Source: Zymoseptoria tritici IPO323
Lineage: Eukaryota; Ascomycota; Dothideomycetes; Mycosphaerellales; Mycosphaerellaceae
DNA length: 64,000 nt
NCBI RefSeq assembly: GCF_000219625.1
Contig: NC_018214.1
Span: 1,488,001-1,552,000, forward strand
Direction: 5' to 3'
Shown in pieces: positions 1-64,000 of the stretch. Under the pieces are notes generated by a model, which searched no databases, had not been told where the DNA came from, and was given only the letters and a program-made list of their open reading frames with translations. The position numbers and the translations under genes are program-made. Numbering within the stretch: position 1 is the stretch's first letter; every line of letters starts with the position of its first letter.

Positions 1-460
1 TCATACATAAAGCACTGCCGATGCGAGTGTGAACTCTGGGTTCCAGTTTGCTATTCATTGCTGCAGCCACCCGCCATTGTTCGCATTTACCGCCGCCAAT
101 CCTGCTAACCGGTCAAACAAAACGACGTGAAAGACGTCTCACTTGAACGACACAGTCTTTGAATCAACGCAGCCGACTTAAAGATTGCAGATCGTACGCT
201 GGAGCACTCAAGAAAACAGTTCAGCAAACGTCTTTAGCTCCTGGAGCCTGGTCCTCTGCCCCGATTGAGCCGCCTAGAGTCGACGATCGATCAGTACAGT
301 TCAACTTTTGACAACGACCAACCATTTAACAAGCCACCAACAACGACTCACTGGACCACACTCCACTCGGACTCCAAAGTAGGCATCCATATACGACTCA
401 ACATCTGGAAGGAGTCTCCACTCGGTCAAGCTTGAACTCTTCATTCAGACTATCGCCACA
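1..460. other. 5' flank of the first gene
   Basis: No coding region is recognised. The last 150 bases are C/A-rich and lack long ORFs, which fits a promoter and untranslated leader for the gene starting at 461. Confidence 0.4.
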
Positions 461-2236
461 ATGTGTGTCATCGAGGAGAAGATCTATCAACACTCCAATG
501 GACGTCAAGAGATCCAGATACACGAGCGTCGCTGCCACAATGCTTCGGGCAGCGGTCTATGTCAACATGTGGAACGAAAAGCAGCTGGACCTGTGCAAAT
601 CAGCGAAATAAGGCCATCATCCTCGACCTCTCGTCCGTCATCAGTCGAAATCGTGACTGAGGGGAGGGATGGCAAACAGCGTCGGTATCAGGAAGTTCGT
701 CGACGATCTGCTAAACGCAGTTCCACAACCTCCAGCAAGAACCCACGAATGGACAGTCCTACTTCTCCATCATCGCGAAGGCATAGGAGATCGCGTCCAG
801 AAGCGCCAGAGCCACCGCCAACAAGGTCGGAAGATGCTTCTGTCCAGCAACAATACGAAGATGTCGAAAGGGTGCTGGCTGCTGACGGTACGGCAATCTA
901 CAATCAGCCGCCATCTCTATACATACCCAGAGCGATTGGCGAGAATGAGCGACTATCTTCGGCACGACGATCATCGTTCTCGAGCGTCTCGGCGGAGGTC
1001 GACGCATCCGAAGAGCCACGACGATCTGCCTTGCGGGACGACCGACCACCAAATCTCATCATCGATACGGGCGCCTCAATGACCGACACCTCCTCCTCTG
1101 TACGCACCTCCGCTCCTGGCCTCAGCAACTTGCCACGCTTCTCTCAATCTCGCCATGACTCTGCCAATGAGATCCCCATCCGGACCGTCAGAGGAAAGCA
1201 GCCCGTACGCGCAGACTCCACTGCCGACGATGACGAGCAGCTCTACCGTCGGAGTCGCGATGAGGATGAACGACAAGCAGACGTCGAACGAGAACGACTA
1301 GCCACATCTGAACGTCGGCGCCGCCGAGCCATTGACGATGACCAGGCACAAAAGGAACGCAGTCGACTTGCCGACTCTGCACGCCGCCAGCAAGAAGCCG
1401 TCGCCGAAGACCAGGCCGAAAAAGAACGCATTCGCCTCTTCGCCTCGTTAAAACGCCAACAACAGGCCATCGACGAAGATCAAGCCGAGAAGGAACGCAA
1501 TCGACTCGCAGCTTCCCAACGCCGCCATGAACAAGCTCAAGACGACGAGCAAGCTCGCAAGCTTCGCGATCACATGGCGGCAGGCGAAAGTCGGCAACGT
1601 GTACGAGCCGCTCGAGAAGCGGAAGCCGCCGCTCTCAAACGAGCGGAGGCTCACGAGCAAGAGGAACGACGCCGTATCGCGGGGGAGGAAGCCAGGCGAA
1701 TGCGTCATCGCGATCATGCTGCTTCCGCGCTGGAAAGACCAGAGGTGGACGCCGCCACGCAGCGAAGGATGGACCACGAATACGACCATCTCTTGTTCGA
1801 GAGAGATGTGGCCGAGTCCATACGTCGCTCCGCCGAAGACGCTCGGTACGAAGCACAATCTAGCGTACTACGCCCGCCTGTCATCTCAGCGCGCGTGTAT
1901 ACACCGTCCCAACTATCAGAAGTCTCATCGCCTGTGACCTGGCCGCCGGCAGTCCACAACTACACCCCAATCTCCACCTCGAATTCATCAGCCGGTCCAT
2001 CTACGCTCCGGCAGAAAGGAGAGGCGGTCATTCGATGGGAGCAAGGCCGTGGCCAGACAGAGCGACAAAATGCCACTACGGGTGAAAGACAACGGAGAAA
2101 GCAACGCGAAAACGAGAGCATCGACGCGGCGATGGAGGAGATGGATGCGAGGATGAATGCAGGCTTTGGGAGGTCACAGTCTGTAAGGGAGCGTGAAAGA
2201 GAGCACAGGTCTGAGAGGACGCAGTATTATCGATAG
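461..2236 (+). CDS. uncharacterised charged coiled-coil protein, 591 aa
   Basis: Single-exon gene whose start sits in a good context (cacaATGtg). No catalytic domain is recognised. The N-terminus (MCVIEEKIYQ..., residues 1-40) holds four Cys and two His and looks like the conserved head of a fungal orphan family. Residues 55-260 are Ser/Arg/Pro-rich and probably disordered. Residues 277-368 are four consecutive 23-residue repeats rich in Arg, Glu, Gln and Ala, predicted to form a long charged helix or coiled coil that continues to about residue 455. The tail (455-591) is again low complexity. There is no signal peptide or membrane segment, so a cytosolic or nuclear scaffold role is possible, but that is inference. 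The function is unknown. Confidence 0.75.
   Translation: MCVIEEKIYQHSNGRQEIQIHERRCHNASGSGLCQHVERKAAGPVQISEIRPSSSTSRPSSVEIVTEGRDGKQRRYQEVRRRSAKRSSTTSSKNPRMDSPTSPSSRRHRRSRPEAPEPPPTRSEDASVQQQYEDVERVLAADGTAIYNQPPSLYIPRAIGENERLSSARRSSFSSVSAEVDASEEPRRSALRDDRPPNLIIDTGASMTDTSSSVRTSAPGLSNLPRFSQSRHDSANEIPIRTVRGKQPVRADSTADDDEQLYRRSRDEDERQADVERERLATSERRRRRAIDDDQAQKERSRLADSARRQQEAVAEDQAEKERIRLFASLKRQQQAIDEDQAEKERNRLAASQRRHEQAQDDEQARKLRDHMAAGESRQRVRAAREAEAAALKRAEAHEQEERRRIAGEEARRMRHRDHAASALERPEVDAATQRRMDHEYDHLLFERDVAESIRRSAEDARYEAQSSVLRPPVISARVYTPSQLSEVSSPVTWPPAVHNYTPISTSNSSAGPSTLRQKGEAVIRWEQGRGQTERQNATTGERQRRKQRENESIDAAMEEMDARMNAGFGRSQSVREREREHRSERTQYYR
1289..1564 (+). repeat. four in-frame 69-bp repeats (23 aa each)
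   Basis: Residues 277-299, 300-322, 323-345 and 346-368 align without gaps. Each unit has the shape RxRLAxSxRRxxxA followed by xDxQAxKE. The copies differ at the DNA level, so this is an old intragenic expansion rather than a fresh microsatellite. Confidence 0.85.
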
Positions 2237-2550
2237 CATGGGAGTATGAAACCCGAGACACTGGCGTTGGCTATAGATGCTGGGCATGTACCACTAGAAA
2301 GACGGTCCGGACTGGATGTACACTTTGGTCTGAATAGAATTGTATTCCATAGCAGGCTCACTGTGCTTGCCATTGTAGAATTACACTATTCACTTCACGT
2401 CGAGACCGCCATAGAGCAGTCCTCGATCTGATGGGTCCATCTGCTGAAAGTGATCCAACCGCTTGTCCATGCCTCGTGATGTCGTCAGGCTTACGATATC
2501 CACTCCCATTCCGTAACCTCAATCGACTACCATCTTCCTGCCTACCCTGC
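2237..2550. other. convergent intergenic spacer
   Basis: This lies between the 3' ends of the coiled-coil gene and NOT2. No gene is seen; it probably holds both 3' untranslated regions. Confidence 0.4.
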
Positions 2551-4573
2551 TCATGCACCTGAACCGATCGAAGTCTCCCTCCCAAGACTCTGCAGGCTCT
2601 GCTGATTCGCAACTGCTCCACTGCCCGTCATACCCGGAGGCGCACCAAATGCACCACCAGCTGTCGGACCCACAGCAGCATTCATCCCATTCATCTGAGC
2701 TCCAGCCGGCCGATCCACATGTCGTTGATCGAGTTGATCGTAGTCCAGGATGATTTCGCGACGCTCGCGGCGCCAGTTGCTCGGCTCGAAGAAGATGTAG
2801 ACGCCTCGCTCGGTGCGGTCGGTCAAGCGGACTGGAGCAACGCCCATCGGAGCGCCATTAGCGAGGTCGACGACTGGCAGAGCGCCCGTGTTGGCTTCGC
2901 GGGTGTCTTTCTGTAACCACTGGCGGAGGACCTTGTGCCAACGCCACTCACGGATTGACAATTCTTGTGCCGCCAGCTCTTGTGCAACATCACGCGGAGC
3001 GGTGTAGAAGACTTGAAAGAGTGTTTCTGAAATATGTCAGCGGGAAGTGAAGTGTGATGCATGCACCGAGATTAACAACATACCGTCGCTGAAGGCGTTG
3101 ATCCTGGAATGCATCGGCGGCACGTTGGTGACCATGTAGGCGGTGGGAACCTCGAATGCGGGAACCGGATGACGACTTCTGCTATCATACATTGAACCTG
3201 TGCCGGTGGCGTCTGGGAACACGTGGAAAGTCGGGTAGAGAGGTTCGGACGAGTCGAGGTCCATTCCCAGCGTGTTGAGATCTTGACCCATGCCAAGCAC
3301 GGAATTGCTCCATTCTGGAGGAATTGTCGCATCTGGCTGTCCTCCTAGGTCGTACTGCTTCCGAGCCTCGAATATCGCACTCAGACCCATCAGACCGAAA
3401 TGCTCTTGATCACTCATGTCCGCCCACTTCTTCACGCCTGAGGCAGGCTGGGTAGAGCTTGGTGTTTGATTTGATTGCGACTGGCTTTGTGACTGGTTCT
3501 GCGGGGCTGATGTGCTTGGGTCCTGCTGGCTCTGCTGAAAATTGTTAGACGCATTTCGAATGGGTAATTGCGTCTGCTGGCCATTTGGCTGCGGGTGAGC
3601 TGGTTCGGGAGATTCGAGGGTGTCGGAAAAGCCATTCGACGGGCGGATCGAGCCACCGTTCACTTGTCCACTCAGAGGCGGGAATTCATCGCCAATGTTA
3701 CCGCCGCGGTCACCTGCTGGTTGATTTCGTGGGCCGTCGAATTGGTCCATCGATTGGTGTGACGGTGCCGTTGACGGCGCGCGTTGTGCGGAATGCTGCT
3801 GCGGTGGAGCCTGCGATTGCTGCTGTTGTTGTTGGGGAGGCTGGCGAATGACATTGCTGTTCCATCCGCTGTTCTGCTGTGGGCGTGCGCCTGGTCCTGT
3901 CGATAATGTGGGAAAGTCACTAGAAGAATTTATGTCAGCATCGAAGCTCTTCGCAACGCTCGTGGTGCTTCTGTGGCGAGGCATGGCGTTGGCAGTGGGC
4001 AGTGTGTTGATTGTCGTAGGCTCGGTGTTGGTGAGGGCGGCGGTTTTGAGCTTCTTCAATATTGCGTGGAGCTTCACTCTCGTCGCCGCAGAACGATCGC
4101 CGTTTGCTGTGCCACCCCGCCAATTGCCAACAATCATAACGATTGAACCCACCCCTGCGCTGTCGCCGGAAAGGAATAGGGAACTCTCGCATGGAGACTC
4201 ACCTCATATCAATGGGACCTTGTCCACTACCACCTCCCATCACTTGTGCGAATCCTGACAGCTGTTGCGGTCGTCCTTGTGCAAGCCCAGGCGCACCACC
4301 AGCAAGTCCACCAAAAGTGTTGCCTGTTGCTGGAGCGCCAAACGCCCATCCAGCTCCAGCATTGCCATTGCCCAGTCCCGTCTTTTGTGTGTTCTGTAGT
4401 CTAGGCGTTTGCCGTGAATTTGGTTGTGTGCCGTATTGATTCATTGCCATTCCTCGGAGAGGCTGCTGGCCGCCTGTATCGTCGAGAACACTGTCAGCTC
4501 GTTCTCTTTGGGTGCTGTCATGCTGGAAGAAGTCGAGGGGCATGTCTGTGAAGCGCTTCTTGCGTTGCGCCAT
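2551..4573 (-). CDS. NOT2: CCR4-NOT complex subunit NOT2 (CDC36 homologue), about 560 aa
   Basis: Scaffold subunit of the CCR4-NOT complex, which deadenylates mRNA and also affects transcription. Exons on the minus strand are 4573-4203, 3919-3084 and 3026-2551. The joins keep frame (AG|T gives DMSDFP; G|AA gives SDETLFQVFY) and both introns have CTGAC branch points. The first intron is long (283 nt). Residues 1-290 are Gln/Pro/Gly-rich and low complexity. The NOT2/NOT3/NOT5 domain begins near residue 292 (MSDQEHFGLMGL) and includes the conserved segments MVTNVPPMHSRINAFSD and SIREWRWHKVLRQWLQKD. The start used is MAQRKKRF at 4573. An ATG at about 4701 (MNARS) with a GTAGGT just downstream could mark an extra first exon, but I could not join it in frame. 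Family assignment is confident; the N-terminus is not. Confidence 0.9.
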
Positions 4574-5340
4574 GTTCTGAGCAGGACGTGGCTGACGCCA
4601 GTCGTAGCATGTGAAGCCAACGCGAAATACAAAATGCTTCAAGCAGACATGCTGCAGACTCGAAACCCCAGCAGAATGTACCTACCGGAGCGCGCATTCA
4701 TGATGTGAACCTTCCCGTCTTCGCAGATACCTCCTGCCCTGACAGCCTCCTCTTGCTCTTCGTGTCGCAATGGTTGTACGATAGCCCGGCGGCTTCGTTC
4801 GTAGGATGCGTAGTGATCGATTTCGGTATCGTCGTCGGGCGGTCAGGTCGCGATAACCACAAATACATTCAGCACTCGGGAACTTGCTTGACATCTGTGG
4901 AGGTCGTCGCTGGCGCGAGATGCATGCATGGTATCGCGGCAACACCCGCCGCGCATAAAGTTGGGGCTAGGCTGCAGGCTTGACTGGCGACTTGTAAGTT
5001 GTGGGACTCGCGAATGATGCTGAGCCGGCAGTTTGGGTGTTGAGCAGCCCGTCGCGGATATGAGCATGATAGAACAGTTTTCAGGTAGATAGCTGGTCTC
5101 GCGATGTACGGCATAGCAGCAGCTCGCAAGTGCTCCCCCAGGTACGAATCACTGCTAGCAGGTTCTGGCTAGATCGTGGATATCATTCATACAATACATC
5201 AATGTCCAACGGCGTAGACGACGCGATGAACTGAACCACGGACTCCCTTTACCATGAGTCCACATTGCCATAACGCACACATGTACATGCTTTCTCCGGG
5301 TACTCTCATCTACATTCGCTCAAGCATGAATCATCACCTA
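4574..5340. other. upstream region of NOT2
   Basis: No gene is recognised. It lies between the NOT2 start and the 3' end of the CUE-domain gene, both on the minus strand. It probably holds the NOT2 promoter and leader. Confidence 0.35.
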
Positions 5341-5907
5341 CTATGCCTCCTTCTCTTGCATCTTCCTCCGTGCTGCCAGCACCATCTCCTCCCTCCGCTT
5401 CTTCAAAGCCTCCGCACGAGCATTCTTATCCGAACTCCATGCATTCCGCTTCTGCTCCTCACTAGGCACAGGCTCCTTCCCCTTCCCATTTACCCTTGAC
5501 TGTAGATTATACCTCGTGATCAGATCTGGTTGTGTGGCTGTCGGTCTCTTAGGGCCGCCTGATGCACTACTTTGTGCTTCTGCTGGTGATGGGAGGTTTG
5601 GCTGGAACGAAGGTGGTGGTGTTTCTAATCCTCTTCCTCCTAGTACTCGTTCTGTCGTCGCACCGACATTGCCGCCGTTCCGTTGGAGGTCCCACGCTAT
5701 GCTTCTTCGGTCGAGTTGTGGAAAGACGGCGGAGACTTGATTGACTTTGTTGATGTCGACTTCGTTGCGCCGTGCGGATGGACTAGATGTAGCGCCGGAT
5801 CCGGGACCGTTGGGTTTGCTCATAAACCATCGGATGGCGAGAAAGCCAACCACTGCGACTGCGAGGAGTTGAGGGATGTTGATTGATGTCTGGCCATCGT
5901 GCGCCAT
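5341..5907 (-). CDS. CUE-domain ER membrane protein, Cue1-like, 188 aa
   Basis: Single exon. An N-terminal hydrophobic segment (residues 10-28, PQLLAVAVVGFLAIRWFM) would act as a membrane anchor. A CUE ubiquitin-binding domain follows at residues 50-92 (VNQVSAVFPQLDRRSIAWDL, then GGNVGATTERVL). The FP and the LxxxGG-like motifs of CUE domains are visible. The C-terminus (145-188) is a basic and acidic helix ending QEKEA. This layout matches fungal Cue1-type proteins, which recruit the E2 Ubc7 to the ER membrane in ER-associated degradation. That role is known for the family and inferred here. Confidence 0.85.
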   Translation of the reverse strand: MAHDGQTSINIPQLLAVAVVGFLAIRWFMSKPNGPGSGATSSPSARRNEVDINKVNQVSAVFPQLDRRSIAWDLQRNGGNVGATTERVLGGRGLETPPPSFQPNLPSPAEAQSSASGGPKRPTATQPDLITRYNLQSRVNGKGKEPVPSEEQKRNAWSSDKNARAEALKKRREEMVLAARRKMQEKEA

Positions 5908-7401
5908 CGCGGATTGAGGGTAGCGACAGGCGAATCGGGGTGGAAGTTGGGCACGAGACAGTGGTGATCGGCGCGGTGAGACGATTGGAGGTGCAGCTCG
6001 TTGGCTGATTTAGACAGCTTTGGCGTGTTAGGCGATTCTAGGTGGTGTATGGCCCGGCGGAGGAGATGTAGTAATGAAGATTGATTGTCAAGAACAATGA
6101 TGCCGGCTTCTAGATCTGGCGCTCGATGCTCGGCTGGCTCGTGCGGCTAGCTGCGCCACTAGAACTAACCCTGAGCCCGGGAAGCATTTTCTCCACGTCT
6201 AGACGTCCTCTGCAGTTGGACTTATGACGAGCAACATAAGGTGACAAAAGCGCGCGCATGGCCAAATACCCAGCGAGCTGTACGAACAAGCTTATGATGT
6301 CAGTCCTGAACCGTTTCTACAGATCCGGAAAATACTCGCCGTCCAAACGAAACCTCCGGGTGCTCCTCTCTACACGCCCGGCGGCGGCGCCTTCACCTCG
6401 ATGTCTTCCTCATTCCACACGGTGCAGGTCACCCGCTTCCCGCGTCAGCTGGCCTCGCTACCGCTGTATGCTGCTGTGACATGCAAGTGGTGACGCCGTC
6501 TACAAGATCGACAGTCAGCCAACAGCATGGAGCTGGACGTTGATATCTGCGTACACACCTTGCTGTCTGCCGGGCGCTGTATCATCAACCAAGTACGAGC
6601 CGGACTGCGGTACTGTAAGACCATCCGGCCAAGATGCGCATACGAACAATAAGGTGTCTGGCGGCACTCTGCCCAAACAATGTGTTCCACTGATGTATTT
6701 GCACGACCATGGAGATGTGCTTACAGCCGACTTGCAAGGCTGGGAAGACGTTCTGGGCAGCTTACATGTACTGCTGGGAAAGTGCTCTTACTAAATTACA
6801 TTCACGGCTGGTAGGGTGTGCACAAGCGACTACAATGTATGCAGCTAATCTACTACTTGCGCAGCTATACAAGCCGGCATTTCGCATCACATGAACGGCC
6901 TCCCAACTGTCCCCGGTCAGCCACCCGCACTGCTATAATCGTGTTCTGCTGTTCTCCCGGGCCCCGTACATCAACCCGTACATGTACGGCCAAGAAGGCG
7001 TCCTAAGTAGCTTGCCTGTCAGCGTACATCGACCCGTACATGCACGGCTAAGCAGTTCTGCTAGCTGACTTGTCAGCGTACATGTACCCGTACACGTACG
7101 AGGAACGACGTCCTGATGAACCCAGGGGCCGGATCCACGTACGGCTAGAAAGACGTCCTGGGTTAGCCAGGTGGCCTGGTCAGCCATGTCTCGAGTACCC
7201 AAGGTACTTTTCCTCGACCTCCGTGCGATGCAGTGTACGACTTTGGTGTCGGCTCCTTCGCAGACTGAGCAAGAGTTGGCCCTTTGAGGGGTTCTCCGCC
7301 AGGCTTCACGAAGCCAAACAACTACAGATTGGACAAAGCAGCATCATCATGGCGCGCTAGACGAACGAGAAAGCCCTCGATATGCCAGGAAGGAAGGATG
7401 T
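5908..7401. other. gene-poor region
   Basis: About 1.5 kb without a convincing gene. An 82-codon open stretch on the plus strand (6245-6493; contains PGGGAFTSM and ends AAVTCKW) reads like coding sequence. It has no usable start codon and no flanking exon that I can join, so it may be a gene fragment. The GTAC-rich tandem repeat at 6966-7172 is listed separately. Confidence 0.35.
6966..7172 (+). repeat. degenerate GTAC-rich tandem repeat, about 54-58 bp period
   Basis: Units start at 6966, 7024 and 7078 and share a head of the form GTACATNNACCCGTACAYG followed by TACGGC or a variant. A fourth partial copy (CACGTACGGCTAGAAAGACG) lies near 7136. The heads contain overlapping GTAC palindromes. 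No coding frame fits the repeat. Confidence 0.6.
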
Positions 7402-9950
7402 GTGCACGAAGATCTTGAACCCGACGTCACAACGCTAATTGCCTTGACAGAGCGAGGCGGCAGCAAGAAGTTCGGAAAGATGCAGAGATTGACGGAGGAC
7501 CGGACGAGCTTGCAGACGGTTCTCGAGGAGGACAACAAAGCATCGACCTGGTTCGTTCTCGATGCGCCCGTCAGCGTCGAGGGACAATCCGCCGCACTAA
7601 CGACAATTTCTGTGAGGAGGTCAAAGGCCTCACGACGCCGGCGGAAATGCGGAAGAAGGACACCTTTATTGCCCTGTGCAAAGACGTCTCCACCGTTGTA
7701 TAAAACGATCTCAGAAGGTCGCAACGAAGCAGAAGTCCGGGTCGATTCGCTGTATGCGTGCGAGGAGGTCCTCTACTGGTTTGCTGTGCGCGCGATCGAT
7801 GATTTCGGCTCCACTTATCTCAACATGGCACACCCTTCAACACTCACTTGGTGGACCACATCCGCGCACTGCCCGGCGCCACAAGCTAGGCAAATCACTC
7901 CAGCCGAAGACCCTGCTCGGCGCACCCTTCCTCACTTTGGCATACCGGCAATTGCTCAAGGCTCAGACCAGTGTGGAAAACATCAAGCAGCATTATCTGG
8001 TCTGGGGTCTGGCGTGCATCACTGGTGTCCGTCCCGGGAGCATGACTGTATGCCCTGGCTACGGACAGGGAGCTTCCCTCGGCTTGACGGGCGTGACTCG
8101 TGACGAGGACGGGGCTATGCGCTGGAAAGACTTCGAATTCATCCAGCTGAATGGAATCGCAGGCATTACTGTCAAGGTGACGTTCAAGTACATGAAGGGA
8201 CATCGGGATCCGTACGCTCAAGGATCGTCATGCCAACCAAGACGTTCACACTGCTCCCAACGCGAGGTGGACTCGCGATGTTGTCTAATGCAACTGGTCT
8301 GCGGTCGCAACGCCTTCAGCTTTTGTGTGTATTCATACTGGCTGCGCTTGCCTACGGCGGAAGTCTTCATTGTCGCCGATATGCAAAAGCCCAGCCGGGA
8401 ATTCGAGCGTGGACAAGAGAGCAGTGGGCAGTGCTGGACCTCCAGCACCGCCGTGAACGAAATCGGCAAGAACGCAACCATGCCATGCAAGGCCTGTATG
8501 ACCGGATACTTCTACGCCCCTGGCCCTCGTGGAATTGAGTCGCGCTCGCGTTCTCCCGTGGCCTCTTTCCTTCCGCGACTATCGACGAGCTCTAGGCCTG
8601 CGACAAGGTGTTCATCCCGACAAACTCGATTATTGCCGAACAGGCTGCGCTGGTCCAAGCAACTCAGAGTGGCGAGCTAGATGTCACCAAGGCCATGAAG
8701 GAAGCCGCGCTTAACACAGATTTGCGCAGGACGGCCATCGACATCGGTATGCTGGAACGTGTAAGCATGTACTCGTTCCGTCGAGAGGCGATCATCGAGA
8801 TGCAACGTGCTATGGGCACAGAGCTGGCGCGAACCTTGGCCAATCACATCCCCGACTCTGGTACTGTCCTCACTTACGACGTGACTGGCATCTCGGGCCT
8901 TGATGTCACCGCTCTGCGCCTTGGCGAGGAATAAATTTGTCGCAAGGCCATTCGTGAGTCTTTCCGATCCGCCACGCACAACCACGCCACGTACACCGGT
9001 GAAGCTCAGGGCCCCAACCTCGCGGCAAAACTGCAGCGCCGCGTCGAGGTCTCTATCGCCGCTAGTCCTAAATACACCGATACCGAGACTCAACACTCGA
9101 ACACGCTCAACGGAATCGCAACCCTACCCAACATTAAATTGAGACTGGCCACGCTGTTTTTTCTGTCTATCGCTCGCTCCTCGCCGACAGGAACACGACC
9201 GAGGTCGAGCAAGCCATCAAGACTCGGAATGCCGTCCTCGCGCAGCGCAAGTCAGTTCGCACAATTATGAGGTAGACAAGCCTGACCCGAGCGAAGAAGC
9301 AGTACAGCGCCGAGTTTCTGCCTGAACTGAAGGCGCACAAGAAAGCGGCCGTCATTGGCGATCGTACACTCGCTTGTGACGCAGATGCCGAAGTTTCCCG
9401 TCCTGCTCAAGCTGTTGACGGAGTGTCACTCGACGAAAATGACGAGTTTGATAAGGCCGAGCTTGACGAAGGCGGAGTGGAGAAGACTGGCAACGACTCA
9501 CGCACCGCGCCGACGTACTGTAACCAGCTGGACGACCAGGCTGTGATCATGCCAGACTACGACGAGGGTGGCGCCGATACCATCAAGAAGCTTATCGGCT
9601 TCGTCCAGTTCTTCGCCTCCCTCACATCAGTCGAGAACAAGAACATCAAGTGTGTGCTCTGCGCACTAGATCCAACCGTCTCACAGAAGATGAAGGACAA
9701 GCGGCGGGGCTTCTTCAGGCCTTCAGGCTCAAGACAGCACACCTCGAGACTGAATACCGCTCTCGCGACGCACAGCTCTTGCGTGCCGCTCTGAACACGG
9801 CTAAGCTGTTGCGCCATGTGGATGAACAGCTCGCGGACAAGATTGTTGCCAGAGGATCACCCGGACTTCGATCTCTCAAGATCGACACGGTCATCGAAGC
9901 CGTGTCTACGAGCTCGTCATACACAAGGAGGAGAGTGCGAAGAAGCCTCT
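7402..9950 (+). pseudogene. relic of a DUF3435-type tyrosine recombinase (Crypton/Starship-captain-like)
   Basis: No single frame is open, but pieces in three frames read as one protein of the fungal DUF3435 class, which is related to tyrosine recombinases. Near 7960-8220 there is ITGVRPGSM, then RWKDFEFIQ and VTFKYMKGHRDPY; this is the typical core with the first catalytic-type Arg. Near 8608-8931 there is MYSFRREAI, then GTELARTLANHIPDSGTVL and TYD, the typical C-terminal catalytic region. An in-frame TAA at 8932 breaks it, but coding-like sequence continues in the same frame. Pieces at 9186-9700 (EVEQAIKTRNAVLAQRKS; LTRAKKQYSAEFLPELKAHK) are again interrupted by TAG. At least two frameshifts and two stops make this an inactive copy. 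Composition remains GC-rich, so heavy RIP is not evident. End points are approximate. Confidence 0.7.
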
Positions 9951-10353
9951 AGACAGGAAGAAGGGGAAAGTCGGCTAAAAGAGGGCGACGGCTGATGGCA
10001 ATGGCGATGGTTATGAGGGAGAGTATGACGGGCCTGGAGGCCAGATCAGCCAGGCGCCAAAACTGAATGTCGATCAGAAGTGTGTCGACTATAATACCTA
10101 TGATTAGGCGATGTAGCTCCGCAAATTTTCGATGCGTAGCGTCGTTCTCGACAGATGTGGAAGCAAACGTGATGTTGAAACCACGTGCTTGCGGCTGCTC
10201 CCGCAATCCCAATCGGGCTGCCCCGCAATTGGCTTAGCGCAAAGTTCGACCTCACCTGGTAAAACTGCGCAGAACAATCCAAATTCGATGACATCTGTTG
10301 GGATCTTGCTTTTCTTGACTATTCTAAGTACAAAACAATTGGGCGAACGGCCC

Positions 10354-10357
10354 AAAA
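10354..10357 (-). terminator. RNA polymerase III terminator
   Basis: A run of four T on the minus strand directly follows the tRNA 3' end. Confidence 0.7.
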
Positions 10358-10459
10358 CGATCAGCATGGGACTCGAACCCACAACCTTCCGCTTTCGGAC
10401 TTGTGGGATCGAGTCCCATGAAGTAGGAGGCGGACGCTCTACCATTGAGCCAACCGACC
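10358..10459 (-). tRNA. tRNA-Arg (anticodon CCT) with a 30-nt intron
   Basis: The 5' end is 10459. The acceptor strands GGTCGGT and GCTGATC pair with G-T wobbles. The D-arm is GCTC/GAGC, and the anticodon stem is TCCGC/GCGGA with loop CT-CCT-A. The T-arm is GTGGG/CCCAT around TTCGAGT. The box A-like TGGCTCAATGG and box B GGTTCGAGTCC promoter elements are present. The anticodon CCT lies at 10427-10425. The intron (10423-10394) sits at the canonical position after base 37. It contains a near-perfect reverse complement of the T-arm region (see findings). A TTTT terminator follows. Confidence 0.9.
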
Positions 10460-11034
10460 ACGATTCTCTACATCCGTGGACGCGGAAACGAAAAAGTGGT
10501 GGAACATCTGCCAATCTATTGTATATAAATGTACAGCAAAAGAGCGCTCGTGTGTAACAGGCGCACACTCTCAGTCCGCCTACACGATCCGTTGACAGCA
10601 CTGAACGAAGCACAGATTGAGAGTGAAGAGACTTCGACCTGTATTGTGATCGGATGACTTGAAACGACGACAATGCGTTTACGCGTAGGCCGATCGCATC
10701 GAGGTCGAAGGCAGCGAAAGTGGAGTGTTCCGAGCTTTTGCTTCAGTATGTACTGTATCTTACAAAACGAGGCGACAAGAAGATAAGGTAACTTCAATTG
10801 CTAGAAATCAGGAACAAGGACATTGAACGAAGGGAGTCTCGAAAGATTACGATATGCTCCTACATGACAACCGATGCATACCGGGATGTATCGTCTAGGA
10901 ACGGTTGCGAACCAGCAGCTGGTCCTAAACTGGGCTCGTATGACTTCAGTTTGCCACGCTCGAAGAACGTTTTGCACGCTGGTAGCACTCCACCTTCCCA
11001 CCACGTTTCCCCATTCACCATCGTACTTCCATGC
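10460..11034. other. intergenic region upstream of the tRNA
   Basis: No gene is recognised. A plus-strand ORF that crosses the downstream end is antisense to the next entry and has no recognisable features. Confidence 0.35.
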
Positions 11035-11454
11035 TCATCGCGGACGATGGGTTTCCTCGCTGCTAGCGGCCGTAGCATGATCTACGTCGTGACTAGCAGC
11101 GTCATCAGCGCGGTCTGCTGTTGCCTTACTCTTGCGTGGTTCTTGCGACTCATCGCGCAGGACCTGACGTGCGGAACTGTCGTACTGCGACGCAAGCTCG
11201 ATGCGCGGCTTCTCCACTACCGGTTGACTGGCTTCCGGTTGATGAGCATGCATTGCGTCCTTTCCTTCTGCTTGTTGCTCCCGCAAAGCCGAAATTTTGC
11301 TGGAGGCTTCAGCGTCCTCTGCTAAGTGCTGGGCCAGGTCTGGGTCTGTCTTCTTGAGATCCTTCATGGCTTTCCATTTCCTACTCTGCCCGAGGCCTTT
11401 TGCTTTCGGCATTCCAGCAAGGCCGTGAGCCGAATTGGTATTCCCTTCATCCAT
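11035..11454 (-). CDS. small hydrophilic orphan protein, 139 aa
   Basis: Single ORF starting MDEGNTNSAH. It is rich in Ala, Lys, Glu, Asp and Ser, with a basic stretch at residues 17-36 (KAKGLGQSRKWKAMKDLKK) and an acidic helix after it. No domain, signal peptide or membrane segment is visible. Its composition is more protein-like than that of the opposite-strand ORF over the same DNA, so I prefer this strand. Splicing at either end cannot be excluded. The function is unknown. Confidence 0.45.
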   Translation of the reverse strand: MDEGNTNSAHGLAGMPKAKGLGQSRKWKAMKDLKKTDPDLAQHLAEDAEASSKISALREQQAEGKDAMHAHQPEASQPVVEKPRIELASQYDSSARQVLRDESQEPRKSKATADRADDAASHDVDHATAASSEETHRPR

Positions 11455-12047
11455 TTTTACTCTCGATGCTCGATATTGGCGAAGTGCTTGATCTTGATTG
11501 AAGTTTGTGGAACTATGTACTGTCAGTCAGATCCTAGAAAGGTCCACACGGCAAGGACGAAAAGCATCACATGCGAGACGCCTAGAGGCGGACGTGGAGG
11601 ACGTACTGTGCAAAAAGAGCTCTGTCGCTTCTGTTCTGCCGCTCTTATTTGAGCTCGTGCCTTTGTCTGACCTTGCTTCTTCGCAATGCTGCTAGCAGAT
11701 GAGGTGTACGAGGTGCAACTTGCTGGAAGGAGAAGTTTCAAGACCTATGAGAATGTGGGCAAGAACCGTAGAGTGAATGGCACTTGTGCTGAACTGTATC
11801 TGGCGTTTGAGTGAATGCTTAGGTAGCACAGACGAGTTGATGGAACCTGAGAGAAGGAAATTTTGGAATTCATAGCTTCGAGTACTTGCGTACGTGGTCG
11901 TCCCAGTTAGAGCCGAGCAGCAAACTTCACCTGATTCGATGGATTTGCGAGCACGTATCGAGATATCGAGCTCAACTGGTGAGACGAGAATGGAGATGTG
12001 GTATTGCCTCCTCGCTCATTCGGCTTTCTCCAGCTCTTTCCTCGCAA
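11455..12047. other. intergenic region
   Basis: No gene is recognised between the orphan ORF start and the 3' end of the acyl-CoA-binding protein gene. Confidence 0.35.
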
Positions 12048-12430
12048 TCATGCGTCGAAGCCCAACTCGCTCTTCAGCTTGTCAACAAGCGCGATGTATC
12101 TCTGCTGGGCGCCATCCGCGGTCGTACCCTCGTCCACCTCTTTCTTCCAGGCGTTGTACTTGTACTTGCCCTGAAAAGCGGCGTCAGCATATGCACTTCC
12201 AATCAACCACCTCCACTTCAGCTTACCTTCATGTCAAAGACACCTGGCTTGGCTGCTTTTTCGAAGTCCTCGCCGTTGCCGACCTTGTACAGGGCGTAGA
12301 GCTGCGAGAGATTCTTAGTGATGCTTCAAGACATGACATCCGTAAGCCATACCTCGAGCAGCTGGTCGTTGCTGGGAGTGGTCTTCAGCTTCTTGCTGTC
12401 CTCAGCGGCCTTCTTGAATTCGGCAGACAT
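12048..12430 (-). CDS. ACB1: acyl-CoA-binding protein, 91 aa
   Basis: Binds medium- and long-chain acyl-CoA esters in the cytosol and buffers and delivers them for lipid synthesis. Three exons on the minus strand (12430-12353, 12301-12227, 12170-12048), both introns phase 0. Together they give a single ACBP fold of 91 residues, the usual family length. Visible hallmarks are FKKAAEDSKKL, the YALYKVGNGEDFEKAAKPG segment, KGKYKYNAWKKE (residues 51-61) and the helix QQRYIALVDKLKSELGF. The conserved Tyr and Lys of the acyl-CoA pocket (YALYK; KYKYNAW) are present. There is no targeting signal. The assignment is secure. Confidence 0.95.
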
Positions 12431-12855
12431 GGTCGTTGTGGTGACGCGGTGTGTTGCTGGTGTCTTGTTTATTTGGGGAGTGTGAAGAGAACGGATCGTG
12501 GACGATGGACGATGTTGACCGTCAGGTTGCAGCTTCCATGTTTGGTGGGGTCCATGGCGGGGCAAGTTTTGTCGTGCACACTCACACGTCATCCATCAGG
12601 TGAGATGAAAGCGACGGCGTACGACGATTGCCTTCTTTGCGGTATCGTCACAAGATACGCGTAGTGACAAGAACACAATAGCGAATGACAGGTCACTCAA
12701 GCGCCGTTGTCAGTGTACGAAGCAGATCGAACGCTCACTCTTTCCAATTCTGGGTATACATCGACATACAACTACTTAACACCATCGGTCAAACACATGC
12801 AGTAACATGCTCATACGTGAGCAGGCAACGACTTTGGCGGGACATCAGAGAAGAT
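12431..12855. other. intergenic region
   Basis: This separates the ACB1 start from the 3' end of the CorA-like gene. No gene is seen. It likely contains the ACB1 promoter. Confidence 0.35.
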
Positions 12856-14479
12856 CTAACCCTTCGGCCTGTCGTGCGTAGCCTGCTGTGCCCTTCGCCC
12901 AAATCGATCTCTTTCGAATTTCCACCATAGACGGAAGCCGGTGAGGGTGGCTGCGGTCAATGGCACAGCCACTACCCAATATATCCAGAACGACGAAGAA
13001 ACAGGGCTATCTGATGGCCAGGTGAACATGTCCATGCTGAATAGTGTCTGATAAGAATATCAGCGAATCGTATGGCACACGGTGAGCCTGCACAACTTAC
13101 AGCAACAAACATTCCGGGGAGATAGGCCGCCGTGATTATCGCGATGATCTTCATCGATGTGCTATCCATGACTGCAGCCTTTGCGAGATCGGCACTCGTC
13201 TGGCTGTCGTCTTGTGCGATGGATGTGTAAAGCTGCACGGTGCTGTTGTCAGTCGTGAAAGCATTACGGAAGGACAGAACTCACAATGTCCAGCTGCAGG
13301 CTCACTCGATCCTGGTTCGTCTGTATCACCTCCGCCGAAGCTTCACTATACGCTCGAACAAACTCCAGGACTTCTTTGAAGGAACGAGCGGGAATACTGC
13401 GACAATTCGCCAATCTCGTGGAGCCTTCGAGCAGTTGCAAGACGAACTTGTTGCATCCAATGTTCCACTCCGGCGACCGCTTCGAAAATAAGATCTGTGT
13501 GGACAGATCATTGATCTTCTCTACCAGCTTCCTTGCGTTCTCACGTTGCAGCCGTTGTCCTTCGAAGAGTTTCAGAGAGTTGGCATCCCCGGCATGCTCT
13601 GAATTTCTGAAGTCAAGATGCGGTTGTTGCGAGCGTCCAGTCTGCGTGACACCTACGAGATGCTCAACGAGTACGACTCGTTCGCTAAGCAGGTTGTTGA
13701 TGTAATTGTGGACCCGTTGAGCATGGTCGACGAGGAAAAGAGATGGGAGAAGCAACGGATGTGTCCACCTCGAATGGCAATCCTTGATCTTCCGGATTAA
13801 AGATTGGCCTGGAGCGAGCGGACGAAGTGATACTGTGTAGGACTGGAGGTCGTATCCAATGCTGAGTGCTGTTGTAATACCGCTCGAGAAGTCGTGAGAC
13901 ATTGACAGACCTCCGGTGCTGCACTCCCACTTCTGTGGCGATCTGAAGACGAACGCTAGCCGGTATTAGCCATCGTTCGACCTTGTGAGAACTGTTTTCA
14001 TGCACACCAAACTGGTCGCAGCTCTCAAAATCGCTGCCGTCTGGCGTCGTATGCATTGTGTGAACGCCAGAGGACAACTGAAAAGAGACGAATGTGGTCG
14101 ACGGAAGATTGAGTGCTTCCAACACTGAGCTCTGTGCAAGCTTCAACGGCACCGCCTTCCGATACGTCGTCTTTGGTTGAGCGAACAATATTCGTATTCC
14201 GCCTTCTAGCGTTCCTCTGACGGGACACACTGTTGGCGCGGCAAACGAATTCCTCTGCCACGACCAATTTTCGATGTCACTCTCGTCTAAAGATCCGAAA
14301 ATAAAGTTCTCAGTCGACACTTGAGTTTCCTGAACGGTGTCAGTCACCGGGCAGAAAAGCCAGACAGTCAATCCAAGACCCACGTTGCTATACTTCCACG
14401 CTTCAACATATGCGTAGTAGCCACTCTGCTCACCGTCCGATGATCGAGACAAAGGGGCATCCTGGAACGACTTGAGCAT
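12856..14479 (-). CDS. CorA-like membrane protein, 488 aa
   Basis: Four exons (14479-14008, 13955-13285, 13232-13101, 13047-12856) with introns of 52-53 nt. Phases match at every join; the first intron carries a GCTAATAC branch point and joins G|CG to give QFAFVFRSPQKW. The N-terminal 160 residues carry no recognised enzyme motif. The middle (residues 250-370) is helical (RENARKLVEKINDLSTQ). The C-terminus has two closely spaced membrane segments, IIAIITAAYLPGMFVATLF (about 408-426) and WIYWVVAVPLTAATLTGF. These resemble fungal CorA/ZntB-like proteins, where the pair forms the pore. The canonical GMN loop is not visible; SMDMFTW takes its place, as in many fungal relatives. Mg2+ transport is therefore uncertain. 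Confidence 0.8.
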
Positions 14480-14759
14480 TTCCTCATTTGTCGAGCATCG
14501 GCTGCTCTCGTTGGCCGCTCAAAGACATGAGTGATGTGATCATCCAAGTTGTGTTGCTTCAGCCTTGTGTCGTTTGTTCACGAATCGGCTTTTACCGACA
14601 GCCATATGCACGATGGGCGCTTAGCTGCATGAGCGGCGGGCTTGACACCTGAGTGCAAGAACTGCCTGTGAGTTGTTGAGCTCAATCAATAAATTACTGG
14701 CTGACTGGGAACACGATACTTATTGCTTCTTGCTGGCCGAATGCGACTTGTTACTCTTC

Positions 14760-17700
14760 TCACTGTGTGCCAACATCCTCCTTTCGATCAGCCTCCCATT
14801 CCTTGAACATTGCTTCAATATCCTTATACCGAAAGGGCTTTGTGAGGAAGAGATCCACACCACTTCCATATGCTTCGTGCCTATCAGCCGACGAAGCTAA
14901 AGCCGTGAGAGCCACGATCATCGCGGGCTTCAAGTCTAACGCACGTTCATGCGCTCGTACACGCCGAGTGAACTCCAGACCGTCCATGACAGGCATCGTA
15001 ATGTCCGTGAGAATGAATCTCACGGGCGCGGTGCGTGTCGACTTGCCGTCCGAGGATGTCCTGACATGCTCCAAGCGATGGGAGTGGGACTCCTTATATA
15101 CCAGCAGTGCCTCCTGTCCATTGACGGCTGCTAGGTCAATCCGTCCTAGACGCTTGATGCATCTCCGGAGCAGGGTCAGATTGATCGGGTTGTCGTCCAC
15201 GAGTAGGACACTCGAATCCGTGATGAGTCCGGACTCTGGTGCAACAGGTCGTACGGCAATTTCTATGCTTGCGCTGACTTTGACAGCTCCCGATGAAGGT
15301 GCATATCGCTTCACGAGTTTCTCCGGCGTAAGTGCTGCGTGGTTGCCATTCGTTTGAACGCGGACTGCGGGCGAAGTAGGTTTCTCCGCTGAGATGGGTA
15401 TCTTCTCGCGGTTGTCGAGGCAAAAGATCAGGGCTTTGAGCAATTGCTTAGGTCCCAGTGGCTGAGCGACAGTCATAGCCGGTCCTAGGCTTGAGGCACA
15501 AAGTTGCCGTGCAGCTCGAGACGCCGTCACAGAATCGCAGAAGATCAGGCAGACTCTTGACCCTGAGGTCTCCTCACTCGTCTTCTTGTCCTCGACCAGC
15601 CTTCTCGCCGCTCGTTCCGTGATCACAAGAATGTCTGCAGTCTTTCCATTGTGCTCTTCAAATGGTTGCATTCCCAAGTACCTGCATACTTTCTCGATCG
15701 AAGAGCGTTGTATTTCAGTAGCTTCCGCCAATCTTGCCACCTCGCTCGTTGTTTCGAAACCCACCAAGGTGAAAGTGAGGCCCTTGATCTGAGCAGCTTC
15801 GGACAGACCACTCAGGTTATGAGTATCAGCGGGTGCGCCGGCCTGCAGTGGGAGAGCCAGCTTGATGGTTGTGCCCACATCCTTTGCACTTTTCAGGCTG
15901 ATGGTCCCGCCCATCTCATGGACCAAACTCCGGACGAGAGAAAGACCGAGCCCGGTCCCTGGCGTGTGACTATCCTCCTGCTTGAAAGCTTGCCACAAGC
16001 CGTATTTGAGGAACTCCTCGCTCATTCCGCGACCCGAGTCGGTGCAAGAGATCTTGATCATTGAAGAGCCCTTGTCCATGGACAAGGTGACTTTGAAGTA
16101 GCCGCCAGCGTCAGTGTACTTGATTGCGTTCATGGTCAAGTTCTGCAGAATTCTTCGAAACGCTCCAGAGTTGACATGAACGTTCCAACCCGTCGGAGGC
16201 AGATTGCGAATGTCGACATCGAGAATGACTCGCAGTGATGGGTCTTCAGCAAGTGGAGCTGCTGGATCATCTTTGCTGGTAGAAAGCGCAGACGGTCGCG
16301 GCGTCGACCACAGGGCGCTATCCAGCACTTCCTCCGCCAACACAGCCAGATCATGGACGGGCTGTTGCGCAGTATCACCGGCGTTACCGCGCCGTCGATG
16401 TGCACCCGGCCGCTGAGTCTTCCCAGATGAGCTCGAATGAGCGTGCTCCAGAAGGTTGTTGATAATGTCCAGAAGGCCTCTACCACAAGTGTCGATCATC
16501 TGCACCATCTGCTGTCGTGAGGACGGGTCATTATTGTGGATTTCCTCCTGCAGGCATTCGACACCACCGAGAATTCCCTGAAGTGGTGATCTCAACTCGT
16601 GCGACACGGATGAGATGAAAGATGTCTTCGCATGAACATCGGCCTGAATGTCCAGTCGGCCAACTTCTGCCATCACCACATCGCAACAGCATGCGAGATA
16701 GTTCATATCATCCTGGAATGTGAAGAGACGAGTGCGATTGTACGACCAGGCCACCGTCGCCGCGAAGAAGCGTCCTCGCGTTGCATCCCATAGCGGCATC
16801 ACGGCCAGTGAACGCACGCCAGGAAAGATCGACAAGATCTTGACTGAGTCTGACCATGCTCTCTTGCGATGCTCGGTCGTCGGTGACGAAGCATCGGATT
16901 GCTCATCGGATGAGAGGACTCCATCATCGCCGAAGTTGTAAATCTTGCCATGTGGATACCGCTTCATGAGTCCTCTCAAGAACTTCTCCGGTATTGTTCG
17001 ATGGCTTGGCTCGTAATTCTCATCCTCACCCTCTTGATAAGAAGTAGCGAGATAACGGCAAGGCTTCAGACGGAGAGGATGCGAGTTAGCCGAATTCGCG
17101 GTCTCTTCGCCCTCCATTGCGGTCACGGAATCGTAATCAGAAGCATCAGAGCTCTGGCCAGAGTCCGTCCTCATGCTGCCGAACTCTCCTATCGAAGCGT
17201 CGAGGAACAGCACACCGGCCATATCCATGGATTCCTGAATGATCATCGCAGCTCGCTGGAAGGCATGTTCCACATCTTGCGAAACGATGTCTTCCTGTAG
17301 TTGGGACGAGGTACCTAGCCGACCTCTGGGCTGGACCGAATGCCGTGTGAACAGCTTCCGTCTTCGGACCTTGGTCACAGCTGCCAGAGACGAACTCCTT
17401 GTGCACGGAGGTATGATGATCTGAGTCGGGAGACCAGCCGGAGCGTTGTGCGAATAAGCTTGACTTTGTTCGAAGAACCGTTCCCGGGCATCGCTCATCC
17501 GTTCCTGGTTGCTGGCGTGGTTGAGGGCCTGTGTTCTGCTCGAGGCGCCCAATGATGCGTTCTCGGACGCGTGAGTCGAATCGGCTGCGGTGGGATCTTC
17601 GTCACTCGGAGTGCGGTCATCCGCTACAGTCGACTTTCCTTCCATAAATCGACTCAATCCGGTCACCATACGCAGTCCGCGCTCGTGAGTCGTCTGTACT

Positions 17701-18429
17701 CTGGCCATTTCTAGATGGGTCATGATCGTAGTTGACACGTCTCTCAAGAATGCGATCTGAGGCTCGCTCAGTCCTTCCGGTCTAGGCTTATCGTCCAGTA
17801 TCGAGACTGTGCCGAGCGCAAATCCAGACGGCGTAAAGAGAGGTACGCCAGCAAAGCATCGCGCAAAGGGCGCATTGACGACTTGTACATGAGTGGAGTA
17901 TCGTGCATGAGCTGCCAGATCCGAAATGACCAGAGCGGCTTTCTTGCCACACAAGCCATCGTCGGTTTTCGACTTTCGCGCGAGCTGGAGGAGTTCTCCG
18001 GAGAAGTCTTCGGTCCGCGGCAGAATCGCGCTGCCATAATGTAGAGCGTCGCCTTTGTCATGCACGTAATCCTGTTGTAGACTCAAAGTCTGCGTGGCTT
18101 CAGCAAGGATATATTGGGCCTTCTTGTCGAATAGTGAAATCAAAGCTCGTTTCGCTCCAAGCCGAAGTGCAACGAGTTGGGCAAACGCGGTCAATGGAAC
18201 GTCGATGGAGGACTTTGCGGTTTTGCTGCCTTTTGAGCTGCGGAGAGCTAAGACTGCCTCGCCATATCTATTTCGTTCAGCATTTGCAGCAGACTTCCAG
18301 GTGAGCATGAGACCACCACGAGGTCAAGCAGCGATATTTGAAAGCTCACCGACGAAGTTCTCGCTCGCGACGGCTGGCGGAAAGCCTTTCGGGGACGCCA
18401 TCCTCTAGAGATTTGGATTGCTTTTCCAT
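14760..18429 (-). CDS. GAF-containing hybrid histidine kinase, 1195 aa
   Basis: Two-component sensor that autophosphorylates on His and passes phosphate to its own receiver, probably feeding a phosphorelay. Exon 1 is 18429-18350 and exon 2 is 18267-14760. The 82-nt intron ends TGCTGAAC...TAG and the join CG|A gives RERELRRYGEAV. The long uninterrupted ORF alone would begin inside this intron. Domains: GAF about residues 60-215 (LRLGAKRALISLFD; FAGVPLFTPSGFALGTVSIL); HisKA with phospho-accepting H583 in SFISSVSHELRSPLQGIL; HATPase with N box MNAIKYTDAGG and G box GTGLGLSLV; receiver from about residue 1043 (VLLVDDNPINL) with phospho-Asp D1115 in LTDITMPVMDG and a later LTKPF. There is no membrane segment, so it is probably cytosolic. 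The signal sensed is unknown. Confidence 0.93.
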
Positions 18430-19738
18430 TGAGTTGGCTGATGGGCTCGGTACGTGTGTCCGGCCAAGGTCGCTGCCGAGAATTGATTTGGTGTGTCCAG
18501 CAAGATCATCTAGCAGTATTCAACAGGGCGGGCTGATAGGTTGGAATGCTGGCGTTCCAGACCTGCTTCATCCCTTTGCCCGGAGACAAAGGCCAATGCG
18601 AAGCCTTAGTGACAGCAGCAGAACCGTGACCTTGAACGACGCACAATGTGAATGAATGACGAGTCAGTAGACAAGCAAATGCTTCGCGAACCAAAGCAGG
18701 CGTCTGCCTTATGCTGCCAGCTCGGAAGTCACTCCGGCACATCATCATGGACGACCCTTGCGCCAATTGGTGGCAGAGGGACGATTTGTGGGTCCGATCG
18801 AGTATACCTTGTATCTGTGGCGGTACATGTAGGCTAATCGGTATGAGTGCCACGATCTGTAGTCCTATTCTGGTTTTGCGCGTTACATAGCCGAGGATGA
18901 CCCGGCCACCTTCGGACGCTTTTCGAAGCGCTGTTGTAATTTATTATGCGCAGCTGAACAACAACTTCTGAAGAGACAGAGTTGTAGAGCAGGTCTTGTT
19001 CTACTAGATACGAAGTTTAGAAGGTCACTCTGGTTTCCAAAAGCTGGAGGTGTGCCACTGAACGAAGCCGACAAATTTGTACTATCGGTCACGAAACACG
19101 AACTCCTTCGTATTATTCGAGTCTTTTAATCGGACTAATGATCTCATCGTACACGAGCCCCCGGTGATCTGTACAGGGCTCGCATACCAGCTGCTAGAGG
19201 CGCACATCGGTGCGCTGTGCCGAAGAGATTCTCTCACCTGATATGATCTCTTTCTCGAGCAAGGAACTTGACGGTGCGGATGATGGGAGGTCCTACTTCG
19301 CCTCGATGTTCGTGGTTGTACCAGTGGCACGTGTGGTACACCGAGCCATGATGAACTCATTTCTGAGTCGCGGCTCGTGGCCTGTTGTAGTTGAGCTCAT
19401 TGGCGACATGTCGGTTGTAGTTGGGTATGCATTTTAGGACGAGGGAGAAGAAGGCACAGAAAGAGAGTTTGCCAAGCAAGCGTCCTTCCCAAAAGATCGA
19501 CAACGTGGTTGCCGCGAGGTGGACAAATATAGCCAGTGGGGAAAACTTGCGACGAACACACGTTCGGACCCATTCTGACAGCGAACAGAAGTTGTGGAGT
19601 ATGAAAGACGACGAATCAACAAAAACCATTGGACCGAAGACAACAAGTCGCATTTTCGCTGTCCTAAATCAACCATTTCAATCACGCAGATATTAGATAA
19701 GCCAGAGGAAACCGCTTCAGACGCGAGCTGGAGATGCT
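18430..19738. other. 1.3-kb intergenic region
   Basis: This lies between the histidine kinase start and the 3' end of LEU1. Short ORFs on both strands show no family features. Nothing else is recognised. Confidence 0.35.
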
Positions 19739-22119
19739 CTACCACTCAAGTGGCTCAGTCTTCTCCTCGCCACGATTCGTCTTGGGGACCGGCGCAGCCT
19801 CGACCTTGACAGCGCCCGTCCTGTGTCTCGACAGGTAACCAGAGCCATCCAACCATGGCGTCTCCTCCGATCTACGCTTCTCGAACCTGCTGATCTTGTC
19901 CTCGTCCAAGAACGTCAGACCGATGTCGTCAAGACCATTCAACAAGCAGTGGCGACGGAACTCCTCCACCTCGAATTTGGCGAGCTCCTTGCCGGAAGCA
20001 TCCTTGACCACATTCGCCTGAAGGTCAACCTCGATCTCGTGGCCGGCCTTGGCCTCTTCGAAAATCGTCTGAAGAGCCTTCTCATCATCGATCTTCAGTG
20101 GCAGCATACCGTTCTTGAAGGTGTTGTTGAAGAAGATGTCTCCGAAAGAGCTGGCGATGACACACCAGATGCCGAAGTCGAGCAGAGCCCATGGAGCGTG
20201 TTCTCTGGAAGAACCGCATCCAAAGTTGGGACCGCTGACGACGAGGATCTTGGCCTTGTTCCATGGCTCCTGGTTGAGCACGAAGTCTGGGTTGTCGCTG
20301 CCATCGTCGTTGTAGCGCATGGAGTGAAAGAGACCCTTTGCGAGACCGGCGCGCTTGATGGTTTTGAGGTATTGCTTGGGAATGATGGCGTCGGTGTCGA
20401 CGTTGCTACGTTCCATCGGCGCAGCGATACCCTTGAGCTGTGTGAACTTTGGCATGCCAGTGGCGCCACCAGCTGGTGCTTTAGTTTGAGTGCCGTTGCC
20501 GCCTGTCTCGGATTCCGGCAGGTCCAAGATTTTCTCGAGATCCGCATCTGAGTCCATATCCTCAACATGAGGCTCGATGTTGACGGGCGCGGATTTGGCA
20601 CTGGGCATGGCTTGCTCGTACCCGGCAAGATTTCGCACATCGGCAAGCTTTCCAACGAGAGCTGCAGCGGCCGCCATCGCTGGCGACATCAAGTGTGTGC
20701 GACCTCCAGCACCCTGTCGACCTTCGAAGTTGCGGTTGCTCGTACTCGCGCAACGCTCACCAGGCGAGAGGATATCAGGGTTCATTCCCAAGCACATTGA
20801 GCAGCCTGCCTCTCTCCACTCGAAGCCGGCGTCGGTGAAGATCTTATCAAGTCCTTCTGACTCGGCTCTCTGCTTCACCAATCCGGATCCTGGAACGATC
20901 ATTGCTCGCTTGAGGTTGGGAGCGATCTTCTTGCCCTTCACGATGTGGGCTGCGATTCTCAAATCTTCGATCCGAGAGTTTGTGCAAGAACCGATGAATA
21001 TCTTGTCCAGAACAATGTCCTCCATCTTTGTGCCGGCCTCGAGTCCCATGTACTTGAGCGCACGAACGCATGCCTCCTTCTTGTCCTTGTTGTCGAAATC
21101 ATCCGGGCCTGGCACGCTACCAGTGATTGGAACAACGTCTTGCGGCGAAGTTCCCCACGATACAGTGGGAGCGATGTCCTTTGCATCGATGAAGATCTCT
21201 GCATCCCACTTCGCATCGGGGTCACTCCTGAGAGCCTCCCAATGCTTAATTGCCTTCTTCCACTCGGCAGAGTCCTGCTTGGGTGCCAGCGGCTTACCTT
21301 TGATGTAGTCGAATGTCGTCTGATCCGGTGCCACCAACCCTGCACGAGCACCACCCTCGATACTCATATTACACATGCTCATCCGTGCCTCCATGCTCAA
21401 GCCACGGATGGCTGATCCACAGAACTCAATGACGTGTCCAGTGCCACCAGCAGTACCAATCTGGCCGATGACATACAATATGATGTCCTTGCTGCCCACG
21501 CCGTGTGCCAGCTCGCCGTCGACCTGAACCTTCATGTTCTTGCTTCGTCGTGTCATGAGAGTCTGTGTGGCCAAGACGTGCTCCACTTCACTCGTTCCAA
21601 TACCGAATGCGAGAGCACCAAAAGCTCCATGGGTGCTCGTGTGAGAGTCACCGCACACGACAGTTGTTCCAGGGAGAGTGAAACCCTGCTCTGGTCCAAT
21701 GACATGCACGATTCCCTGTCTCTTGTCGCCGAGTCCGAAATATGTGAGGTTGAAGTCCTTGACATTTTGCTCCAAGGTTGTGCACTGCAATCTGCTGTCG
21801 TCCTCTTCCACAAAGTCGCTGATATTCTTGAAGTTTTTCCTCGAGCTGGTCGGGACGTTGTGATCGGTGGTGGCAAGGGTGCAGTCTGGTCTTCTCACTC
21901 TGCGGCCTGCGTTGGTCAGACCTTCGAAGGCCTGCGGGCTGGTGACTTCGTGGACCAAGTGGCGATCGATGTACAGCAAGACTGTGCCATCTGGACGTTC
22001 GTCGACCTATTGGAGCATGTCAGCATGGCACTTTGGTCTCGCATACCGATTGTTCTTACAATGTGCTGCTCGAAGACCTTGTCGTAGAGGGTCGACGGGC
22101 CCTTCACTGCGCCTGGCAT
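19739..22119 (-). CDS. LEU1: 3-isopropylmalate dehydratase, 775 aa
   Basis: Fungal fused isopropylmalate isomerase. It interconverts 2- and 3-isopropylmalate in leucine biosynthesis and needs a 4Fe-4S cluster. Exon 1 is 22119-22060 ([20 protein letters not shown]) and exon 2 is 22006-19739, giving [20 protein letters not shown]. The large-subunit half (about 1-480) has [28 protein letters not shown] and the cluster Cys in [12 protein letters not shown] and [12 protein letters not shown]. The linker at about 490-530 leads to the small-subunit half with [15 protein letters not shown] and [17 protein letters not shown]. Length and order match LEU1 of other fungi. An in-frame ATG three codons upstream (22128) is possible but less conserved. 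The promoter carries a Leu3-type palindrome. Confidence 0.97.
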
Positions 22120-22314
22120 GGTGAACAATTTCTTATATTGAGGTTTAAGTGCTGCAGTTCTGCTCGGTCTCGGAGAGTAAGGATTTGGAGTGCTTGTGAG
22201 AGCGCTCAGGAGACGGTAGGACGGAGAAGACGGTGTGAGATGTGTCGGAAGTTGTGGAAGTGACTGGTAGGGATCCCAATACCTTGAGTCGCTTTAACTG
22301 TTATTTCGTCAGTT

Positions 22315-22342
22315 CCATGTCGCCCGATATCGGGGGACATGG
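22315..22342. promoter_or_regulatory. 28-bp palindrome with a Leu3-type CCG-N4-CGG core
   Basis: The core CCGATATCGG lies at 22324-22333 and is an everted CCG-N4-CGG, the arrangement bound by the Zn2Cys6 factor Leu3. Flanks extend the symmetry (CCATGTC and GACATGG) to 28 bp with one mismatched pair. It lies about 205 bp upstream of the LEU1 start, in the region shared with the divergent aminopeptidase gene. Binding is inferred from the motif and its location. Confidence 0.65.
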
Positions 22343-22834
22343 CTGAGCAATAATTGCGGTGTGCTTATTGGCCTGCGCCTCCCCCGCTTTTACCAGGACC
22401 GAAATGTCGGGGCCTGACTTCAAGTGATCTCCGAGAGCGGAACTTGTTGGACATGGTATATCGCACAACGAGTGTATGAAGTTTCCACGTATGAGAATCT
22501 GTTGGCCGATCACGCTCCGAGTCCTTGTTGGTTTTTAGTCTTGACAGTGATGTTGCTGCGAGGTTGACCTTGGCTTATTTTTGCTCCTGGTCTTTTCCAA
22601 TGTCATGGAACATGAACCAGGGCTGCTGACGAGGATCCCAACGAACTAATGCCCGAAGTGAATTGGCAACAGTAGTCGCCATAGCAGGACTAAGGCGACA
22701 GAGTGTACATATCTCCTCCGCGGGTAAACAATGAACAGCATACGCGTGTGACTCTTGGTCGCGCCGCGCTGTTGCTGCGTGAGAGTCGGCGGGGAGGGAG
22801 GTCGAATAATGACGACAAGATCGGAGCCAGGGCC

Positions 22835-22841
22835 GTATATA
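22835..22841 (+). promoter_or_regulatory. TATA-like element upstream of the aminopeptidase gene
   Basis: GTATATA lies about 124 bp before the ATG at 22965. Confidence 0.4.
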
Positions 22842-22964
22842 CCAGACAGCTCCAGGCAACTGCTTGCTTCGCATAACTTACACAACCATTCCGCTCTTCG
22901 ACGACCCAATATTCACTCCTCAGACCACAAGCTGAGCTTCGGCAGCGACTAGAACGACATAATC

Positions 22965-24492
22965 ATGAAGCTTCTGCCCGCTCTTCTCGCATCGGCCTCG
23001 GTCTGCTCGGCCATCAGCATCCCAAGCTGGAGCGACATTGTCGATACCGTGCAAGGCCAACAGCCATTCGCCGGCCCCGAGAAATTCCTCATTGAGCTGT
23101 CCGAAACCGAAAGTCGATGGGTCACAGAAGAGGAGAAATGGCAGCTCTTGCGCGAAGGCAAGAAGTTCTTCGACATCACAGACCACTCCTCGGCGCTGGA
23201 GTTGGGCCTGCCGGAGAGGGCAAGAGCTGTCAAGTCGGTCAAATTCCCAAAGAAGACGGCGTACAACGGGACTGTCTCGAAGCTGTTGGAGAATCTGGAG
23301 AAGAAGAATATGAGGAAACATCTGGAGACTTTCACATCGTTCCACACGAGATACTACAAGTCTGGTAGGTTGTAGATGGATCGCCTCTTGGCGAACTGAT
23401 ACTGACATCGTCCAGATTATGGTAGACAGTCTTCGGAGTGGCTGCTGGCCCAGGTGAACCAGACTCTCGGAGATGTGGGCCATGTCCGTCATTTCGAACA
23501 TCCCTGGGGACAGAACAGTATCATTGCCACCATCCCAGGAAAGAGCAACAAGACCGTGGTCATCGGTGCCCACCAGGACAGCATCAACCTATTTCTGCCA
23601 TCCATCTTCGCGGCGCCAGGCGCGGATGACGATGGTTCGGGAACTGTGACTATTCTCGAAGCGCTTCGGGTGATTCTCAAGGACAAGGATATCGCCAAGG
23701 GTAAAGCCGACAACACCTTGGAGTTCCATTGGTATTCCGCCGAGGAGGGTGGTCTTCTAGGTAAGAAATCGAAGTGCAGAAGGCCTCCATTGTCTGGGAC
23801 TGTCTCGGACGCCGGGGCTTCGTCCATTCCACGCTGTCTACGACATCCGCTGACCTACCACGCTTTGCTTTGCAGGTTCTCAGGCCATTTTCAACTCTTA
23901 TGCGAGTGAAGGCCGTGACGTCAAGGCTATGCTTCAGCAAGACATGACGGGTATGTGCATGCACGAACTGCGAGGTTGCAACGTCACTGACATGTTTTCG
24001 CCCGAAGGATACACTCATGGCACGCTCGAAGCCGGCGAGCCCGAGTCCGTTGGAGTGATTACTGACTTTGTGAGTTTCCGAAGGATGCAGCCTTTTTAAT
24101 CCCAAGGACATGCAACTGACAAGCAATTTTCCTCCCTGCAGGTCGATCCCGGACTTACCACTTTCATCAAGGAAGTCGTGAGCACCTACTGCGACATTCC
24201 TTACATCGAAACCAAGTGCGGGTATGCGTGTTCCGATCACGCATCCGCCAGCAAGGCAGGCTACCCGTCGGCCTTCGTCATCGAGTCCGACTTCAAATAC
24301 AGCGACAAAAAGATACACACTACTGAGGCAAGTCTGTACTGAAGGGAAAAGAGCATGCAGCTGAATCACTGACTCTTCCACTTTTTGGCTTTACAGGACA
24401 AAATTGAGTACTTGGACTTTAACCATATGCTGCAACACGCGCGACTCACGACAGGTCTTGCATACGAATTGGCATTTGCGAAGTTCGACTAA
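22965..24492 (+). CDS. LAP1: secreted leucine aminopeptidase, M28E family, 387 aa
   Basis: Extracellular zinc aminopeptidase that removes N-terminal Leu and other residues from peptides for nitrogen nutrition. Six exons: 22965-23364, 23416-23760, 23876-23950, 24008-24069, 24142-24327, 24397-24492; all phases agree. Signal peptide at residues 1-15 ([15 protein letters not shown]), then a propeptide, then the peptidase from about residue 90. Zinc ligands by family alignment are H186 (GAHQD), D205 (ADDDGSG), E243/E244 (AEEGG), D271 (QQDMTG) and H327 (CSDHAS). Two Cys pairs are plausible (C311, C320, C324). Intron 3 ends in AAG and intron 5 is a GC-AG intron (GAG|gcaagt), both unusual. It is divergent from LEU1, which may reflect shared nitrogen or leucine control (inference). 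Confidence 0.93.
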
Positions 24493-25618
24493 TTTCGTCA
24501 TCATACCTGCATTGCATTCTCTTCCCATCCACTGGTTCGCGTGGGATCGGGAGAGGCGGAGGAACGCCGAGGCTTCGCGGAGTAAGGATTAACGGGCGAA
24601 GCAAGGGGTGAGATACCACGTCTCTGGACGCATGCACGTGTTGTGTCGCCTCCGCGATGAGATTGAGTCGCTGCACAGAAGCGAGGAACCTGATCTTGCA
24701 CCACTTGTCAATTTCAAAGTCACGCGTCGAAAGCGCCTCGTCACTTTCTTCAGGTCGCACAAAGTGGCGGATTCTAATTATAAGAAAGCAAAGTCCGCAC
24801 ACGTTGCATTGCATGCCGACATGCAGCATTTCTTGGCCCGCCTCTCCCAACCTCACACCCGCATCTGGCGGGTTAGAATACTGGTCCCGCGTCTCCTCTA
24901 TGGTGTGATGCACAGAGCAAGGTACGAGTTCTCGGGTAGTGGCAGCTGTTGCTCGGGCTGTTGTCTCACGTAGATGTTGAGATTCGTTGGATGTATTCCT
25001 GAAAGAAGAGGGCGTTGTCCATAGAGGAGAGTAGGAAGCAGTGTTGTCGTATGCGAGACTCGACCTGCCGTTGAGATTGAGCGACCTTGTAGTGGTGGCT
25101 TCATCAATCCTGCATTATTGTCGTTCGCACGTTGAGCCATGCATGCACCTGGCTTCGAGATTGTCCTCATCCGGCAGCACGCCAGGTCCGGTGCCTGGCA
25201 GAAGGATTCCATGCACGATCCCGACGACCAACCATTGAAGTGTCGTGTCTGGGACAGGAGTGCACGATGGATGTGACGGCAGATATGTGAGAGCCGTCAC
25301 TGCTTCTTCTAAATTGGTGACATCTTTTCGACGGTTGCACCAGACACTCAAAAATACATCTCGACCTTGCCCGTCGTTCAATCGCATCAATTTGAAAGCG
25401 GGCCATTGCATCGGTGCGACTTCTGCTGTTGAGCTTCAGCCTGCACACGCTCTTTCCGAGACCCACCCAGCTGCCTTCCGCACGTGGAGTACAGTATCGA
25501 GAAAAGCATCATAAAAGAGATCCACTCCCGAGACTTCTGTTTGTTTGCTTGCACGCGCAGACCCGCTCTCAGCACGCTCAAACCCACTTCACTTGTTCCA
25601 CCGACCAAATCGACCATC
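24493..25618. other. 1.1-kb intergenic region
   Basis: A minus-strand ORF of 155 codons overlaps the 3' end of LAP1 and shows no family features. No gene is supported. The last 130 bases are probably the leader of the next gene. Confidence 0.35.
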
Positions 25619-26605
25619 ATGCATATCTTCGCTCTACTGCCGTTGTGCGCCGGCCTTGCCTACGCTCTGCCCCAGGACAACTGTGAGACGACGACCGTCC
25701 AAGTCATCGAACCCACCACGACCGCCACCTACACATCGACGGCTGTGGTGACCGTCAGACCGAGCACGGCGCAAGACTTGGGCACCTTCACTTTGGTGTC
25801 AACCATCAAATCGACCAAGACCCACTTTACACTCACCACCTCGTCCACAGAATGTCAATCGTCTGCCACGGCGTGAGTATCCCTCCATGACGATCATAAC
25901 TTACGTCGCTAATACCATAACAGGACCGTCCCCAAGGCGACCACAACAGCCTATGCAGAAGGCTATGGCAAGCTTCGAAGACGTGAAATGGGCCTTCATC
26001 CACGCGCCGACTGTACCGTCACTGAGACCTCAACCACCACCTACGGCCAAACACAGACGTGGGTCATGGCGAGTGGGAAGACCAGCACCCGCACCGCCTA
26101 CACGGAATTCTTCCAAGCGACCGTCACCGAATACAAGTCGAGCGGGATCGCGCACTTCATCGCGACAGCGACAGACACCACGACAGCACCTTGCGGAGGT
26201 GCTACTGTCACAGATGACAGCTGGACCTCGACCGTCGCCCTTGATGCCCGCTGCTCGCCCTCCGCCATGATCAGTGCCTACAGCGGATTTGGAATCGACT
26301 GGCTGTCCGACACGCCCCTGAGCGGCGGCACGTACGAGACCACGACCGACAACGCGTCCGAGTGCTGCCAGCAGTGTGCCGTGGCCGAAGACTGCTCTGC
26401 CAGTGCATGGGACATCCGGACTGGAAAGTGCAAACTGGAGTTCGCGACCGACTACCAGACTGGCGAGCTGAACTGTGGGCAACCATTGCTGGGTTACTAC
26501 GATGCTGGTCCAAGCAGCCCCATGTCGCCGGGCGCGGGCTGGCACATTGCGAACGTGTGTGGAAAAGCGACTTTCGGGCAAGCGAAGCCTGATGATGGCA
26601 CCTAG
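25619..26605 (+). CDS. secreted Thr-rich protein with a PAN/apple-like Cys-rich region, 311 aa
   Basis: Two exons (25619-25872, 25924-26605) joined GC|G to give ATVPKATTT. The ATG at 25619 is chosen because it opens a clear signal peptide (MHIFALLPLCAGLAYA). Residues 20-170 are Thr/Ser-rich and probably O-glycosylated, with only scattered Cys. Residues 210-290 contain a Cys-rich segment, ASECCQQCAVAEDCSASAWD followed by GKCKLEF and later LNCGQP and VCGKA. Its spacing resembles fungal PAN/apple domains, which bind protein or carbohydrate. There is no C-terminal hydrophobic anchor, so it is probably released or wall-associated. The exact function is unknown. The reading frame stays open upstream of this ATG, but that part is not signal-like. 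Confidence 0.8.
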
Positions 26606-27812
26606 AATGGCTGTGTTGTTTTGACGGCAACGTATTTGCAGATGGAGGAGCTTCTGAACATTTCGGCTTTGGTCGACGGAGGATGTCTCTGTAAAGATCG
26701 CTGTCAGCGCGAGATGTATATAATATCCTGTAGGAGGCAAGAATGGGAGGACTACTGGATCCCATTGGTTTGCAGCCTCACGTCTTGCAGGGCGGAGTCG
26801 TGCGTTGTCATACTAAAAGACCAAAGGTGGTCCGACAAGGAATCCTGCTTTTTGAAGGCTCGCATGGCATCAAGCTCGCCGCTAGACCTGTGCCATGAGG
26901 TATTGGCGTGGGGAGAGCTTGAGTCGCGTTTTCACGGGCTTTGCTCTCAGTCTCACAAACTCATCGTCTTGTCGTCGAGCACTACGAAAAGGTACTGTAG
27001 ACGCTGACACAGCATTGCAATGCGTCTTTACGGTCATCCACAGACCGTGCGCATATCCTCCCCTGAGAGTGAGGCGCAAGTCCAGGTCCATGTCCAAGCC
27101 ACCATCATCGACATGGTTCAAGATGCGCACTGACGCCCGGGGAACGAAGCTCCCCGTCCTGCTCACAAGCCTCGCATTAAACTTTTCCTCCTTTCCAGTG
27201 CTTGTTTCGGCTGATCGTCGCTCCTCTTGTTTCCTGCACGCGCCTGCCACTCGCTGCCAACTTGCCCAGGGTGATCTTGACAGCAAACAAGATTCCCCGG
27301 CGCGGAGCTGAGCAAGTCTTATATTTGGCTTTCCTCCTCGGCGTCCGATCTCATCGTCCAGTTCGTCACCGCGCGTGTGGTTCGTTCAACTACTGGGAAC
27401 TCTCCTTTTAGCTTGTTCGCCATACCGCTCCCGTTCGTTTCTTTCTTCGACCTCATCTCTTCCACCTCCATCTATTGCTCACGTCTCTGCTCTCCTGCGA
27501 CTGACATTCCCCTGGAGCTTGCTTCGTCGAGCTGTTCGCGCGGATAGAGCTCGTGCTTCCAATCTGAAACAGCTACCAACAGCGGTGTCGCCTGCAATCT
27601 GACCGCCTTGTTCGAGACTTGCGCAAGCTTGTACAGAACGTCGGCCACTTGTATTCGAGCATCAGAGCTTCAATCACCTGGTCAGTGCGAGACGCAATAT
27701 CGCAGCTCGAGACAACACCTATCGACGACATAGCTGGAAGCGCTACCGACCACCGACACCTCAACTTAGCGATCCCACTTCAACCTTTCGACCCACAATC
27801 CCACGATACGCA
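26606..27812. other. long 5' region of the CAX gene
   Basis: 1.2 kb without a recognised gene. The last 450 bases are pyrimidine-rich and look like a long promoter and leader for the exchanger gene. Confidence 0.4.
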
Positions 27813-29358
27813 ATGACAAGGGCAAGCGTCTTCAGACGCCGTGACCAGGCTTATGGCGACAAGGACGGCGTGAACGGAGGTGCGACTAGCAGAGGCAATG
27901 ATCAGGAAAAGAGATCCCAAGATGGTAGTCCTGCTGCGAACAAACAACTTCCCTTGTACAATCAGGATGGTCACCAAGTGAACCACGCCGGACACAAGGT
28001 TACGCCTGGCATCCAACCCGATGGTGAAAGTGGACGCAAGTGGTTCAACCCGCTTCACTTCTTCCGCATCTGCTGGACTTCTTCATGCACGGCAAGCCGA
28101 TATACGAACGTCCTTTGGCCCTTTACTATAGCGGCCATGGTGCTTCACTTCGGTTTCCGCGACCTGGAATTATGGATCTTCATCACGGCATACATCGGCA
28201 TGGTGCCCGCGGCCAATTTGGTTGGCTTTGCTGGGCAGGAACTAGCACGGAAAATGCCCAAGGTTGCAGGCGTCATGATCGAGACTACGTTCGGCAGCGT
28301 CGTCGAGATCATCCTGTTCACGGTCCTCATCGTCAAGGCGAAGCACCAGATGGAAGCAGATCCAAATGCCGAGCCTAACACCGCCGTCATTCGCGCTGCC
28401 ATTCTCGGTTCGATTCTTGCGAACATGCTCCTGTGTCTTGGTAAGGTCCGACCTTGCACGATTTCTCCAGCTCCGTCTAATCCATATCGCAGGCCTCTGC
28501 TTCTTCGTTGGCGGTATCTTCCACCCTCAGCAGGTCTTCCACGAGGCTGTCTCCGAAGTGGGTTCTAACCTGATGCTCGTCGCTGGGATGGCTCTCGTGA
28601 TCCCGACCATCTACTACAACACGCTTCTCGACCGAACCGGCGAGCCAATCTCCGCCGAATCTCTAAAAATTGCGAGAGCCACCGCCATCGTCCTACTGGT
28701 CGCTTTTTGCGTCTACGTCTGGTTCCAAGCCAGGAGCCATCACGGCCTGTACGAAGACATCCTTGAGGCAGACGAGGAGCGCGATCACGATCGCCACAAG
28801 GATCTGCGGAAGCCGAAGCTCACCCTCACCGAAGCCATCCTCGCCCTCATCATCGCATTGACATTTGTCGCTTTCATGGCCGTGTTCCTGGTCGAGAAGA
28901 TTGAGTACATGATAGCCAACCACAATCTTTCCGACGCCTTCCTCGGTTTGATCCTCATTCCCATCGTGGAAAAGGCCTCGGAACACATCACGGCCGTTGA
29001 CGAAGCCTACGATAACCAGATGAACTTTGCTCTCAGTCATGTCCTCGGCGCCAGCATCCAAACCGCTCTCCTCAACACCCCGATCGTCGTGCTCATCGGC
29101 TGGGGCCTCCACGTGCCCATGAGCCTCGACTTTGAGATCTTCGACGCCATCGTCCTCATCCTCGCCATCATCGTGGTCGGCAATTTCCTTAGAGATGAAA
29201 AGAGCGACTATCTTGAAGGCGCGCTGTGCGTGTTCGTCTACATCCTGATCGCGATCTGCGCGTTCTTCTACCCGGATCCACAGCATGGTCAGGGTACCTC
29301 TAGTGCGCATTCTGAGGCCATGACGGAGGGCGCGGCGCGGATGCTGAAATTGATATGA
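27813..29358 (+). CDS. vacuolar calcium/proton exchanger (CAX/VCX1-like), 497 aa
   Basis: Antiporter of the CaCA superfamily that uses the vacuolar proton gradient to sequester Ca2+. Exons are 27813-28440 and 28493-29358, joined G|GC (LCLGLCFF). The hydrophilic N-tail (1-85) is followed by HFFRICWTSSCT, then two halves of membrane helices. The first CaCA signature is MIETTFGSVVEIILFTV. Eleven or so helices are evident in total, with a charged cytosolic loop at about 290-325 (EADEERDHDRHKDLRKPK). In the second half the usual GNAAEH is replaced by PIVEKASEHITAV, and the helix reads NFALSHVLGASIQTALLNTP. The divergent second motif suggests a subfamily distinct from yeast Vcx1, so ion specificity is uncertain. 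Confidence 0.88.
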
Positions 29359-29774
29359 GGTTGTCGGACTGATGGCATTCGGACAGCTCAGAGGTAACAA
29401 GGGCTTTTAGCGTGTTTTTGACGGGATATTTCTTTCTCGAGCGTGTTCATTATTGGCAAGCGATGGTGTTGCGAGCGATTTGCTGGGATGTTATACTGTT
29501 TGTTGGGCGACACAAGAAGTGTAGGGTTGTCGAATATCATACCTTTGTACCCTGGCTCAACTGCGCGACATGACGGCTGTTTTGCAGTGTCAATGTTGTG
29601 CAGTCAGCTGTTCGTGGCAAGGCGCATGTGATTGTAAGGGTTTGCTTTCTGGTGCCTCCTGCGGTCAGCAACGCTATTGTCTGCTGTCACCAATATCCGG
29701 AAGTGGCAGTCACCTTCTCTGCGATCTTCCTGACCTGCTCCATGGAAGCCTAACACAAACCGCGCACATCCAAA
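29359..29774. other. intergenic spacer
   Basis: Between the CAX gene and the methyltransferase gene. No gene is recognised. Confidence 0.35.
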
Positions 29775-30560
29775 ATGACAACTCAAGCTCAAGCTCCTTT
29801 CAGCACCGCCGACTTCTTCGACGAGATTGGCAAGAGATATGAGATAGCTTACGATGGATCCGGCGGTCAACAACGCTCTCTTCAATGGCTATTGTCCAAT
29901 CTGCCGGCTGGAAGCACAATCCTCGACGTTGGGTCCGGTACTGGTAGACCTGCTGCGAAAGTACTGTCGGATGCTGGGCACGCTGTGACGAGCGTGGATA
30001 TCTCACCAGTCATGGTGGAGCTCGCTCGGAAGCAAGTACCAGATGCTACATTCGTGGTGCGAGATGCGAGGTGCGTATGGATCTTGGAGGATCAGAGACG
30101 TGACTGATCAGTACACAGGGCGTGGGAGCCAGAAGGCGGTGATGGCTCGGTGGATTGCGTGGTGACCTTCTTCGGCATGATCACTGGAGTCTCGCAGGAT
30201 GATATTCGGGCGTTCATTCTCCGTGTGCATCGCTGGCTGCGTCCTGGCGGGAGTCTTTGTGTAAGCGTCAATAGCTATGCCCGCTGATGGAGAGGCTTCA
30301 AAGTGGTACGTCCGAAGTCGCTGGTCATCCGACGGTATGACCGACCGAAACCGTGCTTCGACAGGATGAATCGAGATCAAACCTGCTCGGCCTTCTCGCT
30401 TGACGACACTTTGTCACTGATCGGAGTGGCCGGCTTCGTGAACGATAAGCAGGAAGTGGACAAGTTCTTTCCCAAGGTGGAGGAAGCTGGACTGTGTAAG
30501 CGGGAGGAGTCTTTCGTGGAGAACCACATCTTTGTATGTGCCAGGAAGTCGGGAGCTTAA
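29775..30560 (+). CDS. class I SAM-dependent methyltransferase, possibly interrupted
   Basis: The small-molecule methyltransferase fold is clear: motif I ILDVGSGTGRPAAKVL, motif II VTSVDISPVMVELAR, then VDCVVTFFGMI and LRPGGSL. Exon 1 is 29775-30070 and exon 2 begins at 30119 (AG|G gives DARAWEPEGG). Exon 2 stays open to a TGA at 30287-30289. The same frame then reads WRGFKVVRP and ends KVEEAGLCKREES...HIFVCARKSGA at 30560, which looks like the proper C-terminus. Either a short third intron (for example 30259-30303, using a non-consensus AAG acceptor) removes the stop, or the gene carries a nonsense mutation. Substrate unknown. It resembles the methyltransferase at 32734-33423 in domain type only. 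Confidence 0.7.
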
Positions 30561-30901
30561 GGATGCATTATGAGAAGATAGGCTTGATGGCTGCGGATCA
30601 GTATAGCTAGTCAAGGTACTGTTCTATCGAAGGATTGAGGGTCTTGCAAAGTCGCGAATCATTGAGAATAATGCGCCACGCGGCTGCAGATCTTCCGCCC
30701 GCTCGGCAGATCCAGCCCTATTCTTTCGCGCCGACCAAACTCTCCAAGTCGTTGCTTCTACTCGTTCGTTGTGTTGTCGTCGTCTTCATAATAACACTCT
30801 CTCCTGACCCGAACTCTTTGTCTCGCGCGCTCATATTCCGACTCATACCGCATTCACGCTCGACAGTCGCTTTCGCTCACGATCCTCCACGCTCGCTCGC
30901 C
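30561..30901. other. intergenic spacer
   Basis: Promoter and leader of the Kre9-like gene. The frame is open here but there is no signal-like start before 30902. Confidence 0.35.
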
Positions 30902-31973
30902 ATGCGCCTCGACCGGCTGCTCTCCATCGCGACTCTCGCTCCCTCGATCTTCGTCCTCGCAGATGTCAAATTCACATCCCCAAAAGCTGGCTCGGACGTC
31001 ACCCCAGGCTCTTTCACAGTATCATGGACGGATGGTTCGGATTCACCGTCAATAGACGACTTGTCAACATACACATTGCAATTGATGGTGGGCGGCAATG
31101 AGGAGGGCAACGCGGTATGTGTGAAGTAGACCTGCGGTCTTAAGATGCTAGGATGGGGCTCCGGCAGGCAAACCTTCAAAACGACCCCCGTTCAATTGCG
31201 CAAAAGGACAAGGATATGGATCGTATTACAGGCTTACAGCGACAAGGTGTATATAAAGCACAGACGCTGACGGAATGATGATCCTAGCTACCACTCATTG
31301 CCCTGGCATCACAAGGAACATTCTCTACGGGAAGCACAGTGAAAGGAACAGTGGCGGTCAACGTCGCGGGACCGACGAAGAATGGATAGTACGTGGAGGG
31401 CATACTCGTTACAGCACAACCAGATACTGACGAAAGTCTCATAGCTATCTCAAGATGACATCGACAGCAAAATCCGGAGGAACGATAATCAACTACTCGG
31501 ATCGCTTCAACATCCCGACGATGACAGGCAATACTCCTCCGACATACGCAAAGGCGGCAGACGCTGTCGACGGAACGGATGGACCGCCAACGCAAAACAA
31601 CATCGCGAACGACGTTGCTGCCGCTGCTCCTCCTGCTGCCGACGGACCGTTTGCCGTGCCATACGCCCTTCAGACAGGACTCACAAGATACGCTCCGATG
31701 CAGGGTGTGCCGCCTACGAAGATCTCTGCGAAGAACTACACGCCACTGCATCCGACGAGCTCGTACAAGGTCGCGACAGCTTTCCTGCCGACGGCCACCG
31801 TCCAGAAGACCGTGACCCAGTCACAGACTTTCTCTGTGAGCAGTAGAGAGAACACAGTGAGTCCCGTCCTACCTGCTAGACGTGATGTATCATGCTTACC
31901 CTGCTATCAGGTCGCTCCTCAATCAAATCCGACAGACGACATGGCCAAGTACCTGGCACGATGGAAGGACTAG
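30902..31973 (+). CDS. Kre9/Knh1-family cell-wall protein, 262 aa
   Basis: Secreted protein of the family required for beta-1,6-glucan assembly in the wall. Exons: 30902-31114, 31288-31388, 31445-31856, 31911-31973. Signal peptide at residues 1-19 (MRLDRLLSIATLAPSIFVL). The N-terminal Ser-Thr-rich Kre9-type domain starts VKFTSPKAGSDVTPGSFTVSW and continues GTFSTGSTVKG...GYYLKMTSTAKSG. The C-terminal KRE9/KNH1 domain is visible in LTRYAPMQGVPPT and SSYKVATAFLPTATVQKTV, then SFTVSSRENT-like FSVSSRENT. The first intron is long (173 nt), and a 15-nt microexon (31232-31246) inside it cannot be excluded. The simple join gives NALPLIALASQG, which fits the family. The last exon adds a short basic tail. 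Confidence 0.87.
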
Positions 31974-32218
31974 GAGTTTGCTAAGAAACTTTTGCATTTG
32001 GGTTGATGGGAAGCATTTTAAGGCGTTTAGCGACAAGGCTGTAGAGACCAGACTTAGCATCGCCTACGTTGAGATCAGCAGGCTCAAGGCATTTGGCAGT
32101 ATGTTTATGTGATAACGTGAAAATGAAATGCAATCAAAGAATCTGGCCCCAAGCTGTCTTGGCATGTGAAGAACCTCAACTTTCTCATCGTCTCCTTCTT
32201 CCTCAAACAGACACAACA

Positions 32219-32617
32219 ATGACAATCTCAACCTACCACTGTCTCTGCACAGAGCTCGTGCTAGCCACACCGAACGACCTGAGCAAACGACCAAAACGCG
32301 AACTCGACGGCGCAAGCATCTGCAAACTCGGCGGCGCCTGCACATTAACCAGCGCCGCAACGGTCGACGAAAAAGCCACAATCCTCAAACTCGAGGATGG
32401 ATTCGAAAAGCGGTATGCAATCAAATGCGCGCGCTGTGGACTGCTGTTTGCGTATCAGTTAGATCTGAGCCAATTTGAGGAGAGCAAGGCGGAGAATGGC
32501 AGGAGGGAGGATGTGGTGTATGTGCTGGCTGGAGCGCTGCCCGGCGAGGAGTTGAGGGGCTTGATGAGTACGGAGGAGATGTTGGCTGGGAAGGCGAAGG
32601 TGGGCGGAGTGGTCTGA
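32219..32617 (+). CDS. STEEP1-family protein, 132 aa
   Basis: Single exon; the frame stays open upstream but homology begins at MTISTYHCLCTELVL. The family is the eukaryotic STEEP1/CXorf56 group, and the human member helps STING leave the ER. Two Cys pairs, C8/C10 (YHCLC) and C79/C82 in IKCARCGLLFAYQLD, look like a metal site, and EDGFEKRYAI matches the conserved segment before it. The yeast and fungal role is not established. The gene is convergent with the following methyltransferase, with about 115 bp between stop codons. Confidence 0.8.
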   Translation: MTISTYHCLCTELVLATPNDLSKRPKRELDGASICKLGGACTLTSAATVDEKATILKLEDGFEKRYAIKCARCGLLFAYQLDLSQFEESKAENGRREDVVYVLAGALPGEELRGLMSTEEMLAGKAKVGGVV

Positions 32618-32733
32618 GCAGAAAATTACTGGCGAGATGGTATGCATGGATTTCTGGGATCTGAATCGAATGCTCCGAACGCAGCACTGCCCTCGAGAGG
32701 CTTCTATCAAGCCAGCGAGCTACGACCTCTGAA

Positions 32734-33423
32734 TCACGCTGCCGGCTTCCTCACGAAAAACCACGAAAAGCTCGTCTCGTGGTCCGGATCGCTCTTGTTC
32801 AGGTTCTCATCCACCAACACCTCATTCCTCACAACCTCCAAGCCAACCTCCTCCACCATCTTCCGACTCGTCGCAACATCAAAACTCGACCAGAACATTT
32901 CCGTTCCGAAGAATTCCTGTCGACTATCCTCCGCTTCCTCTCCCGCGAGGTTGAAAACCATGGCTCCTCCAACCTTCAACCAACTCGCAATCTTAGCAAA
33001 CATCGTCCGCTGCTCCTCTCGTGGGAGATGGAAAATGGAGAAAAACGCCACCACGCCATCGAGCGAACCATCGGCGAAATCTAGAGCCATCATATCCCCC
33101 GGCAGGAATTTCGCCGTTGGACACCGTGCTTGAGCCATCTCGATGTGCTTGGTGGAGATGTCGTTCGCGTAGATTGTGGTGCAGGAGGGGTGGGCGACGA
33201 GGGTTTCGAGGATGGGGGTTCCTGCTGCGCAGCCGAGTTCGAGGACGGTTGAATCTGGTGGAATGTGAGAGAGGAAGTCGGAGAGGTAGCGGAGGCGTTG
33301 CGAGGGGGTGGTGAGGGTCCAGGATAGGTATTGCTCGGCCATGTGGTCATAGCTTGCTGCGACGAGGGTTTTGGTGTCGGAGGGGGCGGTAGGGGAGTTG
33401 GTGGTTGGTGGGTGGTCGGCCAT
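32734..33423 (-). CDS. class I SAM-dependent methyltransferase, 229 aa
   Basis: Single exon. The start chosen is MADHPPTTNS at 33423, because the nine residues before it in the ORF are not family-like. The Rossmann-type core shows motif I TVLELGCAAGTPIL, the acidic end of strand 2 in IYANDISTKHIEMAQAR, GDMMALDFADGSLDGVVAFF, and LKVGGAMVFNLAG. There is no signal or membrane segment, so it is probably cytosolic. The substrate cannot be predicted from sequence. Length is normal for the Methyltransf_25/11 group. Confidence 0.85.
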   Translation of the reverse strand: MADHPPTTNSPTAPSDTKTLVAASYDHMAEQYLSWTLTTPSQRLRYLSDFLSHIPPDSTVLELGCAAGTPILETLVAHPSCTTIYANDISTKHIEMAQARCPTAKFLPGDMMALDFADGSLDGVVAFFSIFHLPREEQRTMFAKIASWLKVGGAMVFNLAGEEAEDSRQEFFGTEMFWSSFDVATSRKMVEEVGLEVVRNEVLVDENLNKSDPDHETSFSWFFVRKPAA

Positions 33424-34287
33424 CGCGTATCGCGTTGAGGATCGGATCAAGAATGAGTCTCGTTTCGAACGACTTTGGCCTGCAGCGATGAGCTATTGGA
33501 GGAAGAGGATTGTGAAGATGTGGACAACAGGTTCGAACAGTTGTCCCCGAGTTTACCAATTCGGAGCGCAATTCAATGGCTTTATAGCTGAATCTCGAGT
33601 TCATCAAACGATTTCGGGTTAAATCCGACCGAGGGTTTGATGCTCTGAGAGCCGGAGGTATGACCAATATCGAAGTGACTCACGATGTGACAGCTACGGA
33701 ACGATAGCTCCGTGTGCTGCAGATCGATCAACATGCATTCACATGCGAACTCGACGTCGATCCCTCTCTCACCGCAGATTTATCAAGGCAGAACTTCGCG
33801 AGTAGCTGGGGGCCGCGATACGGACGAATTCACAGCCCAAAGCAAAGTCCATCCACGACACGAATCGAAGTTAAGGAGACCAATTTGCCTGCAATGCGAG
33901 ATCTCTCGTTTATCATGCTTCTCGACGCAAAGTAGCTTGTCTCCAACGCTTCTTCAGACAAAGTCCACCGCTTTTCCACCTGTTTCTTCTCATTCACTCA
34001 TAGCGCTCATGCGCAGCAGCTCGCAGCTCGCGGTCTCATATCTGTCCGGTTCAGTCGCTCCGAGTATCACAACCGAGCCCTCCATCCTCATCCTCGTTTC
34101 CAATCCAAAAACGCCTCGCCCAGTGCATTATTCATTACAAGTTATGTGCAGGAAGGCTGAATCCTTAGGAGCTTCAGCGATTGTCGGATTGCGTCTCTCT
34201 TCGCGGGGAATATCCGTGTTTCGTCCATCATTTCCACAATCCTTTCTACGCTGTATTCCCCAGCGCTTGCCTGCCTGCTGTTCATGT
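33424..34287. other. intergenic region
   Basis: 860 bp between the methyltransferase start and the 3' end of the DUF2406 gene. A plus-strand ORF here runs into, and is antisense to, the DUF2406 gene and is not supported. Confidence 0.35.
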
Positions 34288-35595
34288 TCATCCTCTCTTG
34301 CTAAAGCGGCGACTCAACCAGCCCTTCTTCTTCTCTGGCTCTGCAGGGCGCTTGCTGGATGGGAGGGAAGATGGCGGAGGCGCGTCGCCGGAGTTGCCGA
34401 GTGCGATCGGACGGCGTTGCGGAGCTTGATTTGGAGCAGGACCGCCGCGCATGGGATATGCGCCATCTTCTGGAATTGATCCTTGAAACCCATTGGGTCC
34501 GTAGCCATTGTTTTGAGGGTATCCGGGTTGTGGGTATCCATTCTCATTGTATGGACGTGCTGCCGCGGCAGCTCGGTCGATCGAGCTGTTCTCGCTGCTT
34601 GGATCGGTGCTGTTGGCCCATTGACCAGTACTGTCGGAACCGCCGGTTGCCATTGTGTCTGCAGAATGCTGGTATGCGTGCTGGCCGTATGGTCGCTGAC
34701 CGTACGTCATGGGTTCGGAGCTCATGCGAGAAGTTGGGTATCGGCGTGCAGGCCCATTGCCGTATTGGCCTGGGCGCTGTTCGCCGTAGTAACCGCCGTT
34801 CATCTGTCGTGGTTGCTGTGGACCAGCATCGTAGCCTATTGCTATTGTGTTGGCATGCGCTCCCAGTATCGCGTCGAAGCATGTCCACTTACCATAGCCA
34901 CTGATTCTCCTGTTGTGCCCGTCTTGATGCACATTTGAGTCGGATTCTGCGGATGGATCAGCTCGATTTTGCTTGTCGGTCCGCAATTGAGTATGGCATA
35001 CCGGCGCGCACGTAACTAGAGCGACGTTTGTATCCTTGATCAATCGCCTTTTCAAATGACCGAATCGTGTCTAGCGGTCTTTCCAGACGCGGGCGGGTTG
35101 GGTTCGACAAGTCGGGATCGGCTGTCGCAACGATTAGTCGATTACGATTGCGACTGCTGGAGTGCTCAGACTCACTGATAGGATTGCCGTCGACATCTTT
35201 GTGTTGGACGCCGCGCAAGGAGGTGAGGGTGCTTTCTTCGAGGACAGCGTTGACTGCCGGGTTATTCGTTAGAACTCTGTTCCCGGAAACGCTTTGGACA
35301 GCAGCAGCGGATGCCATATTTCAGGGAGGTACAACGGGCAGAGGATGTGGTGAGGAGTGGTGCAGAATGACCTGAGAAACATACCTCCTGGTTGAGCTTC
35401 GGTGATAGCGGCGTTTGGATTCGCCTTGCTGGTGCTCTTCCAAATGCTGTCGCGGCGCTGCTTATCCTTGGGCGACTCGGTCAGATCCTCCTTCCGGGAT
35501 CCATTGCTCTTGTCGCTGCGGTAGGAGAATGTTCGCGAACCGCGAGAGCGTGCGCCGGGACGGGCGTGCGTCGGCGTGGATGGCTGATGGTCCAT
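34288..35595 (-). CDS. DUF2406-family protein, 336 aa
   Basis: Five exons (35595-35385, 35253-35176, 35121-35002, 34946-34893, 34835-34288), all introns in phase 1. The first intron has a CTAAC branch point. The conserved DUF2406 part spans residues 65-140: VNAVLEESTLTSLRGVQHKD, then DPDLSNPTRPRLERPLDTI and RSFEKAIDQGYKRRS. The C-terminal 190 residues are Tyr/Gly/Pro/Gln-rich (QRPGQYGNGPARRYP) and probably disordered, ending in a basic KKKGWLSRRFSKRG. Yeast relatives are poorly characterised, so function is not assigned. There is no signal peptide. Length is typical for Pezizomycotina members. Confidence 0.85.
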
Positions 35596-36847
35596 TTCGT
35601 TGGCTGCGGCGATTGCTTGCGACGGCGGATGGTATCAGAAGTGGGTATTCAAGCCAGGATCGGGAGAGGAGCCGCGGCGGGCTGTGTCGCAGTGAACAGG
35701 GACAGACTGGGGCGAATTGTGGATATTATTTCGGCCTGGTTGCTTCGCTTGTGCTGGGAGAGATAGTTCTAATGCCTGCGTGTGTCTCTGCGGCAGTTAT
35801 TAATGAACGGCGGTAGGGCTGGTGGAGTGCCGATGCGTGGCGTGGTGGTGGGGGAGATGTGGATGTGGATGTCGAGATTTCAGAAGGACATGAGAGGAAG
35901 AGGAAGAGGAAGAATGTCACAGTCAAGTTCAATGGCCCGGGTACGAAGAATAATGCAAGCGGGAGGACGTGGCAACCCAGGCCGTGGTAGGTTGGATCCG
36001 AACCACACGTGCAAACCTGAAAGCTTTGTTGAACTGGCGGATGCTGAGCTGCCCTCGTTCTGCTGCGCCGGCCACGACGCGCAAGCCATGGATGGGAAAG
36101 ACATCAGAAACAGGGTCGGGGGTTTCTTGAACCTTAGTTCTAATCCTTTGCCTGCAAATTCTGAAACTGCCCGGGCATGGTTCAAACCCATTCTTGCCTT
36201 GCGCCACACTGCTCGGGCATACGAGATGTTCATTGCAAGATGCTATCCGTGAATCGTACATGCTACGATATCGTTGCCGGCCTCCACGAATCTGCCCTCC
36301 CGAAGTTCTACGCAGGCGAGAGAGAAGTGCGTTGCTATATTTGTCACAGCGGCAGATCCGGTACTTCTCCTTGGTACCTCAGAAAGCTCCCACCAGGCTC
36401 GTCATGAGTCTTCACGAGGGACATTTGCACAATGCCCTCCATGCGCTCCACATTCACCGATGCTTTCGACACATGCTTACATACCTCTACACGTTCGGCC
36501 GGCGACATTTCTCAGGACACCACAATGATCGCCTTGCGGTAGCCTCTCCGTGACCTACAGAGCGTTTCAAACTTGACGAGAGACCGCTTCCGTCATGCAC
36601 AACTTACAGCCCGGACATACCTTGCATCCGCCCACCGTTCGCCGATGCTCACAAGGCGAGAAGCCCTGAGCGTGGATGTTTGCTAAGCCTTGAGATCCTG
36701 TGCAAGCATATCTCGAGCTCTGAAGCATCGAAGTTGACGGTACCTTGCATCAACCATGCGTAGATGAGCGTGCTGACATCGGCATCGTCATTGTTATGCT
36801 CGTGTCTTCTTGGCGAGCTCCGCGGCCTGAGGAGAGGAGAGGATGGA

Positions 36848-37471
36848 TTATTCGCTGAGGGCGGTAAAGTTGCTGACCAGCCAAGTACAGAATCTGGTCA
36901 TGACTGCGAGAGAAGGTAAGGACAGGCGTCGTTGTCCAGCGATGTAATACGACACGGAGTATTCGCTGTCAACGGCGGCACTTGCCTCCAACGTCCGCTG
37001 TTCCAAAAAGTGACAATCCGCAGAGTTCGAATACACGAAATTGCTGGCTCCCTCGTGACTCGGACCAACAACGATCTTGCGACCATATACCTCATCTACT
37101 AAGCGATTAACACCTGCTGGACAACAGCGACTACGAGGAAGAATGTCATCAGTAGATCGGTCCTTGAGACGAAGGTCTCGCGCTCTCCGAGACAGGCTAT
37201 CCATACTGCAAACTCCTGTCGACGCAGAGGCAATATTCAAGAAGTGCAAAAAGTTGGTGGGATGGGTCATTTCGAGCTCCGTCCCTACTATCGAGTCACA
37301 TCGACCGCGCATTAGCGGAGCAACGTCGCTATACCATTGACGCGCGCTTCTGGAATCCACCGAGGTTGCAGAAATTAATCTAAACACCTGCCAAAGCCGA
37401 GGACTATGACTAACAGCAGCAGCACGACCAGCCCGGAGACATGCGAGCACTCTGAAGCCGCATACGAACAT
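36848..37471 (-). CDS. doubtful ORF, 207 aa
   Basis: An uninterrupted ORF starting MFVCGFRVLA. No domain is recognised. Residues 60-130 have a mixed, protein-like composition (ELEMTHPTNFLHFLNIASAS), but there is no independent support such as splice sites, a motif or low-complexity bias. It may be a lineage-specific gene or a chance ORF. Confidence 0.25.
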   Translation of the reverse strand: MFVCGFRVLACLRAGRAAAVSHSPRLWQVFRLISATSVDSRSARQWYSDVAPLMRGRCDSIVGTELEMTHPTNFLHFLNIASASTGVCSMDSLSRRARDLRLKDRSTDDILPRSRCCPAGVNRLVDEVYGRKIVVGPSHEGASNFVYSNSADCHFLEQRTLEASAAVDSEYSVSYYIAGQRRLSLPSLAVMTRFCTWLVSNFTALSE

Positions 37472-38056
37472 CTTCTTGTTCGAGCCACCGATGGCCTGGA
37501 AATGACCAGCATGCGGCCGTAAGAAGCGCTACGGTTCTGACAGCTTGGGTGCCTACTCCGGAACTTGACAGCGTCTTCGTGCTACGGACTCTCGTGCTCG
37601 GCCAGCGCAACTGACTCTGGCAGCAATCGACTACATACTCGATGCCCATTTTACGCAGAGCGTGCTGTAGGGCGGAATGCCTCACTGCTATGAGCGTGCT
37701 GGTGACCGTCGTTGGTGTCGGCATTCATGTCCTGGTCACAAGACGAGGCCTTTACTCCGGCTGAAGACATGGACACAGAACGCTCAAAACAGACATGCAG
37801 CAAAAGGCTAGAACACATCGTCGACCGCATGCAAGCGGATGGATAATGTGTTCGGGGCCATCATTCCACGAATCCGGCCGCACGCACATATTGCTTGCAC
37901 AGCTTGGGTCATGCGTCTTGATGCTTGTCCAGCCTTCCTCGCGTGATGTCTGAGCTATACGAGCCAGCTGCACAGAACCATATGCATTGACACTCGAGGA
38001 CAACATGCGCGCCTGGACAGCCAGACGCCCTCTGGCCTTCCCGACAAGTCGTTTCG

Positions 38057-38088
38057 TCTACCCCTCGCAATATATATAGAGGGGTAGA
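38057..38088. promoter_or_regulatory. TATA box flanked by inverted STRE-like arms, GH7 promoter
   Basis: Perfect 10-bp inverted arms TCTACCCCTC (38057-38066) and GAGGGGTAGA (38079-38088) enclose TATATATA (38071-38078), about 210 bp upstream of the cellulase ATG. The arms contain CCCCT/AGGGG, the core of stress response elements bound by Msn2-type zinc-finger factors. The binding factor is inferred. Confidence 0.6.
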
Positions 38089-38300
38089 TGGAACAATATT
38101 TCGACCCTCCTCACTTAGGCAAAATGCTGGACGTTTCGGAGACATGAATTTTTATCCGGCGAACCTCATGAACGGCGGTGGGAGAGAGCCAGGTGCATAC
38201 AAGTATCAACTCGTTCCTCGCTCCATTCGTTTGTCCGGCATCAAAGTATCGGGACCCTTCCACGCTTAGAACACCTTCCACACTCTTCAGCAACGCTATC

Positions 38301-39814
38301 ATGCTTCGCGAAAGCCTCCTCGCTGCAATCGGCCTGCTCGACCTTGCTCGCGCACAGCAAATCGGCACCAACACGCCTGAGGTCAATCCCAGTCTGCCGT
38401 TTTCCCAATGCACATCGTCCGGCTGCACTAAGGTGAACACCGGTGTCACTCTCGATGCCAACTGGCGTTGGTTGCACACTACTACAGGCTATACCAACTG
38501 CTACACTGGCAACACTTGGGACAAGTCCATCTGCACTTCCTCCGCGGTTTGCGGTCAGCAGTGCGCCATCGACGGAGCAGACTACGCCAACACATATGGC
38601 ATTCGTACCTCTGGCGATGCTTTGACTCTAGGCTTCAAGACTGGAAACAATCTCGGCAGTCGCACCTACTTGTTGAATCCAGCCGGCAATGCGTACCAGA
38701 TGTTCAAGCTCAAAAACAGGGAGTTCAGCTTCGACGTGGATGTCTCCAAATTGGCTTGCGGGCTGAACGGAGCACTGTATTTCTCCGAGATGCCGGAGAA
38801 AGGCGCCGGCGCTCCTGGAGCAAAGTAAAGATCACAGACTTCATTCCGGTGATGATGGCTAACTTTCATAACACAGATACGGCACCGGCTACTGCGACGC
38901 TCAATGCGCACAAGATCTGAAGTTTGTCAATGGAGTGGTAACTTCTTCCCAATTCGCATCTGCTTTTGTGCTTTCGTGGAATCCCAGCTGACAGATAAAC
39001 GACAGGCCAACAATGAAGGCTGGGTGCCCTCTCCCACGGATCAAAATTCCGGCGCCGGAAAACTGGGCGCCTGCTGCGCGGAAATGGACGTTTGGGAGGC
39101 GAATTCGATCTCTCAGGCTGTCACTCCCCATGTTTGCACTGGTCAAGGCCTCACTACCTGCTCTTCTCCAAGCCAATGTGGTTCAGGCACTGGCAATCGC
39201 GTAAGCATGCGTTCAATCCCTGATCTGCACATTCACGCAAAGCTTATAACGTGACACAGTACAGCGGAATCTGTGACAAAGACGGCTGCGACTCCAATCC
39301 CTTTCGCCTGGGAAACACCTCCTTCTACGGCCCCGGAAAGACCGTCAACACCAATGCCAAAATCACAGTCACGACCCAATTCATCACCTCTGGCAACAGC
39401 GACACCGGCACGCTCACCGAGATCCGCCGCATCTATAAGCAAAACGGCAAAGTCATTCCCAACGCCGCCTCCAACATCGCGGGCATCGACAAGACCACTA
39501 GCGTCAACAGCAAATTCTGCTCTCAGCAAAAGTCCGTCTTTGGAGACCCCGACGACTTCGCGAAGAAGGGTGGTTTGGCCAAGATGGGTGACGCCATGGG
39601 TCGTGGTATGGTCTTGGTCATGTCCCTCTGGACCGACAATGCGTCGAGTATGCTGTGGCTGGACGGCACATTTCCTGTTGGTGGCTCTGGTCCGGGTGTC
39701 GTTAGAGGGACTTGTGATGCTACCAGCGGCTTGCCGGCCAATGTCGTGGCTCAGCATCCCGACGCGAGCGTGACTTTTTCGAACATCAAGTTCGGAGCCA
39801 TTGGGTCGACTTAG
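38301..39814 (+). CDS. GH7 cellobiohydrolase I, catalytic domain only, 444 aa
   Basis: Secreted glycoside hydrolase family 7 enzyme that releases cellobiose from cellulose chain ends. Exons: 38301-38824, 38877-38937, 39006-39200, 39260-39814; all phases agree. Signal peptide at residues 1-18 ([18 protein letters not shown]), mature start near QQIGTNTPE. The catalytic triad is in the canonical EMDVWEAN: nucleophile E221, D223 and acid/base E226. Other landmarks are [44 protein letters not shown] and the end [12 protein letters not shown]. Many Cys pairs are conserved. There is no linker or CBM1 module after the catalytic domain, as in several Dothideomycete CBHs. An endoglucanase of the same family is possible, but the tail and triad context favour CBH. 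Confidence 0.95.
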
Positions 39815-40342
39815 GACATGGTTTGGAAGGAAGGAGGTGTGATGCGGAGGCCTCGGGTTGAAGTTCAACCTTCACACCCTGCGGGGAAGAGTTGCTTGAT
39901 ATAGCATGTTCTCATAGTGGTTTGGTCTTAGCCCAGTATGACGCTATAAATGTGATTTCTTCGCCACGGCTGGTCAATGGCAGAGTTAATTCCGTAGAAA
40001 GTTGTTGGTCAGCTACATACAAGTGACGCTCGAGACCAGAGCTCTTGAGCACGAAGCAAGTCGTCCTTCGGCTGCCTGTCCTCGCCATCTGTATGTTGAT
40101 GAAGAAGGCGAGGTAAGGCATTATCGTGTAGCCTTGTGTACGACACGAAGCATGTCTCCTTGACCATTCGCAGTCAATCGCGCAGACTAGCATGGTGGAC
40201 GTCACGCAAACAAAATCCTCAGGCGATTTCATCCGGCTCGCCCACCAGGGCTTGCACGCTTCTGCTCGGACTACCAGAAGACCTCGCTGAGACAAAGAGA
40301 AGCCATTCCACGGCGAATCAGGTCGATAATAAGCACCATCGG
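39815..40342. other. convergent intergenic spacer
   Basis: Between the cellulase and VMA21 3' ends. The minus-strand ORF here lies in 3' untranslated sequence and is not supported. Confidence 0.4.
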
Positions 40343-40775
40343 TCATCTTGACTTCTTAGTCTCCTTCTTGCTAGCTTCTTCTCTGTCGCTCTTATCGTCG
40401 TTGAATGCCACGACGATATATCCGAGCAACACCACGTTCGCCACGATTGCCGCAAGACCACCAGCATATGTCGAGTTGCCTAGACACGTCAGCTGCGGAC
40501 GTCCATCAGGACAAGCCTCGGATCGGTACCTCTGAATAGCATGTTGACCGAGAGAAAGTAGCTAGCAATCGGAAATGTGACCATAGCAAAAGTGAAGCCC
40601 AGCAACTTTGCGATTACCGACCTGATGTTATGTTAGATCTCCTGAGAGGCATACGTTGCTCCTATACGCCAACATACGAGGGCACTGCAGGCGTGATGTT
40701 CGACTTTAGCTCCGACTTGGTCTCATCTTGGTCGAGATGTGTCTTCTCCGCGGTTGTGATTCTTCTGGTCGCCAT
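40343..40775 (-). CDS. VMA21: V-ATPase assembly protein Vma21, 108 aa
   Basis: ER membrane chaperone that helps assemble and escort the V0 sector of the vacuolar proton pump. Exons 40775-40678, 40621-40530 and 40479-40343 join in frame (TC|G; G|GC gives LFRGNSTYAGG). The N-terminal cytosolic tail is about 34 residues. Two membrane helices follow: VIAKLLGFTFAMVTFPIASY and LAAIVANVVLLGYIVVAF. The C-terminus KKETKKSR carries the di-lysine ER-retrieval type signal known for this family. Length is normal. It is divergent from the Fun30 gene across 347 bp. Confidence 0.93.
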
Positions 40776-41122
40776 GTTTGATAAGTGTCGTACTCGTCGA
40801 AGAGAAAGGCGAGGTCGAACGGAAGGTTTAGCCCATGCTCCGAGATGATGGACTCCAAAGCCGATCCTGCAGGGTTCCGCTTTGAGACTTTCCAAAAGCG
40901 CGACCCTCTCGTCACTTCATTCAACACGACCGCGCCAAAATACACTATTTGCGCGCCATTCTGGGAGGGTTTCGTTGCTTATTGTCCTGGCAAATGTCCT
41001 CTTGTTGACGGGATCTGTACTTCTCCCGCCTGCACGAGCGACAATTCCGACTCTCATCCCCGAGCGGAGATACCGCCATCGCCTCGAACACGTTCCCATC
41101 GAGCCATCCGATCTCGCCGACA
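40776..41122. other. divergent promoter of VMA21 and the Fun30-type gene
   Basis: 347 bp between divergent starts, with no gene in it. It must hold both promoters. Confidence 0.5.
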
Positions 41123-44100
41123 ATGGCTCACCACGACGATCCGATTAGTAGCGATAGCACTCCCAATAAGAGAAGGAAGTTGAACACTGAGAGCAGTGGG
41201 AAGGCCTGGGACTCGGAGAATGACAGTGGAGAAGACCTGTTCAACGAACACGACTTCGAGACTCTGGCTACAACAGCTGCTGCATCACAAGCACAGAGGA
41301 AGTCATTGCAGTATGGACCATCGCAATTGCATGCTGATCTTGGCTCGGCTTCTACTCGACCACCTACACAGTCTGGCACGTTTGTCACCCAGCCTACACA
41401 GCCGTTGCGACATACAACTCAGCCAACACAACCTCTACCACCGCGGTCACCAGAGGTACTAGTCGAGCGCTCGTCACCTCCCGCACCAGCCTCGACCCAG
41501 AAGCCCGCACCCGCACCAATCAACAGGGCGCCGTTCGCCAGGCCTAATGGCATTCTGGCGCGCACAATGGCACCTCCGGGTACGACATTCCGCCGACCAC
41601 CTGGAATACAAGCAAAACCCGCCGTGATCGATCTCGATGATAGTGATGAGGATCCGTCGGTACAGCGGAGTGATGAAGAGGAGGCTCCAGCTGCTCCAGC
41701 TCCTCCAGCTCCCATGCGGTCGAATATCAAGCCCACCAACTTCAAGAGAGCGGGTCGAGGTCTGGACTCTTCGCCCAATCGGGCGGCCAGAGAACTGCCC
41801 CAGGCCGCGCAGGTGCCCGCACCGACGGCGTTCATGGGTATGCTGAATCAGTTCGGCTATCAGCCGACTGCACCAACACAGCATCACGGCGGCGACTCGG
41901 CGAGTGCCTATGCGAATACCAGCAGACCGAACAGACCATTGATGTCGCTCAACAAGCAAGCCGGTCCGTCTCGAGCGAACCCCGTGCCACGATCAGCTCT
42001 GTACCAAACGATAGATGATGTGGACGATTACAGCTTGAGGAACAAAGTTATCGAGATGCAGCAAATATCGCCTTTACACACCATCCAGCAATGCATGGAT
42101 GCACTGACCATTAAGAGGGGGAATGTAGGCGATGCCCTTGCCTGGTTGGTGGAACAGGATGAGGCTGAGACGAACCCCGATGAGTTGTCGCTTAGTCCGA
42201 TCCAAAAGAAGGGCGTAGCGAAGACCGTCTCGCAAAATGCAAGATCTCAGGATTCGTCCTCTCAGCCCGTCCGGGCTACCACGAAGCAGCAGGTCAAAGG
42301 TGCGGGTATGACCATTGCTGAGAAGTACAATGCGAAAAAGGGCAACAACCCGATCAAGGATGCACTGGAAATGGAACTGGACTCGGACGATGAGGAGGTG
42401 ATTCGGCCGAGGGGACGTCTGATGCAAGGTACCAGACCTGTTGCGGGAAGACCGCTATCTTCGTCGCCACCGCCGGTGCAGCCTCGCCCACGCAATCGCC
42501 TTGCGAAGAAGTCCGTCATCACCATCGACTCGGACTCAGAAGGCGAGGACCAGGACGGCAGCGAGGATGACTTTGAGGAGCTATCTGGTCCTCCGCCAAA
42601 AACCGAACCAGAAGATAACACAGGACGCATGCAGGAAATCCGTGATGACCGATTATTGAAGCTGTTCAATGAATGTACGGTGCACGATCTGGCTGAATTG
42701 AGTGGTCACGCGGTTGATAATATCACATTCGTGCTGGACCAGCGGCCGTTCGTTGACTTGGACCATGTCCGCGGAATTGTCATGGAGACTTTGACCAAGA
42801 CAGGCAAGAAGTCGAAGCGAGTGCGGCAAGTTGGCGAGAAGCTCGTCGATGATTGCATTGAGGTCATGACTGGTTATGATGCGGTTGACGAACTGGTGGT
42901 GAAGTGCGAGGAGATTGCGAAGCCATTGCAGGAGGCGTTGAAAGCTTGGGGAGTCGACAAGGTTGACGGCGAGCTGCAAATTATGAAGCTTGACGAGGCC
43001 CACGACTCTGGTATTGGTACACCGACAAGTTCGTGCGCTGCGGATGAAGGTCCTACTCAAAAGTCGACGGGCAAGCCGAAAGGGAAGTTCCTCGGCCAGC
43101 CGGAGAACATGAACTCGAAGATGGTGATGAAGGACTATCAGCTCGTTGGACTGAACTGGCTCAACTTGCTGTACGACCGGAAATTGTCGTGCATCCTCGC
43201 CGATGATATGGGTCTGGGAAAGACATGTCAGATCATCGGCTTCCTGTCCCACCTGCAGATGAAGAAAGTTGATGGCGTGCACCTGATCATTGTGCCAGGC
43301 TCCACCCTGGAGAACTGGCTGCGCGAATTTGAAAGATTCGCTCCAAATCTCTCTGTCCGGCCCTACTATGGCTTGCAAAAGGAGCGAGAGGAGCTGCGAT
43401 ACCAGCTCGAAGCCGACTTTGCCGAGATCGATGTCGTCGTGACAACGTACGACATGGCGACTGGCGATGCGGACAATCACTTCCTCCGCCACTTCGGACC
43501 ATACTCTGTCTGCGTATACGACGAAGCTCACATGCTGCGCAATCCGAAGTCGAAGCGCTACAGACAGCTCATGCGCATTGGTGCTGACTTCAAAGTCCTG
43601 TTGACCGGCACGCCTCTCCAGAACAACTTGCAGGAACTCGTCGCCATCCTCGCCTTCATCATGCCGGATTTGTTCTTGGAGAAGAGTGAAGACTTGGAGT
43701 ACATCTTCAAGCACAAGGCGAGCACGAAAGATACGGCCCACGCTGCATTGCTGTCTGGTGAGCGCATTGCTCGAGCTAGAACGATGATGACTCCGTTCAT
43801 CCTGCGTCGCAAGAAGCATCAGGTCTTAGATTTGCCGAAGAAGACGTCTCGTGTGGAATGGTGCGACATGAGCGACACCCAAGCCAATCTCTACGCGGAT
43901 GTCATCAGCGAGGCGCAAGACTTCTTCAACGAGAAGGCTAAAGGTACCGTCAAAGCTTCAGCATCTCGCAGCTCCAACGTGATCATGTCGCTCCGCAAAG
44001 CCGCCATACACCCTCTGCTCTCCCGCCGCATCTACGACGACAAGAAGATCGACAAAATCGTCTCGGTCCTGTCAAAGTCTGACGAGTTCGGCGCAAACAC

Positions 44101-44929
44101 TCCCGAGAAGATTCGTGCGTACATCGACGGCTCAGCCAGCGATCAAGTCGTCAAAGGCGGCGACTTTGCCATCCACCGCTTCTGCTATGATCGCGACTAT
44201 CTGCGCAAGAAGTTTGCATTGAAGCGTAAAGAGTGGATGGACTCCGGTAAGGTGGAAGTCTTCAAAGAGCTCATCACCCGCTGGGCCGCGAATGGCGATC
44301 GCGTACTGGTCTTCTCACAATTCACCACCGCCATGGACATCCTGGAAGCCGTGCTCGACACATTGGACGTCAAATTCATGCGTCTGGACGGACAAACGAA
44401 GATGGACATCCGCCAGGACATGATCGACACCTTCACCAACGACACTTCCATCCCCGTCTTCATGCTCTCGACCAAAGCCGGCGGCGCGGGAATCAACTTG
44501 GCCGCCGCGAACAAAGTCATCGTCTTCGACTCGGGTTTCAATCCACAAGACGACATTCAAGCCGAGAATCGCGCACATCGGGTCGGTCAGACGAGGGATG
44601 TGGAGGTTGTGAGATTGGTGACGAGGGGTACGATTGAAGAGCAGATTCATGCATTGGGTGAGTCGAAGTTGGCGCTTGATGATCGGGTCGCGGGTGAGGC
44701 TGCGAGCGCTGCGGAGTCGAGCAGTTTGGAGAAGGAGGGGGAGAAGTTGGTGGAGGATATGCTGGTGAAGCAGATTAAGGGAGAGGATAAGAAGGGAGGT
44801 GAAGAGACGGTCAAGGAGGAGAACGAGGAGAAGCCGGTCGTGGAGAACGGTGGAGATCTCAAGGACGCATTCAAGAAGGGACTGGAAGGAGAGGGATTGA
44901 AGGTCGAGTCGAAGCAGGCACAGTATTGA
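41123..44929 (+). CDS. Fun30/SMARCAD1-type SNF2 chromatin remodeller, 1268 aa
   Basis: ATP-dependent nucleosome remodeller linked in yeasts to silent chromatin and DNA-end resection (Fun30, Fft3). Single exon. Residues 1-310 are disordered. A CUE-like helical segment lies near 315-350 (VIEMQQISPLHTIQQCMDAL). Acidic stretches follow, then the SNF2 ATPase. It has a P-loop GLGKT with K700 (LADDMGLGKTCQIIGFL), the DEAH box at D800-H803 and motif III LTGTPLQNNLQEL. The helicase C-terminal lobe has VLVFSQFTTAMDIL, STKAGGAGINLAAAN and the AENRAHRVGQ motif VI around residues 1147-1156. The tail is Lys/Glu-rich. Length and order match the Fun30 class better than Ino80, Swr1 or Isw1. Confidence 0.95.
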   Translation: MAHHDDPISSDSTPNKRRKLNTESSGKAWDSENDSGEDLFNEHDFETLATTAAASQAQRKSLQYGPSQLHADLGSASTRPPTQSGTFVTQPTQPLRHTTQPTQPLPPRSPEVLVERSSPPAPASTQKPAPAPINRAPFARPNGILARTMAPPGTTFRRPPGIQAKPAVIDLDDSDEDPSVQRSDEEEAPAAPAPPAPMRSNIKPTNFKRAGRGLDSSPNRAARELPQAAQVPAPTAFMGMLNQFGYQPTAPTQHHGGDSASAYANTSRPNRPLMSLNKQAGPSRANPVPRSALYQTIDDVDDYSLRNKVIEMQQISPLHTIQQCMDALTIKRGNVGDALAWLVEQDEAETNPDELSLSPIQKKGVAKTVSQNARSQDSSSQPVRATTKQQVKGAGMTIAEKYNAKKGNNPIKDALEMELDSDDEEVIRPRGRLMQGTRPVAGRPLSSSPPPVQPRPRNRLAKKSVITIDSDSEGEDQDGSEDDFEELSGPPPKTEPEDNTGRMQEIRDDRLLKLFNECTVHDLAELSGHAVDNITFVLDQRPFVDLDHVRGIVMETLTKTGKKSKRVRQVGEKLVDDCIEVMTGYDAVDELVVKCEEIAKPLQEALKAWGVDKVDGELQIMKLDEAHDSGIGTPTSSCAADEGPTQKSTGKPKGKFLGQPENMNSKMVMKDYQLVGLNWLNLLYDRKLSCILADDMGLGKTCQIIGFLSHLQMKKVDGVHLIIVPGSTLENWLREFERFAPNLSVRPYYGLQKEREELRYQLEADFAEIDVVVTTYDMATGDADNHFLRHFGPYSVCVYDEAHMLRNPKSKRYRQLMRIGADFKVLLTGTPLQNNLQELVAILAFIMPDLFLEKSEDLEYIFKHKASTKDTAHAALLSGERIARARTMMTPFILRRKKHQVLDLPKKTSRVEWCDMSDTQANLYADVISEAQDFFNEKAKGTVKASASRSSNVIMSLRKAAIHPLLSRRIYDDKKIDKIVSVLSKSDEFGANTPEKIRAYIDGSASDQVVKGGDFAIHRFCYDRDYLRKKFALKRKEWMDSGKVEVFKELITRWAANGDRVLVFSQFTTAMDILEAVLDTLDVKFMRLDGQTKMDIRQDMIDTFTNDTSIPVFMLSTKAGGAGINLAAANKVIVFDSGFNPQDDIQAENRAHRVGQTRDVEVVRLVTRGTIEEQIHALGESKLALDDRVAGEAASAAESSSLEKEGEKLVEDMLVKQIKGEDKKGGEETVKEENEEKPVVENGGDLKDAFKKGLEGEGLKVESKQAQY

Positions 44930-45716
44930 GTACGCTTTGGGCAACGCATGGAATGAACACTTGAATGCCAGGTTTGGTCACTGAATGAGTCTTTGCAAAG
45001 TATCGCGCTGCTGCTGCTTGTGTTCTAGCTCCGAACGGTTTGTTATCACCTCGATCCGCTCCAGGCGAGGTCGATCGTGCATCGAATGCAAGAGATTCAT
45101 GAACGCGATCCGCCACGACGCCGTCGATGTATTTGCATGCATTGATTCGATCACGAACGACAAAAGAACGGCAGAGTCAGCGATGGCTCGGACAGGAGCT
45201 TCGAATCGCATTGACAGGGCATCTCATCAGGGCTGAGGGTCACTCAAGCTGCGCACCCGCATCTCGCGAAGTCGTACCCTTCGACTGTTTCGCAGACCGA
45301 AACCTGCACCACTCTCTCGCCGCTTCATCAAGCTGCCCCGCAAGCCGCGATCTCAATGGCTTCAACAAGATGGGTTCGAGAGGAAAGGCTTCAAGATTCA
45401 GTCTAAGCAGTAATTTTTGCTTTGGACATGGTGGAAGATGAATGCATCGATGCCGTCTCTAGTAAGCTGAGTCACTGCCTCCCATCGATTTTCCCTCATT
45501 TCTTGTGTCTTATCGATTGGAGAGTTCTCATAGCTCACATCGCAGCGTTTGCAAGTGCAGCGCCCCGTTTGCAATTCTGCGTCAATCTCCATGCACGCTC
45601 GCAGCTCAAGACTTATCTCCGAGATTCTTTCCGAGATTCTTCCTTCGAACTGATCTCAATTGAAAGCTGCACAGCTGTCAGTGCTTGTCAGGACACCACC
45701 ACATTGGCATCTCGTC
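44930..45716. other. intergenic region before the paralogue array
   Basis: No gene is recognised. The last 130 bp resemble the same position upstream of the third array gene: 17 identical bases, ATGCACGCTCGCAGCTC, lie at 45591-45607 and 48101-48117. A 13-bp tandem duplication (TCCGAGATTCTTT-like) lies near 45620-45650. Confidence 0.5.
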
Positions 45717-46606
45717 ATGGCACGCCCTCGCAAGTCGCGTAACCGCGGGATGCATCCTCCTTCCGGGCCGCAACGCCCAGCTGCAACACACGCTCTCTCC
45801 TTAAAGGCAATCGTTCGCGCAACCAAAGTACTCGATCGCAGCAAATTCCAACTCCTCGTGTTGCCCCGCGAGCTGCGCGACTCGATCTATGGCTATGCCA
45901 CTATCGACAAGCAGGCTGCTAGTCTCTGCGGCACTACGTTCGAGTTGCGCCCTCGCCAGGTTGCACAGTGGAACCTTCTTAGCGTCTGCCGCCAAGTCCA
46001 GATCGAGTATCAACAAGGTAAGCATTGAGCGGAAACGTGCATCTCTTACTTTTGATCGCATCACTGCGCTATTAAAGAGCTTGCTAACACGACTCCCAAT
46101 CACTGGTAGTTGTCGACAAGTCCGCCAGCCTCGAGATCTACGATCTAATGGACACTATCCCGTCCCCTGCGGAGATTACCAGCTTGCCCGCAGCCGCTTC
46201 CGGCATCACTTCGCTGGTCATTTATCTCATTTCGGACGCAGCTCTACAAGGAATCTCCGAGATGACACAGCACAAGCGCTGGGTTGACAAGGTCTTGCAT
46301 CTGCTTCCGAATCTGCGCAGCCTGAGCTTATCGACTCACGCTCCCTTGGCCTTCAGCTTCGGGATTGCTAGGATGGAAGCTGAGCTAGCTCCCTGGATGA
46401 AGCTACCTTTACTTCGTGAGTTCAAGGTATGGGATGCGTTCAAGGAAGTGAAACAGCTGCGGACCATCGAGGAGCACGGCAGCTCGTCTGAGCGCGAGGT
46501 TTTGGTCATGGAGTGGTCGAAGGAGGGTGGGGGCTGGCAGGACCTCGACCAGCTCGAGATCAAGAGAGCGGCTTTGAGGCTCGTTGAGATTGGTGATGAG
46601 CTTTGA
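45717..46606 (+). CDS. PRELRD-motif paralogue A of a tandem family, 265 aa
   Basis: First of four tandem paralogues. Exons are 45717-46017 and 46110-46606, joined G|TT (VVDKSASLEIYD). The N-terminus is basic (MARPRKSRNRG). The family head motif is FQLLVLPRELRDSIYGYA at residues 44-61, which recalls the short N-terminal LPxELRxxIY motifs of fungal 2EXR/F-box-like orphan proteins. The second part has EITSLPAAASGITSLVIYL, a WVDKVLHLLPNLRSLSL helix and EVLVMEWSKEGGGWQDL. There is no signal peptide or membrane segment. The function is unknown; a leucine-rich, F-box-adaptor-like surface is conceivable but not shown. A further in-frame ATG lies at 45660. Confidence 0.75.
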
Positions 46607-46964
46607 GGTCGAACGGTTCGATGGAAGACGGTACGACAGTGGCTTTGTGGACGGTGAAGTGGGAGAATACGGTCAAGGTCAGCTACCACGAGACATTTCT
46701 CCTTTCCTGGTCGCATGGCCAATCTGACCTCTCTAGTGGTAGGCATACCGAAAGGTATGAAGAGTCCTTCCAGTCGGCTCTGTCGTAGCTAACAGGAGCT
46801 TTCAATGTCACTGTCTCACATGCAAGAAGCCGGGCATAATCCGTGCCTGCTCATGCGCTAAAAGTAAGCTAAAACTTGACGTGCATCGTCACTTCTTCAC
46901 GACTTCACCAGACTTAGTCTGCTCAGACGCACTCGGCTTGTGCCAAACTTCCTTCATCAACACC

Positions 46965-47829
46965 ATGCCTCTCCTATCTCTAGGCATGGCCACGGCATCG
47001 AACTACCAGCAAGCGATGGTGGCCGCGCGCCCAAGCACGACAAACGCAGCAGATGCGCAACGAGACATCTTTCGCTTTTTCGATCTGCCACGAGAGCTGC
47101 GCGACCTGATCTGCGAGTATGCCCTCTTTGATGGAGCGCCAACTAGTCTCTGTGGCACCAAGGTCAAGCTGCGGCCTCGTAATATTGCCCGCCAACATGT
47201 TTTGACCGTTTGCCGGCGACTCAAGAACGAGATGGAAAAAGGTGAGTACAGCCGAGACTTCTTCTTAGCTCTTTTCACAACATGATCAATGCATCGAAAG
47301 TCGCTGACGCTCATGGCCACATCCTGTAGTTGCAGCAAGTCGCGCCACCCTCGACGTTTTCGACTTGAATGGACACATCCCTGAACCGAACGAGATCATC
47401 AGCCTCCCTGTTGTCGCTGCCAGGACTTCTGCGTTGGTGCTTCACCTCATCCGCTCGAACTGCAAAACCGTCGACGAATACGCACTTATGCCTGAGATCC
47501 AGCGGCACAGGCTCTGGATCGATAAGCTCTTGCAGATGCTACCAACACTCTGCAATCTGACCATAATTGTCCACACTCAACGGGCGCAAACCTGCGGACC
47601 AGATGCAATTAGTGCGCTGAAAGAAGTTCTGGCACCATTGATGGAATTAGCGCATCTCGAAACACTCGAAGTGTACAAGGCGGAGGGATCGTTCGTCATG
47701 ATAAAAAGCATCGAAGAGCACCGTGCTGCTACCATTGGCAGCCTCCTGGTCATGAAGTGGTCAGGAGTCGGAGGGAAGTGGGAAGACGTCCACGACGAGC
47801 CGACTGCTGTGGAAACATCGGTGCAGTAA
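46965..47829 (+). CDS. PRELRD-motif paralogue B, 258 aa
   Basis: Exons are 46965-47241 and 47330-47829, joined G|TT (VAASRATLDVFD), the same position and phase as in its neighbours. Motif FRFFDLPRELRDLICEYAL; then LCGTKVKLRPRNIARQHVL, as in A (LCGTTFELRPRQVAQWNLL). The second part keeps EIISLPVVAARTSALVLHL, WIDKLLQMLPTLCNLTI and LLVMKWSGVGGKWEDV. Its closest relative among the four appears to be A (inference from these shared stretches). The start could instead be the Met at 46986. Confidence 0.75.
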
Positions 47830-48218
47830 GCGTATGGCGTGTGGAAGGCCAACAAGAATCGGAATTCTGGGCAGCGCCGCAGCAGGATACTGTTGTAAAC
47901 CACGAGCGCCTGGACCGGAATTACTGTGGTCGCTCAATCCAAAGAGGATCGAGTCGTAGCTCTTCGCCATTCGTTGATGGTAACTTACGGCGTCAAAAAA
48001 TGGTCAATAGAATGTTACCTTTCTCGATTCCTCTTCATCAATGTTGCGGTCCGCTTTCACGTGAAAACCGCGGTCGTGCTCCATGCTAGCGTACACGCTA
48101 ATGCACGCTCGCAGCTCCAAGCAGTGTTCGCGATTTTGTCCAGACTTTCTCTTCGACACAATCGACACAAAAAAGTTCTCATCAACATCGTAACCAAGCA
48201 AAATCAACAGCGCCAACT

Positions 48219-49131
48219 ATGCCGGCGGAACTTCATCAACCAGCGACTGCCGCGCCACCTGCGCAGGGAGCGATGGCAAGCGCAAACGCCGCACCAAGCG
48301 CATCGAACGATCAGAACAGGGACATCTTCGAGTTCTTCGAGTTGCCGAGGGAGCTCCGCGATCTCATCTATGGATACGCTGTTGATGAAAAGTCCGCTCT
48401 CCAGTTCGCCGATACCGAGTTCCAGCTGCGATGCTGCGACGCTCCTTGTGTCAATTTCCTGCTTGTTTGCCGACAGGTCAAACTAGAGTACATGGAGAGT
48501 GAGTACAGTATCCAGCGCAATACATTTGTCATGCTAGCGAGAATCCTCTCTGAAGCTTTACTGACCGCTGCCGCGGCGTTCTGTAGCTTCCAACAAGTTC
48601 GGACCGACACTCGAGATTTTCGACTTACTACAGGCAGTGGCGGATCCCTCCGACATCAAGTCACTCCCTGAACCGATGCTACTTACTACTTCGCTGCACT
48701 TGCGCCTCACCTCGGATTTGGATGTTCAAGGCAATAATGAGATGACCAGCCACATGCACTGGGTCGCCAAATTCCTGCCCATGCTTCCACGGCTCGACCG
48801 GCTGGCAGTAACGGTCCTTTGCCCTGTCAAAGGCGCCTTTGGTACTGCTGAGATGGCGCATCATCTGGCTCCGTGGTTGCGTCTACCGCACTTCAAGCAG
48901 ATCGAGGTGTACGATACGAGAAAGGAGATTTACTCACTGTCGGACATCATGGCGTACGAAAATCTGATGGATCGTAAGCTTTTGAGCATGAGGTGGTCAG
49001 AGGAAGGTCAGAAGTGGGAGGATAGCCACGGAAAAGATCTCGTGTTGGAAGAATGGAAGGAATTTGACGATGACGATGACGAGACCGGAAATGGGGACGG
49101 GTACAAAAACGAACAGGGAGAGGGTGTATAG
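48219..49131 (+). CDS. PRELRD-motif paralogue C, 274 aa
   Basis: Exons are 48219-48498 and 48587-49131, joined A|CT (TSNKFGPTLEIFD). Motif IFEFFELPRELRDLIYGYA at about residues 35-53. The second part keeps DIKSLPEPMLLTTSLHLRL, WVAKFLPMLPRLDRLAV, LAPWLRLPHFKQIEVYD and LLSMRWSEEGQKWEDS. It ends with an acidic tail (EEWKEFDDDDDETGNGDG). The 5' flank is homologous in part to that of A. Function unknown. Confidence 0.75.
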
Positions 49132-49682
49132 GCAGATGAGGGAGAATGGAAAGATGATGTGTCGGGTGCAGCTGGAACGCAAGAGCGGGCAGCGGAACAA
49201 GCTGGAGTGATCGGTGTCGTCATGCTAGAGACAGCGCAGAGCGGCGATCGTGAGGCGATGTGTCTACAAACCAAGATGGTGAGCGATCTTGACTGCCTGC
49301 GTCTAAGGGGCAGCACAGCGCAGTCTCGAGCGCCGAGTATACTTCAATGCATCGCAGGAGAGCTGTTGAGTGACTGTAATGTATTCAAATTTTCAATCAA
49401 CAAAGCTCCTGCTCGCCGCACCGCACGATCGCATCTGCTGTGCGCATTATGATACGCAATATTTCACGGTGCTCAATGATCCAGACAATCTCAACTGTGT
49501 GTGCTTTCAGTAGAATGCCAGCCTGACTCAATCGAGCTGCAGACGCTAGACCTGTCACATGCAAATTCATGGACATGAACCCAGCTAGTGCCTGCTAGCG
49601 CAAACATGTAGCTCAAAGCTCGTCTTCACGAATTCCGCAACTTGACCATCTCTGCTCGAAGCAACACTCCGCTTGCGCAAAT
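49132..49682. other. intergenic spacer within the array
   Basis: No gene is recognised. Spacers A-B (46607-46964) and B-C (47830-48218) are likewise empty and hold untranslated sequence and promoters. Confidence 0.4.
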
Positions 49683-50815
49683 ATGGTTCCTTTCCAACCG
49701 CAGACCCATGCGTCTCCCAGCATGGCGACCACGCCACACCATCAGCAAGCACTCCCAGCTGCGCGACAGGGTTCACCAAACATGGCCATCGCAGCAGACG
49801 CATCGAACCATGAGGATCGCAGCACCTTCCATTTCTTCGATGATGTACCGAGGGAGCTGCGCGATCTGATCTACGAATATGCGCTTCACGCCCCACAGCG
49901 TTTCTTACTCGGCAATTCCAAGTTTACCGTGCAGCCTCGCCGCGTTCCCTGCTCGCATCTATTGACGGTCAGCCGCCAGTTCAAGAGCGAGTACATGAGC
50001 TGTAAGTACAGCTCAGAGTCTAGCGCATGACACGATCGCTTCAGCCAGCCTTCTGAGTGCTGCGCATCCGGGCTCGAACAGTCGCTAATCCGTCCATATC
50101 ACTTCTAGGTGCCGACAAGCTTGCGACATTGGACATCTTCGACCACGGCGAGTCTCTCCCGCAGCCGCAAGAAATCGTCTCACTGCCCAGCCCCGCTCTC
50201 AACATCTCTTCGCTTGCGCTTCACCTCATCGCGGAAAGCAGCGATCCCAGCTTCCCGGATATGGACCTTCATATGAAGTGGGTCAGGCATATCATGTCTA
50301 TGCTCCCGCGTCTTCGAAGTCTGAATGTAACTGTGCACGCCAACTCGGAAGATCTCGCCCGTATCTTCGGCATCAAGAAAGCTGTCGCTCCATGGGTACA
50401 GCTCACGGTTCTCAAGGAATTCGAGGTGTACAAGACGCCGACATTCATGATGCCGAACCTTTGGTCGGTTTCCGGACATGAAGGGATGAAGACCCCGGAT
50501 TTCCTGGTCACGAGATGGTCGCTGCAGAGAGGCGAGTGGGAGGACTCCACTGACAAAGGGCCTGTTTTGATAGGCTTGTTGGATGACGTGCAGGACGAGG
50601 AAGACGGCGGAGAAGACTCCGGGGACGCTGGCGACGATGTTGAACACGACGAGGAACGCACGTCAGTGAAGGATGAGGACAAGGAGGAACACAATGAGGA
50701 AGAACTCACCGCGGCAGATGACGAGTCTGACGAGGAATGGCTTGCTCCTGTGAATCCTTACGAATACGGCACGGAGGAGTATCGGCAGTTCAAGCGGGAA
50801 GTGTTGGATGCGTGA
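49683..50815 (+). CDS. PRELRD-motif paralogue D, 341 aa
   Basis: Exons are 49683-50001 and 50109-50815, joined T|GT (CADKLATLDIFD). Motif FHFFDDVPRELRDLIYEYAL. The second part keeps EIVSLPSPALNISSLALHL, WVRHIMSMLPRLRSLNV, VAPWVQLTVLKEFEVYK and FLVTRWSLQRGEWEDS. It is the longest copy because of an acidic C-terminal extension of about 90 residues rich in Asp and Glu (DVEHDEERTSVKDEDKEEHN), ending EYGTEEYRQFKREVLDA. Such a tail may mediate charged contacts, but function is unknown. Confidence 0.75.
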
Positions 50816-51244
50816 GGATGGGTTTGAAGTGTGACCATCAAGCAGGACGGAGCAGGACCATTCACAATCTGCTTGTTTGCGTTTCGGTCTCATCTTGAAG
50901 GCTGAAAATGTTGAGTGCAGATACTTGCGAGGCGGAGGTAGAGCAGACAGCAGGTCACTTCGTGGAAACAGACCTAGACTGAGTATCAGCGAGCGCAACA
51001 TCGCTACGAGGTGTCACGATACTCACAACACTGATATACCAAGAAGCGCAACTGTGCGCTCGCTACACCGTTGAAATTCGATGAGCAGGTGCGAAAGCAG
51101 CTCAGCGAGAAGATAGATCTCATTCAGAAAAAGATACACTGAAATGTACACACACGCTCAAGCTATCCAGCTCGGGAGATCCTCCAAAAAATCAGTCCAA
51201 CTCCCATCAAATGTCACCATCATCGCTTGCTGTTTTCAGTCTCT
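50816..51244. other. convergent spacer between the array and fumarate reductase
   Basis: Nothing is recognised beyond the two 3' flanks. Confidence 0.4.
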
Positions 51245-53368
51245 CTAGTACTCCAGAGTGATCTCCTGGTCCTTGACGCGTCCAATGACAATGGAGCTCG
51301 CGTACCTGTTTGCATGTTAGCAACTGTCCCGAAGACCGTAAGAAATGCATTCTCAACTCACTTGGGAATAACCTCATCATCGTGCATCATCTCAAACTCC
51401 TCTGAAGCGTCCTTGCCCATGTGGCTGAACAGTGCCTGAGGACCACCGGGGTGCTCGTCAACCCAGTTGGTGACATCCATGACGATACCCTTGACTGCGA
51501 TCCACAGGTCCTCCTTCTTGTTGTGCTTTGCGACCTCCTCCAAGCTGAACTCCTTCTCAGGCACCTTGAAGTTCTTTGGGTCATATGGCTCATCGACCTT
51601 GCCGGGCTCCTGGTTCTTGCCCATGACGGGTGCAGCGGAGTGCTGCTTTTGCTGGTTGATCTTATCTGCGGCGCTGTCGCTGCTTGAAGCAGAGGCACCG
51701 TTGCCCCACTCGACGGAGATCTTGCCGGGTGTGCTTGGGTCGATGTGCAGGCTGATTTGGCCGGCACGGGTCGCGGCGGAGCCACCGGCGCTGTTGAGTG
51801 CCTGCTGCATGAGGTACTTGCTTGAGCTGGCACCCGCAACACGGCCGTAGACGACACATCCGAGGAGAGAAGAACCACCGAGACGGTTGGCACCGTGAAC
51901 ACCACCAGCCAACTCACCGCAGATGAACAGACCATCGAAAGGCTTGCCCTGGTTGTTCAGGACCTGAGCCTGGTCGTTGATCTCGATACCACCCATGGTG
52001 AAGTGGAGCACGGGCTCCATCTGGGCGACGTGGAAGTCGTCGTTGACCTCAACCGGGAAGTTATGGAAGAACTTCTTGTTGTATGGATCCTTCTCCTCGC
52101 CGTTGGCGTACTTGTTGTATGCAGTGAATGTCTTGTTGAGCGCCTGCTCGCCGCAGCCGATCTCCTTGGCAAGCTCCGCTCCGGTCATCTTCTTCATGAG
52201 GCCACGGCCGGAGTAATGGCGAGTGTGGAAGTCGAGAGTGTTGGATGCCTTGCTGTTGAGGACGAGGCGAATGGGCCACAGACCCTGCTCCTTCTGCTTC
52301 CACATCTCGTTGGAGACGAAATCACGGTGCTGGAGCTCATCGACGAATCGCTCTCCCTTGTTGTTCAACAAAAGACCACCCTCTCCACGGAGAGCCTCAG
52401 CAGCCAAGAACTTGGTCTTTGCGGTTGGGTCCTTGGGGTCGACCAGACCAGTTGGGTGAACCTGCACCTTGTCCATGTCGATGTCGTTGGCACCAATCTT
52501 CATCAACATCTTGTGTCCGTCACCGGTAGCGTGGTTGCCGTTGGTGGTGGAGAGGTCGAAGGTATCGGGCCTGTGCTTCTTGAGGAGCGAGTCCTCTGTG
52601 AAATCGGCGGCGTAACCACCGGTGGCCAGGACAACTGGGCCGTCCACAGTGACCTGCTCGCCGTTGAACTCATATGTGACACCAGTGGCACGCTGGCCGT
52701 CCATGTTGATGTTCTTGACCTTGGCCTTCTTGATGAGGGCTACACGCTCTGGCTCTTTCTCGGACAGCTCCTCGAATCGCTGCATGAGCGCGTAGGTGAT
52801 GGCCATACCGGGGAATTTGGCATCGTGGCCACGGTGGGTACGCGGGTAGGAGTGTCCTCTGTGGGAGATCGTCAGTATCGCATTTCTCGGGTATTGCGGA
52901 TATGTCAAAGTACGTACCCTAACCGGGAAACGAGGGTCAGGTCGAGGTTGAAGACATCCTGCAGCCACTCGACAGCGGCGGCGGACTGGTATGTGAGGAC
53001 CTTGATGAGATCTGGTCGAGCCTTGTCACGGGCGGACTTGAATGTGTCGTCGTAGAATTGCTTGACGCTGTCCTGGATCTTGTGGTCGACCTGGGTGCGG
53101 GTCAGGGCTCCGTTGATTCCGGAGGTGGCCTTGGTGGAATTGCCTCCCATGAAGTCTGAACGCGCGCATTAGTGGATTGTTGGCCGGCGAGACATCGACG
53201 ACGAGGACGTACTGTTCTTGTCGAGGAGGAGAACATTGCCACCGGCGAGGTAGATGGTGTGCGCAGCACTCAGGCCGGAAACTGTCCTATTGTCAGCGGA
53301 TTGCACCCCTCTTTTGGGCGTGGAGAGTACTCACGGCCGGCGCCGACGACGATGACTCTCTCAGGCAT
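51245..53368 (-). CDS. soluble fumarate reductase with C-terminal cytochrome b5 domain, 632 aa
   Basis: FAD flavoprotein of the Osm1/Frd1 type that reduces fumarate to succinate, helping reoxidise FADH2 or NADH. Five exons: 53368-53335, 53281-53213, 53155-52918, 52858-51362, 51305-51245; all phases agree. The N-terminal dinucleotide-binding motif VIVVGAGLSGLSAAHTIYLA is built across the first intron. FAD and substrate landmarks are NSTKATSGINGALT, VVLATGGYAADF, TTNGNHATGDGHKM, DKVQVHPTGLVDP, ALRGEGGLLLNNKGERFVDE and GGVHGANRLGGSSLLGCVV. After a Ser/Ala linker (about 470-545) a cytochrome b5 domain follows, with heme-ligand His in WVDEHPGG and MMHDDEVIP. There is no cleaved signal peptide, so it is cytosolic or organellar by an unseen signal. 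The fusion is common in filamentous fungi. Confidence 0.94.
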
Positions 53369-54351
53369 GATTGATGATATGCTGAAGATTAAAGAGAGAG
53401 ATGTGTATGAGGAGGTGTAAGAGAGAAGGAGGTTGTGTGTGAAAGGAATGGAAGACAGATCTTTGGTATACGAAGAGGTCCGTCTCGGTCAGGTGCGGTC
53501 TGCCTCGGCACATCCGACGGGAGACTCGAGACTGGCGGTCGCGTTGCTTGGAGACTCTCGAATTTATTGGGTGGCAACGCCGGGAACAAGGGCACGAGAT
53601 CACGACGAATTGATGGACATCTGTTCTACAATGTATGCACAAGTATGCTGTCGGCTCTACACACTCATACACCGAAATCTGCTTTCACATGCGATATTCC
53701 TCCACAGCCTCTCTTCTGCACCAGGATGTTTGCGTGAAACTGCTAGGTGACCATCAAGCAAAAAGCTCGCGCTCGTGATTCACAAAGGGCGCCCTTCCAG
53801 GATCTCGCCCCGCAAAACCTCGGTTTGACATGTGAAGATTTGTGGAGGGTCTGGAATTGTACGGCGCGGCCAATCAACGACCATATATTTACTTCCTCCA
53901 CCTTCTCCGGAAATGTCTATTCCACCGCTAGCGGGAAAGCAGTATCCTTTGCGGAGATTCACTTTGCGCTTGCCATGCGAGATCTCTTCTCCGTCAAATC
54001 GCTCCAAGTGGCGCACTCTCAAAGGGGAAAGCAAATGCCGAAACAGCGAAGCACAGAAGGCCGGCCCTGCACATTGCCCTCAGGCAATGTCACGCATTCT
54101 GCCGGCGAGGGTACAGGGTCCTGCACAGAACTCGGGAATAATGCACCGCTCGGGCAGAAGCTGTGCATGCCCTGCGTGGCATGCTTGACGGGCATGTTTG
54201 ACACAAAGTCACGCGCACAACCCGCAGTGTTGTTGCTGTGTCAGAATGTCCTTGCCATTTGCTGTCTATGATTCATTGTTGTCGCTGGTCCTCGCATGCT
54301 ATCCAGTAGCCCAAAATCCCAAAACTCCAGACTGGTCCTTTTTCTCTCGTT
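53369..54351. other. intergenic region
   Basis: About 1 kb between the fumarate reductase start and the 3' end of the ice-binding-type gene. ORFs on both strands are short and featureless. Confidence 0.35.
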
Positions 54352-54439
54352 CTAATACCGGTGAGGATATCCTGGATCGAACTGTCAGTGCTCATGTTCG
54401 CATGTTTCTCACTCACAGTTCCTCACACACAATCGTGGA

Positions 54440-55805
54440 CTACATACCTGGCGGGTAGCCTGGTGGCGGTGGTCCGTAGCCAGGAGCGCCTGCGAACGTG
54501 GTCACCGCGTAGATGGCCGGCGCTTCCTCACAGTCGTCGGTGACTGTAGGAAGAGGTGCAGCTGCAGTGGTGGTCTCTTCACATTCTTCGTACGCTGAAG
54601 TGGTTGTCGTCGATTCTGTACAGTCGCTGTGGGCTGGAGCGCTCGAGGTGGCATTCGGCGCCGTGGTAGATATCCCATGAGGGATGCTGCCAGTGCCTGG
54701 CAAGCCCGTGCCGGTAAATGATGAAGGATTTGAGACGGTCGATGAAACATTGAAATAGCCGGAAATGCTGGCAGGACGGGAAGGGCTCGCAGACGACGTC
54801 GATGGGGAAGTAGTAGCATTGCTGCGCATGGTCGATGATGCAAAAGTAGGTGCTATCGAAGTAGCGTTGCTGCGCATGGTCGATGATGCAAAAGTTGGTG
54901 CTGTCGAAGTAGCGTTGCTGCGCATGGTCGAGGATGCAAAAGTAGGTGCTGTCGAAGTCGCGTTATTTGGCACGATCGCTGACGAAGAAGAGGCTGGTGC
55001 CGAGGTACTATTGGCCGGTACAGTGGACGAAGGCATGATTGAGCTGACGGGTAAAGCGGCCGAAGAAGAGACGGTAGAGTTGGAAGAACCACCGGAAGCT
55101 CCACACGAATTGATCATGTCGGAATCGAGTACAATAGCGGATCCCGCGTACAGACCACCTTGGACCTCCGCAGCCGTGTTGAGTGTGATGTCAGTACCAG
55201 CCAAAATGTTGCCGGCGAACGCGCTTGTTGTCCCGATGGTAGCTGCGGACTTCACAATCCAGTACACACTACAAGGATCAGCTTGGTCCCTGAGGTTGAC
55301 CATGGAGCCGCTGCCAGTGGTGAGCGAACTCCCGATCTGGATGACATATAGCCCGTCGCCGGAGAGAGTCAGCATGCCATCAAGGGTGACGGCAGAGTCG
55401 AAGCTGTAGATACCGGGACGAAGTGTCAGGCCCGCGAGACTTGCCAATGCTCCGAAGCGCTGTGTCGGAGGCAGTCCTTGTCCTTGCTTGAATGCCGCTG
55501 TGGAATCGGCTTGGGCTTGTTTGGCGACTTCGTTTGCAACGGCCAAAGTTCCCGTGTACAGTCCTGGCGGGAATCCGGTGACGGCTAATGTTGATGTTAG
55601 TCTCAGCTTATTTGAGCGTGGTCTTGGTCGACTGACAAGTCCCTGTCGTGCCGACATCTCCGTTGATCTCAGTGTCTCCAGTGTTGCTGACACCAGCTGG
55701 AGCAAGAGCCCCGAAACTGCCTGCAGTTCCAAGATTGACGGTCCCTTGAGCATGAGAGAGGGCAGCGCTTGCCACAAGCATGCGGACGGCATCGCTGAAC
55801 AGCAT
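54440..55805 (-). CDS. secreted DUF3494 ice-binding-type protein, 437 aa
   Basis: Exon 1 is 55805-55637 and exon 2 is 55584-54440, joined T|CC (GTTGTSVTGFPPG). Signal peptide MLFSDAVRMLVASAALSHA, then a DUF3494 domain (about residues 21-215). Landmarks are VNLGTAGSFGALAPAGVSNT, GDTEINGDVG, LAGLTLRPGIYSF, LTLSGDGLYVIQIGSSL, CSVYWIVKSAATIGTTSAFA, GNILAGTDITLNTAAEVQG and LYAGSAIVLDSDMI. This beta-solenoid family includes fungal and bacterial antifreeze proteins. The tail (220-437) is Ser/Thr/Pro-rich with three 16-residue repeats and NAT glycosylation sequons, like a cell-surface stalk. There is no hydrophobic GPI signal at this end. A GTATGT overlaps the stop, so a further exon may end the gene at 54352 (see findings). 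Ice binding is family knowledge, not shown here. Confidence 0.9.
54813..54956 (-). repeat. three 48-bp in-frame repeats in the ice-binding-type gene
   Basis: Units 54813-54860, 54861-54908 and 54909-54956 differ at only a few positions. Each encodes 16 residues of the form SNATSTAPTFASSTMR with one N-glycosylation sequon. A diverged partial copy (NNATSTAP) precedes them in the protein. Confidence 0.95.
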
Positions 55806-56338
55806 GATAGCGGACGAAGGACGGATGAGAGTCGGTACGGAAGAGGTGTGCAGCACTGCTCTGACTTATACTGGTAGACAGTGGTCGTCAACCAGGTTTG
55901 CTGCTTACCCGAGATGAGAGGGCACAACCCAGATGCGCTACTACGGCACGTCTAGGGGTATGTCTTGCCGCTCGCGCACAGGTACAGAGCCACGGCCCCA
56001 CACAGATCGAGGAGTTCATCCCTGACGCACCACATGGCATCGCCAATGTCCTTCCAAGCGCGATCAGTGAGGTCCTGAGCTTGCGACGACTTTCGTGCTC
56101 TCTGTTGGGTAGTGTCGTTCGCGATGAAGCGATTGTCCTCTGCCTGATCGTCGCAGGGTTGTTTGTTTGCGTGCGGTCAGAGTTAGGGACCCGGTCTTCA
56201 TACAGGGCTATGGGCAGACCTTTGCCTCTATGCAGCCCAAGTCCTCACTCGACAGGACTGGGTTCGGCAATTTGTTCTCTTGTTTGAAGGCGTCAACCTG
56301 AAATGTTCGCAAGACGAGACGCTCAGCTTCTCGAAGTT

Positions 56339-56368
56339 GAAAGGCTTGAAAGTGAAAGGCTTGAAAGT
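56339..56368. repeat. two tandem 15-bp units
   Basis: GAAAGGCTTGAAAGT occurs twice in direct succession. Confidence 0.8.
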
Positions 56369-56487
56369 GAGACCACTGTACCGAGTTGTACGCCATCGGC
56401 AGAGACTCCATACTAGCAGGGCTCGACGGGGCGTTCCTGGATCATGGCCGGGTTGTCTGGGACGTGACGTGGACAACGATCAAGATT

Positions 56488-56509
56488 ACGTCGGAGTGTA
56501 CTCCGACGT
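56488..56509. repeat. 22-bp inverted repeat
   Basis: Perfect 10-bp arms ACGTCGGAGT and ACTCCGACGT are separated by GT. It contains CGG/CCG triplets and lies about 520 bp upstream of the cyclophilin start and about 680 bp upstream of the divergent ice-binding-type gene. A protein-binding site is possible. Confidence 0.7.
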
Positions 56510-57025
56510 GCTCAACAGAGCGGACTGCATCTGACCACAACTGATTGTTGTTTGTGATCTGAATTGCTTGTACAGCGAAGCGAATTGTGTTCTTCCACAG
56601 CGATGCAGGTACCCGTCTTGTATGTGGTACTACCAAACAGATGGTCAGCGAAGAAGAAACGGCGCCGTCCTTTGTGCTGAGACGATGCACGTCGTTCCGA
56701 ATTCTATCGCAATGGCATCTTGTCCTTCGATTTGTGTTATGCCCTGCTCGTGTCAAAGTGATGTCGAAGGTTACGAGTGAGTGAAGTCCTCGTTTAGACG
56801 AGCGCACATGGGCTGGACCCTTTCAAGATCGGCACATGCATTTCCGCTTTGAGATTCCGCAAGAGCACGAGCCTCCTTCCAAGTTTCACACCAGCACTCG
56901 TCACCGCCCCCAAAGCTCAGACATCAACGTTGAGCTTCCGCCTCAGTCTCACACAAACATCAACCCTCCACCACGAACCACGATATACACAACAAACAAT
57001 CAATCGACATTCAACGTCACTCAAA

Positions 57026-57846
57026 ATGGATAAGCTCAAGAACATGCTCGGCGGCCACAAGGACAAGGAGGCGACCTCGTCTTCTCACTCCCCGGCATCT
57101 GGAGGAGCTGATCCGAACAGCGCCCAGGTACGTCCAATGGGCAGACGGCCTGCATTGAGAATCTAACACATGTCGACTACCGCTGACCCTCGCTTCGAAC
57201 AGGGTGTCATCCTTCACACCACCCTCGGAGACATCACCATCTCCCTCTACGGAAAGGAGACTCCACGCACCTGCAAGAACTTTGCTACCTTGGCTTCCAC
57301 CGGCAAATACGACAATGTGATCTTCCACCGCATCATCAAGGGGTAAGGAAAGGGTCGCAACGCAAGCTTCTCATCTCCGCTGTGGCTGACGTTGTCTTCA
57401 GATTCATGATCCAGGGAGGTGACCCAACCGGTACCGGCCGCGGCGGTTCCTCCATCTACGGCGAGAAGTTCGAAGACGAGTTCGTCTCTGGCCTCAAGCA
57501 CACCGGAAAGGGAACGCTTTCCATGGCCAATGCCGGTCCCAACACCAACGGATCGCAGTTCTTCATCACTCTTGGCCCAACTCCGTAAGTACTTTGAAGA
57601 GCAAGGAATGGAACGTGCATGAGACAGTCTCTGCGATCGCTCCAGATCTTGAACCCGCATGTCACTGCTCTTTGTCTGAGCAGCAGCTGACCTTTACACC
57701 CTTTTAGTCACTTGGACGGCAAGCACACTGTGTTTGGCAAGGTCACCGAGGGCATGGACGTCGTCGATAAGCTCGGCGCCGTGGCTACCGATGGTGGCGA
57801 CCGCCCCAAGTCGGAGGTCAAGATCAACAGCGCCACTGTCATCTAG
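57026..57846 (+). CDS. PPIL1-like cyclophilin (peptidyl-prolyl isomerase), 187 aa
   Basis: Catalyses proline cis-trans isomerisation; PPIL1 relatives act with the spliceosome. Exons: 57026-57127, 57203-57342, 57402-57584, 57708-57846. The first 34 residues are a charged, Ser-rich extension. The domain starts [20 protein letters not shown] and has the catalytic Arg and Phe in [51 protein letters not shown] and [12 protein letters not shown]. The Trp that usually precedes LDGKH and contacts cyclosporin is His here, suggesting weaker cyclosporin binding (family knowledge applied by inference). There is no signal peptide. Confidence 0.92.
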
Positions 57847-58153
57847 ATGGTGTGAGACGCCGTGGAGCTCGGTGCCTGTGCGAACGATGCCACGAATGAG
57901 TTCGCGGTGCTTCAAGTCTTCACGAAAGACGATACGGAGAATGAAAAGTACATGACTTTTTACGGCCATTATGTTTTGACCCTGGAGGTGTCCATTAGTA
58001 TAGCTCCCATATCAACGAGAGCTTCATCTGCGGATGAAGTCTCATTCGAGCAGAATCGACATGCGGCAGGTCTCATTCTCTAGCCACTGACATGTATCCC
58101 GAGCACTGCGCCTCTGCTGTGCTTGACCTTTCCCAAAAACATCGACCAAGGTA
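57847..58153. other. convergent spacer
   Basis: 3' flanks of the cyclophilin and RpiB-like genes. Nothing else is seen. Confidence 0.4.
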
Positions 58154-58642
58154 TCACTTGCTCAACCCAAAATTCGTCCTCTCATGCTCCATGATCGCCT
58201 CCACCTTCTGCGCACTCGCCGAACTCGTATCAAACTTGTACCCAATCCACTCCTTCACCAGCCGTCTTGCCAATTCAATCCCAATGACTCTCTCGCCCAT
58301 ACACAACACCTGCGCATCATTGCTCAAGATCGCCCTCTCCACACTGAAGCTATCGTGTGCCGTCACCGCCCTGATTCCAGGTACTTTATTCGCACTGATA
58401 GCAACCCCCAACCCCGTACCACAAATTAAGAGACCGCGATCAGCTTTCCCTGCCGCAATGAGCTTCGCGGCATCAACGGCGGGGTGAGGGTAGGCGGTTT
58501 TATCGGAGGATTCGTTGACGCCGACGTCGATCACTTCGGCGACGCGTGGGTCGGCTTCGAGGTCGGCTTTGATTTTGTTCTTGTAGCCGCAGCCGGCTTC
58601 GTCGGCGCCCATGGCGATTACGAGGCCGGAGGTGGAGGCCAT
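58154..58642 (-). CDS. RpiB/LacAB-family sugar-phosphate isomerase, 162 aa
   Basis: Single exon; the start chosen is [12 protein letters not shown] at 58642, where homology begins. The RpiB fold is shown by [38 protein letters not shown] and the catalytic Cys loop [19 protein letters not shown], then [20 protein letters not shown] and [10 protein letters not shown]. The family interconverts aldose and ketose phosphates such as ribose 5-phosphate and ribulose 5-phosphate. Fungal members often act on tetrulose or other unusual sugar phosphates, so the substrate is not certain. Most eukaryotes use RpiA instead, so this is probably a catabolic enzyme. Confidence 0.9.
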
Positions 58643-59257
58643 TGTGAGGGCTTGAGTGGTGGCGTGGTTTGCGGTCTCGCAGCTATCGAGCGATGAATCG
58701 TTTCGAGCTGGATGTCGTGTGAAGAATTGGGAGCAGAGTGAATATGTTGGGAAGGTCATAAAATGGCCGGTGGCCGGCTAAAGCAAGAGAGACTGGCGGT
58801 CGATCTCCTAGAAGCTTTATGGATGGGAGATAGAAAGCCATTCTCGGGCTCTTCACATCTGAGAAACATGGGTTGAGTTCCGGCTGATTTCAACAGCCAT
58901 CCGTCATGTGGGGTGGTGGTTGTTCGGGAGAACGAATTGGGTAGCCCGCGAGCTCCGGCGGCTAAACGTTTTCGCGACAGGTGGGTCGAAGATAAAGACG
59001 ATTGATGTTCAAAGAGAGAATCGTCTGACATGACATGTGGTGTACCAACAGCAGCACAGCCAGGGACAAGGAATGCTGTCACTCCGAATGCTGAGCATGG
59101 TTGCCGAACCAATGGAGAAGCAGGTTCCGACCTTACTCGTCATCGCCTCTCGATGCCGAGACTATCGTTGAAAGATTGCTCTGCTATCTATCTGGCAATG
59201 CTGCGCTGTCTACACGCCGTGGTATCATAAACACAAAAGCCTTGTGCCGTTGTCAAA
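58643..59257. other. intergenic spacer
   Basis: The minus-strand ORF in this interval lacks features and is not supported. It holds the RpiB-like promoter and the 3' flank of the PWI gene. Confidence 0.35.
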
Positions 59258-60594
59258 TCATTCGTCCGTCTTTTCACCCACCTTGTTCGAGTTGTCTGCC
59301 CCACCGTTGGTTGATTTCTTCTTACTGAAGCTATCACGATCGGCATCCTGCTGTGAAGGCCTTCGCTCGCTGCCAGATGTGCTGTATGCCGAGCTGGGAC
59401 GACTAGGGACTTCGAGACGATGACTGTCGGATGCCCGATGATTCCTCGAGAATAGCTCGTTTGGCGAGCGTCGGCCTTGATCTCGCGAAGATCGATGCGG
59501 CGGGCTGCGATCTCCTGCGCGGCGGTCCCGGCGGTTGATTGATCGAGAGCGAGAGCGTCGACGGCGTGGAGGTGGCGAGCGCATGCTGTCGCTGCGGCGA
59601 GGTGAACTTTGGCGTCTCCTAGGTGATGGTGAGCGCGATCTACGACGTTTTGCGACACGGGAGTGCTTGTCTGGGGAATCCTTCTCGTTTTCGCTGCTCG
59701 AAGCTCGGGTCTTTCGCGGTGGTGGAGAGCGCGAGATGTCTGAGCTGGAGTTACGACGGCGGCGTCTTCTGGGCGGCGATCGATCGCGTGTTGGTGACCG
59801 CCCACCTGAGCTTGAGCGTTGCCGGCGTCTGGGACCGTTGTTGTAAGAATCTCGACCACTGTCGCGACCTCGCTGTGCTGGCTGGTAGCTGTCAAGCCGT
59901 CTCGGCGGTCCATCAAACCTTCTTGGAGGTGACCGCGACTGTCTCGACGGTGGCCGACGACCATAATCGCCGTCGTATCCACGATCACCTCGTCCACCAC
60001 GACCTCCTCTGCCGCCTCGGCCTCGAGAACTACGCTCGTCACGCTCTTCACGCTCACGATCCCGCAGATCAGCAAGCTCTCGCTCACGCTCGCGAGCTTT
60101 GTCTTCTGCTAGCTGTTGGAATGTCAGTATGATATTCCAGCGGCTCAGTATGGCAGTGTAATCCAAACGCACCCGCTCTTGCTTCAGCTCCTCTTTCTTT
60201 GCTTCGATGAGCTCTTTCGGAATGCCGTTCGGATCTTCCTGTGCGCTCAGACAGAGCTTCCATAGCGAGAGACAGAACGCTGCAGTGTCTTTGTCGAGGA
60301 AGCCAGCGATGTCGGTCTGTAGTTTCTTGATGTCGGGCTGTAGGTTGTCAACATAATTTGAGCTTGAAGCAATGATGGTCCGGAACCACGTACCGTCTTG
60401 TTCTCAAGCATCGTACAGATCATACCGATCACGATGTCATCCTCGTTGTCGAGTAGGCGGACGACCTCTTGCTTCACCCAATTCTGGATGAGCGGCAGGT
60501 TTACCTTGCTCATGTCAACTTTGATCTTGTACTCGGGCGGGAATGCTGGCGGCTTTGCGCGCGCCGCACCTGTCTTGAGGGCATGAGATGTCAT
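59258..60594 (-). CDS. PWI-domain, RS-rich splicing protein (SRRM1/SRm160-like), 406 aa
   Basis: Exons 60594-60394, 60337-60173 and 60112-59258, all in phase 0. The PWI domain covers residues about 25-122: KVNLPLIQNWVKQEVVRLLD, DIVIGMICTMLENKTPDIK, and FCLSLWKLCLSAQEDPNGIP followed by KELIEAKKEEL. This closely follows the human SRRM1 pattern, where PWI binds nucleic acid and the protein bridges splicing factors and 3'-end formation. From residue 125 a charged helix (ERLAEDKARERERELADL) leads to an RGG stretch (SRGRGGRGGRGGRGDRG). Long Arg-Ser/Pro repeats (SRSPPRR, RRRSRSPSPRRR) then run to the end. It is nuclear by composition. Confidence 0.93.
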
Positions 60595-60845
60595 CTTGAT
60601 GGTAGAGACCTAGGCTGCGCTCAGGCAGAGGCCGGGAGGCGAGAATGTGTGTCGGAAGGTAGGTTGAAGCAAGTCGGAAGTCCAAACCAGCAGGGAAGTT
60701 GTGACGGACGTGGACGGAGCTCAGTCCGGGGATTCGACATTCACCTCGCCTGGTCGGATGTACCATTCTGCTTTACTCTACAACCGTCACGAATTATCAG
60801 GAGACGATATTCCTAACCCGGTGTCACGACTCACGATCGCACGTA
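60595..60845. other. divergent promoter, PWI gene and small two-exon gene
   Basis: 251 bp between divergent starts. No other feature is seen. Confidence 0.45.
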
Positions 60846-61169
60846 ATGAAGGTCGCCGACTTCTTGTCCGATATGACATCGCTGCAAGTCTGCGTATGTT
60901 GATACACGTGTCCAACACCTCGCACCGACCGACTGACATTCGATCATCAGGATCCAAATGCAGCTCTTGCCCTCGTCTCGGCGAGACCAGCAAAGACAGA
61001 CGAAGTACCCGTTACGAACGGATCATCGGAAAGGAGCAACGTTGACCTCACACGGGCCAAGGATCTTCTGAGCTTGCACTCTTCCGTCAAGATGGCACAT
61101 CAGGATGGCACTGATCACGAGCTCAACGAGGCTCGGAGGGCCGTTGTGAAGGTCCTGTCAACACTGTAG
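60846..61169 (+). CDS. small two-exon protein, 88 aa, function unknown
   Basis: Found by splicing, since neither exon forms a long ORF alone. Exon 1 is 60846-60893 (MKVADFLSDMTSLQVC) and exon 2 is 60951-61169. The 57-nt intron has donor GTATGT, an ACTGAC branch point and acceptor CAG, in phase 0. The protein continues DPNAALALVSARP, then a polar linker, then a helical region with LTRAKDLLSLHSSVKMAHQD and ELNEARRAVVKVLSTL. The spaced hydrophobic residues suggest a short coiled coil, as in small subunits of larger complexes. No family is recognised. There is no signal or membrane segment. Confidence 0.65.
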
Positions 61170-61637
61170 CGCTCCGCTTTCGGTCCTTGGAATCTCGACA
61201 ACAGCCTCGCACCTTCCGGCATCGCGGAAATGCTCCCAAAACACTTAGGGTACCGGGAGTCTTCAAATCATGCTGGACGAGACAGTATCACGCAGATTAT
61301 GGCACTCTGTCTGGACGAATCAAGGACCATGCGTTCAAGTCGCGTCTCGGCGGTCCCAAGATCCGTGTCTCACAAGCGATGCGTGTGGAGCACGTTTGCA
61401 GACATTCTCAGCAGCAGTCCGACCGAGATCAGACAGAACTAGGCACTGCGAGGCGAACGGTAAAGTCCCGCTGCATGTGTGCGATCGCACCATGAGCTCA
61501 GACTCCGTCGCCTTCTATCGCAATGTATGGCAAGGGCAGTGCGCTCCAATGCTACACACGGGAATTGCATCAATTCAAGGAACCTCTGGACGTAGGCAGC
61601 CTTGCTTTCGACCTCATACGTTTCGGTCTGTCCATAT
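61170..61637. other. convergent spacer
   Basis: Between the small gene and the GST gene. Nothing is recognised. Confidence 0.4.
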
Positions 61638-62368
61638 CTACAACTTATAGCCCGTATTCTTCACGGCCTCCTGGTACGACGGCGTCGACTTGCACTGTTC
61701 CAACCACTTGTCGACATTCGGCCAGCTCTTTCCTTTCGTTCCGAGCTCCCGCACGAGCACAAAGTCCACCGAGAACTGCATCATGATATCCGCGGCCGTG
61801 AGCGAATCTCCGACGATGAACTTGCCACTACTCTTGCCAAGCTCGCTTTCGAGATAGTCCAAGTCCTTGCAGATGTTCACGCTTAAGCCTGCGACTGTTT
61901 TCTCGACATCACCATCCTTCTGGTTCCACTTCGCGTAGAGAACGGCAAGACCGTGAAGCATGAAGGTCGCTTCCGAGGCGTGCACCCATTGCAGCACTTT
62001 GTACCGTTTCGGGTCGCCGACAGCTGGGAGTAGGCGGTTTTGCTTGTCGTACTTGTCACAGAGATATCTATCAAGCTTGTGAGTCAATTGTGGAGTCCGG
62101 ACAGTAAGTCCAGTGACCGCGATATTGGCCATCTCATCAACACCTACTCGCAGATATTGCCGCTTTCATAGAATGTTTCCAATCCGTCCTCGAGCGTAGG
62201 AAATTTTCCTAGCCCTTTAGCTTTCTCCTTGAACTCGGGCGGAGCAGGACCAGTGCCATTGATGCGCTCCGCGAAGGTGAACTCGTACGGCACGTCGAGC
62301 TCGTGAAGTTGCCATGCCGCACGAATGCAGCGCGACGCCTGGAGGAAGTGAAGCTTTACGCCTGACAT
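61638..62368 (-). CDS. glutathione S-transferase, 216 aa
   Basis: Exon 1 is 62368-62148 and exon 2 is 62067-61638, joined GA|A (ICEYLCDKYD). The thioredoxin-like N-terminal domain (4-82) shows VKLHFLQASRCIRAAWQLHE, GKFPTLEDGLETFYESGNIC and the all-alpha C-terminal domain follows (residues 90-216: WVHASEATFMLHGLAVLYAK; GKFIVGDSLTAADIMMQFSV). The TLED..ESG segment is the usual glutathione gamma-Glu site; here FYESGNI replaces LxESxAI. It is similar in layout to fungal Gtt1-like enzymes, which conjugate glutathione to electrophiles or reduce peroxides. The catalytic Ser/Tyr near residue 10-12 is not certain (S12 or C14). Length is typical. Confidence 0.9.
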
Positions 62369-63120
62369 TTTTCGAAAAATCTGAGGTGGGAGCACAGGTC
62401 ATGCAAATGACCCAAAGGAAGACGCAAGCCTCAAGCCTGTACCTGTGCTACTGTCTTAGAGGCTAATCGCTTCTACTGATTCTCGACTTCCGTGTAGCAA
62501 GAATGACTGTTAGCTATTTGAGGCATGACGTGGAGCTGAGGTGGGGCGTGAAAGTTTGGGAGTCGAGACTCTTCAGAGCTTCCTCTCATCCGCGCCTCCA
62601 TAGAGTTTACGATCAGGTGGGCGCGTGGAGAGCTCACAGCTGTCATGCGAAGGACGCCATCATTGAAGGCGGAGGTGTGGTGGCTTCAAAAGCTGCCAGA
62701 GCTTGGAGAGTCCAAGCGGCAAGGAAGACTAGAGGAGACAGTGTTTGACAAGCTAGCCGATGTGCGGGCGAGACTCACGGGACAGGACGACAAGGGATCG
62801 AAGACAATGCATGCGTGTGTTGTCTTCACTCATATCCCATGTATGCAGGGCTTTCTGGGCGATGCATGGGTAGGGGAAGTAGCAGCCTTTCTTCGATGCG
62901 CGATACAAGCACGTTGTGGAAAGCGTCTCGAGGGCATCAATGAGTGATGCCGACAATACGGCAAACAATGTACAGCTGGTGCTGAACACATGATGATTCA
63001 CTCACTCAATCACAGCATGTGACATGTGATGCAGGGCAAAAGGTTTTGTTCGTGCAACATTAACTGGGTGGTATCATGCCATGATGTATCCCGCTCATAA
63101 GATTCTCTACCGCCTCTTGC
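62369..63120. other. intergenic region
   Basis: 750 bp upstream of the GST and downstream of the transporter. There are short ORFs only and no gene is supported. Confidence 0.35.
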
Positions 63121-64000
63121 TTAAGCCTGGTGCTCCCTGGCCCTTGCCTTGTCCGACGCGCCCTTGACGTAGCGGGAGAGATCGACGACCGAAAGCTGGA
63201 ACGGGAAGTCGAGCGAGGCGAGCAGGATAGCAAAGAAGATGTACCAGCCGAGCATGTCAACCACAAAGGTCGTCGCGCCCGCCGCGATGATGCAGGTCTT
63301 CGCAGTCGCAGCGTTCTTTGTGTTGGGAGACACGGGATCGAAGTCCTCAGCCAAGAGCCAGAAGGCGCCAGCCAGGAGGCCGAACGATGGGGTGAGGAAC
63401 AGGAAGATCAAGAAGAATACCAGGTTGGTGCGGAGGGCGAGGATCATGTAGAGAAAGCAGAGAACACCCATGAAGACCAGGAAGAATGCTGCAGATCATA
63501 TCAGAGGTAGCTCGGTCGCTTCGTGTTATTAATCAACTTACCAAAACTAGCGTTGAAGCCACGAGTCTCGAGACCATTTCCAGGGAAAGTATCAGCAGTG
63601 GGGTCACCGTAAGCACCGTACGCGTTGTAGAACGGCTGAAGAGTAGCAGCGTAGGCAAGCCAGAAAGCACCGAAGGTACCGAAGACGACGAAGGGGAACG
63701 TGTTGCCGAGGATGAACTGCAAAGAGAGTTAGCCGCCATGAGAGGGTCGACGTTGCTGGACCGAAATTACCTCTCCAAGAGAGCCCAGGATCATGAGGAG
63801 ACCGCCAAAGAAGAAGTACACTCCGGTCGAGGCAGCTCCGTTACCACCAGCGCCTCTCCAGCCCATCAAGTCGCAAGAGAGAGGAGTGAGCGAAAGCAAG
63901 AATCCGCCGAGCGCCCTATTCCTCGTCAGCACGGAGCTCGAATATATCAGATCAGGTGTCTCGTACAATGGAGTTGGGTTACCAAAGGTCTTGCGGAGAT
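63121..64000 (-). CDS. GPR1/FUN34/YaaH-family acetate transporter, 5' end beyond the window
   Basis: Six-helix plasma-membrane transporter of the acetate uptake family (AcpA, Ady2). Visible exons: 64000-63967 (partial, ...KTFGNPTPL), 63915-63771, 63716-63542 and 63488-63121; all joins keep frame. The family signature is NPTPLALGGF, built across the first visible intron, followed by LLSLTPLSCDLMGW. Helices continue through VYFFFGGLLMILGSLGEFIL, FGTFGAFWLAYAATL, MGVLCFLYMILALRTNLVFF, PSFGLLAGAFWLLAE and IAAGATTFVVDMLGWYIFFA. The tail is SRYVKGASDKARAREHQA. The N-terminal cytosolic region lies outside the window. The substrate could be acetate, another carboxylate or ammonium, as the family is broad. 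Confidence 0.92.

What the first reader, a model, noticed from the sequence alone, without database searches (positions are those of the whole stretch)
45717..50815. Tandem array of four paralogues of an uncharacterised PRELRDLIY-motif family
Four same-strand genes in 5.1 kb share a head motif (LPRELRDxIYxYA), a SLPxxxxxxTSLxLxL segment, a WVxxxLxMLPxLRSL helix, and a W-containing end (MxWSxEGGxWEDx). All have one phase-1 intron (88-107 nt) at the same place. Parts of the 5' flanks of A and C are identical over 17 bases. The copies have diverged strongly, and C and D have gained acidic tails. This points to repeated local duplication with diversification, a pattern seen in families under changing selection such as recognition or adaptor proteins. 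No function is known to me.
Basis: partly seen in the sequence, partly recalled or inferred. Interest (0 to 1): 0.75.

Follow-up and report, generated by a model that had tools for sequence, protein, structure and literature searches.

The report
Tandem F-box-like genes in a fungus
Four neighbouring genes of a wheat-leaf fungus are old, much-changed copies of one gene that resembles protein-disposal adaptors; such clusters are ordinary, but one copy differs unusually strongly between two sister species in the part that probably grips its target.

Summary
Four same-strand genes (45717-50815) are paralogues, 35-41% identical over 215-259 aligned residues, each with one phase-1 intron at the same alignment column. 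In this 39.7-Mb, 21-contig genome (it fits Zymoseptoria tritici IPO323), searches with A, C and D found only weak matches elsewhere (E 0.004 or more), confined to the N-terminal/head part.

The family is not wholly uncharacterised. The head is a divergent relative of the fungal F-box-like/2EXR/DUF7730 superfamily: hhalign 96.6% against ten genome copies found without A-D, 0.2% for a reversed control. A-D stay below the Pfam cut-offs; a fused Z. brevis orthologue passes two. This superfamily often lies in small clusters in this genome.

The duplications are old: A, B and C each have a Z. brevis orthologue; none was found for D. Paralogue dN/dS is 0.34-0.47 with near-saturated dS, so diversifying selection is not shown. 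Most striking: in C, N-terminus plus head are 51/60 identical between species, the rest 77/180; A shows the reverse.

Most likely mechanism (inferred): intracellular SCF-type adaptors, head docking on Skp1, alpha/beta body binding a target. Neither is tested; structure searches were inconclusive. A new, divergent branch of a known kind.

The parts
45717..46606 (+). Gene A, 265 aa, one phase-1 intron 46018-46109
   Evidence: ORF and splice check; Z. brevis orthologue = first half of P0005, 182/242 identical
46965..47829 (+). Gene B, 258 aa, one phase-1 intron 47242-47329
   Evidence: ORF and splice check; Z. brevis orthologue = second half of P0005, 164/246 identical; sub-threshold F-box-like_2
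48219..49131 (+). Gene C, 274 aa, one phase-1 intron 48499-48586, acidic tail
   Evidence: equals annotated protein P0001 of strain ST99CH_1A5; Z. brevis orthologue P0002, 139/272 identical
49683..50815 (+). Gene D, 341 aa from this ATG (328 aa from the ATG at 49722 used in P0032), one phase-1 intron 50002-50108, long acidic tail
   Evidence: sub-threshold 2EXR
45858..45901 (+). Head motif of A (copies at 47082-47125, 48339-48382, 49842-49885), F-box-like first helix LPRELRDxIYxYA
   Evidence: the repeat finder family D1, 66-80% DNA identity to the reference copy; hhalign to independent family copies
45591..45607 (+). 17-base upstream element of A
   Evidence: identical to 48101-48117; only exact pair in the genome
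48101..48117 (+). 17-base upstream element of C

Best explanation
An old tandem array of four genes of a divergent branch, so far seen in Zymoseptoria and in a few unnamed environmental fungal-type proteins, of the F-box-like (2EXR/DUF7730/F-box-like_2) superfamily. Shown: tandem paralogy, shared intron, head homology to that superfamily, orthologues of A, B and C in Z. brevis, intact reading frames. Inferred: each protein stays inside the cell; the head (LPRELRDLIYxYA ... LLxVCRQxxxEY) docks on Skp1 of an SCF ubiquitin ligase, and the alternating strand/helix body after the intron grips a target protein to be ubiquitinated, so that duplication and drift or selection on the body made four different specificities. 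The acidic tails of C and D may tune binding or localisation (guess).
For: Head homology: hhalign of the seven A/B/C/D proteins (four here, three Z. brevis) against ten genome copies fetched with Pfam models and not through A-D: 96.6%, E 6.5e-10, both head motifs in register; reversed control 0.2%. Pfam: sub-threshold F-box-like_2 for B and C, 2EXR for D; the fused Z. brevis A+B model P0005 passes 2EXR (28.6 against 24.8 bits, summed over two stretches) and F-box-like_2 (22.7 against 21.6). Head against 29 canonical F-box segments of this genome: 49-62% over 16-18 columns, reversed 0.7%. Clusters are the rule for this superfamily here: 52 merged loci, 20 within 10 kb of another in 8 clusters, against 1.4 (maximum 10 in 1000 draws) for uniform placement. 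Outside relatives P0034 and P0007 match D, or C and B, best in this genome. No strongly hydrophobic N-terminus. In A. nidulans some F-box receptors have only a partly conserved F-box, and three bind SkpA even without it (PMC9744329, passages).
Against: A-D reach no Pfam cut-off and are absent from the genome lists for canonical F-box models at E<=0.05. Without the first head motif the match to the superfamily falls to 13%, and the body alone to 0.3%. The head model is poor (pLDDT 61) and found no F-box fold; the body shows no detectable LRR, WD40 or other known fold. Skp1 binding, ubiquitination and targets are untested.
Confidence: 0.55

Rival explanations
1. F-box-like in descent but not in work: the head has lost Skp1 docking and the proteins act as plain intracellular scaffolds or dimerising proteins through the body.
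For: A-D are below cut-offs of all the F-box-type models tried; the part of the F-box that lies around VCRQ is only weakly matched (no-head 2.7% to canonical F-box).
Against: The head is the most strongly kept part among the four (PRELRD invariant) and in gene C between species (25 of 27 head positions), which a functionless relic would not be.
Confidence: 0.25
2. Recognition genes in conflict (allorecognition, or defence against mobile elements or viruses), with a fixed head and a fast body.
For: Gene C between species: front 51/60, back 77/180 identical (Fisher p 6e-9), against 147/180 in the back of A. Tandem array with strong divergence.
Against: dN/dS between paralogues is below 1 (single regions up to 0.64); gene A shows the opposite pattern and B none; C is identical in ST99CH_1A5 and this genome. 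No between-species codon data.
Confidence: 0.12
3. Secreted effectors acting on the plant.
For: The fungus is a plant pathogen; tandem divergent families are common among effectors (recalled).
Against: Highest 12-residue mean hydropathy in the first 50 residues is 0.25-1.24, low for a signal peptide (recalled rule of thumb; no signal-peptide program was run); heads match an intracellular domain superfamily.
Confidence: 0.03
4. Neutral remnants: redundant copies drifting without function.
For: Strong divergence, no known phenotype.
Against: Open frames and the same splice structure in all four, three orthologues with open frames in Z. brevis, dN/dS below 1.
Confidence: 0.05

Closest known systems
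Pfam 2EXR (PF20150), DUF7730 (PF24864) and F-box-like_2 (PF13013) proteins of fungi
   Same: Head LPxELRxxIYxxx followed by LLxxCRQxxxE in the same order; small tandem clusters in the same genome.
   Different: A-D score below all three cut-offs; one intron after the second head motif; body not alignable to the ten independent copies (0.3%).
Canonical F-box proteins (PF00646, PF12937) of SCF ubiquitin ligases
   Same: First helix aligns over 16-18 columns at 49-62%.
   Different: No match at E<=0.05 for A-D in the genome lists; no LRR or WD40 body found.
Z. brevis TI39_contig357g00016 (P0005) and g00015 (P0002)
   Same: Orthologues of A plus B, and of C, in neighbouring locus tags.
   Different: A and B are annotated as one fused 543-residue protein there, whether by misannotation or truly fused is unknown; no D was found.
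Unnamed environmental proteins P0007, P0033, P0034
   Same: Head plus the beginning of the body align to the A-D profile (47-53 bits); P0033 also has an acidic tail.
   Different: The body-only profile finds none of the three; organism unknown.

Membership tests
2EXR (PF20150) | whole-protein score at or above Pfam's cut-off (24.8 bits) | tested here: not met
   Best of A-D: D, 18.5 bits or 22.1 for its exon 1 in the genome search. Fused orthologue P0005 reaches 28.6 over two stretches.
F-box-like_2 (PF13013) | score at or above 21.6 bits | tested here: not met
   B 16.9, C 14.1; P0005 22.7.
DUF7730 (PF24864) | score at or above 27 bits | tested here: not met
   C 10.1, D 13.1; no A-D row among the 68 matches.
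F-box-like superfamily in the broad sense | head homology to independent members | tested here: met
   hhalign 96.6%, reversed control 0.2%.
Canonical F-box (PF00646, PF12937) | profile match | tested here: not met
   No row at the array in the lists at E<=0.05; weak profile-profile match of 49-62% over 16-18 columns.
Canonical F-box | three-helix F-box fold | tested here: inconclusive
   Head model pLDDT 61 with two long helices and a hairpin; no useful fold match.
SCF substrate adaptor | Skp1 binding and substrate ubiquitination | not testable with these tools
   needs binding experiments
FBXL (F-box plus LRR) | leucine-rich-repeat body | tested here: inconclusive
Secreted effector | N-terminal signal peptide | tested here: inconclusive
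   Hydropathy only, 0.25-1.24 over 12 residues.

The most novel reading that the evidence does not exclude
The array is a small receptor set in which a fixed docking head is combined with a body that changes fast, and gene C is the one in active conflict: its target (for example an allorecognition partner or an invader's protein) differs between Zymoseptoria species, so that only the body was rewritten. This would be a fungal counterpart of the fast-evolving F-box repertoires of plants and nematodes.
Probability: 0.12. Interest if true: 0.6.

Novelty: new member of a known kind. Interest (0 to 1): 0.3.

Why it matters
It gives a named superfamily to genes that no Pfam model catches at its cut-off, and shows that F-box-like genes in this wheat pathogen often lie in small clusters. 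If gene C's body is truly under diversifying pressure, the array is a compact place to ask what fungal F-box repertoires recognise, a question for which I found no work on the 2EXR or DUF7730 domains in my searches.

Tried and rejected
Leucine-rich-repeat body: expected from the LPxLxxLxV segments, not supported by the model. An F-box fold for the head: a 21-row alignment still gave a poor model and no match. Sequence search of solved structures: none for the A-D profile; six vinculin entries at E 0.13-0.34 for the head profile, taken as chance.

Positive selection between paralogues: Nei-Gojobori dN/dS 0.34-0.47 over the whole, regions up to 0.64, several regions with saturated dS; not informative. 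Gene conversion of C's body from another paralogue: not favoured, since the last third of the body still joins the two C proteins (85/87), but the middle part does not resolve (51/13).

Conserved promoter: only the 17-base A/C match stands out; B and D share nothing longer than 10 bases with each other there.

Uniqueness of the body: mostly but not wholly clean. Against the fetched loci only (a small database), gene D matched the frame at C7:2095021 over residues 9-211 at E 1.3e-5, 26% identity, and three short body matches of other rows had E 0.026-0.72; in the genome-wide search the same C7 place matched residues 24-108 only, E 0.059.

Absence of D in Z. brevis is weak evidence: one search scored only the 7996 candidates sharing most words, and full-length A and B of Z. 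tritici did not come up either.

Papers: PMC7448473, PMC9548119, PMC8631298, PMC9744329 seen as passages; PMC7991009 as abstract and outline; PMC13059725 as the start of its abstract; the rest as listings.

Full report
Where it is. The window is contig 5, 1488001-1552000, of a genome of 39,686,251 bases in 21 contigs. Size and contig number fit Z. tritici IPO323: the 39.7-Mb reference is stated in PMC7448473 (passages), and 21 chromosomes in PMC13059725 (start of abstract). Gene C's protein is that of Z. tritici ST99CH_1A5. The array lies between a SNF2-type helicase gene (41009-44929, +) and a gene with FAD-binding and cytochrome-b5 domains (51358-53025, -).

The array. Four genes with one phase-1 intron each, at the same alignment column. 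Pairwise identities are 87/215, 93/234, 86/222, 82/231, 97/236 and 90/259; 39 columns are invariant. Genome searches with C, A and D gave 9, 15 and 11 matches, of which 1, 7 and 3 lie outside the array; these have E 0.004-0.43 and cover query residues 7-113 only. So within this genome the body is, as far as these searches go, private to the array, with one weak exception at C7:2095021 (see Tried and rejected).

Which family. Pfam gives A nothing, B and C a sub-threshold F-box-like_2 match, C and D sub-threshold DUF7730, D sub-threshold 2EXR. The Z. brevis fused model P0005 passes 2EXR and F-box-like_2, though for 2EXR the score sums two stretches. To avoid circularity I took ten open frames fetched with PF24864, PF20150 and PF13013 models (L037, L041-L048, L050; headless exons L038-L040 and the canonical F-box L049 were left out) and compared profiles: 96.6%, E 6.5e-10; head alone 96.6%; without the first motif 13%; body 0.3%; reversed family 0.2%. 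A larger, partly circular set of 30 gave 98.1%. Against 29 canonical F-box segments of this genome the head reached 49-62% over 16-18 columns, the independent family copies 35%, reversed controls under 1%. So descent from the F-box-like superfamily is well supported; identity with the canonical F-box is only suggested.

A genome habit. By my count, 35 of 68 DUF7730, 23 of 36 2EXR and 8 of 25 F-box-like_2 rows are over cut-off. Merging the 65 distinct places closer than 900 bases gives 52 loci, of which 20 have another within 10 kb, in 8 clusters; uniform placement gives 1.4 on average, 10 at most in 1000 draws. Long genes with distant exons could inflate this somewhat. In contrast a survey in Macrophomina phaseolina reported 31 F-box proteins and no gene duplication among them (PMC7991009, abstract).

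Age. P0005 (TI39_contig357g00016) is the A and B orthologue in one model, P0002 (g00015) the C orthologue. In the seven-protein tree A, B and C pair with their orthologues at 100/99, 100/99 and 99/98 (ultrafast bootstrap/SH-aLRT); A joins C at 83/84. The duplications giving A, B and C thus predate the split of the two species. D has no Z. brevis counterpart. In wider searches the best outsiders are environmental proteins P0007, P0033 and P0034; they align to the A-D profile through the head and into the body, and of the two tested, P0034 hits D best and P0007 hits C and B best in this genome.

Uneven divergence. Between the species the front (N-terminus plus head) and the back are identical at 27/60 and 147/180 in A, 39/59 and 122/187 in B, 51/60 and 77/180 in C (Fisher p 2e-7, 1.0 and 6e-9); the back of C differs from that of A (p 2e-14) and B (p 2e-5). 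These p-values treat positions as independent. No baseline from ordinary genes and no codon data from Z. brevis were available, so whether this is selection, relaxed constraint or a wrong gene model in Z. brevis is open. Paralogue dN/dS is 0.34-0.47 with dS 1.46-1.99.

Mechanism. From established knowledge (recalled, and PMC9744329 passages), F-box proteins bind Skp1 with the N-terminal F-box and substrate with the C-terminal part, and in A. nidulans several receptors have only a partly conserved F-box. By analogy the A-D head would dock and the body select; every step of this is inferred. In Z. tritici one LRR-type F-box gene on chromosome 13 has been linked by association mapping to metabolite levels (PMC9548119, passages); that is a different gene.

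Verdict. The finding is real and its reading as local duplication with diversification is right; it belongs to a known, large kind. Interest 0.3, raised above routine only by gene C's uneven divergence.

Noticed in passing
48219-49131 with P0002: Gene C: front 51/60 but back 77/180 identical to its Z. brevis orthologue; gene A shows the reverse (27/60, 147/180).
   Followed up: partly
P0005 (Z. brevis TI39_contig357g00016): The A and B orthologues are annotated as one 543-residue protein; probable misannotation, a true fusion is not excluded.
   Followed up: partly
54440-55951, - strand: Open frame with an ice-binding-like domain (PF11999, 127.9 bits) and a 48-base tandem repeat at 54812-54964, 3.2 copies, 94% matches.
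   Followed up: no
14760-18323, - strand: Hybrid histidine kinase (HisKA, HATPase_c, response regulator).
   Followed up: no
10358-10459, - strand: tRNA match of 102 bases (49.4 bits), longer than the 71-position model, so probably with an intron.
   Followed up: no
G000:C4:2856288-2858620: Three canonical F-box matches within 2.3 kb on one strand: another cluster, of the canonical kind.
   Followed up: no
1327-1536: Tandem repeat of period 69, 3.0 copies, 69% matches, inside the frame 383-2236.
   Followed up: no
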